Translations under genes and position numbers: made by a program
Notes under the pieces: generated by a model
The model's input: only the letters and a program-made list of their open reading frames with translations
Databases searched by the model: none
Told to the model about the DNA's origin: nothing
DNA from: Halorubrum rubrum
GTDB lineage: Archaea; Halobacteriota; Halobacteria; Halobacteriales; Haloferacaceae
Reading direction: 5' to 3'
Assembly (NCBI RefSeq): GCF_024494685.1
Contig: NZ_JANHDM010000001.1
Span: 310,001-374,000 of the forward strand
Length of the DNA stretch: 64,000 nucleotides
Shown: one piece after another, positions 1 through 64,000 of the stretch
Position numbering within the stretch: the first letter of the stretch is position 1
Layout: each line of letters starts with the position of its first letter

Positions 1-1
1 C

Positions 2-1510
2 GTCATGGTCGCCCGGTACACGGCGAGCTTCCTCGTCTCGTGGCTGCGCGTGGCGCTGAAGACGTACTACGTTCGACACCTCCAGACCGAGGCCTTCGAA
101 AGCGCGCTCGACGCGCGGGTCGCGTACTTCGACAGCGAGGGGTCCGACGACGTCATGAACGCGATCGTCACCCAGGCGGAGTACGCCGGCAAGGTCATCA
201 AGGACTTCGTGAAATTCTTCGAGCAGCTACTGCTGGCGCTGATGTACCTCGGTATCGCGCTCTACCTCTCGTGGGAGCTGACGCTGTTCGGGGCGGTGGT
301 TCTCGGCGGGCTCACGTATCTGTTCAGAAACGTGCTCGAGCCTGGATATGCCCTCGGTGACCTGGTAGCAGACGCCAACGAGCGGATCCAGGAGACCGTC
401 CAAGCCGGGACACAGGGTATCCGGGACGTGAAGCTGTTCCAGATGGACGACGAGCTGTTCTCGTCGTTCTCGGACCACGTCGACCAGTACACCACGTCGT
501 CGGTCCACCTCGGCCGGAACCAGGCGGCGATCCAGGACTTTTACAATTTGCTCGCGGCCGTGATGGTCTTCGTCATGATTTACGCCGCGATTAATCTCAC
601 GTCGATGGATCTCAGCTCGCTGGGCGTGTTCCTCTTCGCGATGTTCCGGCTCGCCCCGCGGGTCAGCTCGTTGAATCGGCGCTTCTACAAGTTCGAGGGT
701 CGGCTCCCGCACCTCGTCCGGACCCAGCTGTTCGTCGAGGAGTTGAAGCGCAACGAGGAGCCGACCGAGAAGGAACAGCCGGTTCCGGACGACCCGTTCC
801 CGATCGCCTTCGAGGACGTTACGTTCTCCTACGAAGACGAGACGGTTCTGCGAGACGTCTCCTTCGACGTCGACAGCCAAGAGTTCGTCGCGTTCGTAGG
901 CCAGTCGGGCGCCGGGAAGTCGACCGTCGCGTCGCTGCTCGCTCGTATGTACGAACCCGATACGGGGGACGTGACCGCCGACGGGGTTCCGATAGACGAG
1001 TTCGACATCGACGAGTGGCGCGGGCGCGTCGCCATCGTCCGACAGGACCCGTTCATCTTCAACGAAACCCTCGAGTACAACCTCACTATCGGCAACCGTT
1101 CGGCGTCACGGACCGAGATCGAGCGCGTCTGTGAGATCGCTCAGGTGACGGAGTTTCTGGACGACCTTCCTCGGGGCTACGAGACCGAACTGGGCGACAA
1201 CGGCGTCCGGCTCTCGGGCGGGCAGCGCCAGCGCATCGCGCTCGCCCGTGCGCTCCTGAAAGACGCGGACGTCCTCATCCTCGACGAGGCAACGAGCGAC
1301 CTCGACACCGGGATCGAGTCGGACGTCCAGCGCGAGATCGAACGCATGAATCGGGAGTACGCCATCGTCGCGATCGCACACCGGCTCTCGACAGTTCGGG
1401 GCGCCGACCGCATCTACGCGCTCGAAGACGGGCGGATCACCGAGGAGGGCGAACATCAAGAGCTCGTCGACGACGACGGCCTGTACGCGGATCTGTACGC
1501 GACTCAGTGA
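2..1510 (+). CDS. ABC exporter, fused permease and ATPase (5' end outside window)
   Basis: The reading frame is open to the window edge, so the true start lies upstream. The 501 visible residues are the later part of a membrane domain followed by a nucleotide-binding domain; complete exporters of this type have about 600 residues. Seen: hydrophobic helices in the first 230 residues, Walker [10 protein letters not shown] near residue 299, signature LSGGQRQR near 403, Walker [13 protein letters not shown] near 424 and the switch histidine in AHRLST near 455. The family works as dimers in the cytoplasmic membrane, exporting lipids, lipid-linked glycans or drugs. The substrate cannot be read from the sequence. 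The ParB-like pair that follows is sometimes seen near surface-polysaccharide genes, but that link is weak. Confidence 0.93.
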
Positions 1511-1642
1511 AATGATGCGAACTGATCCCGTTCGCCTGTGGGAGACGACATCCGTCGGTCGCGAGCCGAGAGCCGTCGGCGAGTCCGCGAAGACCTCGGC
1601 GAACGGCGACCGCGGGCCGGCGAGAGACCGATCGGGGGAACG

Positions 1643-2431
1643 ATGAGCGGGCTGGTTCGACTGGCCCGGTCTACCCTCCGTTCGCTACGGCGAAAGGGCC
1701 CGATCCCGACGGGGTTCGCCGCCGCCCGGCGGGTCGGCGTGGAACCCCAGGGACGGTACTACTACTATCGGGCACGGCTGCGAGCGGTACGCGGGGAGAG
1801 GTGTACCGATCCGTTCGGAACCATCGAGGTCAGCCCCAGGGCGATCGAGTGGCTTCCGACCGCCCGGTTCCACAAGTGGCGGAGCCTCGGCGATGTCCGC
1901 GGCGGTCGGTGGGACGACCCACTGATGCGGTTCGAGGCGATGCCGACGTTCCGGACGCTCCGCCAGCGGTTCGAGGCGGGGAGAGAGTGGGAGGAAACCG
2001 AACTGTACCGGAGCGCCCTCGCACGGCTCTGGCGCGGCAAGCGGGGCTGGCACGGGAGTTGGACGGAGGATGGACTGAAAGCGCGGTGCGACGCGGTCGA
2101 CGACCTCTACGACAGGATGTCGTCGGAGGGGTACCGATCACAAGCCGACTTGACCGGCAAGTCGACCGCCGAGCGGCTCCGAAAGGGGGTGTTCAGACGG
2201 CACGAGATCGACATCGCGGTCCATATCGGTCGTGACGGCGAGTTTCGCTTCGTCGACGGCCGCCACCGCCTCGCCATCGCGAAGCTGCTCGACCTCGACA
2301 CCGTCACCGTCCAGCCGGTCGTCCGCCACCGACAGTGGCACGAGACCCGGCGACGCGTGGCCGACCGCGGGATCGAGGCGGTCTCTCCAGAACTTCGGCA
2401 ACACCCCGATCTCGCCGACGTCCGAGACTAA
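1643..2431 (+). CDS. ParB-like nuclease-fold haloarchaeal protein, copy A
   Basis: I chose the ATG at 1643 because a purine-rich GGGGGAA lies just upstream; an in-frame GTG at 1538 would add 35 poorly coding-like residues. The 262-residue product has a basic N-terminus (RSTLRSLRRKG), a middle part with VSP and a Trp-Asp step, a helical part containing DLYDRMSSEGYRSQ, and near its C-terminus the motif VDGRHRLAIAKLL. That motif resembles the ParB/Srx G-x-HR-x-x-A signature. It is clearly paralogous to the gene on the opposite strand at 2456-3328; the two face each other tail to tail 24 bp apart. No transmembrane segment is obvious. Function is unknown, and a DNA- or nucleotide-binding role is inference from the ParB-like motif only. 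Confidence 0.8.
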   Translation: MSGLVRLARSTLRSLRRKGPIPTGFAAARRVGVEPQGRYYYYRARLRAVRGERCTDPFGTIEVSPRAIEWLPTARFHKWRSLGDVRGGRWDDPLMRFEAMPTFRTLRQRFEAGREWEETELYRSALARLWRGKRGWHGSWTEDGLKARCDAVDDLYDRMSSEGYRSQADLTGKSTAERLRKGVFRRHEIDIAVHIGRDGEFRFVDGRHRLAIAKLLDLDTVTVQPVVRHRQWHETRRRVADRGIEAVSPELRQHPDLADVRD

Positions 2432-2455
2432 TACGGACGTCTCCCGGCGACGGTA

Positions 2456-3328
2456 TCACTCGTCGGCCGCCGGGACGTCCGGATGGTCCAGTCGCCGCGA
2501 GCGTCGAGCCAGCGCCGCACGGCGGTCCATCCACGACTCGTGGCGGACGAGGAAGACGACCGGCACGCGTTCGAGACCGAGGAGCTTCGCGACGGCCAGT
2601 CGATGCTTTCCACAGACCACCAGGAGGTCGCCGTCTCGACCGACGTCGACGGTCATCTCGTGACGGAGACAGTGACGGAACCCCACGTTCGGGTCGGTCC
2701 CCAGCCGCTGGCGCTGACTCCGGTACCCGTCGCGCTCGATACGCTCGTAGAGGTCGTCGAGATCCGCACAGCGACGGCGCACGTCCGCTTCCGTCCGGCA
2801 CTCGTGCCAGACGCGTTCCGGACTCGGCTCGGAGACGAGCCGGAGCGCTTCGCCCACCAGTTCCGTTTCCGCCCAGGGGACCCCGTCCTCGAAATGCGCC
2901 TCGAACGAGCGGTACAGCACGGAGTCCTCGAACGTCTCGCTCACGAAGAGGGACGCCGGCGGTCCCCCGTAGGTCGGGTCTTCCGGTGGGGCGTTCCGCA
3001 CGTCCCAGTCGCCCGACTGGACCGCCCCGAAGCGTTTCAGTCGGTCGCGGTACGGCGGGTACTCGCGTCGCGTGTGCCGACGGATCCGGTCCGGCGAGAC
3101 CCACTCGAGTCGGAACGGGTCGACGGGCGGGTCGTAGTCGGCCACGTCGTTCGCACACCGCCGTCGATAGTAACCGCTCGCGAGCCACCAGTGCAGTCGT
3201 GGGTGCAAGCGGGGACGGCTGATCGCGTACTCGAATCCGGTACGAAGCAGTTCTCTCACCCCCTTTTGGCGGTAGACGCTGGTCGCGGTCCGGAGGGCCC
3301 CGGACAGTGACCTGGCTTCGGTTGTCAT
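2456..3328 (-). CDS. ParB-like nuclease-fold haloarchaeal protein, copy B
   Basis: This 290-residue protein is a paralogue of the gene at 1643-2431. Shared landmarks in the same order are DPF...VSP near the start of the conserved part, a G-x-WD step, a W-x-ETEL step, DLYERIERDGYRSQ, a HE followed by DVGRDGD, and the ParB-like CGKHRLAVAKLLGL, ending in a VRHESW-type segment. Its N-terminus has MTTEARSLSGALRTATSVYR. Convergent with copy A and divergent, 18 bp away, from the decayed frame at 3347. The ParB-like motif suggests binding of DNA or a nucleotide, but the catalytic state and partner are not visible. Confidence 0.8.
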   Translation of the reverse strand: MTTEARSLSGALRTATSVYRQKGVRELLRTGFEYAISRPRLHPRLHWWLASGYYRRRCANDVADYDPPVDPFRLEWVSPDRIRRHTRREYPPYRDRLKRFGAVQSGDWDVRNAPPEDPTYGGPPASLFVSETFEDSVLYRSFEAHFEDGVPWAETELVGEALRLVSEPSPERVWHECRTEADVRRRCADLDDLYERIERDGYRSQRQRLGTDPNVGFRHCLRHEMTVDVGRDGDLLVVCGKHRLAVAKLLGLERVPVVFLVRHESWMDRRAALARRSRRLDHPDVPAADE

Positions 3329-3346
3329 ATCAACCGATTCGACGCC

Positions 3347-3710
3347 ATGACGACATTGTTACACAGCATCTACCGAGAGGTTCCGAGAGCGTCTTCGACC
3401 CCCGTGCTCGCGCGCACGACCGGAGACGTCCCCGGAGCCGCGGTCGAATCGGACTGTACAGTCACGCTCGCGCTGCCGGAGACCGGCCTCGCGGCGATCG
3501 GCGGCGACCTCCGGCTCGTCGACCTCTCGATCCCCTCGACGGTGTACGACCGTCTCGACGTCGAACACGCTCGACCGTTCGGGGGACGAGTTCGCGGTCC
3601 CGCTGTCGCAGCAACGCGAACGAGACGGCCGACCTCGCCGACCCGTTCGGGTTACCTCCGGCTCACCGGACCGTTATACCGTCCGATACGGTGTGATCGC
3701 ACATCGATGA
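3347..3710 (+). pseudogene. Decayed or frameshifted hypothetical gene
   Basis: From the ATG at 3347 about 78 codons look like haloarchaeal coding sequence (G/C third positions, acidic, ending YDRLDVEHARPFG). After the run of five G at 3581-3585 this frame becomes Arg/Pro/Thr-rich and shadow-like, while another frame turns coding-like (DEFAVPLSQQRERDGR) and runs to a TGA at 3708-3710. Removing one G would join the two parts. This is either a broken gene or a sequencing slip in a homopolymer. I do not recognise the product. Whether it was ever a gene is uncertain. Confidence 0.3.
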
Positions 3711-3977
3711 CACCAGTGATTGGTGACGTAGACGAACCGACGAGCGGGGGCGAGAGAATGGAGAAAACGGCGAAACGGACGGCCCGATGAGTTCGGTCAA
3801 CACCCGCGACCCCGAGCGGGTCGCGACGTGGAGCGATCTCGACGATCGAGAGCCCACACACGCCCGAGCGGCCGGCGTCGACCCGCCGGAAGGCTGTCGA
3901 GGACGGCACGCCGTACACGCCGGTATTCCGGTGGAGGACGAAAACGCGCCGTGTGTGACGACTTCGACTGAGGTAGA

Positions 3978-4048
3978 TGGGACCACCCGGATTCGAACCG
4001 GGGTCACGAGCACCCAAGGCTCGAAGTATACCACTAACCCATGGTCCC
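3978..4048 (-). tRNA. tRNA-Pro (anticodon UGG)
   Basis: Read on the minus strand the acceptor stem is GGGACCA pairing with TGGTCCC. The anticodon arm is CGAGC, loop CTTGGGT, GCTCG, which gives UGG with G37 after it, as expected for tRNA-Pro. The T arm is CCCGGTTCGAATCCGGG. The discriminator base is A and CCA is not encoded. No intron is visible. Apparent reading frames across this stretch are shadows. Confidence 0.93.
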
Positions 4049-4121
4049 GTGCCTCTTCCTACCGGGATGAACCGCTAAAGCGTTTCGTTCGGCGGGGAGG
4101 CTTCCGCGGCGATGACCGCGC

Positions 4122-5981
4122 CTAGACGCCCCAAAAGAACGCGATCCCGAGCGTCGTCACAACGGTCAACAGGAGCTGGAGGGGCGCGCCGAGCCGGAAG
4201 TAGTCCGTGAACGCGTAGCCGCCGGGGCCGTACACCATCAGGTTCGTCTGGTAGCCGATCGGCGTGAGCATCGCCGTCGACGCCGCGAACGTCACCGCGA
4301 GCACGAACGAGAACGGGTCGGCCCCGATCGCCTCCGCGGTGTCGACCGCGACCGGGACCATCAACACGACGCTCGCGTTGTTGCTGACGACGTTAGTGAC
4401 GACCGCCGTGAAGAGGTAGAAGAGCCCCAAGACGATCACTGGATCGAGCCCGCCGGAGGAGGCGACGACGACGGCCGCGAGCCACGCGGCCGCGCCCGTC
4501 CGCTCCATCGCGACGCCGAGCGGGATGAGCCCCGCGAGGAGGAATATCACGCTCCAGTCCACCGAGGAGTACATCTCGTTCGGCTTCACGCAGCCGGTCG
4601 CGACCATCGCGACGATCCCGCCGAGCGCGCTCACGAAGATGGGAACGACCTCCAGCGCGGCGAGCGCGACGACGACGGCGACGATCCCGATCGCGACCGG
4701 GATCTTCTCCGTCCGGAAGTCCGGGCGCGTGAGCCGACCGCCGACGACGAAGTTCCGGTCCTTGCCGAGCCGCCGGATCGTCTCCTCCGTCGCCTGGACG
4801 AGCAGGGTGTCGCCGGCCCGGAGGCGCCGCTCGTCCATCCGCGCGTGGATGACCCGCCCGCCGCGCCGGATCGCGAGCACGGTCGCGTCGTACCGGTCGC
4901 GGAAGTTCAGCGTCTCCAGCGTCTCGCCGACGAGCCGCGCCTCCGGGGAGACGATCACCTCGACGAGACTCTGTTCGGTCTCGAGTTCGGTCGTCTCCGC
5001 CTCGGTCGTGAGCTGCGCCTCCGCCACGTCGGCGTCGGGCGCGAGGTCGAGCCCGTCCACGTCGAGCAGCGTCATGAGGCTCTCGCGGTCCGTCCGCAAC
5101 ACCAGCACGTCGCCCTCGCGGAGCTCCTTCGGGCCGAGCGGCCCCGTGAACGTCCGGTCGTCGCGGACGAGCTGGACGATGTCGGCGTCGATATCGAGGG
5201 GTTCGAGGCCCTGGTTCACCGTCCGGCCGACGAGCGGCGAGTCGCCGCGGACGACCACCTCGGTCAGGTACTCCGTCATCCCGAACTCGTCCATCAGCTC
5301 GTCGTCGGTCCCGATCCGCTCGGGGAGCAGGTACGGTCCGACCGTCACGAGGTAGACGCCGCCGGTGAGCAACACGACGACGCCGAGCTTGGTGAACTCG
5401 AACATCGAGAAGGGGTGCCCGAGCAGGCGCGCGGAGACGTCCGAGGCGAGGACGTTCGTCGAGGTCCCGATGAGCGTCAACATCCCGCCGAGCATCGCCA
5501 TGAACGAGACGGGCATGAGCAGCTTCGAGGGCGACACGCCCGTCTTCTCGGAGATGGCGTTCACCATCGGGATCATGATGGCGACGACCGGCGTGTTGTT
5601 GATGAACCCCGCCGTCCCGCCGGCGAGCCCGAGCACCGCGAGCAGCTGTTTGTCGTGGCTGTCGCCGAAGCGGTCGGCGATCCACGCCCCGATCCCGTTG
5701 ACGAGGCCGGACTGCCGGATCCCCTCGCTGAGGACGAACATCGCGAGGACGGTCACCGTTGCGGAGCTGGAAAACCCGCCGACGCCGGTCGCGGGATCGA
5801 CCCGCGTCCACGGCTCGAGGGCGACGAGCGCGACCATCACGCCGATCGCGGTGACGTCTATCGGAATCGGGGCCGTAACGAAGAGAAGGAGCGCGACGGC
5901 GACGATCGCGAAGACGAGGAGGATCTCGGGGGTCAACGGCGGGAGGCTCGACCCGGCCTGTACTCCCCCGAGCGCGCTCAT
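4122..5981 (-). CDS. DASS/SLC13-family anion transporter with two TrkA-C (RCK_C) domains
   Basis: The 619-residue membrane protein begins with a hydrophobic block (LLVFAIVAVALLLFV) and contains the repeated transporter halves of the CitT/ArsB superfamily. N-terminal half signs are the GGFSSSATVTVLAMFVLSEG helix and a NNTPVVAIMIP loop; C-terminal half signs are VVTNVVSNNASVVLMVP and FAASTAMLTPIGYQTN. Between them, at about residues 235-300 and 335-400, lie two TrkA-C-like domains (each ending near GDVLVLR or GDTLLVQA). This architecture is the SAC1/YfbS type, used for sulfate, dicarboxylates or other anions, usually with Na+. The substrate cannot be assigned. It stands alone between tRNA-Pro and the helicase gene, which is on the same strand. 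Confidence 0.9.
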   Translation of the reverse strand: MSALGGVQAGSSLPPLTPEILLVFAIVAVALLLFVTAPIPIDVTAIGVMVALVALEPWTRVDPATGVGGFSSSATVTVLAMFVLSEGIRQSGLVNGIGAWIADRFGDSHDKQLLAVLGLAGGTAGFINNTPVVAIMIPMVNAISEKTGVSPSKLLMPVSFMAMLGGMLTLIGTSTNVLASDVSARLLGHPFSMFEFTKLGVVVLLTGGVYLVTVGPYLLPERIGTDDELMDEFGMTEYLTEVVVRGDSPLVGRTVNQGLEPLDIDADIVQLVRDDRTFTGPLGPKELREGDVLVLRTDRESLMTLLDVDGLDLAPDADVAEAQLTTEAETTELETEQSLVEVIVSPEARLVGETLETLNFRDRYDATVLAIRRGGRVIHARMDERRLRAGDTLLVQATEETIRRLGKDRNFVVGGRLTRPDFRTEKIPVAIGIVAVVVALAALEVVPIFVSALGGIVAMVATGCVKPNEMYSSVDWSVIFLLAGLIPLGVAMERTGAAAWLAAVVVASSGGLDPVIVLGLFYLFTAVVTNVVSNNASVVLMVPVAVDTAEAIGADPFSFVLAVTFAASTAMLTPIGYQTNLMVYGPGGYAFTDYFRLGAPLQLLLTVVTTLGIAFFWGV

Positions 5982-6094
5982 GGCGGAGTCACGAGACCGA
6001 CCGGCGAAAAGGTTGAGGTCGGCTCGATCGTCGCGACCAACTCAGTCGTCGCGATCGGTCGGTCGTCGTGCGCGATCCGTTCGTTCCGAACGAC

Positions 6095-8149
6095 TCACTC
6101 CTCGTCGTCGTACAGCTCGAGGTCGGCGACGAGGTCGTAGGGGTCGGTCCCCTTCCGGACCGCGTCGAGGATCCGGAACGCCTCGTCGGGCGCGAGGAAG
6201 TGTCGACAGATCGCCCGCCCCAGCGGCGTCGGCGAGAAGCCGTCGATGAACTTCCACTCCAACAGCTTCCCGACCGCGTGTTTCGTCGGCACGTCGCCGA
6301 TCATCCGGTCGTTGAGCCGCTTCGCCTTCTTACCCGCGACGACGACGTTCGCGAGCGTCTCCTCGACGGCGGCCGTCTCGTCGTAGTGGGTCGCCACGTC
6401 CTCCATCTCGCCTTTGAGCAGGGTGAACGCCACCTCGTCCTCGGTCCGGTCCATCGAGTTGTGATAGACGGCGTCGGGCTCGACGAGGAGGTACACCCGG
6501 CCGCGGTCGTGGTAGTCCGGTCGGCCGGCCCGGCCGAGCATCTGGGAGAACTCCTGGACCGAGAGCCACTCGATCCCCATCGCGAGCGTGTCGAAGATCA
6601 CTTGCGAGGCGGGGAAGTCGACGCCCGCGGCCAGCGCCGCGGTGGTGACGACCGCCGACAGGTCCTGGTTCCCGAACATGCGCTCGACCGTCTTGCGGCG
6701 GCCGTAATCGAGCCCGGCGTGGTACGGCGCGGAGTCGTACCGGAGCTTCCGACTGATCTCGTGGCAGCGTCGCCGGGAGTTCGTGAAGATGATCGTCTGC
6801 CCGCGGTACCCCTTCGAGGACTTCGTGTCGAACTCGCGTTTCACCAGTTTATCCGCGATCTCGGCCTTCTCTCGACCGTCGGCGAAGGTGACGTGGCGCT
6901 CGATCGGGACGGGTCGCTCCTCGAACTCGATGAGGGTGGCCCGCAGCCGCTCGGCGAGCCACTCGGGGTTGCCGACGGTCGCGGAGAGGTAGACGAACTG
7001 CGTGCCGTCGTAGCCCTCGTGGCTCTCCTGACGCTGCTCGCTGTAGTGTTTCAGCCGGGAGATGAGCCCGTCGAGCCGGTGGCCGCGCTCGCCCTCCTTC
7101 AGGGTGTGGACCTCGTCAATGACGACGGTCCCCACGTCGCCCAGATCCTTGCCCGTCCGGAGCGCGTGGTCGATCCCCTCGTAGGTGCCGACGATCACGT
7201 CGGCGTTCGGGTCGAACCGGTTGCCGTCGTCGGCGATCCGCGAGGACCCCACGCGGATGGAGACGTCGAGCAGGTCGCCGTAGCGGTCCTCGAAGTCCTC
7301 GTGTTTCTGGTTGGCGAGCGCGACGAGCGGGACCAGAAACAGCAGCTTCCCGTCGCCGTTCAGCGCCCGGTCGATCCCCGCCAGTTCGCCGACGAGCGTC
7401 TTGCCCGTCGCCGTCGCGCTCACGACGAGCTGGTCGTCGCCCTCCAACAGCCCGTTCCGAACGGAGAGGCCCTGAACGGGTAACAGCTCCTCGAACCGGC
7501 CCCGAACGTGGGTGGCCAAGTCGGGATGGAGGTCGAGCTCGTCGGTCCGCACCGGCGAGACGTCGTCGACGGTGGCCGACACCTCGTCGTACTTCGTGAG
7601 GTCGGGATCGAGCCCGCCGGAGAGCAGGTTGACGATCCGATCGAGGTCCTTCGAGTCGTACAGCAGCTCCTCGAGCCGCTCCTCGGCGGCTCCCGTGAAC
7701 TCGCCCTTGTACGACAGCTCGCGATCGAGCTCGCGGCGGGCGCAGTCCCGACAGACGTGCTCGCCGTTGTGTTCGATGGCGGTGTCCGCCGTGATCGGAC
7801 CGTAGCGGCCGTCGTTCGCACAGCGCCGACAGGTCCGAACCGTCATCGCCTCCAGCTGGTAGCCGTCGAGCATCTCGCGGAGGCGCTCGCGGCGCTCGGG
7901 CGAGGTCTGCTCGGAGATCCGGATCCGTGAGGCCGCGCGGGCGAGATCGACGAACTCGTCGGGCGATCGGGGGTGGTCCTCACCGTCCCTGATGACGCGA
8001 AACTTTCCGGGACGGGGGCCCGCCGACGTCTCCTTGAGCTCCAGGCGGCCGCGAAGCACCCGGCTGCCGCCTCTGTTCGCGACCACGGTGTAGTCGCTCC
8101 GCGCCTCGTGGAGGAACAGCGTCTCGACCTCGGCCAACTGCTTTGACAC
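6095..8149 (-). CDS. Ski2-like DEAD/DEAH-box helicase with N-terminal zinc finger
   Basis: This 684-residue superfamily 2 helicase has four cysteines as two CxxC pairs at 107/110 and 133/136 (a zinc knuckle), Walker A SATATGKT at 244-251, DEVH at 345-348, motif III SAT near 385, and motif VI QMLGRAGRP near residue 550. The RecA-like pair is followed by a C-terminal helical part. Sequence style is that of the archaeal Ski2-like group related to Hel308, but the ratchet domain seems shorter. Such enzymes act on DNA or structured RNA in replication restart, repair or RNA turnover; which applies here is not shown. The start follows a short AT-poor leader and no operon partner is evident. Confidence 0.9.
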   Translation of the reverse strand: MSKQLAEVETLFLHEARSDYTVVANRGGSRVLRGRLELKETSAGPRPGKFRVIRDGEDHPRSPDEFVDLARAASRIRISEQTSPERRERLREMLDGYQLEAMTVRTCRRCANDGRYGPITADTAIEHNGEHVCRDCARRELDRELSYKGEFTGAAEERLEELLYDSKDLDRIVNLLSGGLDPDLTKYDEVSATVDDVSPVRTDELDLHPDLATHVRGRFEELLPVQGLSVRNGLLEGDDQLVVSATATGKTLVGELAGIDRALNGDGKLLFLVPLVALANQKHEDFEDRYGDLLDVSIRVGSSRIADDGNRFDPNADVIVGTYEGIDHALRTGKDLGDVGTVVIDEVHTLKEGERGHRLDGLISRLKHYSEQRQESHEGYDGTQFVYLSATVGNPEWLAERLRATLIEFEERPVPIERHVTFADGREKAEIADKLVKREFDTKSSKGYRGQTIIFTNSRRRCHEISRKLRYDSAPYHAGLDYGRRKTVERMFGNQDLSAVVTTAALAAGVDFPASQVIFDTLAMGIEWLSVQEFSQMLGRAGRPDYHDRGRVYLLVEPDAVYHNSMDRTEDEVAFTLLKGEMEDVATHYDETAAVEETLANVVVAGKKAKRLNDRMIGDVPTKHAVGKLLEWKFIDGFSPTPLGRAICRHFLAPDEAFRILDAVRKGTDPYDLVADLELYDDEE

Positions 8150-8283
8150 TGCCCGGACGTACGCGAGGCGGGTATTTCAGCGGTTCGTCTCGGGAGCCGC
8201 CACTCGGGTCGGAGTCGAGGGAGGGAACGCAGGAGGGAGAAACCGAACGGACGCGGGGAAGCGACGTGTCGATATAGCGGCGT

Positions 8284-8814
8284 CTACGCGACGAGCAGTT
8301 CTTCGCCGCGCTCGACCGTGATCCGGCACGGCGGGGAGAGCTTGTTGTACGCGCGGCGGAACGCCTCCTTCACCGTGGGGGCCTGATCGACGTCGCAGTA
8401 GGCGGTGAAGACCACGTCGTCCTTGTTCAGTCGCGCGGCGGTCCCGACGGGCTTGCCGAACGCCTGACGCATCCCGTCGGAGACGCGGTCCGCGCCCGCG
8501 CCGGTCGCCTGCTTGTTCTCGCGGATGACCTGGTGGGGGAACTTGCGGAGCGTCATCTTGTAGTTGCCCTCGCCGAGCTCCTTGATGAGGTGGCGGTTCG
8601 CCGAGAGGCGCGCGCTCTCGAGCGAGCCGTGGCGGATCTGGAGCTCCTCCTCGACGCGGAGGCTGATCTCGACGGGGTAGTCCTCGGGCTCCGAGGAGAG
8701 GTCGCCCATGTTGTACTGGGCGATCTTCGAGCCGGGGATGCCCGTGATGTACTCGCGTCGGGTGTAGGACGGTTTGTCTATCGTCCGGTACATAGAGGCG
8801 GGTTTGTCGGACAT
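8284..8814 (-). CDS. rpl10e: 50S ribosomal protein L10e (uL16 family)
   Basis: The 176-residue product begins [19 protein letters not shown] and has the archaeal/eukaryotic L10e signatures [14 protein letters not shown], a basic [13 protein letters not shown] stretch and [17 protein letters not shown]10e sits at the tRNA-binding centre of the large subunit. Length matches the archaeal family. On the minus strand a TATA-like CTTTATCG lies at 8848-8855, about 35 bp before the ATG, so transcription likely starts just upstream of the gene. It is monocistronic here, away from the main ribosomal operons, as is common in haloarchaea. Confidence 0.97.
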
Positions 8815-8950
8815 GGTTACTTGTCCGATGTAGCCCCCGCTGCGTCGATAAAGCCTTCGATACCGTGGCGGAGACGGCGAGGACGGCGGGGACGGTCGCC
8901 CGCGGGACGAGCGGTCCCGCGCGTGGCGAAAGCTGCCCTCACGGGAACCC

Positions 8951-9709
8951 TCATTCCTCGGGCGTCGGTTCGAGCGCGACGTGGTCGAACCCGCGGTCCG
9001 CGAGCCGGTCCGCGGCGCGGTCGGTGATCGAGGGCGCGACGAGCACGCCGCGGACCTCGACGTCGTCCGCGTCCCCCGTATCCGCGTGGCCCGGATCGAT
9101 CCCCAACTCCTCGCGGAGCGCCCGTACGTACCGGGCGAGCTGCCCGACCGCGTCGGGGCCGACCCGTCGGCGTTTCAGCTCCACGACGACCGGGTTGCCG
9201 TCGGCGTCGACGCCGAACACGTCCATCGGACCGGCGCTGGACGGGCGTTCCGTCTCTCTCGGCTCGAATCCCGGCTCGATCAGGTCGGGCCGCTCGAGGA
9301 TGCGGGTCCGGAGGTCCTCCTCGCTGCCGTGGAGGTCGAGGTCCCGGCCGCCGGTGACCGGCAGCGCGGAGAGCTGGTGGACGTCGGAGAAGCGGACGGC
9401 GAGGGTTTCGGCGGGGCTCGTCCGGGTCGACACCACGCGGAGCCGCCCCTCCCGGACCGCAGCACGGTGTTCGGAGCCCGGCGGCTGCCAGTTGACCGGC
9501 TGGCGGCCCTCGTCGGTGTGGACCAGGGCGGCCCCGTCGGGTTTCAAGAGGAGGAGCCGGTCGCCGGCACCGAGGTCGGAGGCGGCCCGGCCCTCGTAGG
9601 AGACCGTACAGCGCCCGAACAAGCTTATCAGGTCGCCGCGCTCGAAGGCGTCCTCCAGCTCCCAGAGCGCCTCGCGGTGGCTCGGGTCGTGGAGGCTGGT
9701 GACTGTCAC
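8951..9709 (-). CDS. nucS: Endonuclease NucS (EndoMS, mismatch-specific)
   Basis: 252 residues in two domains. The N-terminal beta-rich DNA-binding domain carries [14 protein letters not shown] near 52-65. The C-terminal RecB-like nuclease domain contains [11 protein letters not shown] with Asp163, VVVELKRR with Glu177 and Lys179, and Gln190 in VGQLARY, matching the catalytic G-D-ExK-Q set. In archaea and actinobacteria this enzyme cuts both strands at mismatches and is stimulated by the sliding clamp; pcn is in this window at 61172-61915. A second protein here (29045-29788) repeats only the N-terminal domain. It appears to be a single gene with its own promoter. Confidence 0.95.
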
Positions 9710-9790
9710 TGGCTGGAGTACGCGCGTGACGTTGAAAAAGAGTGCGAGGCGTATCGGGTCGACCGCGCGGTCGGGGGATCCCTCCGGTCG

Positions 9791-10216
9791 TCACTCGGGC
9801 GCAGAGCAGAACCGCCCGTCTGGAGCGCGGTGACTGGAGAAGGCGATGGTCGACGGCCGAAGCGCGACGCGCGCGACCGTACACTCCCCGTGGCCGTGAT
9901 CTGCCGTGTACGTGAAGGATTCGACCGTTCCCGAGTCGAGCTCCACCGCGACCGTGTACTGCGCGACGCGACCGTTCCACGTCTCGTTCACGGCGGCACC
10001 GGAGCCGGAGCGATCGGACGCTTCCAGCGAATACTCGCCGTCGACGACCGTGGCGTCGCCCCGCGTGATCCGAAGCCGAACCCGGACGGGGTCGTCCCGA
10101 CGGTTGGTCAACACGACACCGCCGAGGCGGAGTCCTCGATCGCGGACGACCTCGAGGCATCCCGCGGTTCCGAAGAGCGCCCCGCTCGAGGCGACACAGA
10201 AGGTCCGCCGGTCCAT
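9791..10216 (-). CDS. Small Tat-exported lipoprotein
   Basis: The ATG at 10216 gives 141 residues starting MDRRTFCVASSGALFGTAGC: a twin-arginine signal and a lipobox (FGTAGC) with Cys20 as the lipidation site, the usual haloarchaeal route to a membrane-anchored surface protein. A longer in-frame extension upstream is non-coding in character and would bury the signal. The mature part is a short beta-rich domain (GVVLTNRRDDPVRVRLRI...) with VNETWNG and a late FTYTADHGHGEC segment. A TATA-like element (revcomp of gcataaagg, 10241-10249) sits about 28 bp upstream, so the transcript is probably leaderless. Function unknown. Confidence 0.8.
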   Translation of the reverse strand: MDRRTFCVASSGALFGTAGCLEVVRDRGLRLGGVVLTNRRDDPVRVRLRITRGDATVVDGEYSLEASDRSGSGAAVNETWNGRVAQYTVAVELDSGTVESFTYTADHGHGECTVARVALRPSTIAFSSHRAPDGRFCSAPE

Positions 10217-10319
10217 GTCGCGAGGTACCGCGTGGTTGGAGCATAAAGGATGTGAGGCGAAGGCCCGCGGCCCCGACGTGCGAGCGGATCGGCGTGTTCC
10301 GGGCACCACCGCCGACCGC

Positions 10320-11609
10320 CTACGTCCCGTGCTCCCAGCTCCCCATGTACTCACGTTGCGTTTCCGAGAGCGAGTCGTGGTCGACGCCCTCGGCGGCGAG
10401 TTTGATCTCGGCGACCTCGCGGTCGAGGTCGTCGGGAACGTCGTGGACGCCGGGCTCGTAGTCGTCGGCGTTGGCGGCGAGTTCGCGGACGACCACGGCT
10501 TGAACGCCGAAGCTCTGGTCCATCACCTCGACCGGGTGGCCGAGGGCGATGGGCGCGGCGAGGTTGACGAGCCGCCCCTCCGCGAGCACGTTGAGCACGC
10601 GGCCGTCCTCCATCTCGTACCCCTCGACCCCGTCGCGGGCCTCGAAGCGGTCGACCGCGAGGTCGTCGAGCTCCTCGAGGTTGATCTCCACGTCGAAGTG
10701 GCCGGCGTTCGCGAGGAGGACGCCGTCGTTCATGACCTCGAAGTGCTCGCGGGTGATCACGTCGCGGTTGCCGGTGGTCGTGACGAACACGTCCCCGTTC
10801 TTCGCGGCCTCCGTCATCGGGAGCACCTCGTACCCCTCCATGTGGGCCTCCAGGGCCTTGCGCGGGTCGACCTCGCAGACGATCACGTTGGCGTTCTGGC
10901 CGGCCGCCTTCTTCGCGACGCCCTTCCCGCAGTAGCCGAACCCGCCGACGACGACGTCCTTGCCCGCGAACGAGAGGTTCGTCGTCATCGCGATGGTCGC
11001 GAGCGAGGACTCGCCGGTGCCGTGGACGTTGTCGAAGAGGCGCTTCATCGGCGTGTCGTTGACGGCGAAGACGGGGTAGTGGAGCTCGCCGTCGTCGTCC
11101 ATCGCGCGCAGGCGGTGGACGCCGGTCGTGGTCTCCTCCGCGCCGCCGAGGATCGAATCGATGAGGTCGGGGTACTCCTCGTGGACGAGCTTCACCATGT
11201 CCATCCCGTCGTCGACGGTGATGGTGGGTTCGTGGGCGAGACAGGCGTGCATCGCGTCGTAGTACCCCTCGTCGTCGACGCCGCGGACCGCGTAGGAGGT
11301 GATCGCCTCGTGGTCGTTCAGCGCCGCGGAGACGTCGTCGTGCGTCGAGAGCGGGTTACAGCCGGTGATCGCGACCTCCGCGCCGCCGTCGGCCAGCAGC
11401 TCGACGAGGTTCGCGGTCTTCGCCTCGACGTGCATCGCCATCGCGATCGTCTCGCCCTCGAGGGGCCGCTCCGTCTCGAACTCCCCGCGGAGCGCGTTCA
11501 GGATCGGCATGTGCTGGAGCGCCCAATCCATCTTGCGACGCCCCTCCTCGCGGGCCGTCTCGGGGTCCGAAAGGTGCTCCGTGACCGGCGGATACGTCTG
11601 CTCGCTCAT
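10320..11609 (-). CDS. ahcY: Adenosylhomocysteinase (S-adenosylhomocysteine hydrolase)
   Basis: The product cleaves S-adenosylhomocysteine to homocysteine and adenosine (or, in some archaea, S-inosylhomocysteine to inosine), removing the by-product of methylation. About 429 residues with the NAD-binding motif GFGYCGKGVAKK, GCNPLSTHDDVSAAL, DNVHGTGES and the C-terminal VMDQSFGVQAVV, all typical of the family. An in-frame GTG at 11627 would add six residues; the ATG at 11609 is preferred. A strong TATA element lies at 11665-11675 (minus strand TTTTTTATACT). A deaminase of the SAH/MTA family is encoded at 29830-31149. Confidence 0.95.
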   Translation of the reverse strand: MSEQTYPPVTEHLSDPETAREEGRRKMDWALQHMPILNALRGEFETERPLEGETIAMAMHVEAKTANLVELLADGGAEVAITGCNPLSTHDDVSAALNDHEAITSYAVRGVDDEGYYDAMHACLAHEPTITVDDGMDMVKLVHEEYPDLIDSILGGAEETTTGVHRLRAMDDDGELHYPVFAVNDTPMKRLFDNVHGTGESSLATIAMTTNLSFAGKDVVVGGFGYCGKGVAKKAAGQNANVIVCEVDPRKALEAHMEGYEVLPMTEAAKNGDVFVTTTGNRDVITREHFEVMNDGVLLANAGHFDVEINLEELDDLAVDRFEARDGVEGYEMEDGRVLNVLAEGRLVNLAAPIALGHPVEVMDQSFGVQAVVVRELAANADDYEPGVHDVPDDLDREVAEIKLAAEGVDHDSLSETQREYMGSWEHGT

Positions 11610-11756
11610 GGGATTCGATTCGCTCACCGCACACTAAACGATGCCGACACCGGGTCGCGATGGAGAGTATAAAAAAGCGCTCCGCGACCGGTCGCCGAAC
11701 GCTCGACGACCGTCGCGCCCGGCTCCGTCGTCAGCCGCGATCCGGTCGACCGTCAG

Positions 11757-12908
11757 TCAGGGCTGGTTGCCGTTCCCGTTGCCGGGAGCGTTACCCGGAC
11801 CGTTTCCGGGGTTCGCGTCCTCGTCGTCTTCGTCGTCATCCTCCTCGGCGTCGTTCTCGTCGTCAACGTCCTCCTCCTCGGCGTCGTCCGCCTCCGATTC
11901 GTCATCGTCCGCGTCGTCATCCTCGGCATCTTCCGACTCGTCGTCGTCCGCGTCGTCATCCTCGGCATCTTCCGACTCGTCGCCGGGACCGGCGTGTGCC
12001 GGCGGGCCATGCTCGCCATCCTCGCCTCCTCCGGCGTGTGCCGGCGCGTTGCCGGGAGCGTCGCTCTCGTTTCCGTCGTCACCGTCCGCCTCGTCCGGGT
12101 CCTCGGGACCGCCCGCGTGGTCGGGCGCGTTGCCGGGGTTGTTCTCCGTCACGAAGTCGGAGACCGCGCCGCCGATGCCGCCGTCACGGTCCTCGAGGTT
12201 CGAGACGAACTCGCGGACCAGTTGGCCGAACCGCCGGTCACCCCCCTCCTCGTCGGCGTCGCCGCCGGCGGTCAGATCGGCCGTCGTCGAGGCCGTCTCG
12301 TTCTCGAACGTCGCGGTCACCTCGATCGTCACGTTCTCCTCCGCGGCGGGAAGCTCGACCGTCCCGTTCCCGTCGGTCGTGTAGGTCCCCTCGCCGACGT
12401 AGGTCGCGTTCTCCGCGTCGGTTCCGTTCTCCGCGTCGGTTCCGTTCGTCGCGTTCCCCGCCGTCACCGTCGTGACGTTCACGGAGGCGTTCTCGACCGC
12501 GGTGCCGTTCTCGGTCACCGTCACCAGCGGCTCCGCGTCGGTCTCGTCGACGTCCACCTCGAGCCCGTCGGGCGCGTCGAGGTGGGCGAGCGTCGAACCG
12601 GTCGCGTTCCCGTCGGTCGCGGTCACCTCGATCCCCACGTCCTCCTCGGGAGCGGGGAGGTCGACCGTCCCGTTCTCGTCGGTCGCGTACTCCCCCGTCC
12701 CCGCGTACGAGGCGTTCTCGTCGTCCGCGACGCTCACGATCACCGTCGCGTTCTCGACGGCAGTGTCGTTCTCGGTCACCGTGACCGTCGGTTCGCCGTC
12801 GGCGTCGTCGACCGTCACGCCCAGCGTCTCCTCGGCGGCCGCGACGCCGGTCACCGCGCCGACCGCGACGACCGCGATCAACAGCAGGCCTATGGTGCGT
12901 TGGCTCAT
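11757..12908 (-). CDS. Acidic secreted protein with two Ig-like repeats and an Asp/Glu-rich tail
   Basis: Starting at the ATG at 12908 (a GTG at 12914 is also in frame), the protein begins with a Sec-type signal peptide (QRTIGLLLIAVVAVGAVTGVA). Two homologous domains follow, at about residues 28-105 and 108-205, each with the pattern VTVTEN-x-TAVENA...TY...GTVxLPAxEE...IEVTAT, resembling carboxypeptidase-regulatory or Ig-like folds. The last 150 residues are low-complexity: Gly/Asn/Pro steps (NPGNAPDHAGG, PGNAPAHAGG, PPAHAGPG) and then runs of Asp and Glu. Many N-x-S/T sequons suggest N-glycosylation. The DNA holds an exact repeat for ESEDAEDDDADDD. Function unknown; likely a cell-surface or secreted adhesin or spacer. 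Two palindromes lie upstream. Confidence 0.85.
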   Translation of the reverse strand: MSQRTIGLLLIAVVAVGAVTGVAAAEETLGVTVDDADGEPTVTVTENDTAVENATVIVSVADDENASYAGTGEYATDENGTVDLPAPEEDVGIEVTATDGNATGSTLAHLDAPDGLEVDVDETDAEPLVTVTENGTAVENASVNVTTVTAGNATNGTDAENGTDAENATYVGEGTYTTDGNGTVELPAAEENVTIEVTATFENETASTTADLTAGGDADEEGGDRRFGQLVREFVSNLEDRDGGIGGAVSDFVTENNPGNAPDHAGGPEDPDEADGDDGNESDAPGNAPAHAGGGEDGEHGPPAHAGPGDESEDAEDDDADDDESEDAEDDDADDDESEADDAEEEDVDDENDAEEDDDEDDEDANPGNGPGNAPGNGNGNQP

Positions 12909-12932
12909 GTCCACTCGGGTCGTGAGGCCGAC

Positions 12933-12949
12933 TTCCCTTAAGAAGGGAA
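12933..12949. promoter_or_regulatory. Inverted repeat just upstream of the acidic secreted protein gene
   Basis: TTCCCTT, spacer AAG, AAGGGAA: a perfect 7-bp inverted repeat ending 25 bp upstream of the ATG at 12908. Position near the likely transcription start makes an operator possible; no regulator is identified. Confidence 0.45.
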
Positions 12950-12964
12950 CTCCGTTAAGCCCGA

Positions 12965-12989
12965 TTAACCCGGATTGTATTCGGGTTAA
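12965..12989. promoter_or_regulatory. Second inverted repeat upstream of the acidic secreted protein gene
   Basis: TTAACCCG, 9-nt spacer, CGGGTTAA: perfect 8-bp arms, 57-81 bp upstream of the start at 12908, in a stretch with several further TTAA steps. It could be an operator or a weak hairpin. The surrounding bases are more AT-rich than the flanking genes. Confidence 0.4.
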
Positions 12990-13129
12990 CGCGGTTGTAC
13001 GTGCCGTTCGCGGATCGGGAGCGGATCACGAGCGGATCGCGGACGGCGTGGAAGACTCATCGCGGTGTCGACCCTCGTCGACGGCTCGCCCGCGCTCGCG
13101 GGCCGGCGTCTCGGCTCGGTCCCGGACGA

Positions 13130-13576
13130 TTACGCGTCCGCGGCGGTCGCCGGGCGTCGGGACCGTCCCAGCGCCAGCCCCGCGAAGGCGACGACCGCCA
13201 GCTTGACGCCGACGCCGACGCTCGACCCGACCGCCAGGAGCGCCGTGATCGCGCCCTGCTGAGGGCCGAGCCAGAGGAGCGTCCCGGCGGTCACGACGAG
13301 GTACGCGACCGCGGCGACGAGGCCGGTCGCGAGCGCGACGGTCCCGCCGTCGGGAGAGTCGTCTCCCGTTCGACCGAGCCGGTACGTCACCCCGAGGAGG
13401 AGGCCGTAGACGAGCGCGAACGAGACGAACCGGCCGCCGGCGATGTAGACGGAGAGGACCCTCGTGGCCGGGAGGTCGACGGGCGACTCGAGCAGGATCG
13501 GGGCGATCCGACGCGTCACGGCGGTCGTGCCCGCGGCGACGGCCGCGACGGCCGCGGGGAGGAGGGCTCGGCTCAC
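13130..13576 (-). CDS. Small multi-pass membrane protein
   Basis: 148 residues with four hydrophobic segments at roughly 5-22, 48-66, 80-103 and 112-136, a short acidic loop (RTGDDSPDGG) and a basic C-terminal tail (GRSRRPATAADA). Codon use and composition are haloarchaeal. It lies in tandem with, but separate from, the flanking minus-strand genes. I do not recognise the family. Confidence 0.72.
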   Translation of the reverse strand: MSRALLPAAVAAVAAGTTAVTRRIAPILLESPVDLPATRVLSVYIAGGRFVSFALVYGLLLGVTYRLGRTGDDSPDGGTVALATGLVAAVAYLVVTAGTLLWLGPQQGAITALLAVGSSVGVGVKLAVVAFAGLALGRSRRPATAADA

Positions 13577-13642
13577 GGCCCGATCCCGATCCGACGAACT
13601 GTTGAACGTTCCGGTCGACGGGTCGTCGGAACGATACCGTGG

Positions 13643-14686
13643 CTACCCGTCGGAGTCGAGATCGGGAACGCCCCCGTAGGCGTCGGCGTCGACGCGGTAC
13701 GCCGGCTCCGCGCCGCGGAGGTACCGCCGGACCTCCTCGGCCGCCTTGCGGCGCACCTCGCGTTTCGACTCCTCGGAGTACCACGCGATGTGGGGGGTGA
13801 CGACGACGTCGTCGCGGCCGACCAGCCGGTCGTCCGCCGGCGGCTCCGCCGGAAGGACGTCCAGCCCGGCGCTCCGGACCGTCCCGTCCTCTAAGGCGTC
13901 GACCAGCGCGTCCGTGTCGACGACCTCGCCCCGCGCCGTGTTCACGAGGATCGTTCCCGACTCGGCTCCGCCGCGCTCGCGCATCGCGTCGAAGGCGTCC
14001 CCGTCGAACATCTCCCGCGTCTCCGGCGTCAGCGGGGTGTGGACGGAGATCACGTCGCTCTCGCGGAGGAGGTCCTCGAAGCGCACGGGGTCGGCACCGA
14101 GGTCCCGGACCTCCGCGTCGGGCACGTACGGGTCGGCGACGAGGACGCGGCCGAACTGCGGGTGCGCCTTCCGCACGGTCCGGCTCCCGATCCGCCCGCA
14201 GCCGACGACGCCGACGGTCAGTTCCGCGGGTCGCGAGAGCGGCGCGCTGACCTGCCAGTCCCAGCCGCCGGCCGCGGTGTCCGCGCTCGCGGTAGGAATG
14301 CCGCGGACGAGCGACGCACAGAGTCCGATCGCGTGCGCGGACACCTCGTCGGTCCCGTAGTCCGGGACGTTCGAGACGGCCACGCCGGCGGCGTCCGCCG
14401 CCGCGAGGTCGACGTTGTCGACGCCGACCCCGGCGCGGACGACCGCCCGGAGGTTCGAACACCCCTCGAGGGCCTCGGCGGTCACCGGCGTGCCCGCGTC
14501 GACGACGATCGCGTCCGGGTCCGCCTCGATCACCGCCGCCGGTGAGCGCAGCGGCTCCTGGGTCAGGACGACCTCGTCGCCGAAGACCTCGCGTTCGGTC
14601 TCGAGGCTCGTGAGTTTCGTGTCGCTGATCACGACTCGGGGTCGGTCGCGCTCGTCGTCGCCGTCGGCGTCGCCGGATCCGGTCAT
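13643..14686 (-). CDS. D-2-hydroxyacid dehydrogenase (CtBP/phosphoglycerate dehydrogenase-like)
   Basis: The ATG at 14686 gives 347 residues; it is preceded by a TATA-like GGTATTATGG (minus strand, near 14711-14720), consistent with a leaderless start. The fold is the formate/glycerate dehydrogenase type: catalytic-domain start RVVISDTKL, an AGVGVDNVD step, NAD motif GVVGCGRIG, NTARGEVVDTDALVDAL with the catalytic Arg, and a PHIAWYSEES end with the catalytic His. It resembles the haloarchaeal C-terminal-binding-protein-like group. The substrate (a 2-keto or D-2-hydroxy acid) is not predictable. A second member of the superfamily, from a different branch, is at 34414-35418. Confidence 0.9.
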   Translation of the reverse strand: MTGSGDADGDDERDRPRVVISDTKLTSLETEREVFGDEVVLTQEPLRSPAAVIEADPDAIVVDAGTPVTAEALEGCSNLRAVVRAGVGVDNVDLAAADAAGVAVSNVPDYGTDEVSAHAIGLCASLVRGIPTASADTAAGGWDWQVSAPLSRPAELTVGVVGCGRIGSRTVRKAHPQFGRVLVADPYVPDAEVRDLGADPVRFEDLLRESDVISVHTPLTPETREMFDGDAFDAMRERGGAESGTILVNTARGEVVDTDALVDALEDGTVRSAGLDVLPAEPPADDRLVGRDDVVVTPHIAWYSEESKREVRRKAAEEVRRYLRGAEPAYRVDADAYGGVPDLDSDG

Positions 14687-15196
14687 CGATCCGGGGTAGC
14701 GCCGACGGGACCATAATACCCCGACTCGACGTCGGCGCGGAGATCCGCGTCCGCCGAACGCGTCGGAACGGGAGACTTCGCGGTCGGCGCGCGCCGTGAG
14801 CGGCCCGTCGGGCCGCGAACGACCCGCGCGAGGGAGGTCGAGGCGACCCGCCGGCGGTTTCGGCGGGTCGGCGAGACCGAGGCTGGGGAAGCGTGAGGTG
14901 CGGGTGCGTTCCCGCGAGCGCAGCGAGCGGGAGCACGGGAGTCGCAGCCCGCGCAGCGAACGAAGTGAGCGCAGGACCGTCTTCCGGTGGTGCTTGGCGG
15001 GTGGAACTCGAAGGGGCAGCCGGGAGGCGGGGACTTCGACCGTGTTCACCGCGCCAGCAACGACGTACAGTCGAGCGGCCAGGTCGTCAAATGGCTCGCT
15101 TCGGAACCGACGCTCGCGACGCTCGGACCGGATCCTTCCCGATCGATCCCCGCCAACAGCGTTATTCCCGGCGAACGCCTACCGCTTCCACCGACA
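14687..15196. other. Intergenic stretch with a possible dispersed repeat
   Basis: No gene is supported in these 510 bases. At about 14890-15060 are short imperfect palindromes and repeats built on GCGAGCGCAGCGAGCG and GCGAACGAAGTGAGCGC, followed by a block containing GGGTGGAACTCGAAGGGG. Similar GAGCG-rich blocks occur in many haloarchaeal intergenic regions, from memory, and one also lies beside tRNA-Lys here (GCAGTGAGCGAAGCGAGC). Frames across it are Arg/Ser-rich shadows. Confidence 0.4.
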
Positions 15197-15397
15197 GTGT
15201 CCACCAACCACACCTCCACGTCCGACGCGGAACCGCGCCCGAAGGCGGTGCTGTTCTGCCCCGACTGCGGCCACGAGAGCGGCCTCCCCGGCGACTGGAT
15301 CGTCGACGAGGGCCCGAACCGGACGACCCACACGTGTCCGGCCTGTGACGCGACGGTCGAGGACCGTCCCCGACCGGCACCGGCACTCGCGCCCTGA
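15197..15397 (+). CDS. Small haloarchaeal zinc-ribbon protein
   Basis: GTG start at 15197; 66 residues. A CPDCGHESGLPGDW segment and a CPACDATVEDRP segment form a four-cysteine (two CxxC) zinc ribbon about 25 residues apart. The short N-terminus STNHTSTSDAEPRPK is disordered. A TATA-like GTTATT at 15160-15165 about 33 bp upstream supports a leaderless GTG start. It matches from memory a conserved haloarchaeal microprotein family (a DUF8106-like domain). Zinc microproteins of this kind are often regulatory, but no specific role is known for this one. The next gene, pyrG, is 199 bp downstream. Confidence 0.8.
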   Translation: MSTNHTSTSDAEPRPKAVLFCPDCGHESGLPGDWIVDEGPNRTTHTCPACDATVEDRPRPAPALAP

Positions 15398-15399
15398 CC

Positions 15400-15441
15400 G
15401 ACCCGCGACGCGACCGGTCCGACCCGCGACGCGACCGGTCC
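15400..15441. repeat. Two tandem 21-bp units
   Basis: The 21-base unit starting GACCCGCGACGCGACCGG occurs twice back to back immediately after the zinc-ribbon gene; a third partial unit (GACCCG) follows. Non-coding; origin unknown, likely replication slippage. Confidence 0.75.
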
Positions 15442-15596
15442 GACCCGCCCGGCCTCCGTTCGCGAATCCGTCGTGCGAACCGTTCCGGTTCGACGAACGA
15501 TCGCTTCGACCGCGATCGTCACGGACGACCGTGTTCGTTTTGTCCGATTCGGAACCCCTCCGAAACGGTTTTGCCGGCCCCTGACGGACGGTCGAT

Positions 15597-17252
15597 ATGC
15601 CAACGGATCCTGACACGGGATACGACCCGTCGCTGGGTCGGAAGTTCGTGTTCGTCACGGGCGGGGTCATGTCCGGGCTGGGCAAGGGAATCACCGCCGC
15701 CAGCACCGGCCGACTCCTCTCGAACGCGGGCTTCGACGTGACCGCGGTGAAGGTCGACCCCTACCTCAACGTCGACGCCGGGACGATGAACCCGTACGAA
15801 CACGGCGAGGTGTACGTCCTCAAGGACGGCGGCGAGGTCGACCTCGATTTAGGCAACTACGAGCGCTTCCTCGGCACCGACATGACGTTCGACCACAACG
15901 TCACCACGGGGAAGACCTACCAGCACGTCATCGAGCGCGAGCGCGCCGGCGACTACCTCGGCAAGACCGTCCAGATCATCCCGCACGTCACCGACGACAT
16001 CAAGCGACGCATCCGCGAGGCCGCCGAGGGGTCGGACGTCTGTCTGATCGAGATCGGCGGCACCGTCGGCGACATCGAGTCGATGCCGTTCTTAGAGGCG
16101 CTCCGCCAGTTCGCCCACGAGGAGGACGACGAGGACATCCTCTTCACCCACGTCACCTTGGTCCCTTACTCGAAGAACGGCGAGCAGAAGACGAAGCCGA
16201 CCCAACACTCCGTGAAGGAGCTGCGCTCGATCGGGCTCCAGCCGGACGTGCTCGTCGGGCGCTGTGCGGACCGGCTGGAGCCGGAGACGAAAGAGAAGAT
16301 CGCCCTGTTCTGTGACGTTCCCACGGACGCGGTCTTCTCGAATCCCGACGTCGAGGACATCTACCACGTCCCGTTGATGGTCGAAGACGAGGGGTTGGAC
16401 GAGTACGTGATGGAGCGGCTGGGGCTCGCCGAGGAGGCGCTCCCGAAGGCCGAGCGCTCGACGGAGTGGCGCGACCTCGTCACGCGCGAGCGGGAGGACG
16501 AGATCGACGTGGCGCTCGTCGGCAAGTACGCGCTGGAGGACGCCTACATGTCGATCCACGAGGCGCTGAAACACGCCGGGATCCAGACGGAGACGGAGGT
16601 GAACGTGCTGTGGGTCGACGCCGACGAGACGCGCGAGGAACACGAAGAGCGGCTCGCGACCGCGGACGCGGTCGTCGTCCCCGGCGGGTTCGGCTCCCGC
16701 GGGACCGACGGGAAGGTGGAGGCCATTCGGTACGCCCGCGAGAACGACGTCCCCTTCCTCGGGCTCTGTTTAGGCTTCCAGATGGCGGTCGTCGAGCACG
16801 CGCGCAACGTCCTGGGGCTGGCGGACGCTCACTCCGCGGAGATCGACCCGGACACCCCCCATCCCGTCATCGACCTGCTCCCCGAGCAGTACGAGACGGA
16901 GGACATGGGCGGGACGATGCGGCTGGGCGCACACGAGACCGACATCGAGCCGGACACGCTGGCGGCGCGGGTGTACGGCGCGGATTCCTGTACCGAGCGA
17001 CACCGCCACCGCTACGAGGTGAACCCCGAGTACATCGACGAGTTGGAGGCCGACGGCCTCGTCTTCTCCGGGCGCGCGGACAACCGGATGGAGATCCTCG
17101 AACGCGGGGACCACCCGTTCTTCTTCGGGACGCAGGCGCACCCCGAGTTCCGGTCGCGGCCGGACCGGGCGAGCCCGCCGTTCGTCGCCCTCGTCGAGGC
17201 GGCGCTGGGATCGACGGACACAACCGAGCGGAACGCGGACGTGAGGCTATAG
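15597..17252 (+). CDS. pyrG: CTP synthase
   Basis: Makes CTP from UTP, ATP and glutamine. 551 residues: N-terminal synthetase domain with [39 protein letters not shown] and [12 protein letters not shown]-terminal class I glutamine amidotransferase with PGGFGSRG, the nucleophile Cys near residue 390 in [10 protein letters not shown], and the late HPEF. Length is normal for the family. Its TAG is followed directly by the ATG of the GMP synthase gene, so the two are probably translated from one transcript. The pairing of two glutamine-dependent nucleotide aminases is typical of haloarchaea. Confidence 0.97.
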
Positions 17253-18170
17253 ATGGTCGAGACGGACGCGTTCATTGACGAGGCGGTCGCGGAGATCCGC
17301 GAGGCGATCGGCGACGCGAACGCCGTGATCGCCCTCTCGGGCGGGGTCGACTCCTCGGTGGCGGCGACGCTGGCGTACGAGGCGATAGGCGACCGGCTCA
17401 CCCCGGTGTACGTCGACACGGGACTGATGCGGAAGGGGGAGACCGACGAGATCCGCGAGACGTTCTCCTTCATGGAGTCGCTCCGGGTGATCGAGGCGCA
17501 AGAGCGGTTCTTCGACCGACTGTCGGGCGTCACCGATCCGGAGGAGAAACGCCACGTCATCGGCGAGGGGTTCATCGACGAGTTCGAGGCGGTCGCCCGC
17601 GACGTCGACGCCGACTACCTCGTCCAAGGGACGATCTATCCCGACCGCATCGAGTCGGAGGGGAACATCAAGTCGCACCACAACGTTGGCGGGCTCCCCG
17701 AGGTCGTCGACTTCGAGGGGATCGTCGAGCCGGTTCGCGACCTCTACAAGGACGAGGTCCGCGAGGTCGCCCGTGCGCTCGACCTCGAGGAGATCATCTC
17801 CGAGCGGATGCCGTTTCCCGGCCCCGGACTCGCCGTCCGGGTCGTCGGCGAGGTCACCCCCGAGAAGGCCGACGTCGCCCGCGAGGCGTGCCACGTCGTC
17901 GAGGAGGAGCTCGCGGAGTACGACCCCTGGCAGGCGTTCGGGGCCGTGATCGGGAAGGCGACCGGGGTGAAAGGCGACAACCGCGTCCACGGCTGGGTGG
18001 TCGCCGTGCGCTCCGTCGAGAGCCGCGACGGGATGACCGCGCGCGCCCAGGAGGTCGACTGGAGCACGCTCCAGCGGATCCAGAGCCGGATCACCGGCGA
18101 GAACGACAACGTCGCGCGCGTCGTCTACGACGTGACCCACAAACCGCCCGCGACGATCGAGTACGAGTGA
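17253..18170 (+). CDS. guaAB: GMP synthase, ATP-pyrophosphatase (synthetase) subunit
   Basis: Converts XMP to GMP. In many archaea the enzyme is split; this 305-residue protein is the ATP-PPase and dimerisation part, with the PP-loop [12 protein letters not shown] near residues 27-38, [10 protein letters not shown] and the C-terminal RPPATIE-like end (here KPPATIEYE). There is no amidotransferase domain, so the glutaminase subunit must be encoded elsewhere. The start codon follows the pyrG stop with no gap and its TGA overlaps the next ATG by one base. This strongly suggests translational coupling. Confidence 0.95.
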
Positions 18171-18598
18171 TGGCGGGGAACGCGCTGACTGCGATCGTCG
18201 CGGGCCCCGACGAACACGGGATCGGCGAGGAGTTGGAGGCGCTCGACGCGACGGTGTCGCGGGTCGAGGGCGTCGTCTCGGCGGACGCGCTGAAAGCAGC
18301 GGGGATCACGGAGGCCGACTACCTCGTGTTGACCGACGCCGACGAGGCGACCGGCATCCCGGTCGCGAAGGAGCTGAACCCGTCGGTGACCGTCGTGACG
18401 TACGCGGACCGGTCGCTACCGGAGTTCGTCGCCGGCGTCGCCGACCTCGCGGTCGACCCGGCGCTCGTGACTCCGACGCTTCTCGCCGAGGAGCTGGCGG
18501 CCGGCGGACCGGCCGCCGGCGGCGACGAGAACACGTCCGACGACGAGACGGCCGACGCCACGGCCGGTGACGGCGACGCCGACGACGGCGACGAGTAG
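18170..18598 (+). CDS. Rossmann-like haloarchaeal protein coupled to guaA (DUF7126-like)
   Basis: The ATG overlaps the stop of the GMP synthase gene (ATGA-type). The 142-residue product has a TrkA-N-like alpha/beta pattern: TAIVAGPDEHGIGEELEAL, VVSADALKAAGITEADYLVLTDADEATGIPVAKEL, TVVTYADRSLPEFV, then DLAVDPALVTPTLLAEEL. The last 35 residues are an acidic tail. It resembles the regulatory NAD-binding domains of K+ channels but lacks a complete GxGxxG. From memory this family regularly follows guaA in haloarchaea. Function unknown; a ligand-sensing or regulatory partner in purine synthesis is inference. Confidence 0.85.
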   Translation: MAGNALTAIVAGPDEHGIGEELEALDATVSRVEGVVSADALKAAGITEADYLVLTDADEATGIPVAKELNPSVTVVTYADRSLPEFVAGVADLAVDPALVTPTLLAEELAAGGPAAGGDENTSDDETADATAGDGDADDGDE

Positions 18599-18682
18599 GG
18601 ATACGTCGAACCCGTTCTCCGCGTCGGCTGCGATACCTGCCACGGTGCCGACCCCTTATGTGCTGGGGCTCGAAGGAGGCGT

Positions 18683-19354
18683 ATGGACGAGCAGTCACGC
18701 GCCGACCGGCGGTCCCCGGTCGGCGAGCCCGTCGTTCGCTCTGACCCGGCGGTCACCGGCGAGCGCGCGGCCGAGGCGGTGGGGTTCGACCCCGACGATC
18801 CCGAGAGCGTCGCCGAGGCCGCGGAGACGGTCCGTCGCTTCGCGTCGGGCGACGTCGGCGACGACGACCACGTGTTGATGCTGCGCGGAGCCGCCGCCTG
18901 TGCGGCGCTGGTTCGCGGCGTCGGCTCCTACAAGGAGGCCGCAGCCCGCGCCGGTGACGGGGTCACCGTCGCGTTCATCCGCAAGTGGGCGCGGGTTCAC
19001 GACCTGCCCCAAGCCATCCGGCGTCAGGTCGCCCGCGGGTACATCACGCCGAGCGCGGCCAAACACGTCGCGCGGCTCGCGGGGACCGACCGGTACCGCC
19101 TCGCGTGGGCCGCCATCGACGGCGACATGACCGTCCGGGAGGTCCGCTCCGTCGCCTCCGCGGTCAACGACGGCGACGACGTGACCGACGCGGCGAGGGA
19201 GGTCGGCGTCCATCTCGGTCGGATCGACCTCGATCTCCCGACCGAGACGTACGTCGAGCTCCGGCGGCGGGCCGCGATGCGGAACGTCGATCCGGGCGCG
19301 ATCGTCGCGGCCGCGCTGGAGGACCACTTCGCGTCGTCGCCGGCGGAGGAGTAG
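18683..19354 (+). CDS. ParB/HTH-like haloarchaeal protein (DUF7119-like)
   Basis: 223 residues. The N-terminal part is acidic (RADRRSPVGEPVVRSDPAV); the centre holds KEAAARAGDGVTVAFIRKWARVHDLP, a helix-turn-helix-like segment, then RRQVARGYITPSAAKHVARLAG, which resembles the HTH core of ParB (ITxGHAR-like), and VREVRSVASAVNDG. The C-terminus DLDLPTETYVELRRRAAMRNVDPGAIVAAAL has the pattern of a ribbon-helix-helix domain. Two DNA-binding modules make a regulator likely. It is conserved in haloarchaea from memory. It lies just upstream of tRNA-Lys. Confidence 0.85.
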   Translation: MDEQSRADRRSPVGEPVVRSDPAVTGERAAEAVGFDPDDPESVAEAAETVRRFASGDVGDDDHVLMLRGAAACAALVRGVGSYKEAAARAGDGVTVAFIRKWARVHDLPQAIRRQVARGYITPSAAKHVARLAGTDRYRLAWAAIDGDMTVREVRSVASAVNDGDDVTDAAREVGVHLGRIDLDLPTETYVELRRRAAMRNVDPGAIVAAALEDHFASSPAEE

Positions 19355-19412
19355 CCGCCGAGTCCTGCCGTTTCTAAACGTTTATCCGTGGTCTGGTCGT
19401 ACCCGGTGACGC

Positions 19413-19486
19413 GGGCCGGTAGCTCAGTTAGGGAGAGCGTCCGGCTTTTAACCGGACGGTCGGGGGTTCGAATCCCTCCCGGCCCG
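19413..19486 (+). tRNA. tRNA-Lys (anticodon UUU)
   Basis: Acceptor GGGCCGG pairs with CCGGCCC, discriminator G, no encoded CCA. The anticodon arm is TCCGG, loop CTTTTAA, CCGGA, giving UUU. The T arm is GGGGG-TTCGAAT-CCCTC with one G-U pair. Its 3' end (last 22 bases, from GGTTCGAATCC) is repeated twice downstream. Confidence 0.95.
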
Positions 19487-19734
19487 TACACTGAACCGCC
19501 GAGCGAGAGCGAGGCGGTGAGGGAACCGGCAGGAGGGATTCGAAGAGACCAGTCGCGCGCAGTGAGCGAAGCGAGCACGTCCGGACGTGGTTCGAATCCC
19601 TCCCGGCCCGTACACTGAACCGCCGAGCGAGAGCGAGGCGGTGAGGGAACCGGCAGGAGGGATTCGAAGAGACCAGTCGCGCGCAGTGAGCGAAGCGAGC
19701 ACGTCCGGACGTGGTTCGAATCCCTCCCGGCCCG
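19487..19734. repeat. Two 124-bp tandem units, each ending in a copy of the tRNA-Lys 3' end
   Basis: The 124 bases 19487-19610 are repeated at 19611-19734. Each unit begins TACACTGAACCGCC (second-copy boundary likewise) and ends with 22 bases identical to the 3' end of tRNA-Lys (GGTTCGAATCCCTCC and on to GGCCCG). Inside each unit lies an inverted copy, GGAGGGATTCGAA, so hairpins can form with the tRNA-derived tail. Duplicated tRNA 3' ends are typical of attachment sites for tyrosine-recombinase elements; no integrase is seen here. Confidence 0.9.
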
Positions 19735-19815
19735 CTGTTCCGCCGCGAGCAACGTCGCGAGCGGCGGGGTTAGTTGGTCGAAAACACGAAAAGCGGTAGA
19801 GTTCGCAGGCGTCGT

Positions 19816-20472
19816 TCAGTACCCGAGCTGCTCGCGCACGAGCACGATCGTCGTCCGGTCCTCCTCGGTCTCCCGGCGGTAGATCAGCTGTTTGGCGATC
19901 GCGGACTCGACGCCGTACGCCTCCTGGGCGCGCTCGTTCTCCAGCGGATACGCGACCGACTCCAGGCGGTCGAGGGCGTCATCGAGCGTCGGGACGACCT
20001 TGTTCGTGCCGGAGACGATGATCACGTTGCCGGCGGCGAACGGATACGCGCCGATCCGACTGCCGGAGAGGTCGGCGGCGACGAGTTCGCCGGTCCGGGC
20101 GATGGCGTTGATCCCGCCGAGGAAGTAGTCCGCGGTCTGTGCCTCGCGTCGCGCGGCCTGCCGTTCGGCGTCGTCGTCGATGCGCCAGATCTCGTCCGGG
20201 AGGCTCTCCCACTCGTGATCATCCCCTCCGAGGAACTCGTCGAAGCCGATCTCCTCGAGCGTCGTCGAGTGGCCGTTCATCACGGAGACGCCCGCGGGGA
20301 TCCGCTCTGTGACCGCCTCGAGCGCCGCCTCGGCGTCGTCGACGACCACCACGTCGAACCCGCGCTCCTCCAGGTTCGCGACCGTCGCCTCGACGGTCTC
20401 CGCGTCCGGGAGGTCGTCCAACTCCGCGTCGATCTCGGCCTCGTCTACGTAGTCCGCCTTCTGTTGTGCCAT
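19816..20472 (-). CDS. LUD-domain protein (LutC-like)
   Basis: 218 residues with the LUD (lactate utilisation protein) domain: GFDVVVVDDAEAAL, IPAGVSVMNGHSTTLEEIG, QTADYFLGGINAIARTGE and LSGSRIGAYPFAAGNVIIVSG. In bacteria LutB/LutC-type proteins join an FeS enzyme in L-lactate oxidation; single LUD proteins in haloarchaea have no proven role. A TATA-like ATTAAGTG (minus strand, 20517-20524) lies about 45 bp before the ATG. No lutA/lutB partner is adjacent. Confidence 0.9.
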   Translation of the reverse strand: MAQQKADYVDEAEIDAELDDLPDAETVEATVANLEERGFDVVVVDDAEAALEAVTERIPAGVSVMNGHSTTLEEIGFDEFLGGDDHEWESLPDEIWRIDDDAERQAARREAQTADYFLGGINAIARTGELVAADLSGSRIGAYPFAAGNVIIVSGTNKVVPTLDDALDRLESVAYPLENERAQEAYGVESAIAKQLIYRRETEEDRTTIVLVREQLGY

Positions 20473-20783
20473 TGGAACGTGAGAACCTCGTCTGAACGAT
20501 CGGAGGCGCGGAACGCACTTAATCGCTCGCGGACGCCGCCGTCCGGTGGTTACGTCGGTGTTACTTCGTGCCCGGTGGGACGAATATGATGAACGGTGAC
20601 GAGGGTCACGGGGAGTCGAGACGGGACGCTTCGCGGTCGCGTCGCTCCGTGACGGTCGGAGTGGCGTCGAAAAAGATCGCTATCGTCGAGGCCCGAACGG
20701 GCCGCGCGACGGTCGGCGAAAACGATACCGCGAGTGGTTAGGTCAGGACGCGGTTGGGAGCGTGTGTGTGTTCTCGCCGAACT
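20473..20783. other. Intergenic region without a supported gene
   Basis: These 311 bases hold the LUD gene promoter at their left end and the 3' flank of the thermosome gene at their right end. I see no convincing coding sequence or RNA in the remainder. Confidence 0.5.
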
Positions 20784-22469
20784 TCACATCGCGCCGCCCA
20801 TTCCGCCCATGCCGCCCATTCCGCCGCCCATTCCGCCGGGCGCGCCGCCGGGGCCGCCCTCGTCGCCGTCGTCGTCGCTGCCGCCGCCCTTGAGGTCGCC
20901 GGCCGCGATGACGTCGTCGATGCGGAGGATCATGACGGCCGCCTCGGTGGCGGACTCGATGGCCTGGGTCTTGACGCGGAGCGGCTCCACGACGCCCTCG
21001 GCCTCCATGTCGATCACGTCGCCCGTGTAGGCGTCGAGACCGGCACCGAACTCGCCGCCGTCGTGCCGGGAGCGGAGGTCGACGAGCGAGTCGATGGGAT
21101 CGAGCCCCGCGTTCTCGGCGAGGGTGCGCGGGATGACCTCCAGCGCGTCGGCGAACGCCTCGACTGCGAGCTGCTCGCGGCCGCCGACGGAGTCGGCGAA
21201 GTCGCGGAGCTGTAAGGCGAGTTCGGCCTCGGGCGCGCCGCCGCCGGGCAGGACCTGCCCGTCGACGAGCGTCGTGCGGACGACGCCGAGCGAGTCCTCG
21301 ATGGCACGCTCGATCTCGTCGACGACGTGCTCGGTGCCGCCGCGCAGGATGAGCGTGACGGACTTGGCCTCCTCGACGTCCTCGACGAAGATGCGCTCGT
21401 CGCCGCCGACGTCCTTCTGGGCGACGGAGCCGGCGAAGCCGAGGTCGTCGCTCTCGATGTCCTCGAGGTTGGAGACGACGCGGCCGCCCGTCGCGCGGGC
21501 GAGCCGCTTGAGGTCGTCGGACTTCGCGCGGCGGACCGCGAGGATGCCCTCCTGGGCGAGGTAGTGCTGGGCCATGTCGTCGATGCCGTCGCCGACGAAG
21601 ACGACGTCGGCGTCGATGTCGACGAGGTGGTCGACCATCTCACGCAGCTGGGCCTCCTCCTGGTCGAGGAACTGCTGGAGCTGGTCGGGGTCGGTGACGT
21701 TGACCTCGGCGTCGATCTCCGTCTCCTTCACCTCGATGGCGCCGTCGAACAGCGCGACGTTCGCGTCCTCGACCGCGTAGGGCATGTTCTCGTCGACGCG
21801 CTCCTTGTCGACGATGACGCCCTCGACGAGCTCGGACTGGTCGACGGAGCTGCCGACGACCTTCTCGACGGAGACGTTCTCCGTGTCGATGCCGTCCTCG
21901 TCTTTGACCGCCAGCACGGCGTCGACGACGAGCTCGGCGAGCAGGTCCTTGGAGTTCTCCGCGCCCTTGCCGGTCATCGCCGTCTGGGCGATCTCGACGA
22001 GGGTCTCGCGGTCGTCCTCGGTGACCTCGATGGCCTGCTCTTCGACGATCTCCTTGGCCTTCTCGGCGGCCTGGCGGTACCCCTGCGCGAGCGTGGTCGC
22101 GTGGATGTCCTGGTCGAGGAGCTCCTCTGCCTGATCGAGGAGTTCGCCCGCGACGACGACGGCGGACGTGGTTCCGTCACCGACCTCGTCCTCCTGCGTC
22201 TCGGACACCTCGACGATCATGTTCGCCGCGGGGTGGTCGATATCCATCTCCTTGAGGATGGTGACGCCGTCGTTCGTGACGACGACGGACCCGCCGGAGT
22301 CGACGAGCATCTTGTCCATCCCCTTCGGGCCGAGCGTGGTGCGGACGGACTCCGCGACCGCCTTCCCGGCCGTGATGTTCATGTTCTGGGCGTCCTTTCC
22401 GGAGGTGCGCTGCGACTCCTCGGAAAGTACGATCATCGGCTGGTTACCCATCCGCTGTCGCTGGGACAT
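20784..22469 (-). CDS. ths: Thermosome subunit (group II chaperonin)
   Basis: ATP-driven folding chamber of archaea. The ATG at 22469 gives 561 residues beginning [20 protein letters not shown]; a longer upstream frame crosses the promoter and is rejected. Family signatures are [53 protein letters not shown] and ARATGGRVV. The C-terminal tail is a Gly-Met repeat ([13 protein letters not shown]) pointing into the cavity. The promoter has a strong TATA box with a purine-rich CGAAGGA BRE, and GGAGGT precedes the ATG. Haloarchaea usually have two or three subunit genes; only one is here. Confidence 0.96.
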
Positions 22470-22492
22470 AATCAACCTCCGATTGTTTGTGA

Positions 22493-22511
22493 TTCTATAT
22501 AAATCCTTCGT
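22493..22511 (-). promoter_or_regulatory. Thermosome promoter (BRE plus TATA)
   Basis: On the minus strand CGAAGGA is followed by TTTATATAGAA. The TATA centre is about 30 bp from the ATG at 22469, so the mRNA leader is very short; GGAGGT at 22475-22480 may act as a ribosome binding site. The CGAA-TTTATA layout resembles known haloarchaeal heat-shock cct promoters. Confidence 0.8.
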
Positions 22512-22578
22512 TCGGTTCGTGCGGAACCGCAACACGGGGGTGCCGAGAGCGGTCGCATGTGTCTCGTTATCACGGCCC

Positions 22579-22589
22579 TTTATATAGAA
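22579..22589 (+). promoter_or_regulatory. Second TATA element, back to back with the thermosome promoter
   Basis: TTTATATAGAA on the plus strand is identical over 11 bases to the thermosome TATA element on the other strand, 75 bp away. A start near 22606 would give a transcript into the 3' end of the KH gene, antisense to it, without a good reading frame. It could instead be a distal leftward promoter, since the core is nearly palindromic. Confidence 0.45.
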
Positions 22590-22715
22590 CGGCGGATCGA
22601 GGAGTTCCGGGAACAGCGACGCGAGATCGGCGGGTGGAGGAGTGACACCGCGCCGGCAACGATGTACGGCCGAGCGACCGAAACTCCCGCGGACCGCGTA
22701 CCGGCCGCGGACCGC

Positions 22716-23258
22716 CTACCGCGGTGCGCTGAAGCTCACGTCGTCGTTCAGCTCGTTGGACTTGCGCTCGAGGTAGGAGTACACCGCGCCGTGGGGCGCG
22801 CCGTCGAGCAGCATCCCGACCGCTCGCCGGACGACCCGAAGCTCCTCCGGACCGCCGACGGCCCCGACCGTGGTGCCGTAGATCACGACGTTCGCGCCGG
22901 TCAGCTCCTCTATCAGCTCGCGGGTCCGGCCGTTCTCGCCGATGATCCGCCCCTTCTTACGCTGGAGGTCGTTGTCGTTTCGGGTGTGTTCGGTCAGGTC
23001 GATCAGCTCCAGCGTCCGGAGGTCGTGATCGAGGATCGACAGCGCGGTCTCGGGTTTGAACCCGCGCCCGATCGCCTTGATCACGTCCGGCGCGACCAGC
23101 GCGGCGACGGGGTCGCCCGTCTCCTCGATCGCGACGCTGCCGGACTCCGAGTCGACGTCGAGCCTGACGCCCGCTCGCTCTTCGATCTCCCGCATGGTCT
23201 CGCCCCCGGAACCGATGACGACGCCGATCCGGTCCTGCGGAACCGTCACGTGTTGCAT
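22716..23258 (-). CDS. KH-domain RNA-binding protein (archaeal Krr1/Dim2-like)
   Basis: 180 residues starting MQHVTVPQDRIGVVIGSGGE. The first KH motif is RIGVVIGSGGETMREIEE (residues 10-27); a second is KGRIIGENGRTRELIEELTG near 101-120. Archaeal and eukaryotic relatives (Dim2/Pno1, Krr1) bind the 3' region of small-subunit rRNA during maturation and partner with the Rio kinases. Rio1 is encoded about 1.5 kb away at 24773-25744 on the same strand, but two other genes lie between. Length and domain order match the archaeal family. Confidence 0.92.
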   Translation of the reverse strand: MQHVTVPQDRIGVVIGSGGETMREIEERAGVRLDVDSESGSVAIEETGDPVAALVAPDVIKAIGRGFKPETALSILDHDLRTLELIDLTEHTRNDNDLQRKKGRIIGENGRTRELIEELTGANVVIYGTTVGAVGGPEELRVVRRAVGMLLDGAPHGAVYSYLERKSNELNDDVSFSAPR

Positions 23259-23375
23259 ACCGGGTGATATCCGGCGAAGCCTTTTAAACGTGTTCCGCCG
23301 TCCCCGGTGTGTGTCCGAATACCGGGCGCGTGCGGCCGGCTACCGTGGATTCTGCGTCACTCATCACGGATCCGC

Positions 23376-24178
23376 TCACGTCGACCACGATACCCCCCGT
23401 TCGGCCACGCGGTACCCCTGCGCCGCGAGGACCGTCCCGAAGTACCGCTCTGCGACCAGCGCCTGCGGGACCGACCGCAGGTCGAACCGCCGGTCGGTCG
23501 TCAACGCGACGTCGACGACCGTCCCCGCGTCGCCCTCGCGCACCGACACGTGGTAGGTTCCCCACGGCCGCCCGCCGGCCGTGGCGCTCACTTCGAGGGT
23601 TTCGACCGCGTCGTCGCCGGACGTGACCGCCCTGTCGTCGCCGGACGTGACCACCCCGGTGTCGTCCGTGACCGCCCCGGTGTCGTCCGTGACCGCCCCG
23701 TCGTCGACTCCCGGCGACCGCACCTCGACGACCATCGAGATCGACCGCAGTCCGAACAGGTAGGAGAGCTCGTAGGTCGCGCGGGTCGTCGGGCCGCCAT
23801 CGGCCCCACTCGCGTCGTCCCGACCTCGCCACCCGCGCCGTTCCGATCCCCGCCGCCCGAGTCGATCTCGTCCGCGATCGCCCACTGGAAGGCGAGTATC
23901 GGCGGTGTGGCGCTCCGGAACGCGGCGACGACCGCGGAGGGATCCGCGTCGGCGATCAGTCGCGTGCGCCCGCTCCGGGACACGATCGGGACGCGAACGA
24001 GGGCGACGACGCCGACCGCGACGAGCGCGGCCGGGAGGGAATCGAGCGACAGGAACGCGGCGGCGGCGACGACGAGGAGGGCGACGAGCCAGCTGACCGC
24101 GCGTTCGGTTCGGTGGTATCGCCGGACGACCGACGCGACTTCGGGCGGGGACTCCGCGGTACCGCTCGTGGAGGACAT
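23376..24178 (-). pseudogene. Membrane-anchored hypothetical protein gene with a frameshift
   Basis: The gene starts at 24178 (MSSTSGTAESPPEVASVVR) with a basic segment and two adjacent hydrophobic helices (residues ~30-62), then a soluble domain to IADEIDSGGGDRNGAGGE. Around the C-run at 23819-23821 this frame turns shadow-like, while the -1/+2 frame becomes convincingly coding (ADGGPTTRATYELSYLFGLRSISMVVEVRSPG) and runs to the stop at 23376, ending GYRVAERGVSWST. One missing base in that homopolymer would explain it. The second half contains short tandem repeats and a compact conserved-looking domain. I do not recognise the family. It may be a real inactivation or a sequencing slip. Confidence 0.7.
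23610..23702. repeat. Short tandem repeats inside the frameshifted gene
   Basis: GTCGTCGCCGGACGTGACC recurs with a 24-base period (23610, 23634), followed by a 21-base unit GTCGTCCGTGACCGCCCCGG twice (23661, 23682). In protein these read as alternating (TSGDD, DDTGAVT) acidic linker units on the minus strand. Both periods are multiples of three, so the frame is kept. Confidence 0.75.
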
Positions 24179-24257
24179 GAGGGATACTCAAGATGGCGGT
24201 AACGTAACACCCCGAGTACGCCGACAGAATTTTTTCAGCTACCAACGACGCCCGCAC

Positions 24258-24776
24258 ATGGATATCCGCCCTCCTGAAACGGACACGGACATCGTGGAGC
24301 TGATCCGAGCCCACGGACGGGCGTGGCGGGAAGCGTACGACGACGTCCTCCCGGACCCGGTGCTCGACGAGGTGACGGTCGAGCCGACTCCTGAGGAAGT
24401 CGAGGAGTGGGCGGAGGGACTCGACGGCGACTGCGCCGCTACCTTCGTCGCGGTCATCGATGGAACGGTCCGGGGGTTCGTCGACGTACGCTGGGGCGAC
24501 GACAACACGAAGCCGTTCGTCGGGATCGGCGAGGCCGGCCTGAAAGCCATCTACGTCCACCCCGATCGGTGGGGAGAGGGGATCGGAACGGCGCTGCTCG
24601 AGCGCGGTCTCGACGCGCTCCCGACGGATATCGACGCGATTCGGCTCGACGCGTTCGCCGACAACGAGTCCGGCGCTCGCTTCTATGAGTCGCGCGGCTT
24701 CGAACGAGCCGGCGTGAGAGCGGTCGAGATCGCCGATGAAACCTACCCGCTCGATGTGTGGGTCCGCAGTCTCTAG
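24258..24776 (+). CDS. GNAT-family N-acetyltransferase
   Basis: 172 residues from the ATG at 24258; the open frame further upstream is non-coding. The acetyl-CoA site is AIYVHPDRWGEGIGTALLE (about residues 97-115, the Q/RxxGxG/A loop), preceded by beta strands FVAVIDGTVRGFVDVRW and followed by RLDAFADNESGARFYESRGF. The acceptor could be a small molecule, peptide or antibiotic. Its last four bases overlap the end of the convergent rio1 gene. Confidence 0.92.
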   Translation: MDIRPPETDTDIVELIRAHGRAWREAYDDVLPDPVLDEVTVEPTPEEVEEWAEGLDGDCAATFVAVIDGTVRGFVDVRWGDDNTKPFVGIGEAGLKAIYVHPDRWGEGIGTALLERGLDALPTDIDAIRLDAFADNESGARFYESRGFERAGVRAVEIADETYPLDVWVRSL

Positions 24777-25744
24777 GTGTCTCGCTCTCGATCGGAGGCG
24801 TTGGCGGGACCCGGTTCCGGATCCACGCTCCGATCCGGCTCCCCGCTCGGGTCGGGCTCCGGCTCGGTCACGTACGCGCGCAGGTCGTCGGGGTCGACGT
24901 CGATCCCCTGTCGGGTGAAGAAGGTCGCCACGTTCTCGCAGTCGCGGTCGAGGAACTCCCCGGCGTTCGGGTGGTGAACGGTGACGGCCTGCCCCATGTC
25001 GATGACCACCAGCTCGCCGTCGTGGATGATCATGTTGTACTCCGAGAGGTCGCCGTGGATCAGTCCGGCGCGGTAGAGCCGACGCATGTACTCGCGAACG
25101 ACCTCGTAGGCCGTCTCGGGGTTCTCGACGTCGACCTCGCTCAACCGGCGGGCGCGCTCCTCGGCGTGACCGACCAGCTCCATCACCAGCACGTTCCGCT
25201 GGACCGCGATCGGTTCGGGGACGCGCACGCCGGCCTTCCGGGCGCGTTTCAGGTTCGCGAACTCCTTGCGGGTCCACGCCAGCACCACCGCCTTCTTGTC
25301 GTTCGCGATGCCCTCGAAGCGCGGGTCGCCCTCGAGGTAGTCGCGCATCTGTCGGAAGTTCGAGGAGTTGATCCGGTACACCTTCACCGCGACCTCGCGG
25401 GCGTGCTCGTCGGCGGCCGCGGCCGATCCCGGTTCGGGCCGCTCGCCCGCCTCCCCGCCGAGCGCCTCGAAGACGCTCGCCTCCTTCCCCGTCGAGACCG
25501 GGCCGCCGAAGGCGTCGACGTAGCCGTCCTGGACCAGCTTGTACACCGCCGCCAGCGTCGCGTCGTCGAAGACCGACTCCTGGAGTTTGAACTGCTCGGT
25601 GTCTTTCACCCGCTCGCGGAACTCGCTGAACTCCCGGTCCTGCCGGCGGGCGATCCGGTCCGCCTCGGTGTCCGAGACGTCCAGCTCCTCCCACTCGTCG
25701 CCGGGCTGGTCCTCGGGCTCGAGCAGCACGAACTCCTCGCTCAT
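24773..25744 (-). CDS. rio1: Rio1-type serine protein kinase
   Basis: 323 residues. Kinase landmarks are the P-loop-like STGKEASVFEA, Lys in REVAVKVYRI, catalytic loop LIHGDLSEYNM and metal-binding IDMGQAV. The C-terminal 45 residues are an acidic tail (PEPDPSGEPDRSVDPEP) that is specific to the haloarchaeal copies. Rio kinases act in the last steps of small ribosomal subunit maturation. The P-loop region contains an acidic insertion (GGEAGERPEPGSAAAADEH). In other haloarchaea this gene is usually next to the KH-protein gene; here they are separated. Confidence 0.96.
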   Translation of the reverse strand: MSEEFVLLEPEDQPGDEWEELDVSDTEADRIARRQDREFSEFRERVKDTEQFKLQESVFDDATLAAVYKLVQDGYVDAFGGPVSTGKEASVFEALGGEAGERPEPGSAAAADEHAREVAVKVYRINSSNFRQMRDYLEGDPRFEGIANDKKAVVLAWTRKEFANLKRARKAGVRVPEPIAVQRNVLVMELVGHAEERARRLSEVDVENPETAYEVVREYMRRLYRAGLIHGDLSEYNMIIHDGELVVIDMGQAVTVHHPNAGEFLDRDCENVATFFTRQGIDVDPDDLRAYVTEPEPDPSGEPDRSVDPEPGPANASDRERDT

Positions 25745-25850
25745 TCGTCCGGTCTTCGCCGGGACGACGTATAAGCGGGCGGGTCGGAGCCGCGGATCGG
25801 AGGCGAGAGTCGACCCGTCGGAGCCGCGCGGGCGGTCACCCCCGGCGTGG

Positions 25851-25859
25851 GGTATATAC
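25851..25859 (+). promoter_or_regulatory. TATA box deciding the start of the DUF460 gene
   Basis: GGTATATAC centred at 25855 places the transcription start at about 25881, almost exactly on the GTG at 25883. An alternative GTG at 25847 lies before the TATA box and can be excluded. Confidence 0.65.
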
Positions 25860-25882
25860 GCCCGACCGGCCTACGTGAGTCC

Positions 25883-27925
25883 GTGACATCCCGGACCATC
25901 CGCGCCCGCGACCGGCCGGTGTTCGGCGTCGACGTGCAGAGCGGCGACGTTCGCGGCGACGACCCCTCCTACGCGCTCGTGATCCTCGACCCGGTCGACG
26001 ACGACGACCCCGACGCCCCGGACGCCGAGGGGCCGCTCGCGCGGGTCACCCGCGACGTGGTCTCCCTCCGGAAGCTCCGCCGGCTGATCGACGACCGCGA
26101 GCCGCTGTACGTCGCCACCGACAACGCCTACGAGCTGGCCCCCGACAAGAACGCGCTCGTTGGCTTTCTGCGGTCCTTGCCGGACGGCACCCGGCTCGTT
26201 CAGGTGACGGGCGCGGAGCGCCCGGAACCCCTCTCGCGGGTCGCCTCCAGACACGGGATCCCGTACGGGAAGAAGCCGATGGAGGAGGCGGAGGCGGCCG
26301 CCCGCCTCGCCGCCGCCAACGTCGGCCACGAGGTGACCGCGTTCACCGACGAGACCACGGTGAAGGTCTCCCGCGGGCGCTCGACCGGGAAGGGCGGCTG
26401 GAGCCAGGACCGCTACACCCGCCGGATCCACGGCAACGTCCGGAAGCGGACCAGACAGGTCCAGTCGAAACTGGAGGAGGCGAACCTCGAGTTCGACCGC
26501 GAGGTGACGGAGAAGTACGGCGGCTACGCGAACGCCGTCTTCACCGTCGAGGCCCGACCCGAGGACATCCCCGTGTCGAACTCGCGCGCGGGCGACGTCC
26601 GCGTCGAGGTCGAACGCGAGCGCCGCGACGGGATCGAGTACGAGCCGCTCGTGAAGCGGCGCGACCGCGTCATCGTCGGGATCGACCCCGGCACCACCAC
26701 CGCGGCCGCGGTGGTCGGCCTCGACGGCACCGTCCACGCGCTCTACTCCTCGCGGACCGCCGACACCGCCGAGGTGACCGAGTGGGTGATCGAGCAGGGG
26801 CGGCCGATCCTCGTCGCCGCCGACGTGGAGCCGATGCCCGAGACCGTCGAGAAGTTCCGTCGCTCCTTCGACGCCGCCGGCTGGCGCCCCACGACGGATC
26901 TCCCGGTCGACGAGAAGCTCCACCGCACGCGGGAGGCGAGCTACGGGAACGACCACGAGCGCGACGCGCTGGCGGCGGCGCTGTACGCCTACGACGCCCA
27001 CGAAGACCAGTTCGAGCGGATCACGGAGAAGACGCCGCCGCGGCTCGACCGCGAGGAGGTGATCGCCGGCGTCGTCGCCGGCGGCGCGTCCGTCGAGGCC
27101 GTCATCGAGGACCTCCGGGAGGACCCCGACGGCGGCGAGGAGGCCGGGGGGAAACACCCAAAAGACCCCACGGAGCCGGAACGCACCGAGGAGGAGGAGA
27201 CGATCCGGCGGCTCCGCGACCGGGTCGACCGGCTGGAGTCGCACGCCGAGTCGCTGGAGGCGGACCTCGCCGAGCGCGACGATCGGATCGAGGAGCTGGA
27301 GGCCGACCTCGAGGAGGCGAAACGCGAGGAGCGGATCGAGGCGCGCAGCCGGCGGATCGTCTCGCGGCTCGAACGCGAGACCGATCGCTTGGAGCGCGAG
27401 CGCGACGAGGCACGCGAGACGGTCGCGGAGCTGGAGGGGAAAGTGGAGACGCTGAAGGAGCTGTGGCGGCTCGACCACTCGAACTTCGACGACGTCGCCG
27501 AGGGACGGGGGCTCGTCAGCGTGAAGCCAGTCGAGCAGTTCACGCTCGACGCGCTCGACGCGGCCGACGAGGCGTACGGGCTCGTCGCCGGCGACGTGGT
27601 CTACCTCCGGGACGCCTCCGGGGCCGGCCGACGGACCGCGGAGCGGCTCGCGGGGACCGACCCGCGGGCGGTGATCCGCGACGGCAACCTCTCGGAGGTC
27701 GCGGATCGAGTGCTCTTCGACGGCGGGATCCCGGTCGTTCCCGCCGATGACGTCCCCGTCCGCGAGGTCGACGAGCTCGCGGTCGCCGAGGAGGCGGCGC
27801 TGGAGGCCGCGATCGACGACTGGGAGTCGCGCGCGGAGCGTCGCCGGCGCGACGAGCGGGCCGAGCGGCTCGACCGGATCATCTCCGAACACCGGGCGGG
27901 GACGAGACTCGAGACGGAGGAGTGA
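25883..27925 (+). CDS. DUF460 protein: RNase H-like domain plus coiled coil
   Basis: A 680-residue archaeal protein. The GTG at 25883 is chosen from the TATA position. Seen: an N-terminal part with VFGVDVQSGDV and a second conserved module VIVGIDPGTTTAAAVVGLDG (about residue 270), both of ASKHA/RNase H-like type with acidic residues, then ASYGNDHERDALAAALYAY, which in the RuvC-like fold supplies late acidic residues. Residues about 430-530 form a long charged coiled coil (DRVDRLESHAESLEADLAER...). A C-terminal alpha/beta domain follows (VYLRDASGAGRRTAERL). Conserved across archaea, possibly a nuclease, with no proven role. Confidence 0.88.
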   Translation: MTSRTIRARDRPVFGVDVQSGDVRGDDPSYALVILDPVDDDDPDAPDAEGPLARVTRDVVSLRKLRRLIDDREPLYVATDNAYELAPDKNALVGFLRSLPDGTRLVQVTGAERPEPLSRVASRHGIPYGKKPMEEAEAAARLAAANVGHEVTAFTDETTVKVSRGRSTGKGGWSQDRYTRRIHGNVRKRTRQVQSKLEEANLEFDREVTEKYGGYANAVFTVEARPEDIPVSNSRAGDVRVEVERERRDGIEYEPLVKRRDRVIVGIDPGTTTAAAVVGLDGTVHALYSSRTADTAEVTEWVIEQGRPILVAADVEPMPETVEKFRRSFDAAGWRPTTDLPVDEKLHRTREASYGNDHERDALAAALYAYDAHEDQFERITEKTPPRLDREEVIAGVVAGGASVEAVIEDLREDPDGGEEAGGKHPKDPTEPERTEEEETIRRLRDRVDRLESHAESLEADLAERDDRIEELEADLEEAKREERIEARSRRIVSRLERETDRLERERDEARETVAELEGKVETLKELWRLDHSNFDDVAEGRGLVSVKPVEQFTLDALDAADEAYGLVAGDVVYLRDASGAGRRTAERLAGTDPRAVIRDGNLSEVADRVLFDGGIPVVPADDVPVREVDELAVAEEAALEAAIDDWESRAERRRRDERAERLDRIISEHRAGTRLETEE

Positions 27926-27987
27926 CCGCCGACCCGGACCGGCGCGTTTCCAGAAGTCATATGCCGAGCGGTCGCGCTATCGTAGCC

Positions 27988-28974
27988 ATGGACGCCCACG
28001 AGCGGATCACCCGGAACACGGCCGAGGTGGTCACCGAGGAGGAGATCGAGACGCTGGCCGACGACCCCGACGGCAAGCGGGCGTACGTCGGCTACGAGCC
28101 CTCCGGCGTCCTCCACATCGGCCACATGCTCACGGCGAACAAGCTGATCGACCTCCAGGAGGCCGGCTTCGAGGTCACCGTCCTGCTCGCGGACGTCCAC
28201 GCGTACCTCAACGACAAGGGGTCGTTCGCGGACATCCGGAGCACCGCCGAACGGATGCGCGACCAGTTCATCGCCTACGGGCTCGACGAGTCGAACACCC
28301 AGTTCGTGCTCGGCTCCGATTTCCAGCTCGACGAGGACTACACGCTCGACCTCCACGCGCTCGAGCTGGAGACGACGCTCGCGCGCGCCGAGCGGGCCAT
28401 GGCCGACATCAAGTCGGGCGACTCGGTGAAGGTCTCACAGGCGGTCTACCCGCTGATGCAGGCGCTCGACATCCCGTACCTCGGGGTCGACCTCGCGGTC
28501 GGCGGGATGGAACAGCGGAAGGTCCACATGCTCGCGCGCGACGTGCTCCCGAGCATCGACCGCGAGCCGCCGACGAGCCTCCACACCCCGCTCATCGCCG
28601 ACCTCGGCACCGGCGAGGGGAAGATGTCCTCCAGTACGGGCGTCACCATCTCGATGGAGGACTCCCGCGAGGCGATCGAGGAGAAGGTGAACAAGGCGTA
28701 CTGCCCGCCGACGGCCGACCCCGAGCCGACCGAGGAGGGCGTCGAGCGCGAGAACCCCGTCCTCCAGGTGTTCGAGTACCACGTCTTCCCGCGGTTCGAG
28801 ACCGTCGTCGTCGAGCGTCCCGCGGAGTACGGCGGCGACCTCGAGTACGCGGAGTACGACGCGCTCGAGGCCGACCTCGAGTCCGGCGAGCTCCACCCGG
28901 CGGACGCCAAGGGGGCGCTCGCGGCGTACCTCGACCGACTCGTCGCGCCCGGCCGCGAACAGCTCGCGGAGTAG
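27988..28974 (+). CDS. tyrS: Tyrosyl-tRNA synthetase
   Basis: 328 residues from the ATG at 27988 (MDAHERITRNTAEVVTEEE). Class I signatures are the HIGH motif in GVLHIGHML and KMSSS in GEGKMSSSTGV. The length and the motif style are those of archaeal/eukaryotic TyrRS rather than bacterial. It charges tRNA-Tyr with tyrosine. It follows the DUF460 gene on the same strand after 62 bp, so it may share a transcript. Confidence 0.96.
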   Translation: MDAHERITRNTAEVVTEEEIETLADDPDGKRAYVGYEPSGVLHIGHMLTANKLIDLQEAGFEVTVLLADVHAYLNDKGSFADIRSTAERMRDQFIAYGLDESNTQFVLGSDFQLDEDYTLDLHALELETTLARAERAMADIKSGDSVKVSQAVYPLMQALDIPYLGVDLAVGGMEQRKVHMLARDVLPSIDREPPTSLHTPLIADLGTGEGKMSSSTGVTISMEDSREAIEEKVNKAYCPPTADPEPTEEGVERENPVLQVFEYHVFPRFETVVVERPAEYGGDLEYAEYDALEADLESGELHPADAKGALAAYLDRLVAPGREQLAE

Positions 28975-29044
28975 CCGCGACGACCGTAGCTACCGTCATC
29001 GAGTAGCCGCGACGACGACCGCGACCGCCGCCGGGCCCCCGTTC

Positions 29045-29788
29045 TCACCTCCCGCCGCCGACCGGGCAGGTCCCGTCGAGACAGCGTCGGCCGGTCGCCG
29101 TCTCGAACGCCGGCAGTCCGCAGTCGCACTCGTCGACGGCGACGCCCGACGGGATCGAGAAGGTGGTCTCGCAGTCGGAGTCGTTCTCGCAGGCGAGGTA
29201 GACGCGGCCGGGCGCGAACCGAACCCGGAGGTCGCCCCCGCAGTCCGGGCACTCCCAGACGCGGTCGAACCGGTCGCGGACCGCCTCGAAGAGCGGGTCA
29301 CACGACGGGTCCAGACAGAGGTGGAACGCCTCGCCGCGCTCGACGCGGATCTTCGGCAGCCCGCACGCCTCGCAGGTCGCGTCCGTGACGCTCGCCCCGG
29401 CGGGGAGCCCCCACCGACGCTCGCAGTCGAGACAGACCACGTCGCCGCGCGAGCGCACGAGCGACCCACCGTCGTCGGGACAGGTTCCGACCGGGATCCC
29501 GGCCTCGGTGACCGGAAGCGCCCGGCTGGCGGTCGCCCCCTCGGCGACGACGCGGAGCCGCCGGGATCCCTCCCGTGCGGTGACGGTGAAGCCCGTCCCG
29601 TCGCCCTCGACGACGACGGAGTCCGGACGGGTGAGCCACGCCACGGGCTGGTAGCCGTCGGCGTCGTGGACGAGCGTGGTGTTGTCGGGTTTGATCAGGA
29701 CGACGACGCGGCCGCGGTGGGTGCGGGTCCGGTCGCCCCGTTCGGTCACTCGACAGTCGCCGGCGAGGACGCGAAGGCGTGCTGGCAT
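29045..29788 (-). CDS. NucS N-domain-like protein with topoisomerase-type zinc ribbons
   Basis: 247 residues. Residues 1-60 match the N-terminal DNA-binding domain of NucS: VVVLIKPDNTTLVHDADGYQ here against [19 protein letters not shown] in the gene at 8951-9709. The RecB-like nuclease domain is absent. Instead there are about seven cysteine pairs or triads (CPDDGG, CLDCE, CEACG, CLDPSC, CPDCG, CENDSDC, CDCG/CLDGTC), arranged as several zinc ribbons like the C-terminal fingers of topoisomerase I. It is likely a nucleic-acid-binding protein; a role in repair is inference from the shared domain. It lies between tyrS and the deaminase gene. Confidence 0.85.
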   Translation of the reverse strand: MPARLRVLAGDCRVTERGDRTRTHRGRVVVLIKPDNTTLVHDADGYQPVAWLTRPDSVVVEGDGTGFTVTAREGSRRLRVVAEGATASRALPVTEAGIPVGTCPDDGGSLVRSRGDVVCLDCERRWGLPAGASVTDATCEACGLPKIRVERGEAFHLCLDPSCDPLFEAVRDRFDRVWECPDCGGDLRVRFAPGRVYLACENDSDCETTFSIPSGVAVDECDCGLPAFETATGRRCLDGTCPVGGGR

Positions 29789-29829
29789 GCGCCGACTGGC
29801 CGCGGCATGCGGCTTAAGCGGTCGCCAGC

Positions 29830-31149
29830 TCAGGACGCCTCCTCGACCCGCGAGACGAGGTCGCTCGCGGCCGCGGCGGCGCGGGCGCGGATCGCGTCGG
29901 AATCGAGCGTCAGCACCTCCCGGTCGCGCATGAGGACGCGCCCGTCACAGACGGTGTGACGCACGTCGCTGCCGCGGACCGCGTACGCGAGGTGCGAGAC
30001 CGGGTCGTGAACCGGCGTCAGGTGCGGCCGATCGAGGTCGACGACCGCGAGGTCGGCGGCCGCTCCCGCCGCGATCCGCCCGCCGGGCAGGCCGAGCGCG
30101 TCCGCGCCGCCCGCGGTCGCCATCTCCACGACGGCCTCCGCGGGCACCGCGCTCGCGTCGTCCGCGGCGAGTTTGCCGACCATCGCGGCGTCGCGCATCT
30201 CGTCGAACAGGTCGAGGTCGTTGTTCGAGGCCGCCCCGTCGGTCCCGAGCGCGACGGTGACGCCCGCCTCGCGCAGGCGCTGAACGGGGGCCATCCCGCT
30301 CGCGAGCTTCATGTTCGATGCCGGACAGTGAACGGCCGCGGTCCCCGTGTCGGCGAGCAGTTCGATCTCCGCGTCGTCGACGTGGACACAGTGGGCGAGG
30401 AAGTTCTCGGGCCCGAGCGCGCCGAGGTCGTCGGCGTACGCGAGTGGTCGTTCGCCGCGCTCCTCGAGGATCGGGTCGACCTCCGCGCGCGTCTCGTTTG
30501 CGTGGAGGTGGACGGGGACGTCCTCCGCCGCGGCCCGCTCGATCCCCTCGCGGAGGTACGCCTCGCCGACCGTCGTCAGCGAGTGGGGCATGAACGCGGT
30601 TCGCACCCGGCCGTCGGCGGCCCCGTCGAGGTCGGCGGCGACCGCGAGGCTCTCCTCGACGTCCGCGACCGCTTCCGCTTCCGATTTCCCGACCGTGACG
30701 ACCCCGTGGCCGAGGCGCGCGCGAACGCCCGCGCGGTCGACCACGTCGGCGACGCGGTCGGTCGCGAAGTACATGTCCGCGAAGGCGGTCGTCCCCGACC
30801 GGATCATCTCGAGGACGCCGAGCTCGGCCCCGACCTCGATGTCGTCGTCGGTGAGTTCCGCCTCCGCGGGCCAGACGTCCTCCCGAAGCCACGCGTCGAG
30901 CGGCTTGTCGTCCGCGTAGCCGCGCAGCAGGGTCATCGAGACGTGGGTGTGCGCGTTGACCAGACCGGGGATCACCAGTCCGCCCGTCGCGTCGAGGATC
31001 TCCGCGGCGTCGTCGACGTGGTCGGCGACCGCGTCGTCTCCGCCGACGGCGAGGACCGTCCCCGTCTCCCGGTCGACGACGACGTCACCCTCGCGCACGC
31101 GGCCGTCAGGGTGGAGGACCCGTCCGCCCGTGATACACAGCGTGTCCAT
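29830..31149 (-). CDS. Amidohydrolase: 5'-methylthioadenosine/S-adenosylhomocysteine deaminase type
   Basis: 439 residues of the TatD/ATZ-like amidohydrolase superfamily. Metal ligands are the His pair in NAHTHVSM, His in VHLHANETRAEVD, His in LAHCVHVDD and Asp in LGTDGAASNND; these are the set for a mononuclear zinc or iron centre. Conserved SGTTAFADMYF and HCPASNMKLASG identify the MtaD/SahD subgroup (DadD-like), which deaminate SAH, MTA or 5'-deoxyadenosine. This could convert SAH to S-inosylhomocysteine before hydrolysis, as shown for methanogens. ahcY is in the window at 10320-11609. Confidence 0.92.
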   Translation of the reverse strand: MDTLCITGGRVLHPDGRVREGDVVVDRETGTVLAVGGDDAVADHVDDAAEILDATGGLVIPGLVNAHTHVSMTLLRGYADDKPLDAWLREDVWPAEAELTDDDIEVGAELGVLEMIRSGTTAFADMYFATDRVADVVDRAGVRARLGHGVVTVGKSEAEAVADVEESLAVAADLDGAADGRVRTAFMPHSLTTVGEAYLREGIERAAAEDVPVHLHANETRAEVDPILEERGERPLAYADDLGALGPENFLAHCVHVDDAEIELLADTGTAAVHCPASNMKLASGMAPVQRLREAGVTVALGTDGAASNNDLDLFDEMRDAAMVGKLAADDASAVPAEAVVEMATAGGADALGLPGGRIAAGAAADLAVVDLDRPHLTPVHDPVSHLAYAVRGSDVRHTVCDGRVLMRDREVLTLDSDAIRARAAAAASDLVSRVEEAS

Positions 31150-31212
31150 GCGGGTCGGTTTCGCGCCGCGGGCCTAACGCCTTCCGTTCGTCGTCGGGTC
31201 GTCGACCGCCGC

Positions 31213-32493
31213 CTACCCCGCGTCGACGACGGTGTACAGCGTGAGCGCGACCGTCGCCCCCGCCGCCGGGACGAGGGCCAAGAGCAGGAACGTCCGCCCG
31301 ACGGTCGTGGCGTCGAGGAGGAAGCCGGCGAGCGCCGCGCCGGCCGCGCCGATCCCGAAGTTCGCGAGGTAGGTGTAGCCGTACGAGAGCCCGCGCCCGT
31401 CCGGCGGGCTGTACACGGCGATGGCGGCCTGATACAGCGGCTGGATCGAGAAGAGCACGAAGCCGAAGACGGCGCTGATGGCGACGAGCGGCCAGAGCCC
31501 GGCCTCGGCGACCGGGATGAAGGCCACGGCGAGGACGACGAGCGCGCCGAAGACGGCCGCCAGCCCCGCCGACACCGGGATCCGGTCGGTGAGCTTCCCG
31601 CCGACGTACTGGCCGGCGATCCCGACCGTCAACAGCCCCGCGTAGAGGTAGGAGGCGAGGTCGAACTCCTCGGCCATCGGGCTGTCGGGCGCGAAGAGGC
31701 CGAGCGTCTCCGAGACGTCCGGGAGATAGCCGCCCAGCACGTCCGGCAGGAAGGTGAGCACCCCGCGGTAGAACACCCCGTTCATGAGGACGACCGCCAT
31801 CGCGAGCGCGAACCCGAGGGTGAAGAGCGCCCGGCTGTCGGCGAGGAACCCGGCGAGGGAGTCGGGCGCGCCGGAGCGACCGTCGTCCGCGGCCTCGTCG
31901 TCGGCGTCGCCACCGTCGTCCCCGCCGACGTCGACGGCCGCCATCTCGTCGAACTCGGCGGTCAGCGCGTACGCGACCGCGAGCACGGCGGGCACGACGA
32001 GCAGCGCGGAGACGAGCCGCCAGTCGAAGACGATGAGCAGCGAGGCGGTGACGAGCGGTCCGAACGCGATCCCCAGGTTGCCGGCCATCCCGTGGTACGC
32101 GAAGCCGGTGCCGCTCTCGGAGACGCCCGTCGAGATCAGCGAGAGCGACGCCGGGTGGTGGACGCTCGCGAAGACGCCCCACAGCGCGAGCGCGAGCGCG
32201 ATGGTCGCCGTCCCCTGCGCGGCGCTCAAGAGCAGGAAGGACGCGCCCATTCCGGCCAGCCCGATCAGCACCATCGACTTCGTACTGTAGCGGTCGGCGA
32301 GGAGGCCGCTCGGGAGCGCCCCGATCCCGAAGAGCGCGTAGCCGACCGCGACGATGGTGCCGATCGCCGCGGTCGTCGCGGAGAACTCCGAGAGCCAGAT
32401 CACGACGAGGATCGGGATCGAGAGCTCGTAGGTGTGGACGATCGCGTGGGACACCATCGTGAACGCCACGATCGACCGGCCGTTCTCGTTCAT
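31213..32493 (-). CDS. Major facilitator superfamily transporter
   Basis: 426 residues with 12 predicted transmembrane segments. Between helices 6 and 7 is a long acidic loop (EFDEMAAVDVGGDDGGDADDE), a common haloarchaeal insertion. The N-terminal half has VSHAIVHTYELSIPI and the loop LPSGLLADRYSTK (an MFS motif-A-like GxLADR). Substrate is unknown; similarity in style is with fosmidomycin-resistance-like MFS. It stands upstream on the minus strand of the deaminase gene (about 60 bp apart) and could share a message. Confidence 0.9.
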   Translation of the reverse strand: MNENGRSIVAFTMVSHAIVHTYELSIPILVVIWLSEFSATTAAIGTIVAVGYALFGIGALPSGLLADRYSTKSMVLIGLAGMGASFLLLSAAQGTATIALALALWGVFASVHHPASLSLISTGVSESGTGFAYHGMAGNLGIAFGPLVTASLLIVFDWRLVSALLVVPAVLAVAYALTAEFDEMAAVDVGGDDGGDADDEAADDGRSGAPDSLAGFLADSRALFTLGFALAMAVVLMNGVFYRGVLTFLPDVLGGYLPDVSETLGLFAPDSPMAEEFDLASYLYAGLLTVGIAGQYVGGKLTDRIPVSAGLAAVFGALVVLAVAFIPVAEAGLWPLVAISAVFGFVLFSIQPLYQAAIAVYSPPDGRGLSYGYTYLANFGIGAAGAALAGFLLDATTVGRTFLLLALVPAAGATVALTLYTVVDAG

Positions 32494-32625
32494 TTACGTC
32501 CACGAGGCGCGGCGCGTGGGTAAAGCGTATCGAAGCCGGCGGGTGACGCGGGAACCCGCACCGCTCCGTCCCCGGAAACGAGGCGGCTCCGAAGCTTCTT
32601 ACGCCGCCGGACCGCGCCTTCGACC

Positions 32626-32967
32626 ATGGCCACCGACGCCCAACAGGCGTGTTTCGAGGCGGGGATCAAGTTCGGCTCGCTGTACCACCAGTTCGCGGGG
32701 ACGCCCGTGAGCCCGGCGAGCACGCGGAGCCTGGAGGCCGCGATGGCGGAGGCGATCGAGAACCAGCCGTTCTGTGAGTCGGTCGACGTGACGATCCACG
32801 ACGACCGCGTCGCGGACGCGATCGACCACGCGAACGGCTACACCGAGCTGACGGGCTCGCTCATGGACGTCGAGATGCGGATCGACTACGAGGGCGTCGT
32901 CGTCGACGCGCGGATGGAGACGGTCGACGGCTACCCGCTGATGGAGCTGGCCTCGGTGGCGGAGTGA
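32626..32967 (+). CDS. mptD: Archaeal dihydroneopterin aldolase (MptD family)
   Basis: 113 residues matching the archaeal type of dihydroneopterin aldolase, unrelated to bacterial FolB: CFEAGIKFGSLYHQFAGTPV at the N-terminus, HANGYTELTGSLMDVEMRI in the middle and DGYPLMELA near the end. It releases glycolaldehyde from 7,8-dihydroneopterin to give 6-hydroxymethyl-7,8-dihydropterin, a step in tetrahydrofolate or methanopterin synthesis. Single gene; no other pterin gene is adjacent. Confidence 0.92.
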   Translation: MATDAQQACFEAGIKFGSLYHQFAGTPVSPASTRSLEAAMAEAIENQPFCESVDVTIHDDRVADAIDHANGYTELTGSLMDVEMRIDYEGVVVDARMETVDGYPLMELASVAE

Positions 32968-33064
32968 CCCGACCGGGGGCTTCCACGGGGAGGGTCCCCA
33001 CGAACGCGACGCCCGGATCCACGAGAGGCGCATCAGCGTTCGTCCACAAGGGAGCACGGTAAGC

Positions 33065-33132
33065 ACAATAGATAGGAACTATATTGTCAATATGTGATTG
33101 AATATTCGAACAATCCGGACAATAAGTTTATG
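33065..33132 (+). promoter_or_regulatory. AT-rich promoter region of the aminotransferase gene
   Basis: This stretch is markedly AT-rich. It contains an inverted repeat ACAATA...TATTGT (33065-33087), the palindrome GAATATTC (33100-33107) and a TATA-like TTTATG at 33127-33132, about 33 bp before the ATG. The palindromes lie just upstream of TATA, where an activator or repressor would bind. Confidence 0.5.
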
Positions 33133-33164
33133 TTAGTGAAGACGGGTTCGGTAGACGATATCGA

Positions 33165-34397
33165 ATGGACGGATCCGAATCGGACGACCTCGATCACCTG
33201 TTCAGCGAGACGGTCCGGGAGACGATGGACGGCTCCGTGTACGGGGCGTGGCGATCGATCCGGGACGCGGACGCCGTCCCGCTGAGCTTCGGCTTCCCGT
33301 ATCCGGAGTCGTTCCCGAACGGGGAGCTGGTCTCGGCGGCCGAGTCCCTCTTCGAGTACGAGGGGGATCGCGCGCTCCAGTACGGCGGCGGCGAGTACGC
33401 GGACGCGCTCCCGGCGGTGATCGTCGAGCGGGCCCGCGACCGCGGGATCGACTGTACGACCTCGCAGGTCCACCTGACGAACGGCGCGACGAACGCGATA
33501 GACACGGCGTGTCAGACCTTCCTCGACCGCGGCGACACCGTGTTCGTCGAGGCACCCACGTTCATGGGCGCGTTGCGGCTGTTCCGTAACTACGGGGTCG
33601 ACATCGAGGACTGCGAGATGGACGAGAACGGGCTCGACGTCGAGGCGCTCGCCGCCGACCTCGCGGCCCGCGAGGAGGCGGGCGACCCGCTGCCGAAGCT
33701 CCTGTACACGATCCCCAACTTCCACAACCCGACCGGCGTGACGCTTCCCGAGGGTCGACGCGAGCGGCTCCTCGAGCTCGCGGAGACGTACGACTTCCTG
33801 GTCCTCGAGGACGACCCGTACGGACAGCTCCGGTACGACGGGACGGAGCCGCCGCCGATCAGGGCGCTCGACGGGACCGGGCGGGCGATCCGGATCAACA
33901 CGTTCTCGAAGACGGTCGCTCCGGGCGTCCGAACCGGATGGATCATCGCCGAGGAACCGTTCGTCGAGCAGTTCGACCGGATCAACGCGGGCGGAGAGCC
34001 CAGCTACACCCGCGGGCTCATCGCCCGATACGCGGAGGAAGGCCGGCTCGATCGGGCCATCGAGGAGCTGTGTGCGGGGTATCGAGAGCGACGGGATCGG
34101 ATGATGGAGAGCCTCGCGGATCGGATGCCGCCGGGAACGACGTGGAGCGAGCCGGACGGCGGATTCTTCGTCTGGGTGGAGTTCCCCGAGGGCGTCGACG
34201 CGGAAGGGATGCTCCCCGACGCCATCGACGAGGGCGTGACGTACCTCCCCGGCTCGTTCTTCTACGCCGGCGACAACGGCACGCGTCACGCGCGGCTGTC
34301 GTTCAGCCACGTCCCGCCCGCCGCGATCGACGAGGGGATCGCGGCGCTGGCGACCGCGGTGCGTGCGGAGGTTCCCGCGATCGGGGCGGGCGACTGA
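33165..34397 (+). CDS. PLP-dependent aminotransferase (class I, 2-aminoadipate/aromatic type)
   Basis: 410 residues of fold type I. Seen are LQYGGGEYADALPAVI, VHLTNGATNAIDTACQTFL, NFHNPTGVTL (Asn contacting PLP), VLEDDPYGQLRYDG with the Asp for the pyridine nitrogen, and INTFSKTVAPGVRTGW with the Schiff-base Lys near residue 249. The pattern is that of the LysN/ARO8 group without the N-terminal HTH of MocR. The likely reaction is transamination of an amino acid with 2-oxoglutarate. Beside it lies, on the other strand, a D-2-hydroxyacid dehydrogenase, and further on a polyamine-type importer; together they may catabolise an amino compound. Confidence 0.9.
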   Translation: MDGSESDDLDHLFSETVRETMDGSVYGAWRSIRDADAVPLSFGFPYPESFPNGELVSAAESLFEYEGDRALQYGGGEYADALPAVIVERARDRGIDCTTSQVHLTNGATNAIDTACQTFLDRGDTVFVEAPTFMGALRLFRNYGVDIEDCEMDENGLDVEALAADLAAREEAGDPLPKLLYTIPNFHNPTGVTLPEGRRERLLELAETYDFLVLEDDPYGQLRYDGTEPPPIRALDGTGRAIRINTFSKTVAPGVRTGWIIAEEPFVEQFDRINAGGEPSYTRGLIARYAEEGRLDRAIEELCAGYRERRDRMMESLADRMPPGTTWSEPDGGFFVWVEFPEGVDAEGMLPDAIDEGVTYLPGSFFYAGDNGTRHARLSFSHVPPAAIDEGIAALATAVRAEVPAIGAGD

Positions 34398-34413
34398 GCC
34401 GCCCGAGGGGCAG

Positions 34414-35418
34414 TCATCCGACGACCAGGTTCCGTAGTTCGTCGCGTTCCCCGGCCGCGTACCGCGCGTAGTTCTCGACGAACAGGTCGCCGATCCGGTC
34501 GGCGTACTTCGGCGTCGTTCCCGCCATGTGGGGAGTGACGATCGCGTTCGGCAGGTCCCAAAGCGGCGACTCGGGCGGCAGCGGCTCCTCCTCGAAGACG
34601 TCGAGTGCAGCCCCGCGGATCCGGCTCTGTTGGAGCGCGGTCTCGAGCGCGGACTCCTCGACCACCTCGCCCCGTGCGACGTTCACGAGGACCGCGTCCG
34701 ACCGCATCGACATGAACTCCTCCGTACCGATCAGTCCGCGAGTCGCCTCGACGAGAGGGCACGCGAGGACGACGTAGTCCGAGCGGGCGAGAAGCTCCGG
34801 GAGCCCGGAGGGCGGATACGCCTCGTCGACGACCGCCGGAGCTGTCTCGGGAGTGCGCTTCGTCCCGATCACGTCCATGTCGAACCCGGCGGCCAACTCG
34901 GCGACGCGCGTGCCGATCGCGCCGACGCCGACGATCCCGAGGGTCTTCCCGCGGATCTCGCCCGCGGAGTAGCGCCGCCAGATGCCGTCCCGCTCCTGTT
35001 GGCGGATCCCCGTGTGGATCCGTCGCTCGAAGACGAGCAGGTAGCCGAGGACCTGTTCGGCGATCGGGTTCGCCGCGACGCCCGCGGCGTTCGTCACCGC
35101 GACGCCCCGATCCGCGAGCTCGTCGAGGTCGTACGAGTCTACCCCGGAGTTGAGCGTCTGGACCCAGTCGGGAGCCGTCCCGTCGGGGAGGTCGTCGGTG
35201 ATCGGCCGGACGGTCAAGACGACGTCGACGTCGCCGACCGCCCCGCGGGACTCCGCGGCCGTCGCCGCCGTCTCGATCCGGTCCGTCGACGGGAGCGCGG
35301 CATCGATCCGGGAGTACAGTCCTCGAACGAAGTCGGTACCGAAGACGGCCGGGACGCTGTGGTGTACCAGCACGTTCGCTTCGGCGACGTCGGTCTCGGG
35401 GTCCACGCTCCCCTTCAT
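34414..35418 (-). CDS. D-2-hydroxyacid dehydrogenase
   Basis: 334 residues in the 2-hydroxyacid dehydrogenase family. NAD motif TLGIVGVGAIGTRVAEL; NVARGEVVEESALETAL holds the substrate Arg; DVFEEEPLPPESPLWDLPN and TPHMAG carry the catalytic Glu and His. The fingerprint PPESPLWDLPN is typical of haloarchaeal glyoxylate/hydroxypyruvate-reductase-like enzymes. It converges with the aminotransferase gene (17 bp apart), whose 2-oxo-acid product would be a suitable substrate. A different branch of the same family is at 13643-14686. Confidence 0.9.
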   Translation of the reverse strand: MKGSVDPETDVAEANVLVHHSVPAVFGTDFVRGLYSRIDAALPSTDRIETAATAAESRGAVGDVDVVLTVRPITDDLPDGTAPDWVQTLNSGVDSYDLDELADRGVAVTNAAGVAANPIAEQVLGYLLVFERRIHTGIRQQERDGIWRRYSAGEIRGKTLGIVGVGAIGTRVAELAAGFDMDVIGTKRTPETAPAVVDEAYPPSGLPELLARSDYVVLACPLVEATRGLIGTEEFMSMRSDAVLVNVARGEVVEESALETALQQSRIRGAALDVFEEEPLPPESPLWDLPNAIVTPHMAGTTPKYADRIGDLFVENYARYAAGERDELRNLVVG

Positions 35419-35514
35419 GCGGCGTCGGGAGGTCCGTTCGCGGGTTCGATACGCCCTTTCGAGTCGATCGGGGTCGCCGTCGATCCCACGACCGCGAGCG
35501 GGCGGGCGGGACGG

Positions 35515-36582
35515 CTACTTCGCATACACGCTCATCGCGTCGGGATTGAGTTCGACGGAGACCTCCTCGGAGTCCGGCAGCTCCGACCGTCCCTGGACGG
35601 CGACGTCGAACTCCGGAAGCGAGTCGTCGTGCGGTTCGACCACCAGATTGGTCCGGTCGCCGTGGAAGAAACGGTTGACGATCGTGCCGTCTATCGTGCC
35701 GGCACCCGGCTCCACGAGATCGACCTCCTCCGGCCGGATGGAGGCGATCACGTCGCCTTTCACCGCGGAGTCGCCCAGATCGATCGTCATCTCGGTTTCG
35801 GCGTCGAGCTCGAGCCGTGGCGGGTGCGTCGTGTTCTCGACGACGCCGTTGAGCAGATTCGTGTCGCCGATGAAGTCGGCGACGAACGCGGTCGACGGCT
35901 CGCGATAGATCTCCCTCGGCGTGCCGATCTGTTCGATCCGCCCGTCGTTCATGACGGCGAGCCGGTCGGACATGCTCATCGCCACGTCCTGGTCGTGTGT
36001 CACGTAGAAGAACGTGCTCTCGACGCGGTCGTGGATCTCCTGGAGTTCGACCTGCATCTGTTGGCGCAGCTTCCGGTCGAGACTCGAGAGGGGCTCGTCG
36101 AGAAGCAGGATGTCCGGTTCGTTCACCAGCGCACGCGCGATCGCCACGCGTTGTTGTTGTCCACCGGAGAGGTCCTGTGGCTTCCGGTCTCCGTAGCCGG
36201 AGAGGTCCACGATGTCGAGGTACGTCTCGATGAGCCGCTCGCGTTCGTCCGGGTCGACGTCGTCCTTCTTCAATCCATACCCGACGTTCTCGGCGACGGT
36301 CATGTGCGGGAAAAGCGAGAGGCTCTGGAACACTAGGTTCGTGTTCCGCTTGTTCGGCGGGCGGTGAACGACGTCCTCGCCCTCGATGCGGATCGAACCG
36401 TCGGTGGGCGTCTCGAAGCCGCTTATCATCCGCAGAGTGGTCGTCTTCCCGCAGCCGGACGGACCGAGCAGCGAGAAGAACTCGCCGCGCTGGAGGTCGA
36501 CGTCGATCCCGTCGACCGCGGTCGTGTCGCCGAACTCCTTACGGACGCCGTCGAGCTGTACTGCCGTCGTTGGTGTCGTCAT
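35515..36582 (-). CDS. potA: ABC transporter ATPase (spermidine/putrescine type)
   Basis: 355 residues from the ATG at 36582. Walker A GPSGCGKTTTLRM, Q-loop region, signature LSGGQQQR and Walker B LLLDEPLSSLD are all present; the C-terminal TOBE domain starts around 250 (FIGDTNLLNGVVEN). The reading frame and order are those of the POTRA-type importers (PotA, also for iron, sulfate or thiamine). It is divergent from the binding protein and permease genes across a 314-bp AT-rich spacer, so one regulatory region could serve both operons. A TATA-like element is at about 36630-36638 on the minus strand. Confidence 0.93.
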   Translation of the reverse strand: MTTPTTAVQLDGVRKEFGDTTAVDGIDVDLQRGEFFSLLGPSGCGKTTTLRMISGFETPTDGSIRIEGEDVVHRPPNKRNTNLVFQSLSLFPHMTVAENVGYGLKKDDVDPDERERLIETYLDIVDLSGYGDRKPQDLSGGQQQRVAIARALVNEPDILLLDEPLSSLDRKLRQQMQVELQEIHDRVESTFFYVTHDQDVAMSMSDRLAVMNDGRIEQIGTPREIYREPSTAFVADFIGDTNLLNGVVENTTHPPRLELDAETEMTIDLGDSAVKGDVIASIRPEEVDLVEPGAGTIDGTIVNRFFHGDRTNLVVEPHDDSLPEFDVAVQGRSELPDSEEVSVELNPDAMSVYAK

Positions 36583-36896
36583 ACCGCGACCGACCGGACG
36601 ACACGTATTCAAGCTTTCTTCCGATCAACTCGTATATTTTTGATAATACATACACCTTAATCGGATTGTTATTTGTAAGTATAACATATTCACCGGTAGA
36701 GTACGACATACGGAAGATAACGTTCGAGCACTCGCGTCTCGCGGCGGTAGCGGACGTCTCACGCCGCCCACAGAAGTGGATGATCGATCTGTATGTCTTC
36801 ATCGAAGTATTGTTCATAGGAGTATTAGGACGATTTCCCAATGTTCATGTGTTAGTCAGGATAGATTTATTACATAGAAGTAGAAGTCGGTTGACG
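36583..36896. promoter_or_regulatory. AT-rich divergent control region between potA and potD
   Basis: These 314 bases are much richer in A+T than any neighbour. Seen: a leftward TATA (AAATATACG, near 36630-36638) for potA, a rightward TATTTAT-like TATA at about 36866-36872 giving a nearly leaderless potD message, and a 6-bp inverted repeat TGTTAT-8 nt-ATAACA at 36667-36686 between them. The upstream extension of the potD frame through this region is not coding-like. Confidence 0.6.
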
Positions 36897-37985
36897 ATGG
36901 TAGACAGACGGCAATTCATCAAGGCGGCAGGCGCGACCGGCGTTACGGGTATGGCGGGCCTGTCGGGGTGTATGGGCGGTAGCGGAGCGACGACGGTGTC
37001 GATCCTCACGTGGACGGGCTACGACGCGGTCAACGACCAGATCGAGGAGGCGCTCGAGGACGTCACGCTCGAGGTCTCGGTGGCGGACGGCTCGGCGAAC
37101 ATGTTCTCCACCGTGAACGCGGGCGGCGGCGAGGAGTACGACATCGTCATCCCGAACAACGAGTACGTCCCGCGGTTCATCGACGCGGACCTGGCGGCAC
37201 CGGTGGACATGGACGTGATGACCAACTTCGACGCGCTGTATCCCACGTTCCAGAGCGCGGCCGAGGGACAGTTCTCCGACGGAGGAGAGATGTACGGGCT
37301 CCCCGTCCAGTTCGGGTGGTACGCGTACGGTTACGACAGCTCGGTGCTCCCGGAGGACCACGACCACTCCTACGACGTGCTCTTCAGCGAGGAGGTCGAG
37401 GGTGTCGACCTCACCGGCAGCATCACGCTGTACGACGGCTACTACAAGTCGATCATGGCGACGGGGCTCGCGCTCGGCTACACCGAGGCGTTCGAGGGCG
37501 ACACGGTGTCGTTCACCGACGAGCAGCTCACGAACATCGAGGAGACGCTGATCGACTTCAAGCCGAACCTCCTCGGGTTCATCCACGACGAGGAGACGCT
37601 CACGCAGGACTACCAGAACGGGAACCTCATCGCGTCGTTCGCGAACCGGAGCACGCACGTGGGGATCATGAACGACGTCGAGAGCGTGGAGTTCTCCCAG
37701 CCGGCCGAGGAGGAACTGACCTGGTTCGAGGGGGCCGTCGTCACCGCCGGCTCCGAGAACAAGGAGGCCGCCTTCGAGGTGTTAAACGAGTACATCGATC
37801 CCGAAACCGGCGCTGAATTATCAGAGAATCGGAACATCATGAACGCGTCCCAGGACGCGATGGACAACATCGAAACGGAGTCGCTCCAGATCGAGCCGGA
37901 GATCCTGGATGGAATGATCCCGTTCAAGCCCGCGGAGCGGGACGACACGTGGATCGAGATGTTCGAACGGGTCAAGAACGCGTGA
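36897..37985 (+). CDS. potD: ABC transporter substrate-binding lipoprotein (PotD-like)
   Basis: 362 residues starting MVDRRQFIKAAGATGVTGMA, a Tat signal (DRRQFIK) with a lipobox (LSGC) at about 24-27, so the protein is exported folded and lipid-anchored. The mature part is a type II binding protein: VSILTWTGYDAVNDQIEEAL, YDIVIPNNEYVPRFID, LPVQFGWYAYGYD and a LTGSITLYDGYYK segment. The ligand is probably a polyamine or related amine by gene order, but this is inferred. The permease genes follow after 7 bp. Confidence 0.93.
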   Translation: MVDRRQFIKAAGATGVTGMAGLSGCMGGSGATTVSILTWTGYDAVNDQIEEALEDVTLEVSVADGSANMFSTVNAGGGEEYDIVIPNNEYVPRFIDADLAAPVDMDVMTNFDALYPTFQSAAEGQFSDGGEMYGLPVQFGWYAYGYDSSVLPEDHDHSYDVLFSEEVEGVDLTGSITLYDGYYKSIMATGLALGYTEAFEGDTVSFTDEQLTNIEETLIDFKPNLLGFIHDEETLTQDYQNGNLIASFANRSTHVGIMNDVESVEFSQPAEEELTWFEGAVVTAGSENKEAAFEVLNEYIDPETGAELSENRNIMNASQDAMDNIETESLQIEPEILDGMIPFKPAERDDTWIEMFERVKNA

Positions 37986-37992
37986 GAACGAT

Positions 37993-38898
37993 ATGAGCAC
38001 CATCCAGGAGCTCGGCGACGCGTTCGAACGGCGGGGAAAGCGGGCGAAGCTCGCGATCATGGCGGGACCGGGAGTCGGATGGCTGCTCACGCTGATACTG
38101 GTCCCGACGACGTTCCTCGTGATGGTGAGCTTCGCGGAGATCAACAGCTCCTACGACGTGGTGTGGTCCTTCTCGGTGTCGAACTACCGGGAGCTGTTCG
38201 TCGGGGAGAGCGGGTTCCTCCAGACGCCGTTCGTCGACTCGTTTTTCCTCTCTTTGCGCATCGCGGCGGCCACCACGTTCCTGACGGTCGTCCTCGCGTA
38301 TCCGGTCGCGTACCTGCTCACGCGACTCTCCGGACGGCGGTTCAAGGTCGTGTTGTTCGCGGTCCTGGTGCCCTTCTTCACCATCTTCATCGTGCGCATC
38401 TACTCCTGGCTCTCGCTCTTCGGTAGCCAGGGACTGATCAACTCGGCACTGGTCGCGACTCCCCTGACCTCCGAGCCGCTCGGGATCTTCGAGTACGGGC
38501 TCGCGGCGGTGGTCATCTCGCTCACCCACGCCTTCTTCCCGTACATGCTGTTGACGCTGTACTCGAGTCTCGAGGGGATCGATTACGGCGTCATCGAGGC
38601 GTCGCGGGACCTCGGGGCGACGCGGATCGAGATCGCGAGGGACGTCGTGATCCCGCTTTCGGCACAGGGGCTCATCACCGGGTGCGTCTTCGTGTTCGTC
38701 CCGGCGCTCGGGACGTTCATCACGCCGCAGTTCCTCGCGCGCGGGAAGTTCACCATGATCGCCGAGGTGCTCACGGCCAGAATAAACGAGCTGTACGCCA
38801 TCAACTACGGCGCGGCGGGGTCGCTGTTCCTCATCATCCCGACCCTGATCGCGTTCGCGATCGTGATGCGTACCACCAGCCTGGAGGCGATGGGGTGA
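37993..38898 (+). CDS. potB: ABC transporter permease (PotB-like)
   Basis: 301 residues with six transmembrane helices and the EAA loop RDLGATRIEIARDVVIPL (about 213-230) that contacts the ATPase. Upstream segments include VVLAYPVAYLLTRLSGR. It forms the channel with the following permease. Starts 8 bp after potD and ends 3 bp before potC, so all three are in one operon. Confidence 0.94.
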   Translation: MSTIQELGDAFERRGKRAKLAIMAGPGVGWLLTLILVPTTFLVMVSFAEINSSYDVVWSFSVSNYRELFVGESGFLQTPFVDSFFLSLRIAAATTFLTVVLAYPVAYLLTRLSGRRFKVVLFAVLVPFFTIFIVRIYSWLSLFGSQGLINSALVATPLTSEPLGIFEYGLAAVVISLTHAFFPYMLLTLYSSLEGIDYGVIEASRDLGATRIEIARDVVIPLSAQGLITGCVFVFVPALGTFITPQFLARGKFTMIAEVLTARINELYAINYGAAGSLFLIIPTLIAFAIVMRTTSLEAMG

Positions 38899-38901
38899 CC
38901 C

Positions 38902-39771
38902 ATGGCGGACAGTGAAGGACACGGTCGGCTCTCGCGTCTCGTCGGCGAGCCCGGACTGGCGGGAACCGTCTCCGTCGACCGGCTCGTGAGTGCGATCGCC
39001 TCCTACGGCATGTGGGCGCTGACGATCGGGATCGTCGTCTTCCTCTGGCTCCCGCTCTCGCAGATAATCGCGCTCTCGTTCATGGAGAACTCGGCGGTGT
39101 TGTTTCCGTTCGAGGGAGTCACCCTCCAGAACTACGTCAGCCTGTTCACCAACGAGGGACTCCTCATGGCGGCCAGACAGAGCGCGTTCGTGGCGACGGT
39201 GTCCGCCTCGGTCGCGACGCTGATCGGCGTCCCGATGGGGTTCGCCATCGCCCGCCACGAGTTCCGCGGCAGGAAGATGCTCAGGGGGCTCGTCATCGTC
39301 CCGCTCCTGATGCCAGGGATCATCATGGGGATCTCGCTTCTGATCCTGTTCCGTGTGATCGGGCTCTCTCCCGGTTTCTTCGGGACCGTGCTCGCTCACT
39401 CCGTGTACGGGCTGCCGTTCATCGTCCTCCCCGTGGTCGCCAGGCTCGCCGTGTTCGACCGCAAGCTCGAGGAGGGAGCACGCGACCTCGGCGCGGACGG
39501 ACGCGGCGTGTTGACGGACGTCACCCTCCCGATCATCTCGCCCGCGATCGCCGCGGGCTTCATCTTCGCCTGGCTCCGCTCGTTCGAGGACTTCATCCGC
39601 GTCTTCTTCGTCGGCGGAACCATGGACGCGCTCACCAAAGAGATGTACGGCATGGTGGTGTACTCACAGGGGACGGAGGCGATGGACCCGATGGCGACGA
39701 TCATCGTGCTGGTCGTCAGCGCCGCGCTGGCCGTCGCGATCAACTTCCGGGACATCCTCGAGTACGTCTAG
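38902..39771 (+). CDS. potC: ABC transporter permease (PotC-like)
   Basis: 289 residues, six transmembrane helices, EAA loop ARDLGADGRGVLTDVTLPI (about 193-211). Features include GFAIARHEFRGRK and LLMPGIIMGISLLIL. It pairs with the upstream permease. The ATPase for the complex is supplied by the divergent potA. Confidence 0.94.
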   Translation: MADSEGHGRLSRLVGEPGLAGTVSVDRLVSAIASYGMWALTIGIVVFLWLPLSQIIALSFMENSAVLFPFEGVTLQNYVSLFTNEGLLMAARQSAFVATVSASVATLIGVPMGFAIARHEFRGRKMLRGLVIVPLLMPGIIMGISLLILFRVIGLSPGFFGTVLAHSVYGLPFIVLPVVARLAVFDRKLEEGARDLGADGRGVLTDVTLPIISPAIAAGFIFAWLRSFEDFIRVFFVGGTMDALTKEMYGMVVYSQGTEAMDPMATIIVLVVSAALAVAINFRDILEYV

Positions 39772-39830
39772 TTGCGCGTCGGCGGGGCGGGTCGTTCAGT
39801 CCCCGATTCCCGTTTTTCGGGAAGCGGTTC

Positions 39831-41495
39831 CTACGTTCCGCCGCCCGAACCGTCGGCCCCGACCGAACCGTCCGGCTCCACGTCGCGGACGGTTCCCACG
39901 CCCTTGCTCGATCCCTCGCGGAAGACGAAGCGCTGTCCCTCCTCGATCAGGTACGGCCGGAACTTGAACCGGACCCGCGTCCGGCCGGTGTCGCCCGGAA
40001 GCAGTCGCCCCTCCTCGGGCGCGAACGCCGCCGCCTCCGAGACGGTCTCGACGTGGACGACCGGCTCGTACCCCTCGCGGATCCGCGTCGGGTGGTTGAG
40101 CACCATCACCTCCGCGTCGAACTCCCGAACCGGATCGGGGTCGCTCTCGCGGGGAACGAGCGCCATCCCGCGTTCGATCTCCACCTCGTCGACGCCCTTC
40201 AACGCGATCCCGACGATCCGGCCGGCCTTCGCCTTGTCGACCCGGTGGTAGTGCATCTCGATCGAGCGGACCTCGACCTCGCGGAAGGAGCCGTCGGCCA
40301 TCGGACCCAAGAGGAGCTCGTCGCCCGCCTCGACCGTCCCGGAGTTGACCGTGCCGGACGCGACCGCGCCCACGCCCGTCACCTTGTAGCTTCGATCGAC
40401 GTACATCCGGAACGTCCCGCGCTCCGGCGTCGCGCGCTTCGGCAGCGCCTCGAACAGCCGGTCGAGCGTATCCACGCCCTCCTTCGTCACCGCGCTGGTT
40501 CGAACCACGGGAACGACCCCGTCGCCCACCTCCGCGACCGCGACGTCGACGTCGTGGCGGTCGAGTAAAAGCGGCGTCTGGCCGGCGTTCCGGAGCGTCG
40601 ACTCCACCTCGCGTTCGACCGCGGCGAGTCGCTCGTCGGTCACGGCGTCCGCCTTCGTGATCGCGACGATCGTCGGGAGTTCGGTCGCGAGCAGGATCCC
40701 GAGGTGTTCGCGGGTCGTCGCCGTCGGGCCGTCGTCGGCGGCGACGACGAGCAGGCCGTAATCCAGCTTCTGACCGACCAGCCCGCGGATCGTCGTGTGA
40801 AGCCACGGCTCGTGACCCACCGTGTCGACGAACGACACCAGCCGGTCCGCCTCCTCGACGATCCGTGCGCGGTCGGATTTTCGATGGGGGTTGTCCATCC
40901 GAACCGCGTCGTCGGCGTCGTCGACGAAGCCGTACACCGCGTACGAGAGGTCCGCGGAGAGCCCCCGCTCGACCTCGTGGGGCTGAACGTCGAGGAAGCC
41001 GCGCGTACCGCCCTGGCCGTCGTCGGCCCGGCCCGTGACGAGCGTCCCGACGAGCGTCGACTTCCCGTGGTCGACGTGGCCGGCCGTCCCGACGACGAGG
41101 TGGTCGTCGTCGGCCTCGAACATCCCGCCCTCCCGGACGGTCGCGAGTCCGACGAGCCCCGCGGCGTCGCCGTCCCCGTCGGCCCCCGCGCTCCACGTCT
41201 CCACGTCGGCGATGTGGGCGTCCGCCTCCTCGGCCAGAAGCGAGAGGACGTCCATCGTCTCCGAGAAGGCGTCCGGCGGGACCCCCGCGAGCCCCCCGTC
41301 GTCGGTGACGCCGAGGACGTACGTCGCCTCGCCGTCGCCCGAGAGCACTCGGTGGCGGAGCTGTGCCACGAGCGACTCCATGCGACCGTCCGCCAGGTGG
41401 ACCTCGCGGGTGAGCCGTTCCTTGAACTCGATCGCCCCGCCGTCGCGCTCGCCGCGCTCGATGGCCCGCCGCAACGCGGACCGGTCAGCGCTCAT
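39831..41495 (-). CDS. Translational GTPase of the GTPBP1/EF-Tu-like family
   Basis: 554 residues from the ATG at 41495. An N-terminal 130-residue extension precedes the GTPase domain: G1 GTAGHVDHGKSTL (136-148), G3 DTVGHEP, G4 TKAD. Domains II and III follow (SYKVTGVGAVASGTVNSG; EEGRLLPGDTGRTRVRFKF). This layout matches GTPBP1/GTPBP2-like proteins of eukaryotes and archaea, linked to mRNA or ribosome quality control rather than normal elongation. It is divergent from the CARF-HTH gene, 157 bp apart. Confidence 0.92.
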   Translation of the reverse strand: MSADRSALRRAIERGERDGGAIEFKERLTREVHLADGRMESLVAQLRHRVLSGDGEATYVLGVTDDGGLAGVPPDAFSETMDVLSLLAEEADAHIADVETWSAGADGDGDAAGLVGLATVREGGMFEADDDHLVVGTAGHVDHGKSTLVGTLVTGRADDGQGGTRGFLDVQPHEVERGLSADLSYAVYGFVDDADDAVRMDNPHRKSDRARIVEEADRLVSFVDTVGHEPWLHTTIRGLVGQKLDYGLLVVAADDGPTATTREHLGILLATELPTIVAITKADAVTDERLAAVEREVESTLRNAGQTPLLLDRHDVDVAVAEVGDGVVPVVRTSAVTKEGVDTLDRLFEALPKRATPERGTFRMYVDRSYKVTGVGAVASGTVNSGTVEAGDELLLGPMADGSFREVEVRSIEMHYHRVDKAKAGRIVGIALKGVDEVEIERGMALVPRESDPDPVREFDAEVMVLNHPTRIREGYEPVVHVETVSEAAAFAPEEGRLLPGDTGRTRVRFKFRPYLIEEGQRFVFREGSSKGVGTVRDVEPDGSVGADGSGGGT

Positions 41496-41622
41496 GAAGC
41501 CCCGTAGGCGACAGCCGGGCTTAACGGTTTTCGTGGGAGCCGTCCCCACGCCACGTGATCGGTACGGAGCGCTCCGGAGACCGGGGGACCCGGTCGAGGC
41601 GGACCGGAACCGGTACGGGGGC

Positions 41623-41647
41623 ATTTAACCTCTCCCCGCGGGGAGAG
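41623..41647 (+). promoter_or_regulatory. TATA element and 18-bp perfect palindrome before the CARF-HTH gene
   Basis: ATTTAA at 41623-41628 is followed by CTCTCCCCGCGGGGAGAG (41630-41647), a perfect 18-bp palindrome ending 5 bp before the ATG at 41653. The palindrome covers the expected transcription start and leader, a good place for a repressor. The adjacent winged-helix protein could bind it itself. Confidence 0.7.
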
Positions 41648-41652
41648 AACGC

Positions 41653-42498
41653 ATGGACACAACGGTCCCCCGCGTCGCCGAACGGCGCGTCCACGTCGTG
41701 CCACTCGGCCACGAACACGACCGGATAGTCGAGCCCCTCCGCAGCCACGGCGCGGACGTGGTGTACCTGCTCGCGGACGTCCCGGACCGCGAGGCCGATC
41801 GCGGCACGGTCGATTTCGAGGCGGCCGCCGCCGGCCCGGAGGAGAACTGCGTCGACGTCGACCGGCTGACGGAGTACCAGCGGGACGCGTGGGCGGAGAC
41901 CGCCGAGTTCGCCGCGGTCCGCGCGCTGCCCGTCGAGCTCGCGGACGTGTACGACGTGCTCGGCGTGACGACCACCGTCGCCGCTCGCCACGACGCCGGC
42001 GAGCCCGACGGCGACCGGCTGTTCGCCAACGTCTCGACGGGCCCGCGGATCGCGGCGGTCGGCGTCGCCATCGGCTGTATGGTCGTCGGCGCGCGGCCCT
42101 ACAGCGTCGAGCCCGAGGTCCACCGCCACGACGTGGCGGAGACGCCGCTCACCGCCGGCGTCGCGGAGACGGTCGACCTGCCGCTGTACCCGATGGACGC
42201 GCCGACGACGGATCAGGTCGCGGTGCTCGGCCGGCTCCGCGAGCGGACCGACCGGAACGTGACGACGGACAAGTGGAACCTGATCCAGTGGGCTCGCGAG
42301 CGCGACCTGGCGTTCCTGCGCGAGGCCGGCGAGAGCCGGACCGCGAAGTACCGCGCGCTGGAGACGCACGTGCTCTCGCCGCTCCGCGACCGCGGCTACG
42401 TCGAGTTGGAGGACGTGGGGCGCTCCGACACGGTCCACCTCACGGAGACCGGCCGGCGCGTCTTCTTCGCGTTCCAGCACAAGCTCGGCGAGCCCTGA
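41653..42498 (+). CDS. CARF-like/winged-helix regulator (HFX_2341 family)
   Basis: 281 residues. The N-terminal half is a Rossmann-like domain (RRVHVVPLGHEHDRIVEPLR, DVVYLLAD, FANVSTGPRIAAVGVAIG), which from memory belongs to the HFX_2341/DUF6293 N-terminal family related to CARF domains. The C-terminal half is a winged helix (SRTAKYRALETHVLSPLRDRGYVEL, then TVHLTETGRRVFF). CARF-type domains bind nucleotides, often cyclic oligoadenylates. No cas gene or CRISPR is in the window, so the ligand and target are open. A perfect palindrome lies over its own promoter. Confidence 0.88.
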   Translation: MDTTVPRVAERRVHVVPLGHEHDRIVEPLRSHGADVVYLLADVPDREADRGTVDFEAAAAGPEENCVDVDRLTEYQRDAWAETAEFAAVRALPVELADVYDVLGVTTTVAARHDAGEPDGDRLFANVSTGPRIAAVGVAIGCMVVGARPYSVEPEVHRHDVAETPLTAGVAETVDLPLYPMDAPTTDQVAVLGRLRERTDRNVTTDKWNLIQWARERDLAFLREAGESRTAKYRALETHVLSPLRDRGYVELEDVGRSDTVHLTETGRRVFFAFQHKLGEP

Positions 42499-43028
42499 GC
42501 GCGTCGCCGGATCGCTCGACGGGCGACGCACGAACCGTCCACGGCCCTCCAGGAGCCGTCACGGATCCCGCATGTCGTGCGGATCGTACGGTTCGTCCGG
42601 ACTATCCATGGCTAACGTAGAATCATCGACCGGGCATCGATCGAAACGCGTGACGCCCCGTCGGGCGGGCGCGGCACCCGCTCCGCCCTCCCCTGCCCTC
42701 CATCCGCCCTCGCGGTCCCCGCTGACGCGATCGCGGTCGCCCGGCGGAGCGTCACGGACGACGGCTCGTCCGTCGTTTTGACGCCGCAGAGCGGTCTCGC
42801 GAACCAACTCCGGAACGCGGCGGCGCGTCCCGCGACCGCCGGAGGTCGGTCGTTTCGCTTCCGGCGGCTCCGCCGTCGGCCGGCGGAGGGACCGTCGATC
42901 TCTCCTCGCTCGCGGAACCGCACCCGCACCTCACGCCTCCTCAGACTCGGCGGACGGGTCGGGGAGGTTCCGTCCGAGTCGAGGAGAGAGGAGCGCGGTT
43001 CGAGGAACGTCCGCCCGTGGACGCCCGG
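42499..43028. other. Intergenic region without a supported gene
   Basis: 530 bases between the CARF-HTH gene and the 3' end of the TFB gene. Frames on both strands are Arg/Ser/Pro-rich and shadow-like. A 16-residue acidic frame (MDSPDEPYDPHDMRDP, minus strand, 42609 to 42559) is the only haloarchaeal-looking piece and is too short to claim. No tRNA, hairpin cluster or repeat stands out. Confidence 0.5.
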
Positions 43029-44084
43029 TCAGTCCCGCAGTTCGACGTACGTCCGGCGGACCGTCACGGGCGTCACGCCCGCGACGTCGGCGGTCTCCTG
43101 CTGGGTGTAGTCGGCGTCGAACTGGCGCGCCGCGGTGTACAGGCAGGCGGCGGCGACGCCGACGGGGTTGCGACCGTTCGCGATCCCCTCCTCGACGGCA
43201 CGGTCGGCGAGTTCGCGGGCGCGCGCCTCGACGCTCGAGTCGACCTCGAGCTCGCTCGCGAACCGCGGGAGGTACTCGGCGGGCGCGGCCGGACCGATCG
43301 GGAGGCCGAGCTCGCGGTTCATCGCGTCGAAGGCCGCGCGGTGTTCCGCCTCGGTCGCCTTCGCCTCCGCGCACACCTCGCCGACGGTCCGGGCGACGTC
43401 GGCGGTCCGGCAGGCGACGTAGACGCACGCGGCGGCGAAGCCCTCCAGCGAGCGCCCCCGGAGCAGGCTCTCCGACTGCGCGGAGTCGAACAGCGCGCAG
43501 GCGGTGTCCCGGAGGCTCGTGGGCAGCCCCAGCGCGCCGGTGAGCCGTCGGATCTCGGTGTAGGCGTACACCTTGTTGCGGTCGCGCTTCGTGGAGATCC
43601 GCGCGCGGTTGTGCTGGGTGCGCATCCGGGCCATCCGGCGGCGCTTGCGCCCCTTGAGCCGGGTCGAGCGGCCGATCTTCGTCGAGAGTCCGCGATCGTG
43701 ACGTGACCGCGTCAGGGGGGCGCCCGTGCGCTTGGGGTCCGTGTCGTCATCGGAGAAGGAGCGCCACTCGGGGCCGTGATCGATCCGGTCAGCCTCGAGG
43801 ACGAGCCCGCAGTCGACGCAGGCGCGCTCCGCGCTGTCGACTTCGGTGCGCCCGCCGCACTCGGGACACTCCTCGTCGCGGACGGCGGTCGAGGACGAGG
43901 TCGTCTCGGCGGCGTCGGCGGTACCGGTGCGGTCGGTGCGGTCGGCGCGGTCGGTGCGGTCGGCACGGTCGGTGCGGTCGGCGCGGTCGGTGCGGTCGGC
44001 GCGGTCGGCGCGGGCGGACGTCGAGGCGGCGCGGGGGTTCCGGGAACGGCGCGAACGGACGCGGGTCGAGGGTGCCTTGCTCAT
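43029..44084 (-). CDS. tfb: Transcription initiation factor IIB (TFB) with an N-terminal repeat tract
   Basis: 351 residues from the ATG at 44084 (a GTG lies 3 bp upstream). After a basic start (RVRSRRSRNPRAA), residues about 25-53 are an Arg/Asp repeat (ADRTDR units), then the zinc ribbon with Cys73/76 and Cys89/92 (CPECGG...CVDCG), the B-finger/linker (EWRSFSDDDTDPKRTGAPL) and two cyclin-like repeats (GRSLEGFAAACVYVACR; GRNPVGVAAACLYTAAR). TFB joins TBP at promoters and recruits RNA polymerase; haloarchaea have several paralogues used in different conditions. TATA ATTTAAGTAA at 44111-44120. The repeat tract is unusual. Confidence 0.95.
   Translation of the reverse strand: MSKAPSTRVRSRRSRNPRAASTSARADRADRTDRADRTDRADRTDRADRTDRTGTADAAETTSSSTAVRDEECPECGGRTEVDSAERACVDCGLVLEADRIDHGPEWRSFSDDDTDPKRTGAPLTRSRHDRGLSTKIGRSTRLKGRKRRRMARMRTQHNRARISTKRDRNKVYAYTEIRRLTGALGLPTSLRDTACALFDSAQSESLLRGRSLEGFAAACVYVACRTADVARTVGEVCAEAKATEAEHRAAFDAMNRELGLPIGPAAPAEYLPRFASELEVDSSVEARARELADRAVEEGIANGRNPVGVAAACLYTAARQFDADYTQQETADVAGVTPVTVRRTYVELRD
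43927..44010. repeat. 9/18-bp microsatellite in the N-terminal part of tfb
   Basis: Alternating GCGGTCGGT and GCGGTCGGC nonamers (18-bp period) repeat about nine times in the plus-strand sequence; they encode Ala-Asp-Arg/Thr-Asp-Arg units of TFB. The period is a multiple of three, so copy changes keep the frame. Confidence 0.85.
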
Positions 44085-44162
44085 CACACCTGAACCTCGG
44101 TCCCGATCCCTTACTTAAATCCCGGTGGATCGGGGGGTGAACCGTCGGATCCGCGCTCCCGT

Positions 44163-44183
44163 ACCGACCGGTTACCGGTCGGT
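44163..44183. promoter_or_regulatory. 21-bp palindrome between divergent tfb and HTH-like genes
   Basis: ACCGACCGGT, one central T, ACCGGTCGGT: perfect 10-bp arms. A smaller inverted repeat GACCG-GCGT-CGGTC follows at 44184-44197. The palindrome lies midway between the tfb TATA (44111-44120) and the TATA of the plus-strand gene (TTTATTTAT, 44215-44223), so it could regulate both. Confidence 0.65.
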
Positions 44184-44244
44184 GACCGGCGTCGGTCCCG
44201 ACGGAGTAGGTGGGTTTATTTATCCGAACGCGAGACCGGTCGAC

Positions 44245-44766
44245 ATGACGCTGTCGGACATCGCGGCGGGTCTCGAGGTGACGGCCAACCAGCGCGACAG
44301 GGGGGTCGCCGTCGCCGACGACACGGAGACGCCGCTGACCGAACGCCTGCGCGAGTACGCCGAGAACCTGCCGTGTACGCCGGAGGCGACCGCAACGGTA
44401 GTGGACGCGTACACGGCCGGTCGGAGCGTCGGCGACGCCGCCGCGGACGCCGGCGTCGCGCCCGTGACCGCCGCGAAGACCCTCCACCGCTGTGGCGTCT
44501 CGGGCGTCTGCCCGCTCGCGCCGACCCGCCGGGGGGTCGTCCGCGACTGGCTCGACGGCCGGATCGGCCGCAGCGAGGCGGTGACGCTCGCCGGCGGCGA
44601 CGACGCGGACTTCGCGCTCGCGACGTACGTCGAGACCCACGACCCGCTCCCGGCGGTCGCCGACGTGGTGGACGCCAAGCTCGCGGGGTCGTCGCCGCTC
44701 GGGACCGGCCTCGGCGCGGACGATCCCCTCGGCGACGCGCTGGACTCGCCCGACGACCTCCGCTGA
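44245..44766 (+). CDS. HTH-like haloarchaeal protein, divergent from tfb
   Basis: 173 residues from the ATG at 44245, only 22 bp after TATA, so leaderless. Acidic N-terminus (GVAVADDTETPL), then a helix-turn-helix-like segment GRSVGDAAADAGVAPVTAAKTLHR. Later parts include TRRGVVRDWLDGRIGRSEAVTLAG and a glycine/aspartate-rich end. Conserved in haloarchaea from memory (a DUF7858-like family); role unknown. A 21-bp palindrome separates it from tfb, so it may be the regulator acting there, which is inference. Confidence 0.8.
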   Translation: MTLSDIAAGLEVTANQRDRGVAVADDTETPLTERLREYAENLPCTPEATATVVDAYTAGRSVGDAAADAGVAPVTAAKTLHRCGVSGVCPLAPTRRGVVRDWLDGRIGRSEAVTLAGGDDADFALATYVETHDPLPAVADVVDAKLAGSSPLGTGLGADDPLGDALDSPDDLR

Positions 44767-44835
44767 CCGGCTCCGCCGGCTCCCGATCAGTGCGGTCTCC
44801 CGCAGAACCGTGCTCCACAGCCGGACCGTCTCCCG

Positions 44836-45624
44836 CTACGACCGCATGCGTTCGATCAGTCCCTCCTCCGAGAAGTCGACCTCGAGCGTCGTATCGAAGA
44901 GCCGGGCGTACGCGTCGGCGACCGCCCGCGGGTACGCTCCGTCGCCGGTCGCTGTCGCGGGCGCGACCGCCACGCGCGGGTCCGTCTCCGGGAGAGTCAC
45001 GTCGGCGGCGGATCCCCCGGTCTCGCCGTCGATCCCGCGGGACACCGCGACCGTCGCGTCGACGCTCGCGCCCACGTCGGCGATCCGGCCGCGGAGCCGC
45101 TGGAGGGCGTCGCTGCCGTGCGGCGTCACGGGACGGACCGCGGCGACGCCCTCCGCGGCCGTGACCGCCGCGACCGCCTCGTTCGACGCCACCGGCGACG
45201 CGTCGACGAGCACCGCGTCGTAGGCGGTCGCCGCCTCGTCGATCCGCCGTTCGAGCCTACGCGCCGCCTCGGAGGTCTTCGCGCGGGCGATCCGCTCGAA
45301 CGGGGCGCGGGCGGGGACGGCGTCCGCGCGTCCGGGGAGCGTCGAGGCGTCGTCCCCGTCGTCGGCGCGCCCGGATCCGCCGCCGAGGGCGATCGGGTAC
45401 GTCGCCGCCGACAGCGACGCGCCGGCCTCGTCGGTGACGAGCGCCGTGAGATCGGTTCCGATCCGGCCGCGAACGTACTCGGAGAGGCCCTGCGTCGCGA
45501 ACGCCGCGTCGATCACCGCCACGTCCCGCCCGCCGCGTGCGCCGGCCGCCGCCAGTTCGACGGCCGTCCGTGTCGTCCCCGCGCCGCCGGTCGCTCCGAC
45601 CAGCGCGAGCGTCGTCGCGTGCAT
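44836..45624 (-). CDS. ParA/CpaE-like P-loop protein with an altered Walker A
   Basis: 262 residues with the MinD/ParA fold: start TTLALVGATGGAGTTRTAVEL, DVAVIDAAFATQGLSEYV, YDAVLVDASPVASNEAV. The Walker A should be KGGxGKT; here it is TGGAGTT, so both the signature Lys and the P-loop Lys are absent. CpaE-like proteins also lack them, and haloarchaeal members with GATGGAGTTR are known from memory. Likely a positioning or scaffold protein rather than a normal ATPase. Divergent from the MFS gene at 45799. Confidence 0.85.
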   Translation of the reverse strand: MHATTLALVGATGGAGTTRTAVELAAAGARGGRDVAVIDAAFATQGLSEYVRGRIGTDLTALVTDEAGASLSAATYPIALGGGSGRADDGDDASTLPGRADAVPARAPFERIARAKTSEAARRLERRIDEAATAYDAVLVDASPVASNEAVAAVTAAEGVAAVRPVTPHGSDALQRLRGRIADVGASVDATVAVSRGIDGETGGSAADVTLPETDPRVAVAPATATGDGAYPRAVADAYARLFDTTLEVDFSEEGLIERMRS

Positions 45625-45798
45625 GGCTTGGATCGCCGGAGTCGAGTGTTAAGCGTCGCGGATCGCCTCCGAACGCCGGCCCGCCGGCGTCGTCGTCGCC
45701 CGTCCCGGCGGTCTCGCCGGACCCGGTGATCGCGGCGTCGCCGAGAGCGTTCCGGTGCCACAACGCTTATATCGAGATGTTGGGGTCTGTACGCACAC

Positions 45799-47016
45799 AT
45801 GGCGGCCATCGCGGACGGGAAGTGGCGTGCGCTGGCGCTCGTCGGCGTCGCGGAGCTGTTCGCGATGACGCTCTGGTTCAGCGGGAGCGCCGTCGGGCCG
45901 GAGCTGGCCGCGGCGTGGGGGCTCTCGGCCGCCGAGACGGCCTGGCTGACGAACGCGGTCCAGCTCGGGTTCGTCGTCGGTGCCCTCGCGTCGGCGTCGC
46001 TGACGATCGCCGACGTCGTCCCGCCGCGGTATCTGTTCGCCGGCTCCGCGCTGGCCGGGGCCGCGGGGACGGCGATCATCGCGGCGGTCGTCTCGAACGG
46101 ACCGCCCGCGATCCTCCTGCGGTTCCTGACGGGCGTCACGCTCGCGGGCGTGTATCCCACGGGGATGAAGATGATGGCGTCGTGGTTCGACGAGGGCCGG
46201 GGGTTGGCGATCGGGGTCCTCGTGGGCGCGCTGACGGTCGGGTCGGCGTCGCCGCATCTGCTCCGGGCGGCCAGCGGTATCGGTCGTCCCGACGTGGTTC
46301 TGTACGGCACCGCCGGACTCGCGGCGTTCGGGGGCGTACTCGTCCTCGCGTACGAGGACGGTCCGCACCAGCCGGAGACCGCCCCGTTCGATCCGAGCGC
46401 GATCCGGCGGATCGTCACCGACCGCGGCGTCGTTCTCGCGAACATCGGCTACTTCGGCCACATGTGGGAACTCTACGCGGTCTGGACGTGGATCCCCGTC
46501 TATCTCGTCGCAAGCTTCGAGGCCAGGGGAGTGGCCGCCGCGAACCGGAGCGCCGCGCTGCTCGCGTTCGCGACGATCGCCGTCGGCGGCGTCGGCGCGT
46601 GGCTGGCCGGCTCCGCGGCCGACCGCTGGGGTCGATCCGTCGTCACCAGCGCGTCGATGGTCGTCTCCGGGAGCGCCTGTCTGCTCGCGGGCGTCGTCTT
46701 CGGAGCCCCGCCGGCCGTGGTCGTCCCGTTCGTTCTCGTCTGGGGCTTCGTCATCGTCGCCGACTCCGCGCAGTTCTCCGCGGCGGTCTCGGAACTCGCC
46801 GACGAGAGCTACGTCGGGTCGGCGCTGACGCTTCAGACCGCGGTGGGCTTTCTCATCACCATCGCGTCGATCCAGCTGATACCCGTCGTACGGGACGCCG
46901 TCGGCTGGCGCTGGGCGTTCGCTCCGCTCGTCGTCGGGCCGCTCGCGGGGACCGCCGCGATGTTGTGGCTCCGTACGCTTCCGGCGGCCGACCGGCTGGC
47001 CGGCGGGCGGGGCTGA
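45799..47016 (+). CDS. Major facilitator superfamily transporter
   Basis: 405 residues and 12 hydrophobic helices, with no acidic insertion in the middle. Start MAAIADGKWRALALVGVAEL; GVYPTGMKMMASWFDEGRG resembles the fourth-fifth helix loop of nitrate/nitrite-type MFS. Substrate unknown. TATA GCTTATAT at 45764-45772 places the start of transcription near the ATG, so the mRNA is probably leaderless. Confidence 0.9.
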   Translation: MAAIADGKWRALALVGVAELFAMTLWFSGSAVGPELAAAWGLSAAETAWLTNAVQLGFVVGALASASLTIADVVPPRYLFAGSALAGAAGTAIIAAVVSNGPPAILLRFLTGVTLAGVYPTGMKMMASWFDEGRGLAIGVLVGALTVGSASPHLLRAASGIGRPDVVLYGTAGLAAFGGVLVLAYEDGPHQPETAPFDPSAIRRIVTDRGVVLANIGYFGHMWELYAVWTWIPVYLVASFEARGVAAANRSAALLAFATIAVGGVGAWLAGSAADRWGRSVVTSASMVVSGSACLLAGVVFGAPPAVVVPFVLVWGFVIVADSAQFSAAVSELADESYVGSALTLQTAVGFLITIASIQLIPVVRDAVGWRWAFAPLVVGPLAGTAAMLWLRTLPAADRLAGGRG

Positions 47017-47085
47017 TCCGTCCGCAGGAAGTGACGGGCGGCAGGCCGGAGTGGTCCGACCGGAGATATCGATCGCCCGCCGGTC

Positions 47086-47517
47086 TCACCCGTCGATCGC
47101 GGACGCGACGTCCTCGGCGATCGCGTCGAGCTCACCGTCGGAGAGGTCGGGACGCTTCCCCGCGACCGCGTGGATAGGCGCGCCGCCGTCGCCCTCGAAC
47201 CGCGGGACGACGTGTGCGTGGACGTGCGGGATCTCCTGGCCGGCCGCCTCGCCGTCGTTGATCCCGACGTTCGCCCCGTCGGCGTCGACCGCGTTCTGTA
47301 CGCGGGGCGTGAGTTCGCTCACGGCGTCGAACACGGCGCTCGCGAGGTCGGCGTCGAGGTTACCGACGCGCTCGGCGTGTGCCTTCGGGATCACGAGCGT
47401 GTGGCCGCGCGCGAGCGGGTTGGCGTCGAGGAACGCCAGGACGTCGTCGGTCTCACACACCGTTCGCGCCGGGATCTCGCCGTCGACGATCGAACAGAAG
47501 ATACAGTCGTCGGGCAT
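47086..47517 (-). CDS. HIT-family protein
   Basis: 143 residues from the ATG at 47517. CIFCSIVDGEIPA at the N-terminus provides a CxxC zinc motif; the histidine triad is HVHAHVVPR near 95-103. Such proteins hydrolyse or transfer nucleoside monophosphate groups, for example on Ap4A or AMP-amidates. Upstream extensions of the frame cross an AT-rich promoter and are not real. Divergent from the secreted protein at 47660. Confidence 0.94.
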   Translation of the reverse strand: MPDDCIFCSIVDGEIPARTVCETDDVLAFLDANPLARGHTLVIPKAHAERVGNLDADLASAVFDAVSELTPRVQNAVDADGANVGINDGEAAGQEIPHVHAHVVPRFEGDGGAPIHAVAGKRPDLSDGELDAIAEDVASAIDG

Positions 47518-47659
47518 ACGCGAGGGGTCGACGCCGCGACGTATCAAGGTTTCCCGGACGGTACCGGAGACGCCAACCGTGGTGGGACCGGACCGCATGA
47601 CGAGTGAACGATCACCATAGTATGAAACTATATACTTGTACGTATATTTATATGAGAGA

Positions 47660-48130
47660 ATGAGATCGATACGTGTTTTCCTTACGGTAGTCGCCGCGGT
47701 GCTGCTCGTGAGCGCCGCGACCGGTGGTGCGGTCGCGCAGTCCGACGGGGACGAAGACCTGTTCGAATCGCTGGAGGAGATGGTCCCGGTGTACAACGAG
47801 AACGCGGAAAACGTCGACCTCGGCCCGGTCAACCTCGCGGGCACCAGCAACGTCTACATCGAGGACGGCGACTCCGAGACCGTCTACTCGATCACGATGG
47901 ACGAACGGAACCGCATCACCGCGCTCGACGACGAGCCCGACGAGGACGCGGTCCGACGGATCACCGCGGATCGGGCGACGCTCGTCGGCATCACCGAGGC
48001 CGACAACCCGGCCGCTGCGTTCCGGGACGCCGTCGCCAACGACGACATCGTCATCACCGGCGAGAGCGGCCACGTCATCGAGCAGGTCAAGTGGGCGGTC
48101 GTCAATGCGTTGAAGGGACTGCTGCTCTAG
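47660..48130 (+). CDS. Exported haloarchaeal hypothetical protein
   Basis: The ATG at 47660 gives 156 residues with a Sec signal (RVFLTVVAAVLLVSAATGGAVA, cut before QSDGDED). The mature protein has SNVYIEDGDSETVYSITMDE, RITADRATLVGITEADNPAAAFRDAV and a C-terminal VIEQVKWAVVNALKGLLL helix that could be amphipathic. Conserved family of unknown role in haloarchaea from memory. Its upstream region is AT-rich with overlapping short inverted repeats (ATAGT...ACTAT, 47617-47631) around TATA. Confidence 0.82.
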   Translation: MRSIRVFLTVVAAVLLVSAATGGAVAQSDGDEDLFESLEEMVPVYNENAENVDLGPVNLAGTSNVYIEDGDSETVYSITMDERNRITALDDEPDEDAVRRITADRATLVGITEADNPAAAFRDAVANDDIVITGESGHVIEQVKWAVVNALKGLLL

Positions 48131-48167
48131 GGAGGGTTCGGCCGTCCCGCGGCGCCTTTTCTCGAAC

Positions 48168-49100
48168 TCACTCGCTCCGGTCCGGAAACGGGACCTCGAT
48201 CAGCGTTCCGTCGTCCGGGAGGAGACACTCGCCGTCGAACGCCTCGCGGGCCTCCCGCAGGATCGGCGACGCGTCCGCCGCGTACCGCGAGGAGACGTGG
48301 ACGAGCGCCAGCCGCTTGGCGTTCGCGCGCTCGGCGATCCCGCCCGCCTCGCGGCCCGTCGAGTGGGCGGTGTCGCGGGCGCGGTCGGCCATCCCGTCGG
48401 CGAAGGTGGCGTCGTGGACGAGGAGGTCGGCGTCCTCGGCGACCTCGACGGTCCGTTCGCGCGGTCGGGTGTCGGCCGTGTAGACGAACGTCCGGCCGGG
48501 GCGGGGCGGTCCGACGACCTGCTCGGGCTCGACGACGGTCCCGTCCGCCAGTTCGACGGACTCTCCCTCGTGGAGCCGGCCGAACGCCGGACCGACCGGG
48601 ACGCCGAGCTCCTCGGCCTTCGGTCGGTCGAACCGGCCGGGGCGGTCAGCCTCCTCGAGGACGTACCCCTGTGAGACCGTCCGGTGTGTCGTCTCGAAGG
48701 CGCGGACCTCGTAGCCGTCGGCGTCGAGCGCGACGTCGCCGGGGGCGACCTCCTCGATCCGGACCGGGAACCCCGGCTGGTGGTCCGCCGCGTGGACCAG
48801 GTCGTGGAGGTCGTCGCCGGTGCCGGGCGGACAGTGGATCGAGAGCGGCTCGGTCCGATCGTTGAACCCGAGCGTCTGAACGAGTCCGGGGATCCCGAGG
48901 ACGTGGTCGCCGTGGAGGTGCGAGACGAAGAGGCGATCGAGCCCGAATCCGGTGCCGGCCCGCATCATCTGGCGCTGGGTGCCCTCGCCGCAGTCGAACA
49001 GCAGGCGGTCGCCCTCGCGGTTGACGAACAGGGCGCTCGGCGCGCGCTCGGTGGTGGGGACGGCACCGCCCGTCCCGAGGAAGGTGACGCGAAGGGACAT
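48168..49100 (-). CDS. rnz: Ribonuclease Z (tRNA 3'-end processing)
   Basis: 310 residues from the ATG at 49100, MSLRVTFLGTGGAVPTTER. Metallo-beta-lactamase motif SHLHGDHVLG (residues ~60-69), DCGEGTQRQMM, FVYTADTRP with a later Asp ligand, LLVHDATF and LVHVSSRY. Cuts pre-tRNA after the discriminator base, required here because the tRNA genes lack CCA. Length typical of the short (tRNase Z-S) form. Confidence 0.95.
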   Translation of the reverse strand: MSLRVTFLGTGGAVPTTERAPSALFVNREGDRLLFDCGEGTQRQMMRAGTGFGLDRLFVSHLHGDHVLGIPGLVQTLGFNDRTEPLSIHCPPGTGDDLHDLVHAADHQPGFPVRIEEVAPGDVALDADGYEVRAFETTHRTVSQGYVLEEADRPGRFDRPKAEELGVPVGPAFGRLHEGESVELADGTVVEPEQVVGPPRPGRTFVYTADTRPRERTVEVAEDADLLVHDATFADGMADRARDTAHSTGREAGGIAERANAKRLALVHVSSRYAADASPILREAREAFDGECLLPDDGTLIEVPFPDRSE

Positions 49101-49242
49101 ACGCGCCCTGTGGCCGGCGGGGGTAAACTCCTTTCGAGCCGCGTCCGCCGGGACGAGGGAAGCCGGCGACCACGAGAGGGACGCCGCGACCGCGGCGGCC
49201 GCCGGTCGAAGCCGACATGAGGCTCCCGCCCCGAGGTCGGGC

Positions 49243-49566
49243 ATGCACGACGAGATCGCCGCGCTCGTCCGCCAGGAAGGGTGGCGCGCGGAGGGGGCCG
49301 CCGCCCGCGTCCACTACGACGGCGGCGGCGACCGGGTCGCGATCGAGTTCTACGCCGACGCCGAGCGCGTCCTCTACTGGACCGTCCCCGAGGGATCGGG
49401 GACCGGGGCGGAAACGAGGAGCGGGGTGACGACGGCCGACACCGGCACTACCGGCACCGCCGCGCCGATCCCGCGAGAGACCGTCCCGGACCCGCTTCGG
49501 CGGCGGATCCGCGAGGACCTCGACGCCGCGGGCGTCGACCCCGACGTCGAGCGGCGCGGCGTCTGA
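49243..49566 (+). CDS. Small haloarchaeal hypothetical protein
   Basis: 107 residues from the ATG at 49243 (MHDEIAALVRQEGWRAEGAA). Beta-strand rich VHYDGGGDRVAIEFYADAERVLYW, then a Thr/Gly linker and RETVPDPLRRRIREDLDAAG. It resembles a haloarchaeal family of uncharacterised proteins (DUF7538-like from memory). No partner gene is obvious. The linker varies in length among relatives, I infer. Confidence 0.72.
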   Translation: MHDEIAALVRQEGWRAEGAAARVHYDGGGDRVAIEFYADAERVLYWTVPEGSGTGAETRSGVTTADTGTTGTAAPIPRETVPDPLRRRIREDLDAAGVDPDVERRGV

Positions 49567-49671
49567 GGGGCGATCCTCGAGTCGGGCGTCGTCGAGGCGT
49601 CGCCGAAGCGGCGGTGACGTGCTCGGCGACGCACTCGTCGATCGCCGTCCGCGAAGGGACCGACGACGAGG

Positions 49672-50172
49672 TCACCACACGACCTCGTCGTCGACGGCGA
49701 TCGTCCCCGACTCGACGATCCGGGCGTCGAGCCCGCCGCGGTGTTCGAGCGCCGCCTTCGCGTCGGGCTGGTCGGCGTGTGACGCCATGTACCCGCAGGG
49801 CTCACAGAGGCCGGTCCCCTCGAGGACGGTCTCGCCGACCCGGAACCGCTCCCCGACGAGGTGGTTCAACGCCACCCCGCGCGTCGTGACGTTTCGCCGG
49901 TGCGCGCCGCCGGGGAGGTCGACGTCGTACGCCTCGGCGGCGGCCTCCAGCGCCTCGGCCTCGACGAGCGTGACGTCGCTGGGATCGAGGTCGTCGCGTT
50001 CGTTGTAGATCCCCTCGCCCCTAAAGTAGCGGTCCCCCTTCAGCCCCCGGCCGGCGACGGCCTCGACCGACTCCCGCGGCTCGGGGTCGCCGCCCGTGTC
50101 CGGGGTGACGTGGATGCGTTCGACCGCGCCGACGCGGGCGTCGCGCGATGACGCGTCCTTCGCGTGTTCCAT
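49672..50172 (-). CDS. MOSC-domain protein
   Basis: 166 residues from the ATG at 50172. MOSC domain features are GLKGDRYFRGEG near 45-56, LVEAEALEAAAEAY, GAHRRNVTTRGVALNHLVGERFRVGE and the conserved cysteine in GLCEPCGYM. MOSC domains bind the molybdenum cofactor or act in amidoxime-type reduction. An IS-end hairpin lies 27 bp upstream of the gene. Confidence 0.9.
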   Translation of the reverse strand: MEHAKDASSRDARVGAVERIHVTPDTGGDPEPRESVEAVAGRGLKGDRYFRGEGIYNERDDLDPSDVTLVEAEALEAAAEAYDVDLPGGAHRRNVTTRGVALNHLVGERFRVGETVLEGTGLCEPCGYMASHADQPDAKAALEHRGGLDARIVESGTIAVDDEVVW

Positions 50173-50198
50173 TGCCGTACCCGTTCGATCGGACGATA

Positions 50199-50234
50199 TT
50201 GACATCCTCCCCGCCCTGAAGGGCGGGGTTTTAG
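50199..50234. mobile_element. Solitary end hairpin of an IS1341/IS200-605-type element
   Basis: TTGACATCCTCCCCGCCC, loop TGAA, GGGCGGGG, then TTTTAG. The CCCCGCCC/GGGCGGGG stem with the preceding TTGACATCCTC is the form of subterminal ends of haloarchaeal TnpB-only elements, from memory. No tnpA or tnpB is nearby, so this is probably a remnant. It could also terminate transcription, since a T-run follows the hairpin. Confidence 0.6.
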
Positions 50235-50381
50235 CCTTGTAACTTCCATAATAAACCTACGTCGTCGCCGGCGCGGCAGGGGCCGTTACGGACTCCGGCC
50301 TCGTCGGGCGCCGAAATCAATCGCCACCCTCGCGTGCCGGTCGCCGAAAGGATATAACGGAAGCGGTGCCTACACGTTCAC

Positions 50382-50657
50382 ATGAGCATCGCCTGCGACG
50401 ACGACGTCCTCGGCGGGGAGCCACGGATCGACGGGACGCGCGTGGGCGTCCGCCACGTCGCGGCACGGGTGATCGACGGCGGACGCGCTCCCGCCCACGT
50501 CGCGGATCAGTTCGACGTATCCCTCGCGGACGTGTACGAGTGTCTCTCGTACTACTACGCCCATATCGACGAGATGCGTGAACTCGAACGGGAGAACGAG
50601 GAGGCGTTCGAGCGGATTCGAGAGTCGTCGGTGAAGCCCAAAGAGCCCGTACAGTGA
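50382..50657 (+). CDS. DUF433 antitoxin
   Basis: 91 residues. The DUF433 pattern is DDVLGGEPRIDGTRVGVRHV at the N-terminus followed by the HTH-like VADQFDVSLADVYECLSYYY and a charged helix. TATA GGATATAAC at 50349-50357. The stop codon overlaps the GTG of the next gene (GTGA), as in toxin-antitoxin pairs. DUF433 proteins are antitoxins for DUF5615 PIN-like toxins. Confidence 0.92.
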   Translation: MSIACDDDVLGGEPRIDGTRVGVRHVAARVIDGGRAPAHVADQFDVSLADVYECLSYYYAHIDEMRELERENEEAFERIRESSVKPKEPVQ

Positions 50658-51025
50658 CGGAGATCCGGATCCTGCTCGACGAGCACGTCGGCCGGGTTTT
50701 CGAGCGGACGCTTCGGGAGCGCGGATACGACATCGAACAGGCGAAAGATCGGTTCGGAGAACACACGAGCGACGCCGAACTCGTCGAGTGGTGTGGCGAG
50801 TCCGGAACGGTTCTGGTGACGAACAACGCAAAGGATTTCGAACGACTCCACCGCGAGCACGACCACGCCGGGATCCTGCTCTACTACGACCAAAACCTGC
50901 CCGACACCGATCCCGAGGGACTCGCCCGAACGGTCGAGAAAGTGTTCGATCAGTACGGACTCGACGGGGTCGCGGATCAACTCGTCGATCTCGGAGAGTG
51001 GTACGAGTGGCTCCACGACCGATAG
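50654..51025 (+). CDS. DUF5615 PIN-like toxin
   Basis: GTG start at 50654, 123 residues. PIN-like acidic residues are in RILLDEHVGRVFE (Asp9), the central SDAELVEW (with Asp), and VLVTNNAKDFERL (Asp near 61). Probably a ribonuclease; partner antitoxin immediately upstream. The pair lies beside an IS-end hairpin, in keeping with mobile toxin-antitoxin modules. Confidence 0.9.
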   Translation: MTEIRILLDEHVGRVFERTLRERGYDIEQAKDRFGEHTSDAELVEWCGESGTVLVTNNAKDFERLHREHDHAGILLYYDQNLPDTDPEGLARTVEKVFDQYGLDGVADQLVDLGEWYEWLHDR

Positions 51026-51104
51026 CGGCCGTTCTCTCCGATTTCTGTCGGCCGGGATCGATCCGAAGGAAACGCACTTGGCTCGTGGTCCGATAGGGTG
51101 CGTG

Positions 51105-53051
51105 ATGAGTAGCGCCGAGTGGGAGGACGACGACCCGTTCGAGGAGCAGCGCGCGGAGGTTGAGAACCCGATGAAGCGGCTGTTCGCCGAGTACGGCCGC
51201 GCGTACCTCCCGCAGGTGACGGTCGGCGTCGTCGCCAGCGTCTTCGCGCGACTGCTCGATCTCCTCCCGCCGCTCATGCTCGGGATCGCCATCGACGCGG
51301 TCTTCTACGAGGACGCGCTCTTCAGCGAGCAGATCCCGCTCGTCGTGCTCCCGGACGCGTGGCTCCCGACCGGCCGCACGGAGCAGTTCTGGTTCACGGT
51401 CGCCGTCATCGCCGGCGCGTTCGCGCTCGGCGCGGCGTTCCACTGGGTCCGCAACTGGGGGTTCAACGCCTTCGCCCAGCACATCCAACACGACGTCCGC
51501 ACCGACACCTACGACCGGATGCAGCGGCTGAACATGGCGTTCTTCTCCGACAAGCAGACCGGCGAGATGATGTCGATCCTCTCGAACGACGTGAACCGCC
51601 TCGAGCGATTCCTGAACGACGGGATGAACTCGCTGTTCCGGCTCTCCGTGATGGTCGTCGGCATCGGCGGACTCCTGGTGTGGATAAACTGGCAGCTGGC
51701 CCTCGTGGCGCTTCTGCCCGTCCCGATCATCGCCGGGTTCACCTTCCTCTTCATCAGGACGATCCAGCCGAAGTACGCCGCGGTGCGCTCCTCCGTCGGG
51801 AAGATGAACTCTCGGCTGGAGAACAACCTCGGCGGCATTCAGGTGATCAAGTCCTCGAACACCGAGCCGTACGAGTCGGACCGCGTCGACGACGTCTCGA
51901 TGGACTACTTCGACGCCAACTGGGGCGCGATCCGAACCCGGATCAAGTTCTTCCCGGCGCTGCGCGTGCTCGCGGGGATCGGCTTCGTGTTCACCTTCGT
52001 GGTCGGCGGCCTCTGGGTGTTTCAGGGGGCCGCACCCGGCCCCTTCTCCGGCGACCTCTCCGTCGGAATGTTCGTCGTCTTCATCCTCTACACCCAGCGG
52101 TTCATCTGGCCGATGGCCCAGTTCGGCCAGATAATCAACATGTACCAGCGGGCCCGCGCCTCCTCCGAGCGCATCTTCGGGCTGATGGACGAGCCCTCGA
52201 AGCTCGAACAGGACGCGGACGCCCCGGACCTGGTCGTCGAGGCGGGCGAGGTCGTCTACGACGGCGTCACCTTCGGCTACGACGACGAGCCGATAGTCCG
52301 GGACGTCGACTTCGCCGTCGAGGGCGGCGAGACGCTCGCGCTGGTCGGCCCGACCGGAGCCGGGAAGTCGACCGTGCTCAAGCTGTTGCTCCGGATGTAC
52401 GACGTCGACGAGGGCGAGATCCGGGTCGACGGCCAGGACGTCAGCGAGGTCACGCTGCGGTCGCTGCGCCGGTCGATCGGCTACGTCGGACAGTCCTCGT
52501 ACCTGTTCTACGGCACCGTCCGCGAGAACATCACTTACGGGGCCTTCGAGGCGACGGACGAGGAGGTCCGCGAGGCCGCGAAGGCGGCGGAGGCGCACGC
52601 GTTCATCGAGAACCTCCCGGACGGCTACGACACGATGGTGGGCGAACGCGGCGTGAAGCTCTCCGGCGGCCAGCGCCAGCGAGTCACCATCGCCCGCGCG
52701 GTGTTGAAGGACCCGGACGTGCTCGTCTTAGACGAGGCCACCTCGGACGTGGACACGGAGACCGAGATGCTGATCCAGCGGTCGATAGACCGGCTCACCG
52801 CCGACCGCACGACGTTCGCGATCGCCCACCGGCTCTCGACGATCCGGGACGCCGACACCATCCTGGTGTTGGAGGACGGCGAGATCGTCGAGCGCGGCAG
52901 CCACGACGAACTGCTGGAGAACGGGGAGCTGTACGCGCACCTCTGGGGCGTCCAGGCCGGCGAGATCGACGAGTTACCCCAGGAGTTCATCGACCGCGCA
53001 CAGGAACGGACCGCGCGAGTCCTCGAGGACGTCGAGGGCGACGACGACTAG
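51105..53051 (+). CDS. ABC exporter, fused permease and ATPase (full length)
   Basis: 648 residues from the ATG at 51105. An N-terminal domain with six membrane helices (residues 40-345) is followed by the ATPase: Walker A GPTGAGKST near 415, LSGGQRQR near 523, LVLDEATSDVD near 543 and AHRLSTI near 575. The C-terminal DELPQEFIDRAQERTARV is a haloarchaeal extension. A multidrug/lipid exporter by family; substrate unknown. The exporter at the left edge of the window is a more distant member of the same superfamily. Confidence 0.95.
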   Translation: MSSAEWEDDDPFEEQRAEVENPMKRLFAEYGRAYLPQVTVGVVASVFARLLDLLPPLMLGIAIDAVFYEDALFSEQIPLVVLPDAWLPTGRTEQFWFTVAVIAGAFALGAAFHWVRNWGFNAFAQHIQHDVRTDTYDRMQRLNMAFFSDKQTGEMMSILSNDVNRLERFLNDGMNSLFRLSVMVVGIGGLLVWINWQLALVALLPVPIIAGFTFLFIRTIQPKYAAVRSSVGKMNSRLENNLGGIQVIKSSNTEPYESDRVDDVSMDYFDANWGAIRTRIKFFPALRVLAGIGFVFTFVVGGLWVFQGAAPGPFSGDLSVGMFVVFILYTQRFIWPMAQFGQIINMYQRARASSERIFGLMDEPSKLEQDADAPDLVVEAGEVVYDGVTFGYDDEPIVRDVDFAVEGGETLALVGPTGAGKSTVLKLLLRMYDVDEGEIRVDGQDVSEVTLRSLRRSIGYVGQSSYLFYGTVRENITYGAFEATDEEVREAAKAAEAHAFIENLPDGYDTMVGERGVKLSGGQRQRVTIARAVLKDPDVLVLDEATSDVDTETEMLIQRSIDRLTADRTTFAIAHRLSTIRDADTILVLEDGEIVERGSHDELLENGELYAHLWGVQAGEIDELPQEFIDRAQERTARVLEDVEGDDD

Positions 53052-53094
53052 CGGTCCGAAACCGACGGCCGACGGCGGCTCACGGACGGCCGGG

Positions 53095-53412
53095 TCACGG
53101 CGAACGCCGGCTCCAGTCGCCCGTCTCCCTCCCGACCGTCTCCGGATCGACGGAGTTCCCCGTCCCGTCGACGCCGACGACCGCGAGGATCGCGTCGCGG
53201 ACCTGACGGGGTTCCCGGAACGTCGTCACGTCGGTTCGGCGCAACACCTCCTCCAATCGGTCGGTTCCGTCGGCGTGGTCGAGCTCGAAGCCGCCGTACT
53301 GCTCTATCAGTTCTTCCTTCGTCACCGGGTAGGCGTGCTCGCGGATCGCCGGCTTCAGCGGACCGAACCGGACGCCGTAGACGGCCTCCGAGGTGGTCTC
53401 GTCGTCGGACAT
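53095..53412 (-). CDS. DUF5789-family haloarchaeal protein
   Basis: 105 residues, MSDDETTSEAVYGVRFGPLK. Central segment AYPVTKEELIEQYGGFELDH with RLEEVLRRTDVTTFREPRQVRDAILAVVG matches DUF5789 from memory. Acidic, soluble and of unknown role. Confidence 0.82.
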   Translation of the reverse strand: MSDDETTSEAVYGVRFGPLKPAIREHAYPVTKEELIEQYGGFELDHADGTDRLEEVLRRTDVTTFREPRQVRDAILAVVGVDGTGNSVDPETVGRETGDWSRRSP

Positions 53413-53529
53413 ACTCGCCGATCCACGCCCGACGGATTAAGTTCCGGGGGCGGATCGAGCGAGACGGAACCCGCGACGCGCCGAGGAGCCGACCGTCGGC
53501 TATACGGTGTCGGTCGACACAGGGGAGGT

Positions 53530-54306
53530 ATGCGACTCGCGGACGCAACCTGGACCGACGTGCGGGACGCCGACGTCGACGTCGCGTTCCTCCCGGTCGG
53601 CAGCACCGAACAGCACGGCCCCCACGCGCCGCTTTCGACCGACACGCTGAACGCGGTCGCCGTCGCGGAGGCGGCGGCTGCGGCCTACGGCGCGGAGCCG
53701 CGGGCGGGCATCGCCGACGGCGTCCCCCGCGGCGAGGCGCTGGTCGGCCCCCCGATCCCCGTCGGCGTCGCCGAGGAGCACCGCTCGTTCGACGGGACGA
53801 TGTGGGTGAGCCCGGACGCCTTCCGGACGTACGTGCGCGAGGCGGCCGCCTCGTTCCCGGCACACGGCGTCGACCGCGTCGTGTTCGTGAACGGTCACGG
53901 TGGCAACGTCGAGGCGCTCGCGGAGGTCGCCCGGCGCTTCTCGCGCGACCCCGCACACGACGGCTACGGGGTGGCGTTCACCTGGTTCGAGGCGGTCGGC
54001 GAGCACGCGGGCGACATGGGCCACGCGGGGCCGCTCGAGACGGCGCTTCTGCGCGCGACGAACCCCGACCTCGTCCGCGAGGACCGCGTCGACGACGCGC
54101 GCGACCGGGGAGCCGAGCGGTGGGGCGAGTGGGTCTCGGGCGTGAACCTCGCGCACGACTCCGACGAGTTCACCGACAACGGCGTCGTCGGCGACCCGAC
54201 CGCCGGCGACGCCGACCGCGGCCGGGAGCTGCTCGACCGCGCACGCGACGCGCTCGCCGAGCTGGCGCGGGCGGTCGCGGACCGGGAGGTCGAAAACGAC
54301 GAGTAG
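53530..54306 (+). CDS. arfB: Creatininase-family enzyme, probably ArfB-like deformylase
   Basis: 258 residues; AGGGGAGGT directly before the ATG at 53530 is a strong ribosome binding site. Motif set: LPVGSTEQHGPHAPLSTDT, VNGHGGNVEAL, DMGHAGPLETALL. These hold the metal ligands (Glu, His, Asp, His, Glu) of the creatininase superfamily. In archaea ArfB removes formate from the first intermediate of F420 and riboflavin synthesis, and haloarchaea need F420; this assignment fits but creatininase-like hydrolases of other function cannot be excluded. Confidence 0.85.
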   Translation: MRLADATWTDVRDADVDVAFLPVGSTEQHGPHAPLSTDTLNAVAVAEAAAAAYGAEPRAGIADGVPRGEALVGPPIPVGVAEEHRSFDGTMWVSPDAFRTYVREAAASFPAHGVDRVVFVNGHGGNVEALAEVARRFSRDPAHDGYGVAFTWFEAVGEHAGDMGHAGPLETALLRATNPDLVREDRVDDARDRGAERWGEWVSGVNLAHDSDEFTDNGVVGDPTAGDADRGRELLDRARDALAELARAVADREVENDE

Positions 54307-54311
54307 GCCGC

Positions 54312-54596
54312 TCAGATGACGTCGTCGGAGTCGTGCGCGTCGCGCATCCGCCGCGCCTCCGCGGCGTAGCGCTCCCGTAGCTCGGGGTCGTCGACGGAGC
54401 CGAGCTCGCCCGGTCCGGCCTCGACCGCCGCGGTGGTGTCCCGCACGTCCGAGAAGGAGGTGAGCGCGCGCTCCTTCCGGAAGTATCGCTCGCCGTCGGG
54501 CGTGGCGTACGTGAGTATCACCACGTTCTGTTCGTCGTCGGAGTACGTCCGCTCGACCAGCCAGACGCGAACGCCCTCCGTGGTTGGTTCCGTCAT
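54312..54596 (-). CDS. Small haloarchaeal hypothetical protein
   Basis: 94 residues from the ATG at 54596. VRVWLVERTYSDDEQNVVILTYATPDGERYFRKERA is a compact beta-sheet-like part; the rest is helical and acidic. Convergent with the ArfB-like gene (5 bp apart). I do not recognise a named family. Confidence 0.75.
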   Translation of the reverse strand: MTEPTTEGVRVWLVERTYSDDEQNVVILTYATPDGERYFRKERALTSFSDVRDTTAAVEAGPGELGSVDDPELRERYAAEARRMRDAHDSDDVI

Positions 54597-54677
54597 GCCA
54601 GTGGGTTCGAACGCGCAGAGCATAAACCGAGGAGGGCGTTCCCGTCGGGAGGAAACGGACGTTCGGGCCGATCCCGC

Positions 54678-55079
54678 CTACTCGTCGTCGTCCTCGGCGT
54701 CCTGGAGCGCGCCGCGGATCGCGGGGATCGTCCCGGTGAGCGAGGCGACCTCCTCGGCCGCCGACTCGATATCTCCCACGAGCGACTCCAGATCGGCGAT
54801 CTGCGCCTCGAGGTCGTCGGCGTCCTCGAAGGCGTCGGCGCGCTCGCCGAGGACGTACGCCTTCTTTGCCGACCTGACGTGATCGACCGCGTCGCCCACG
54901 TCCAGCGCCGACTTGAGCCCGTTGAGCGCGCCCAGCACGTTCTCCGCGTCGGTCACCCACACGTCGTCGGGGTCGGGCAACTCCTCGCGGGCCGCCGCGA
55001 GGTGGTCTTCGACCTCCGCGCGGGTCTCCTCGGCCGCCTCCCCGAACAGGTCGTCGTCGTCGAACGTGGACTGGCTCAT
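54678..55079 (-). CDS. DUF5790-family haloarchaeal protein
   Basis: 133 acidic residues; STFDDDDLFGEAAEETRAEVE at the N-terminus, LGALNGLKSALDVGDAVDHVRSAKKAY in the middle and a helical C-terminus (LEAQIADLESLVGDIESAAEE) that could form a coiled coil. Matches DUF5790 from memory. Function unknown. Confidence 0.85.
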   Translation of the reverse strand: MSQSTFDDDDLFGEAAEETRAEVEDHLAAAREELPDPDDVWVTDAENVLGALNGLKSALDVGDAVDHVRSAKKAYVLGERADAFEDADDLEAQIADLESLVGDIESAAEEVASLTGTIPAIRGALQDAEDDDE

Positions 55080-55203
55080 GGGGGGACCGTCGTGCCGACG
55101 CGGTTTATATCCGAGCCCGAAAGCGAAAGTGAAATTCGCCGATTGCGGGGCCCTGCGCGGGATCGAGGCGAGCGCCGGTCGCCGCAGATCGAGCGTGGGT
55201 CAC

Positions 55204-55365
55204 TCAGACCCGGCCGAGGAGTTCGAGCGTCACGAGGAGGATCGCGAGCGTCAGGAACCCGACGAGGACCGAAAGGGCCCGCAGCCACGGGATCACGGTC
55301 TCGGCGTCCGGGGTCGCCGCGATGAGGAGGCGGTGCGTCCGGGGATCCGGATCCGACGTGCTCAT
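55204..55365 (-). CDS. 53-residue single-pass membrane protein
   Basis: MSTSDPDPRTHRLLIAATPD... from the ATG at 55365 to TGA at 55204. Residues about 29-50 (LRALSVLVGFLTLAILLVTL) form one clear transmembrane helix; the N-terminus is acidic and short. Third positions are G/C-rich, and neighbours on the same strand leave the space free. Short membrane proteins like this are common in haloarchaea and often unannotated. Role unknown. Confidence 0.65.
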   Translation of the reverse strand: MSTSDPDPRTHRLLIAATPDAETVIPWLRALSVLVGFLTLAILLVTLELLGRV

Positions 55366-55486
55366 GATCGGGGGTCGGGAGCCGATCCACCTGAAGTCGA
55401 CTATGAGGGAACCGTCCGGGATCGGAGGGCTCGGGAGCGATACGGAGGAGTTCGAACGGGACGGGTCCGCGGGTATCGCGCGTCGC

Positions 55487-56401
55487 CTACGCGATCTTCG
55501 CGTACTGCTCGGAGAGCTTCTCGGCCGCCTCGTCGAGGAGATCGGACTCGTACTCGTCGAGTTCCCACTCGATCACCTCCTCGACGCCGTTCGCGCCGAG
55601 CTTCGCCGGCACGCCGAGTGCGGTGTCCTCGTAGCCGTACTCGCCGTCGAGCACGACCGAGCAGGGGAGCACCTCGCCGGTGTCGTTCAATATCGCCTCC
55701 ACCGTGTGTGCGACGCCGGTTGCGGGGCCCCACTGGGTCGCGCCCTTCCGGCTTATCACGTCCATCGCGGACTCCTGGAGGTCCGCGAGGATCTCCTCGC
55801 GCTCGTCCGCGTCGAACTCGGGGTCCCGGCCGTTCACGCGCACCTTCGAGAACACCGGAGCCTGCGCGTCGCCGTGCTCGCCGAGGATCGTCGCCTCGAC
55901 GTTCCTCACGGGCGCGTCGAAGCGCTCGGAGAGGACGTACCGGAACCGCGCGGAGTCGAGGCGTCCGCCGAAGCCGACCACCTGGCCGCGATCGCGGTCG
56001 CCCGCCTCGTAGAGGTGGCGGTTGAGGAGGTCGACCGGGTTCGAGGTGGTGACCGTGACGAAGTCGTCGTTGTGCTCGGCGATGGAGGACCCGATGTCCT
56101 CCATGATCGGCGCGTTGTCGCCGGCGAGATCGATCCGGGTCTGTCCCTCCTGCCGAGGGATCCCCGCGGTGATCACGACGACGTCGGAGCCGGCGGTGTC
56201 CGCGTACTCGCCCTGTCTGACCGTCGTGTTCGAGTCGTAGGCGACGCCGTGGTTCGCGTCCGCGGCCTGTCCGATCGTCGTCTCGCGCTGGTCGGGGATA
56301 TCGACGAAGACGAGCTCGTCGACCACGTCGCGCAGTGCGAGGTTGTAGCCGGCCGCGGCTCCCACCGTTCCCGCCGCGCCGATCACGCTGACTTTGGTCA
56401 T
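55487..56401 (-). CDS. mdh: Malate dehydrogenase
   Basis: 304 residues of the LDH-like malate dehydrogenase type found in haloarchaea. [18 protein letters not shown] is the NAD site, [15 protein letters not shown] includes the substrate Arg loop, [15 protein letters not shown] and [14 protein letters not shown] contain the catalytic His. It interconverts malate and oxaloacetate in the citric acid cycle and is a known halophilic enzyme. Confidence 0.96.
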
Positions 56402-56546
56402 GCCACCTGATACCGCGGGCGGGCGGCGAGTAAACGTTTCGGAAGGGCCGACGCGGTCCGGTCGCGCCGCGCCTCCCGCGCGTTCCTCCGCTCCCCGCCG
56501 CGCCGTCGCGAAAACCCTAACTCCGGGCGCGACGCAGGGGCGCGTA

Positions 56547-57140
56547 GTGCCGACGTTCCGCTACCCGTGTCCCGGCTGCCGGACGACCAACAGCCTTCAC
56601 GACGCCGACTGCGAGTTCGAGGGCGTGAGCTGGCCCACCGTCGAGAAGGCGTACGCGGACCTCCTGGCCGTCCTCACCGCCGAGCGCGACGGTATCACCG
56701 AATCGGCGCTCCGCGAGGCCGTCGCCGGCGAGTGGGGTGGACTTCACAAGGCCGCGCTCGGCGCACTCGAACGCGAACAGCGCGTCGTCCGCGAGGGCGA
56801 CGACCTCAGACTGCTCACCGCCGCGGAGTTCAAAGAGCTCGTCTCGGAGCCGACCCGCGAGCCGATGCGGACGGTCTACGAGCGCGGCTCCGTCCCCGGC
56901 TGTCACGACAACGCCGTCTTCGCGATGGTCGCGTGGTACGAGATGGTCGGGCTCTCCTGGCCGGAGACCAAGGAGAACGTCGTCGAGTGGCTCCGCACCT
57001 CCGGCGCGTGGGACCGCGGCGGCTTCGAGGAGTCCTCGCCGGAGGAGCTCGTCGAGTCGAAACGGCACGTGTACGAGTCGGGGTACGGCTGGAAGGAGAA
57101 GGGACGGGCGGCGAAGCGGGTCATCGAGCGCCACCGATGA
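56547..57140 (+). CDS. Haloarchaeal zinc-finger/winged-helix-like protein (DUF7474-like)
   Basis: GTG at 56547, 197 residues. [26 protein letters not shown] holds a CxxC...H...C zinc site; a winged-helix-like region [39 protein letters not shown] follows; the rest has conserved [29 protein letters not shown] family from memory called DUF7474. Role unknown. It ends 43 bp before the MFS gene. Confidence 0.82.
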
Positions 57141-57183
57141 CCGGCGTTCCGGTCGACCCGGTCGACCCGTACGGACCCCCATC

Positions 57184-58536
57184 GTGACGCATCCGGAGGC
57201 GGGGACCGCGTCGGTCGGCGGCGTGTCGAACCCGCGACGGGCGCTCGCGGTCGTGATCGGCGTCGTGTTCATCGACCTGGTCGGGTTCGGCATCGTGATC
57301 CCGATCCTGCCGTTCTACGTGCGTTCGTTCGGGGTCAGCGACGCCTTCATCGGGCTGGTCGCGGCCTCGTATTCGCTCGCACAGTTCCTGGCCGCCCCCA
57401 CGCTCGGCCGGCTCTCGGACCGGGTCGGCCGCCGCCCCGTCCTGCTCGCGTCGCTCGCGGCGGCCGGGGTCGCGTGGGTCGCGTTCGGCTACGCCGGCGC
57501 GGCGGAGGCGCGCTTCGGGACGGTCGCCGCGATCGCGACGCTGTTCGGCTCCCGAACCCTCGCGGGGGCGATGGGCGGCAACATCGCGGCCGCGCAGGCG
57601 TACGTCGCGGACATAACCCCGCGGGACCGTCGTGCGGGGGCGCTCGGGCTTGTCGGGGCCGCCTTCGCGCTCGGGTTCGTCTTCGGGCCCGCGATCGGCG
57701 GGCTGCTCGCCGCCGACGCGGTCGTGACCCGCGCCGACGCGCTCCTCCCGGCGTTCGTCCCCGCCACCCCGTACTCGCTGCCGAGCTTCGCCGCCGCGGC
57801 GATGAGCTTCCTCGCGGTCGGGGTCGGCCTCGTCCTCTTGGAGGAACCGGACCGTGCTCGCGGGACCGCGGGCCGCCGGACGACCGTCGTCGGCCAGTTT
57901 CGGGAGGCGCTCGCGTCCGTCGCGCTCCGGCCGCTGACGATCGCGTACTTCGTCGTCGCGGTCGCGTTCGCGGGCGTCCAGGTGATGTTCGTCCCCTACG
58001 TCGCCGACGCCTTCGGCTACGACGCGACCGCCGCCGCGCTGCTCCTCACCTACGTCGGCGTCCTCGGCGCGGTGAACCAGGGCGTGCTCGTCGGCCGGCT
58101 CTCGCGGGTGGTCCCCTCGCGGACGCTCGTCGCGGTCGGGGCGGTGCTCCTCGCCGCGGCGCTCGTCGCGCTCCCGGCCACGGGGGCCGTCGATCGGTTC
58201 CTCGGGGACGTCGCGCTCGGCGGCCCGGCGTGGCTCACCCTCCCGCTCGTCGCACTGCTCGTCGCCCTCGCAGCGCTCTCGCTGGGGAACGCGCTGGTGA
58301 ACGTCTCGCTGGCGACGCTCGTCTCGGCGTCCGCCGACGACGCCGAACAGGGCGCGGCGTTCGGCGTGACGCAGGGGGCGTCGAGCCTCGGCCGGACCGT
58401 CGGGCCGCCGGTGATGGCGGTGCTGTACACCGTCGCCGTCGCGTCGCCGTTCCTCGTCGGCGCGGTGCTTCTCCTCCCCGTCGCCGTCGCCTTCGGACGC
58501 CGATCCGACGACGCCGACGCGGACCGACCCGGCTAG
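57184..58536 (+). CDS. MFS transporter (TCR/Tet-like drug antiporter type)
   Basis: 450 residues from the GTG at 57184 (GTG 57223 is an alternative). Motif A GRLSDRVGRRPVL follows helix 2; IGVVFIDLVGFGIVIPILPFY and PFVFGPAIGGLLAADA-like segments are typical of TetA/multidrug MFS. Twelve helices. It may export drugs or metabolites; substrate unknown. Confidence 0.92.
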   Translation: MTHPEAGTASVGGVSNPRRALAVVIGVVFIDLVGFGIVIPILPFYVRSFGVSDAFIGLVAASYSLAQFLAAPTLGRLSDRVGRRPVLLASLAAAGVAWVAFGYAGAAEARFGTVAAIATLFGSRTLAGAMGGNIAAAQAYVADITPRDRRAGALGLVGAAFALGFVFGPAIGGLLAADAVVTRADALLPAFVPATPYSLPSFAAAAMSFLAVGVGLVLLEEPDRARGTAGRRTTVVGQFREALASVALRPLTIAYFVVAVAFAGVQVMFVPYVADAFGYDATAAALLLTYVGVLGAVNQGVLVGRLSRVVPSRTLVAVGAVLLAAALVALPATGAVDRFLGDVALGGPAWLTLPLVALLVALAALSLGNALVNVSLATLVSASADDAEQGAAFGVTQGASSLGRTVGPPVMAVLYTVAVASPFLVGAVLLLPVAVAFGRRSDDADADRPG

Positions 58537-58608
58537 ATCGGTCGACCGACCGCGACCCGATCGGGTCGCCGCGACAGGTTTACGCCGCCGGTCGCCGTCG
58601 GAGCCGAC

Positions 58609-60429
58609 ATGGGCCCCGCCGGCGTCGCCTCCGCGCTCGCGGCTCTCCCACCGTGGCCCGCGCTGGGCTCGCTCGCGGGCGGCGTCGGCGCGCTCGGGCT
58701 CGCGTGGGCGATACGCCGCCACCGCGGTCGGCCCGGCGTCGACTGGTTCCTCGTCGTGTTCGCCGCGCAGGCGACGTGGTGTCTCTCTTACGGGGTCGGC
58801 CTGCTCGTCGACGACCTCGCGCTCCGGGTCGTCCTGGAGGCGACGACCTGGCTCGGGGTCGTCTGGACGGGGATCGCCTTCCTCGGCTTCGCGCTCGCGT
58901 ACACGGGACGGAGCGACGTGATCCGAGGCCGGCTCTTCGCCGCAATAGTCGGGTTCGGCCTGCTCTCGACGCTCGTTCTCGCCACCAACCCGATCCACGG
59001 CGCGTTCTGGACGGGGTTCGAAGTCGATCCCGTTCTCGGCGTCTCGACCGTCTCGTACGCCCTCGGCCCGTGGGCGTACCTCGTCGTCGCCGTCGAGTCG
59101 GTGCTCGTCGCGAGCGCGGTCTTCCTGCTCGTCGACACCCTGCTCAGCTACGGCCCGCTCTACCGCCGCGAGACGGCGGCGGTGGCGTTGAGCTCGCTCC
59201 CGCCGGGGTTCGCCTTGGTCGCGTGGACGCTCGGTGTCGGTCCCGTCCCCCAGCTCCGGCTCGCGCCACTCATGTTCGTCCCGCACGTCCTGCTCGACGC
59301 GTACGCGTTCGACCGCGCGGAGATGTTCGACCGCCACCCGACGACCAGCCGCGCCGCCGAGCGGAGGGCGATAGACGACCTCGACGACCCCGTCATCGCA
59401 CTCGCGCTCGACCGCCGGATCGTCCGGCTGAACCCCGCCGCGGAGACGCTCCTGGGGGTCGACGCCGAGCGCGCCCGCGACCGGCCGTTCTCGGCGTTCC
59501 TCGACGTGCCGGCCGGCGTCGACGAGGACGGTGAGACCGACGACGCGGACGAGGAGGTCACGGTGGAGGCGGCCGACCGCCGCCGCACGTACGCGGTGTC
59601 GACCTCGAACCTGACCGACCCGAACGGGACCCACGTCGGGTACACCGTCGTCCTCTCCGACGTCACGGAACGCGAGCGCCGCCGCCAGCAGCTGGAGGTG
59701 CTCAACCGGGTGCTCAGACACAACCTCCGGAACGACGCCGGCGTCGTCCACGGCTACGGCGGGCTGCTCGCCGAGCGGCTCGACGACCCCGAACTCGTCC
59801 GGATGGCCGACGCGATCGAGCGGCGCGCCGGCGCGCTAACCGCGCTCGGCGAGAAGGCCGGCACCGTCGAGTCGCTGCTCGCCGACGCGGAGCCGACCGC
59901 GGTCGACGTCGTCGAGACGGTCGAGGGGATCGTCGAGGACGCGCGCGAGCGCGACCCGGACGCCACCGTCGATCTCGCGGTCGGCATCGGGGACGGTGAG
60001 ACGGGAGCGGGCGGACCGACCGCCCGACTCAGGGCCGACGCGCTCCGGGCGATCGTCGAGAACGTCGTCGAGAACGCGATCGATCACCACGACGGCGCGG
60101 GCACGGAGCGCGAGGACGGCGGACCGTGGGTCCGGGTGACGCTCCGACGCGAGGACGCGGACGGCGGGGACGGTACCGGGAACGCCGACGGGTCGGAGGC
60201 TCGTGACTGCTTCCTCCTCGTCGTCGAGGACGACGGGCCGGGGATCCCCGAACACGAGGTGGACGCGGTCGAGTCCGGTCGGGAGACCGCGCTCGAACAC
60301 GGCTCCGGGCTCGGGCTGTGGGTCGTCGAGTGGGCCGCCGGCGCACTGGGAGCCGAGGTGGCGTACGCCGACCGCGACCCGCGCGGGACGCGGGTGACGG
60401 TGCGGGTTCCGGTCGTGAGCGATCTATAA
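58609..60429 (+). CDS. Seven-helix membrane histidine kinase with PAS domain
   Basis: 606 residues. Seven transmembrane helices occupy residues 1-215 (7TM-HK N-domain), then a PAS-like domain around 250-355 (DDPVIALALDRRIVRLNPAAETLLG). His phosphoacceptor in NRVLRHNLRNDAG near 369; ATP-binding N box ENVVENAIDHH near 484; G1 DDGPGIPEHEVDAVES near 541; G2 GSGLGLWVVEW near 565. A membrane sensor; its ligand and any response regulator are not in the window. The last six bases overlap the convergent homing-endonuclease-like gene. Confidence 0.94.
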   Translation: MGPAGVASALAALPPWPALGSLAGGVGALGLAWAIRRHRGRPGVDWFLVVFAAQATWCLSYGVGLLVDDLALRVVLEATTWLGVVWTGIAFLGFALAYTGRSDVIRGRLFAAIVGFGLLSTLVLATNPIHGAFWTGFEVDPVLGVSTVSYALGPWAYLVVAVESVLVASAVFLLVDTLLSYGPLYRRETAAVALSSLPPGFALVAWTLGVGPVPQLRLAPLMFVPHVLLDAYAFDRAEMFDRHPTTSRAAERRAIDDLDDPVIALALDRRIVRLNPAAETLLGVDAERARDRPFSAFLDVPAGVDEDGETDDADEEVTVEAADRRRTYAVSTSNLTDPNGTHVGYTVVLSDVTERERRRQQLEVLNRVLRHNLRNDAGVVHGYGGLLAERLDDPELVRMADAIERRAGALTALGEKAGTVESLLADAEPTAVDVVETVEGIVEDARERDPDATVDLAVGIGDGETGAGGPTARLRADALRAIVENVVENAIDHHDGAGTEREDGGPWVRVTLRREDADGGDGTGNADGSEARDCFLLVVEDDGPGIPEHEVDAVESGRETALEHGSGLGLWVVEWAAGALGAEVAYADRDPRGTRVTVRVPVVSDL

Positions 60430-61170
60430 CGCCCGCGCCTCGCCGTACGCCTGTGCCTTCAGGCGGTCGTAGCGTTCTCGTGAGTCGAGAACCCATTTGT
60501 ATTCGAAGCCCGGAGGCGGGTTCCCCATCCAGTCGAGGAAAGAACGAGTCCCTTCGACCCCGAAACGAATGGTTTCACGATTGTACGTCGGCGAGAGGTC
60601 GACTTCCTCGAACAAATTCAAAAGGAAGTCCTGACGCTCGTCCCGATTTCGGATGCGTATCGCGGCTCTCGGCTGGCCGTACTCTTGAACATCGAGATAC
60701 CCATCACAGGCGTACCACATTCGTGCGATCCGCGGCGTTAACGATAGGCCCCCCGGAAACCGTTTCTCGCCGGACCGATACCACCGTCGGAGCGACCTCA
60801 TGAACGGATGGGAACGCGACACAACGGTGTACATGTCATGATAGTTCTCGGCCTTCGCTTTCGGACTGAACCCTGAGTCACGGTTATGACGCGCCAGTTC
60901 CTGCGCCGTCTTTTTTAAATTAACACCAGTACTCAAGATCCCCATCTCGTGATCGAACCACTCCAGAAATTGTCTGTTAACCATCGGGAGACGGAATGAA
61001 CCGTGAGATCCGTCGTTCGTCTTTGGAACGGATCCATCACCCATGAGACAGCCGATGAGGATCTCGCGAAGGTACGTCGGTATCTCGGGATAGCTACAGT
61101 TTCCACGTGCCCAGTGGCTGCCGACCCGCTTGAACGATTTCTCGCATCCAGGACACGTTTCCCTAGGCAA
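60424..61170 (-). CDS. LAGLIDADG-like homing endonuclease gene, inserted beside pcn
   Basis: 248 residues from the TTG at 61170, 1 base after the pcn stop; a frame to TTG 61197 inside pcn is the alternative, and no ATG exists before residue ~43. An N-terminal zinc motif (C6, C9, H19, C25) is followed by a LAGLIDADG-type motif LIGCLMGDGS (38-47) and a second one in ARMWYACDGYLD (about 160-171). The layout matches a haloarchaeal endonuclease family known from mobile elements. Base composition is visibly lower in G+C than both neighbours and codon use is different. It overlaps the kinase gene by 6 bp and abuts pcn. Confidence 0.85.
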   Translation of the reverse strand: MPRETCPGCEKSFKRVGSHWARGNCSYPEIPTYLREILIGCLMGDGSVPKTNDGSHGSFRLPMVNRQFLEWFDHEMGILSTGVNLKKTAQELARHNRDSGFSPKAKAENYHDMYTVVSRSHPFMRSLRRWYRSGEKRFPGGLSLTPRIARMWYACDGYLDVQEYGQPRAAIRIRNRDERQDFLLNLFEEVDLSPTYNRETIRFGVEGTRSFLDWMGNPPPGFEYKWVLDSRERYDRLKAQAYGEARAL

Positions 61171-61171
61171 T

Positions 61172-61915
61172 TTAGTCGCTCTGGATGCGGGGTGCAAGCA
61201 TATAGGTCACCTGACCCAGCCCCTCGCCGAAGGCGTAGTGGAGCTTGACGGGGAACTCCTCGCCGAGCTCGACGGTGACCTCGGCGTCGCCGGGGATCGC
61301 CTTGTTCATGTCCTTGAGGTAGTCGAGGCTGAAAAGCGAGTCCGCGGCCCCGGCGGTGAGCGCGATGAGGTCCTCGCGGGCGAGTTCGAGGTCGACGTCG
61401 TCCGTGTCGCCCTCGGCCTCGATGAGGAACGTCTCCGCGGTCTCGTCGACGCGCAGGCGGATGTGGTCGGAGACCATGTCGGCCGCCTTCACGCCGCGGT
61501 CGAGCTGTGCGCCCTCGACGACGATCTCGGCGGGAAGGTCCAGGTCGGGGATGTCCGGTTCCTGGCGAATGGAGTCCGGGTCGATGAGCGCGAGGGTGTA
61601 CGAGAGCCCGTCGGTTTCGATGTGGAGCTTGCGGGTCTCCTCGTCGAGTTCGAGGTGGATCAGGTCGCCGGAGTTGGCCATGCCGGCGATGTCTTCGAGG
61701 CGGGCGAGGTTGACGCCGATGACGCCGCCGTCGGCCTCGTAGGACTCGAACGCGGCGGCCTCGAGGGTGAGATCGACCATGCCGACGTTCGCCGGGTCGA
61801 CCGCGCGGATCGAGAGCGCCTCCTCGTTCAGGCGGATCTTACACTCGTCGACCAGCACGCTCACCGAATCGAGCGCGTCCTGTAGCGTCGACGCGCTCAC
61901 GATGGCCTTGAACAT
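61172..61915 (-). CDS. pcn: DNA polymerase sliding clamp PCNA
   Basis: 247 residues of [44 protein letters not shown] and [20 protein letters not shown] (C-terminus, ending QSD). Forms the ring clamp for replication and repair enzymes such as NucS, here encoded 51 kb away. TATA CTTTTTAGG at 61943-61951 (minus) gives an almost leaderless message. The gene is intact, with the endonuclease-like gene immediately downstream and no intein inside. Confidence 0.97.
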
Positions 61916-62000
61916 ATACGTTCGGCTAGGGCGGTATCCCCTAAAAAGACACCCGATCGAAACTCGTCGACGACGACCGTGAACCGCCCGTGAGTGACGG

Positions 62001-62351
62001 TCAGAGCCCTCGAATCAGCCGGGCGATCGCGGCGATAACGAGCAGCACGGCGCGGACGAGCCGCAGGCGTTCGATCCGGCGTTCCGAGCGGTCGGCGGGG
62101 TCGGCGTCGCGGTCGACAGGGTCACCGCTGCGGTCGCCGTCGCGGTCGCCGACCGGCTCGTCGGCAGCGCTCCCCGTGCCGGCGGCATCGGCAACGCCCC
62201 CCGTGCCGGCGGCGTCGCGGGGGGTGTCGTCGCCGGCGGCGACGGCGTCGCTATCGGCGCGTGCGGACCCGCGGTCGTCGGATCGGGCGGACGGCTCGGG
62301 CGGGGTGGGCGGGGTCGGTCGCCTCGGCGGGTGGTCGGGATCGTCGATCAT
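62001..62351 (-). CDS. Disordered acidic protein with C-terminal membrane tail
   Basis: 116 residues. Residues 1-90 are Asp/Pro/Ala-rich with repeats (DAAGTGG, DAAGTGS) and no predicted fold; the C-terminal [20 protein letters not shown] is a hydrophobic or amphipathic helix that could anchor it in the membrane. The opposite strand is Ser/Ala-rich shadow. Plausible but unproven as a gene. Confidence 0.55.
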
Positions 62352-62478
62352 GAGAACACGGTGCGGCCACCGGGGCCGCCGTGCCGACGGCTACACGCGT
62401 AATTCGGAAATATCCGAGCCGGACGGAAGGTGAAACTGAAAGTCGTCGAGGCCGCCTGCGACGGCAACGACGATCGAC

Positions 62479-63858
62479 TCAGACCAGCGGCTCGACCAGT
62501 TCGCGGCCCTCGGCGAGCAGCGAGTCGACGCGCGCGTCCGAGTCGGCCTCGGCGTACACCCGCAGCTTCGGCTCGGTCCCCGAGGGGCGGACGAGCAGCC
62601 AGGAGCCGTTCTCTAAGAGGAGCTTGAACCCGTCGAGCGTGACGACCTCCGCGACCGCGTGGCCGTCGACCGACTCCGGAATGTGGTCCTCCAGCTCGTC
62701 GAGGACCGCCGTCTTGCGGTCGTCCGGACAGTCGATCGACACCTTCCCGGCGGCGATGTGGCCGTGCTCGTCGAGCAGGCGGTCGACGCGGGCGTCGAAC
62801 GGCTCCGCGTCGGCGGCGTCGGCCGCGAGCAGCGCCATCAACACGCCGTCCTTCTCGCGGACGTGCCCGCGCACGGAGAAGCCGCCGGACTCCTCGCCGC
62901 CGAACAGCGCGTCGTGTTCGCCCATCGCCTCGGCGACCCACTTGAAGCCGACGGGCGTCTCGTACACCTCCTCGCCGTGCGCCTCCGCGAGGCGGTCGAC
63001 GAGGAACGTCGTCGAGACGGTCCGGACCGCGGGTCCGGAGTCGCTCTCCAGGAGGCGGTCGTAGCAGGCTACATAAAAGAGGTTGGCGTCGAGCACGCCG
63101 CGCTCGGGGGTCACCACCGCGACCCGATCGGAGTCGCCGTCGTTGGCGACGCCGAGGTCCACGTCGCTCTCGGGATCGGTCACCAGGTCGGCGAGTTCAT
63201 CGAGGTGTTCCGCGTTCGGTTCGGGGGATTCGCCGCCGAACGTCGGATCCCGGTCACAGCGCAGACGGCGCACCTCCGCGCCGGCGGACTCGAGCAGGGC
63301 GTCGGTCACCCCGCGGCCGCTGCCGTGCATCGCGTCGTACGCGACCGTGAGCCCGTCGAGGTCGGTGTCGACGAGGTCGCGGGCGGCCGCGGCGTGCGGC
63401 GTCACGAAGTCGTGTCGCCGGATTTCCCCGCGCTCGCTCTCCGGGAGGAGGTCCGGCTCCGCGAGCCGCGAGACGACGTCCTCGGTCACCTCGGGGAGCG
63501 CGGGCGCGCCGTCGCTCGGGATGAACTTCACGCCGTTGTACTCCGGCGGGTTGTGCGAGGCGGTGACCATACACGCGCCCGCCAGTCCCTCCGCGACGAT
63601 GCCGTAGGCGACGAGCGGGGTGGGGACGTCGCGTTCGGGAAGGAGCACGTCGAAGCCGTTCCCCGAGAGCACCTCCGCGAGGCTCTCGGCGAACCCCTCC
63701 GAGGTCTCGCGGGCGTCGTACCCTACCGCGACCGGCTCGTCGTGGCCCGCCGCCTCGAGGTGGTCGGCGACCGCCTGCCCCACGATCCGCACGCGCTCGT
63801 CGGTGAAGACGTCGAGCGTCGCCCGCCAGCCGTCCGTGCCGAATGAGATCTGGTCCAT
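62479..63858 (-). CDS. Phosphoglucomutase/phosphomannomutase
   Basis: 459 residues from the ATG at 63858. Alpha-D-phosphohexomutase signatures: catalytic serine in MVTASHNPPEYNG, metal loop DGDSDR, FGGEESGG sugar loop, and the phosphate-binding RPSGTEPK near the C-terminus. Interconverts hexose 1- and 6-phosphates for glycan or glucose metabolism; specificity (glucose, mannose or glucosamine) cannot be decided from sequence. A TCGGA-AATA-TCCGA hairpin follows at 62404-62417 as a possible terminator. Confidence 0.93.
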   Translation of the reverse strand: MDQISFGTDGWRATLDVFTDERVRIVGQAVADHLEAAGHDEPVAVGYDARETSEGFAESLAEVLSGNGFDVLLPERDVPTPLVAYGIVAEGLAGACMVTASHNPPEYNGVKFIPSDGAPALPEVTEDVVSRLAEPDLLPESERGEIRRHDFVTPHAAAARDLVDTDLDGLTVAYDAMHGSGRGVTDALLESAGAEVRRLRCDRDPTFGGESPEPNAEHLDELADLVTDPESDVDLGVANDGDSDRVAVVTPERGVLDANLFYVACYDRLLESDSGPAVRTVSTTFLVDRLAEAHGEEVYETPVGFKWVAEAMGEHDALFGGEESGGFSVRGHVREKDGVLMALLAADAADAEPFDARVDRLLDEHGHIAAGKVSIDCPDDRKTAVLDELEDHIPESVDGHAVAEVVTLDGFKLLLENGSWLLVRPSGTEPKLRVYAEADSDARVDSLLAEGRELVEPLV

Positions 63859-64000
63859 GTTCGCTTCCTCGGCGGCCGGGACCATAACGTCCGGTGTCGC
63901 CTACGAACCTTGCGCGGGGGAGTCGGCGGCGACCGGGGGAGTGGATCGTTCAGTACAGTCCAGCTATGGATCGAACCGTACCTGCGGTAGATGGTTTTTA

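Follow-up and report, generated by a model that had tools for sequence, protein, structure and literature searches.

The tRNA-Lys locus and its tandem units

The stretch of the Halorubrum rubrum genome that was analyzed (64,000 nucleotides, positions 310,001 to 374,000 of contig NZ_JANHDM010000001.1; hereafter the window) contains a tRNA-Lys(TTT) gene that is directly followed by two tandem units of 124 bp (Table 1). This arrangement had been predicted from the sequence, and its coordinates were confirmed by RF00005 and ARAGORN for the gene, and by TRF and repeat comparison for the units. TRF reported a single array (19465-19734, period 124, 2.2 copies, 100% match), in which GGTTCGAATCCCTCCCGGCCCG is found in three copies at 19465, 19589, and 19713, with a spacing of 124. 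The repeat had been described as nearly perfect; it is in fact perfect, as the units 19465-19588 and 19589-19712 are identical at 124 of 124 bases, with the copy number taken as it stands in the draft assembly. A further small correction is that the first unit overlaps the last 22 bases of the tRNA gene itself. An inverted copy in each unit, also part of the original prediction, was recovered as inverted GGAGGGATTCGAA.

The array is flanked by a DUF7119 gene (18683-19354) and a gene for a LUD-domain protein (19816-20472, minus strand), and no integrase gene adjoins it; the 124-bp units leave no room for coding and carry no integrase of their own. When the array was compared with Rfam 15, only the tRNA itself scored above the gathering threshold, all else being sub-threshold matches even at a relaxed threshold, while the matches listed from phage and plasmid collections were ordinary tRNA matches, none of which covered 80% of the query. 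A strong G.A-type hairpin, GTTCCCGCGAGCGCAGCGAGCGGGAGC, is also present in the window at 14908-14934, away from any tRNA.

Table 1. Coordinates of the features at the tRNA-Lys locus (positions in the window)
Feature	Position	Strand	Support or remark
tRNA-Lys(TTT) gene	19413-19486	+	Rfam RF00005, 70.6 bits; ARAGORN 19412-19487; its final 22 bases form the first tail
Unit 1, 124 bp (tail, hairpin 1, inverted T-arm, S2)	19465-19588	+	Repeat comparison, TRF
Unit 2, 124 bp, equal to unit 1 base for base	19589-19712	+	Repeat comparison, TRF
Third tail copy	19713-19734	+	Matches the tRNA 3' end at 22/22 bases
Hairpin 1 of unit 1	19495-19518	+	ACCGCC-GA-GC-GAGA-GC-GA-GGCGGT, tandem G.A in the stem
Hairpin 1 of unit 2	19619-19642	+	
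Inverted T-arm (R'') of unit 1, inverted GGAGGGATTCGAA	19532-19544	-	Cognate covariation
Inverted T-arm (R'') of unit 2, inverted GGAGGGATTCGAA	19656-19668	-	
R''-S2-R' imperfect palindrome	19534-19601	+	Model R1, E 4.0e-12 (G000:C11:329534-329601); DNA fold z = -6.0
Second R''-S2-R' palindrome	19658-19725	+	Model R1, E 4.0e-12
Older unit, reduced to its hairpin 1 (allele B)	19735-19770	+	Same unit whole beside the tRNA in relative G049

Cognate tail copies and the anatomy of the units

All or most tRNA genes of four haloarchaeal genomes were located with RF00005, and the 600 nt downstream of each gene were searched for a copy of its own tail (≤ 2 mismatches in 19). At least one cognate copy was present behind 8 of 44 tRNA genes in the genome of the window, 19 of 44 in G026, 11 of 28 in G078, and 8 of 28 in G081. 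These copies are not due to chance, because they were found behind 46 of the 144 genes vs. 4 of 4610 non-cognate comparisons. In the 77 unit-bearing loci the copied block reaches from G52/G53 at the T-loop as far as N73, the discriminator base, with sharp edges on both sides, the identity between tRNA and copy being 90-100% from position -2 to N73 and at background level outside; no mismatch over 19 bases was present in 59 of the 77 copies, and the units are mostly 112-155 bp long. The tail copies do not contain the 5' half of the tRNA, and the suggestion that such repeats produce tRNA-like decoys found no support.

The modules follow one another in a fixed order, with hairpin 1, the inverted T-arm (R''), and the second hairpin (S2) lying between two tails. 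R'' is complementary to the T-loop and the 3' T-stem of its own tRNA, and at variable loop positions it agrees with the cognate tRNA in 93% of cases vs. 51% for non-cognate ones (fourth T-loop base), or 95% vs. 74%. An inverted copy of the full tail was also considered and rejected, as the cognate signal is confined to the T-arm and the acceptor part stays at background. Tandem G.A pairs are frequent in the hairpin stems.

The tail, hairpin 1, and the inverted tail together form one long imperfect palindrome, as would be expected if replication slippage or template switching at palindromes had, separately at each tRNA, produced the copies in both inverted and direct orientation, and the second unit in the window, a perfect tandem duplicate, fits the same process. 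However, the sharp edges at T54 and N73 call for a specific process and the same S2 modules recur at unrelated tRNAs, so that we consider such an origin very improbable for the units as a class, even though the second identical unit in the window could have arisen by tandem duplication alone. The original prediction that the repeat is recent is right for this duplication and wrong for the kind of element, whose modules are conserved throughout the class.

Two other types of sequence were observed behind tRNA genes. Tandem 87-bp pyrimidine-rich repeats lie behind a tRNA-Ala(CGC) gene (L220, 6101-6668), where just the acceptor end is copied and the module is of another type, and a palindromic insert (GTCGCACCC...GGGTGCGAC TGACCCACGC...GCGTGG and variants) interrupts distal tRNA-Lys tail copies of several members of the genus (L309, L315, L316, L025, and L027).

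A hairpin module shared by the haloarchaea

The S2-a type of hairpin S2, with the core AGTCGCGCGCAG ... GAGCACGTCTG, was detected by a pattern scan of GTDB genomes in at least 119 loci. Among the S2 matches listed (n = 125), 107 have a tRNA on the same strand at most 900 nt upstream and 106 are directly followed by T-arm sequence; the titles of those listed are haloarchaeal with one exception, a MAG labelled Bacteroidetes. On that contig (L170, PXTT01000074.1, Bacteroidetes bacterium QS_9_68_14), which was probably misbinned, a tRNA-Val of haloarchaeal type is followed by a unit in the same arrangement. Viral contigs gave no S2 match with three patterns, S2-a and S2-b among them.

An alignment of 59 R''-S2-R' sequences with a named structure (A1) had 92.3% paired cells, with changes on both sides at 11 pairs. 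Double-change cells numbered 118 vs. 44 ± 6 in shuffles, the covariation score was 0.198 vs. 0.105, and slid versions of the structure were paired in 15-37%. The T.T and C.A mismatches are invariant in A1, but these bases were fixed by the search pattern. A covariance model of the S2-a type (R1) had matches in 188 of the 194 Halobacteria genomes (one genome per species), while in a phylum-wide sample it was found in 31 of 197 genomes, all belonging to one order, and in none of the 164 outside the class. In the four genomes, 34 of the 35 R1 matches at E ≤ 1e-9 have a tRNA 27-700 nt upstream on their own strand, mostly at 27-73 nt. The sole exception, in the genome of the window (C20:204156), lies behind the 3' half of a tRNA-Gly(TCC) at the end of an island. 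There, a full unit follows the partial tRNA (G000:C20:204156-204228; L005, L329, L361), and the region is likely the distal end of an island whose integration separated the array from its tRNA.

The hairpins could also be the 3' trailer of the tRNA transcript (a terminator, a processing signal, or a small RNA) that was tandemly duplicated and kept for its function as RNA. Their constant location on the tRNA strand, mostly within the short distance given above, would agree with it, as would the covarying stem, the tandem G.A pairs, and an excess of G-U over A-C cells (44 vs. 27). On the other hand, the exact repeat of the acceptor strand up to N73 would be left unexplained since pairing is limited to the T-arm part, many tRNAs within one genome have no unit at all, related modules occur in non-functional tRNA remnants, and the folding energies of sense and antisense strands are nearly equal. 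The argument about which strand folds draws only on the tandem G.A pairs and the G-U counts; the C-A mismatch, which is invariant, suggests the opposite. An RNA function is therefore an unlikely reason for the arrays.

Variation of the arrays between species

The other sampled members of the genus have differing versions of the array at tRNA-Lys. Across 45 tRNA-Lys(TTT) loci we counted between 0 and 6 downstream tail-like copies, and 20 of the 30 pairings that the hairpin-1 and S2 classes allow; the number, order, and module combination of the units vary between species (one genome per species). In G049, whose aligned sequence is approximately 92% identical, and in G018, CTGTTCCG... stands directly after the tRNA tail, whereas in the window it comes after the third tail. 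These two relatives, which lack both units, thus join the tRNA tail to the sequence behind the array, and the two units of the window are therefore extra; they adjoin the tRNA and are followed by an older, truncated unit. The arrays are also polar, as tails at tRNA-Lys loci are perfect in 13 of 19 inner copies and in 10 of 32 last ones. Since arrays of this kind also occur in single-contig relatives (e.g., four identical 111-bp units in G026), they are in general unlikely to be a product of misassembly.

Integrases and islands at the same tRNA genes

The tRNA ends that carry unit arrays are also used by integrase-bearing islands. In L358, a tRNA-Tyr is followed by approximately 4.6 kb that end in a tyrosine-integrase gene (PHROG integrase); the right end of this element contains the remnant of a tRNA whose T-loop encloses hairpins, and the adjoining unit of about 120 bp resembles the left and right ends of the element joined together. 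Related hairpin pairs between the T-stem and the T-loop of island-end tRNA remnants, near the starts of integrase genes, were recognized by eye in L362, L370, L371, L374, L375, L376, L378, and L379, and an intact T-arm at the same place in the related islands L365, L367, and L386. An automatic classification of attR sites gave 27 intact, 12 interrupted, and 33 without a call of either kind, false calls included (e.g., L366, L398, L429), and the cases cited here are those read by eye. Relatives of the L358 integrase were detected at E ≤ 1e-30 in 179 of the 194 Halobacteria genomes, and the six genomes without R1 have 1, 1, 0, 1, 0, and 2 of them. Conversely, 13 of the 188 R1-bearing genomes, including G167 with 23 R1 copies and G050 with 20, have no match at this threshold, therefore another enzyme or old insertions must be allowed for.

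If the tails were leftover attachment sites of ordinary islands that integrated and were later deleted, no element of its own would be needed. Integrase islands do enter the same tRNAs and displace the arrays there (L229, L358, L359; a displaced unit is found at the island end in L361, in the genome of the window), and the L358 unit looks like the joined ends of its element. Independent deletions would nevertheless not be expected to leave the same covarying S2 hairpin at many tRNA types in 188 species, nor units of such tight length, and we regard plain scars as decidedly improbable. The original prediction, which spoke of stacked attachment sites left by repeated integration and loss, is partly supported. 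Stacked attachment sites are largely right, given the block from T-loop to N73, which is just what an integrase targeting a tRNA has to restore, the variation between species, the lack of the two units in close relatives, and the tRNA ends common to islands and arrays, but the covarying hairpin modules conserved across the class and at many tRNA types speak against mere scars of lost large elements.

Another possibility is that the 22-base tail is a target that was duplicated when an insertion of the CRISPR or casposon type took place at the end of the tRNA, in keeping with the sharp repeat of fixed length at both ends and with additions near the tRNA while distal repeats decay. Yet the inserts in island-end tRNA remnants lack a 20-base duplication and show just about GT (L374, L375, L379), terminal inverted repeats were not seen by eye, and the inverted T-arm is cognate, unlike a generic insert; we give hardly any credence to this origin. 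As the remnant inserts have no 20-base duplication, selection for rebuilding the tRNA 3' end is the best explanation of the long tails that follow working tRNAs. The rule for the duplication of tRNA ends would then be selection for a functional tRNA rather than target duplication.

Proposed mechanism

RNA function, plain scars, target duplication, and slippage are all weaker rivals of the reading that we prefer and hold to be reasonably probable, namely that the units are gene-less, hairpin-bearing attachment-site cassettes of a tyrosine recombination that targets the T-loop, and that those in the window are the newest members of the array behind their tRNA. The minimal element would consist of the tRNA tail (T54-N73), hairpin 1, the inverted T-arm, and hairpin S2, and would enter by site-specific recombination with the crossover at the T-loop (G53|T54). 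The enzymes acting in trans would most likely be tyrosine recombinases from the integrase family that also brings larger islands into tRNA T-arms in these genomes. A unit entering a working tRNA would have to supply a cognate tail to keep the gene functional; every entry would therefore add one tail, so new units would come to lie beside the tRNA and old ones would be pushed downstream and decay. Hairpin 1 and S2 could then be reshuffled, and the number of copies altered, by tandem duplication as well as by recombination that involves tails and inverted T-arms. An enzyme, an excised intermediate, the folded strand as its substrate, and a benefit for the host are what we infer, and R''-S2-R' may act as a folded single strand. 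Points against the proposal are that no integrase adjoins the array, that 13 R1-bearing genomes have no match to the L358 integrase, that viral contigs gave no S2 match, and that a double-stranded circle of 110-150 bp would be very strained.

Comparison with known systems

The attC sites of integrons are imperfect palindromes with an inverted outer core pair, an unpaired spacer, an inner stem, conserved mismatches, and a variable terminal loop, and integrons build heterogeneous cassette arrays by additions beside a fixed site. R''-S2-R' has this layout of an attC-like imperfect palindrome, with covarying arms, and the arrays behind tRNAs are likewise heterogeneous, with additions beside a fixed site. 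In contrast to integrons, the fixed site of the units is the tRNA T-arm, the modules are mostly gene-less, a dedicated integrase is missing from the neighbourhood, and a cognate tail is required; the integrases found elsewhere were only distantly XerC/XerA-like and far below the cut-off. We raise as a tentative and rather doubtful possibility that haloarchaea have an integron-like system, in which tRNA T-arms serve as the fixed site for gene-less and rarely gene-bearing (e.g., toxin-antitoxin) cassettes, a family of tyrosine recombinases recognizes a hairpin site folded from a single strand, and selection on the tRNA forces cognate ends.

CRISPR arrays are repeat-spaced, grow at the leader side, and have decayed distal repeats, and casposons can use tRNA 3' ends. 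The units share with them the repeat-spaced array, addition at one side, and distal decay, and differ in that no 20 bases are duplicated where related modules are inserted in tRNA remnants. Archaeal elements mobilized by tyrosine recombinases cross over in a tRNA stem-loop and rebuild the 3' end, leaving a direct repeat up to the mature 3' end (PMC8371274). The block of identity from a tRNA stem-loop to the 3' end is common to these integrative elements and the units, whereas the units have neither gene nor integrase, measure 110-150 bp, form stacks of up to four or more, and carry hairpin modules that are class-wide and independent of tRNA identity. In Haloquadratum, SMRs target palindromes without target duplication, IS605-type elements and PATEs serving as targets (PMC3119063); these SMR, MITE, and PATE repeats resemble the units in being about 110 bp long, palindromic, and non-coding, but they are scattered, while the units sit at tRNA tails and have tRNA-specific ends.

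The literature search was confined to open-access papers, subscription papers being outside its scope, and returned no account of such arrays; this class of repeats, which accompanies a large part of the tRNA genes in nearly every haloarchaeon, thus seems undescribed in the open-access literature searched. If the units recombine as proposed, they would be among the smallest site-specific mobile units, would account for part of the repeat-rich DNA that flanks tRNAs in haloarchaeal genomes, and would offer an archaeal test case of hairpin-site recombination, hitherto a hallmark of bacterial integrons.

Candidate gene-bearing units

Gene cassettes as a rule were considered and rejected: an automatic scan returned 16 intervals, whose distal matches were mostly located inside genes and due to chance, and two candidates were left. 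In Salinigranum salinum (L203, reverse complement 4231-5820), a HicA-type gene and its DUF7387 partner are enclosed by tRNA-Ala-type tail copies, with a second, diverged copy of the pair in tandem. In L161 (reverse complement 3289-5100), a nucleotidyltransferase (MNT-like) gene lies between a tRNA-Ala(GGC) and its unit, and the same interval contains an HEPN-like neighbour of this gene that had no Pfam match.
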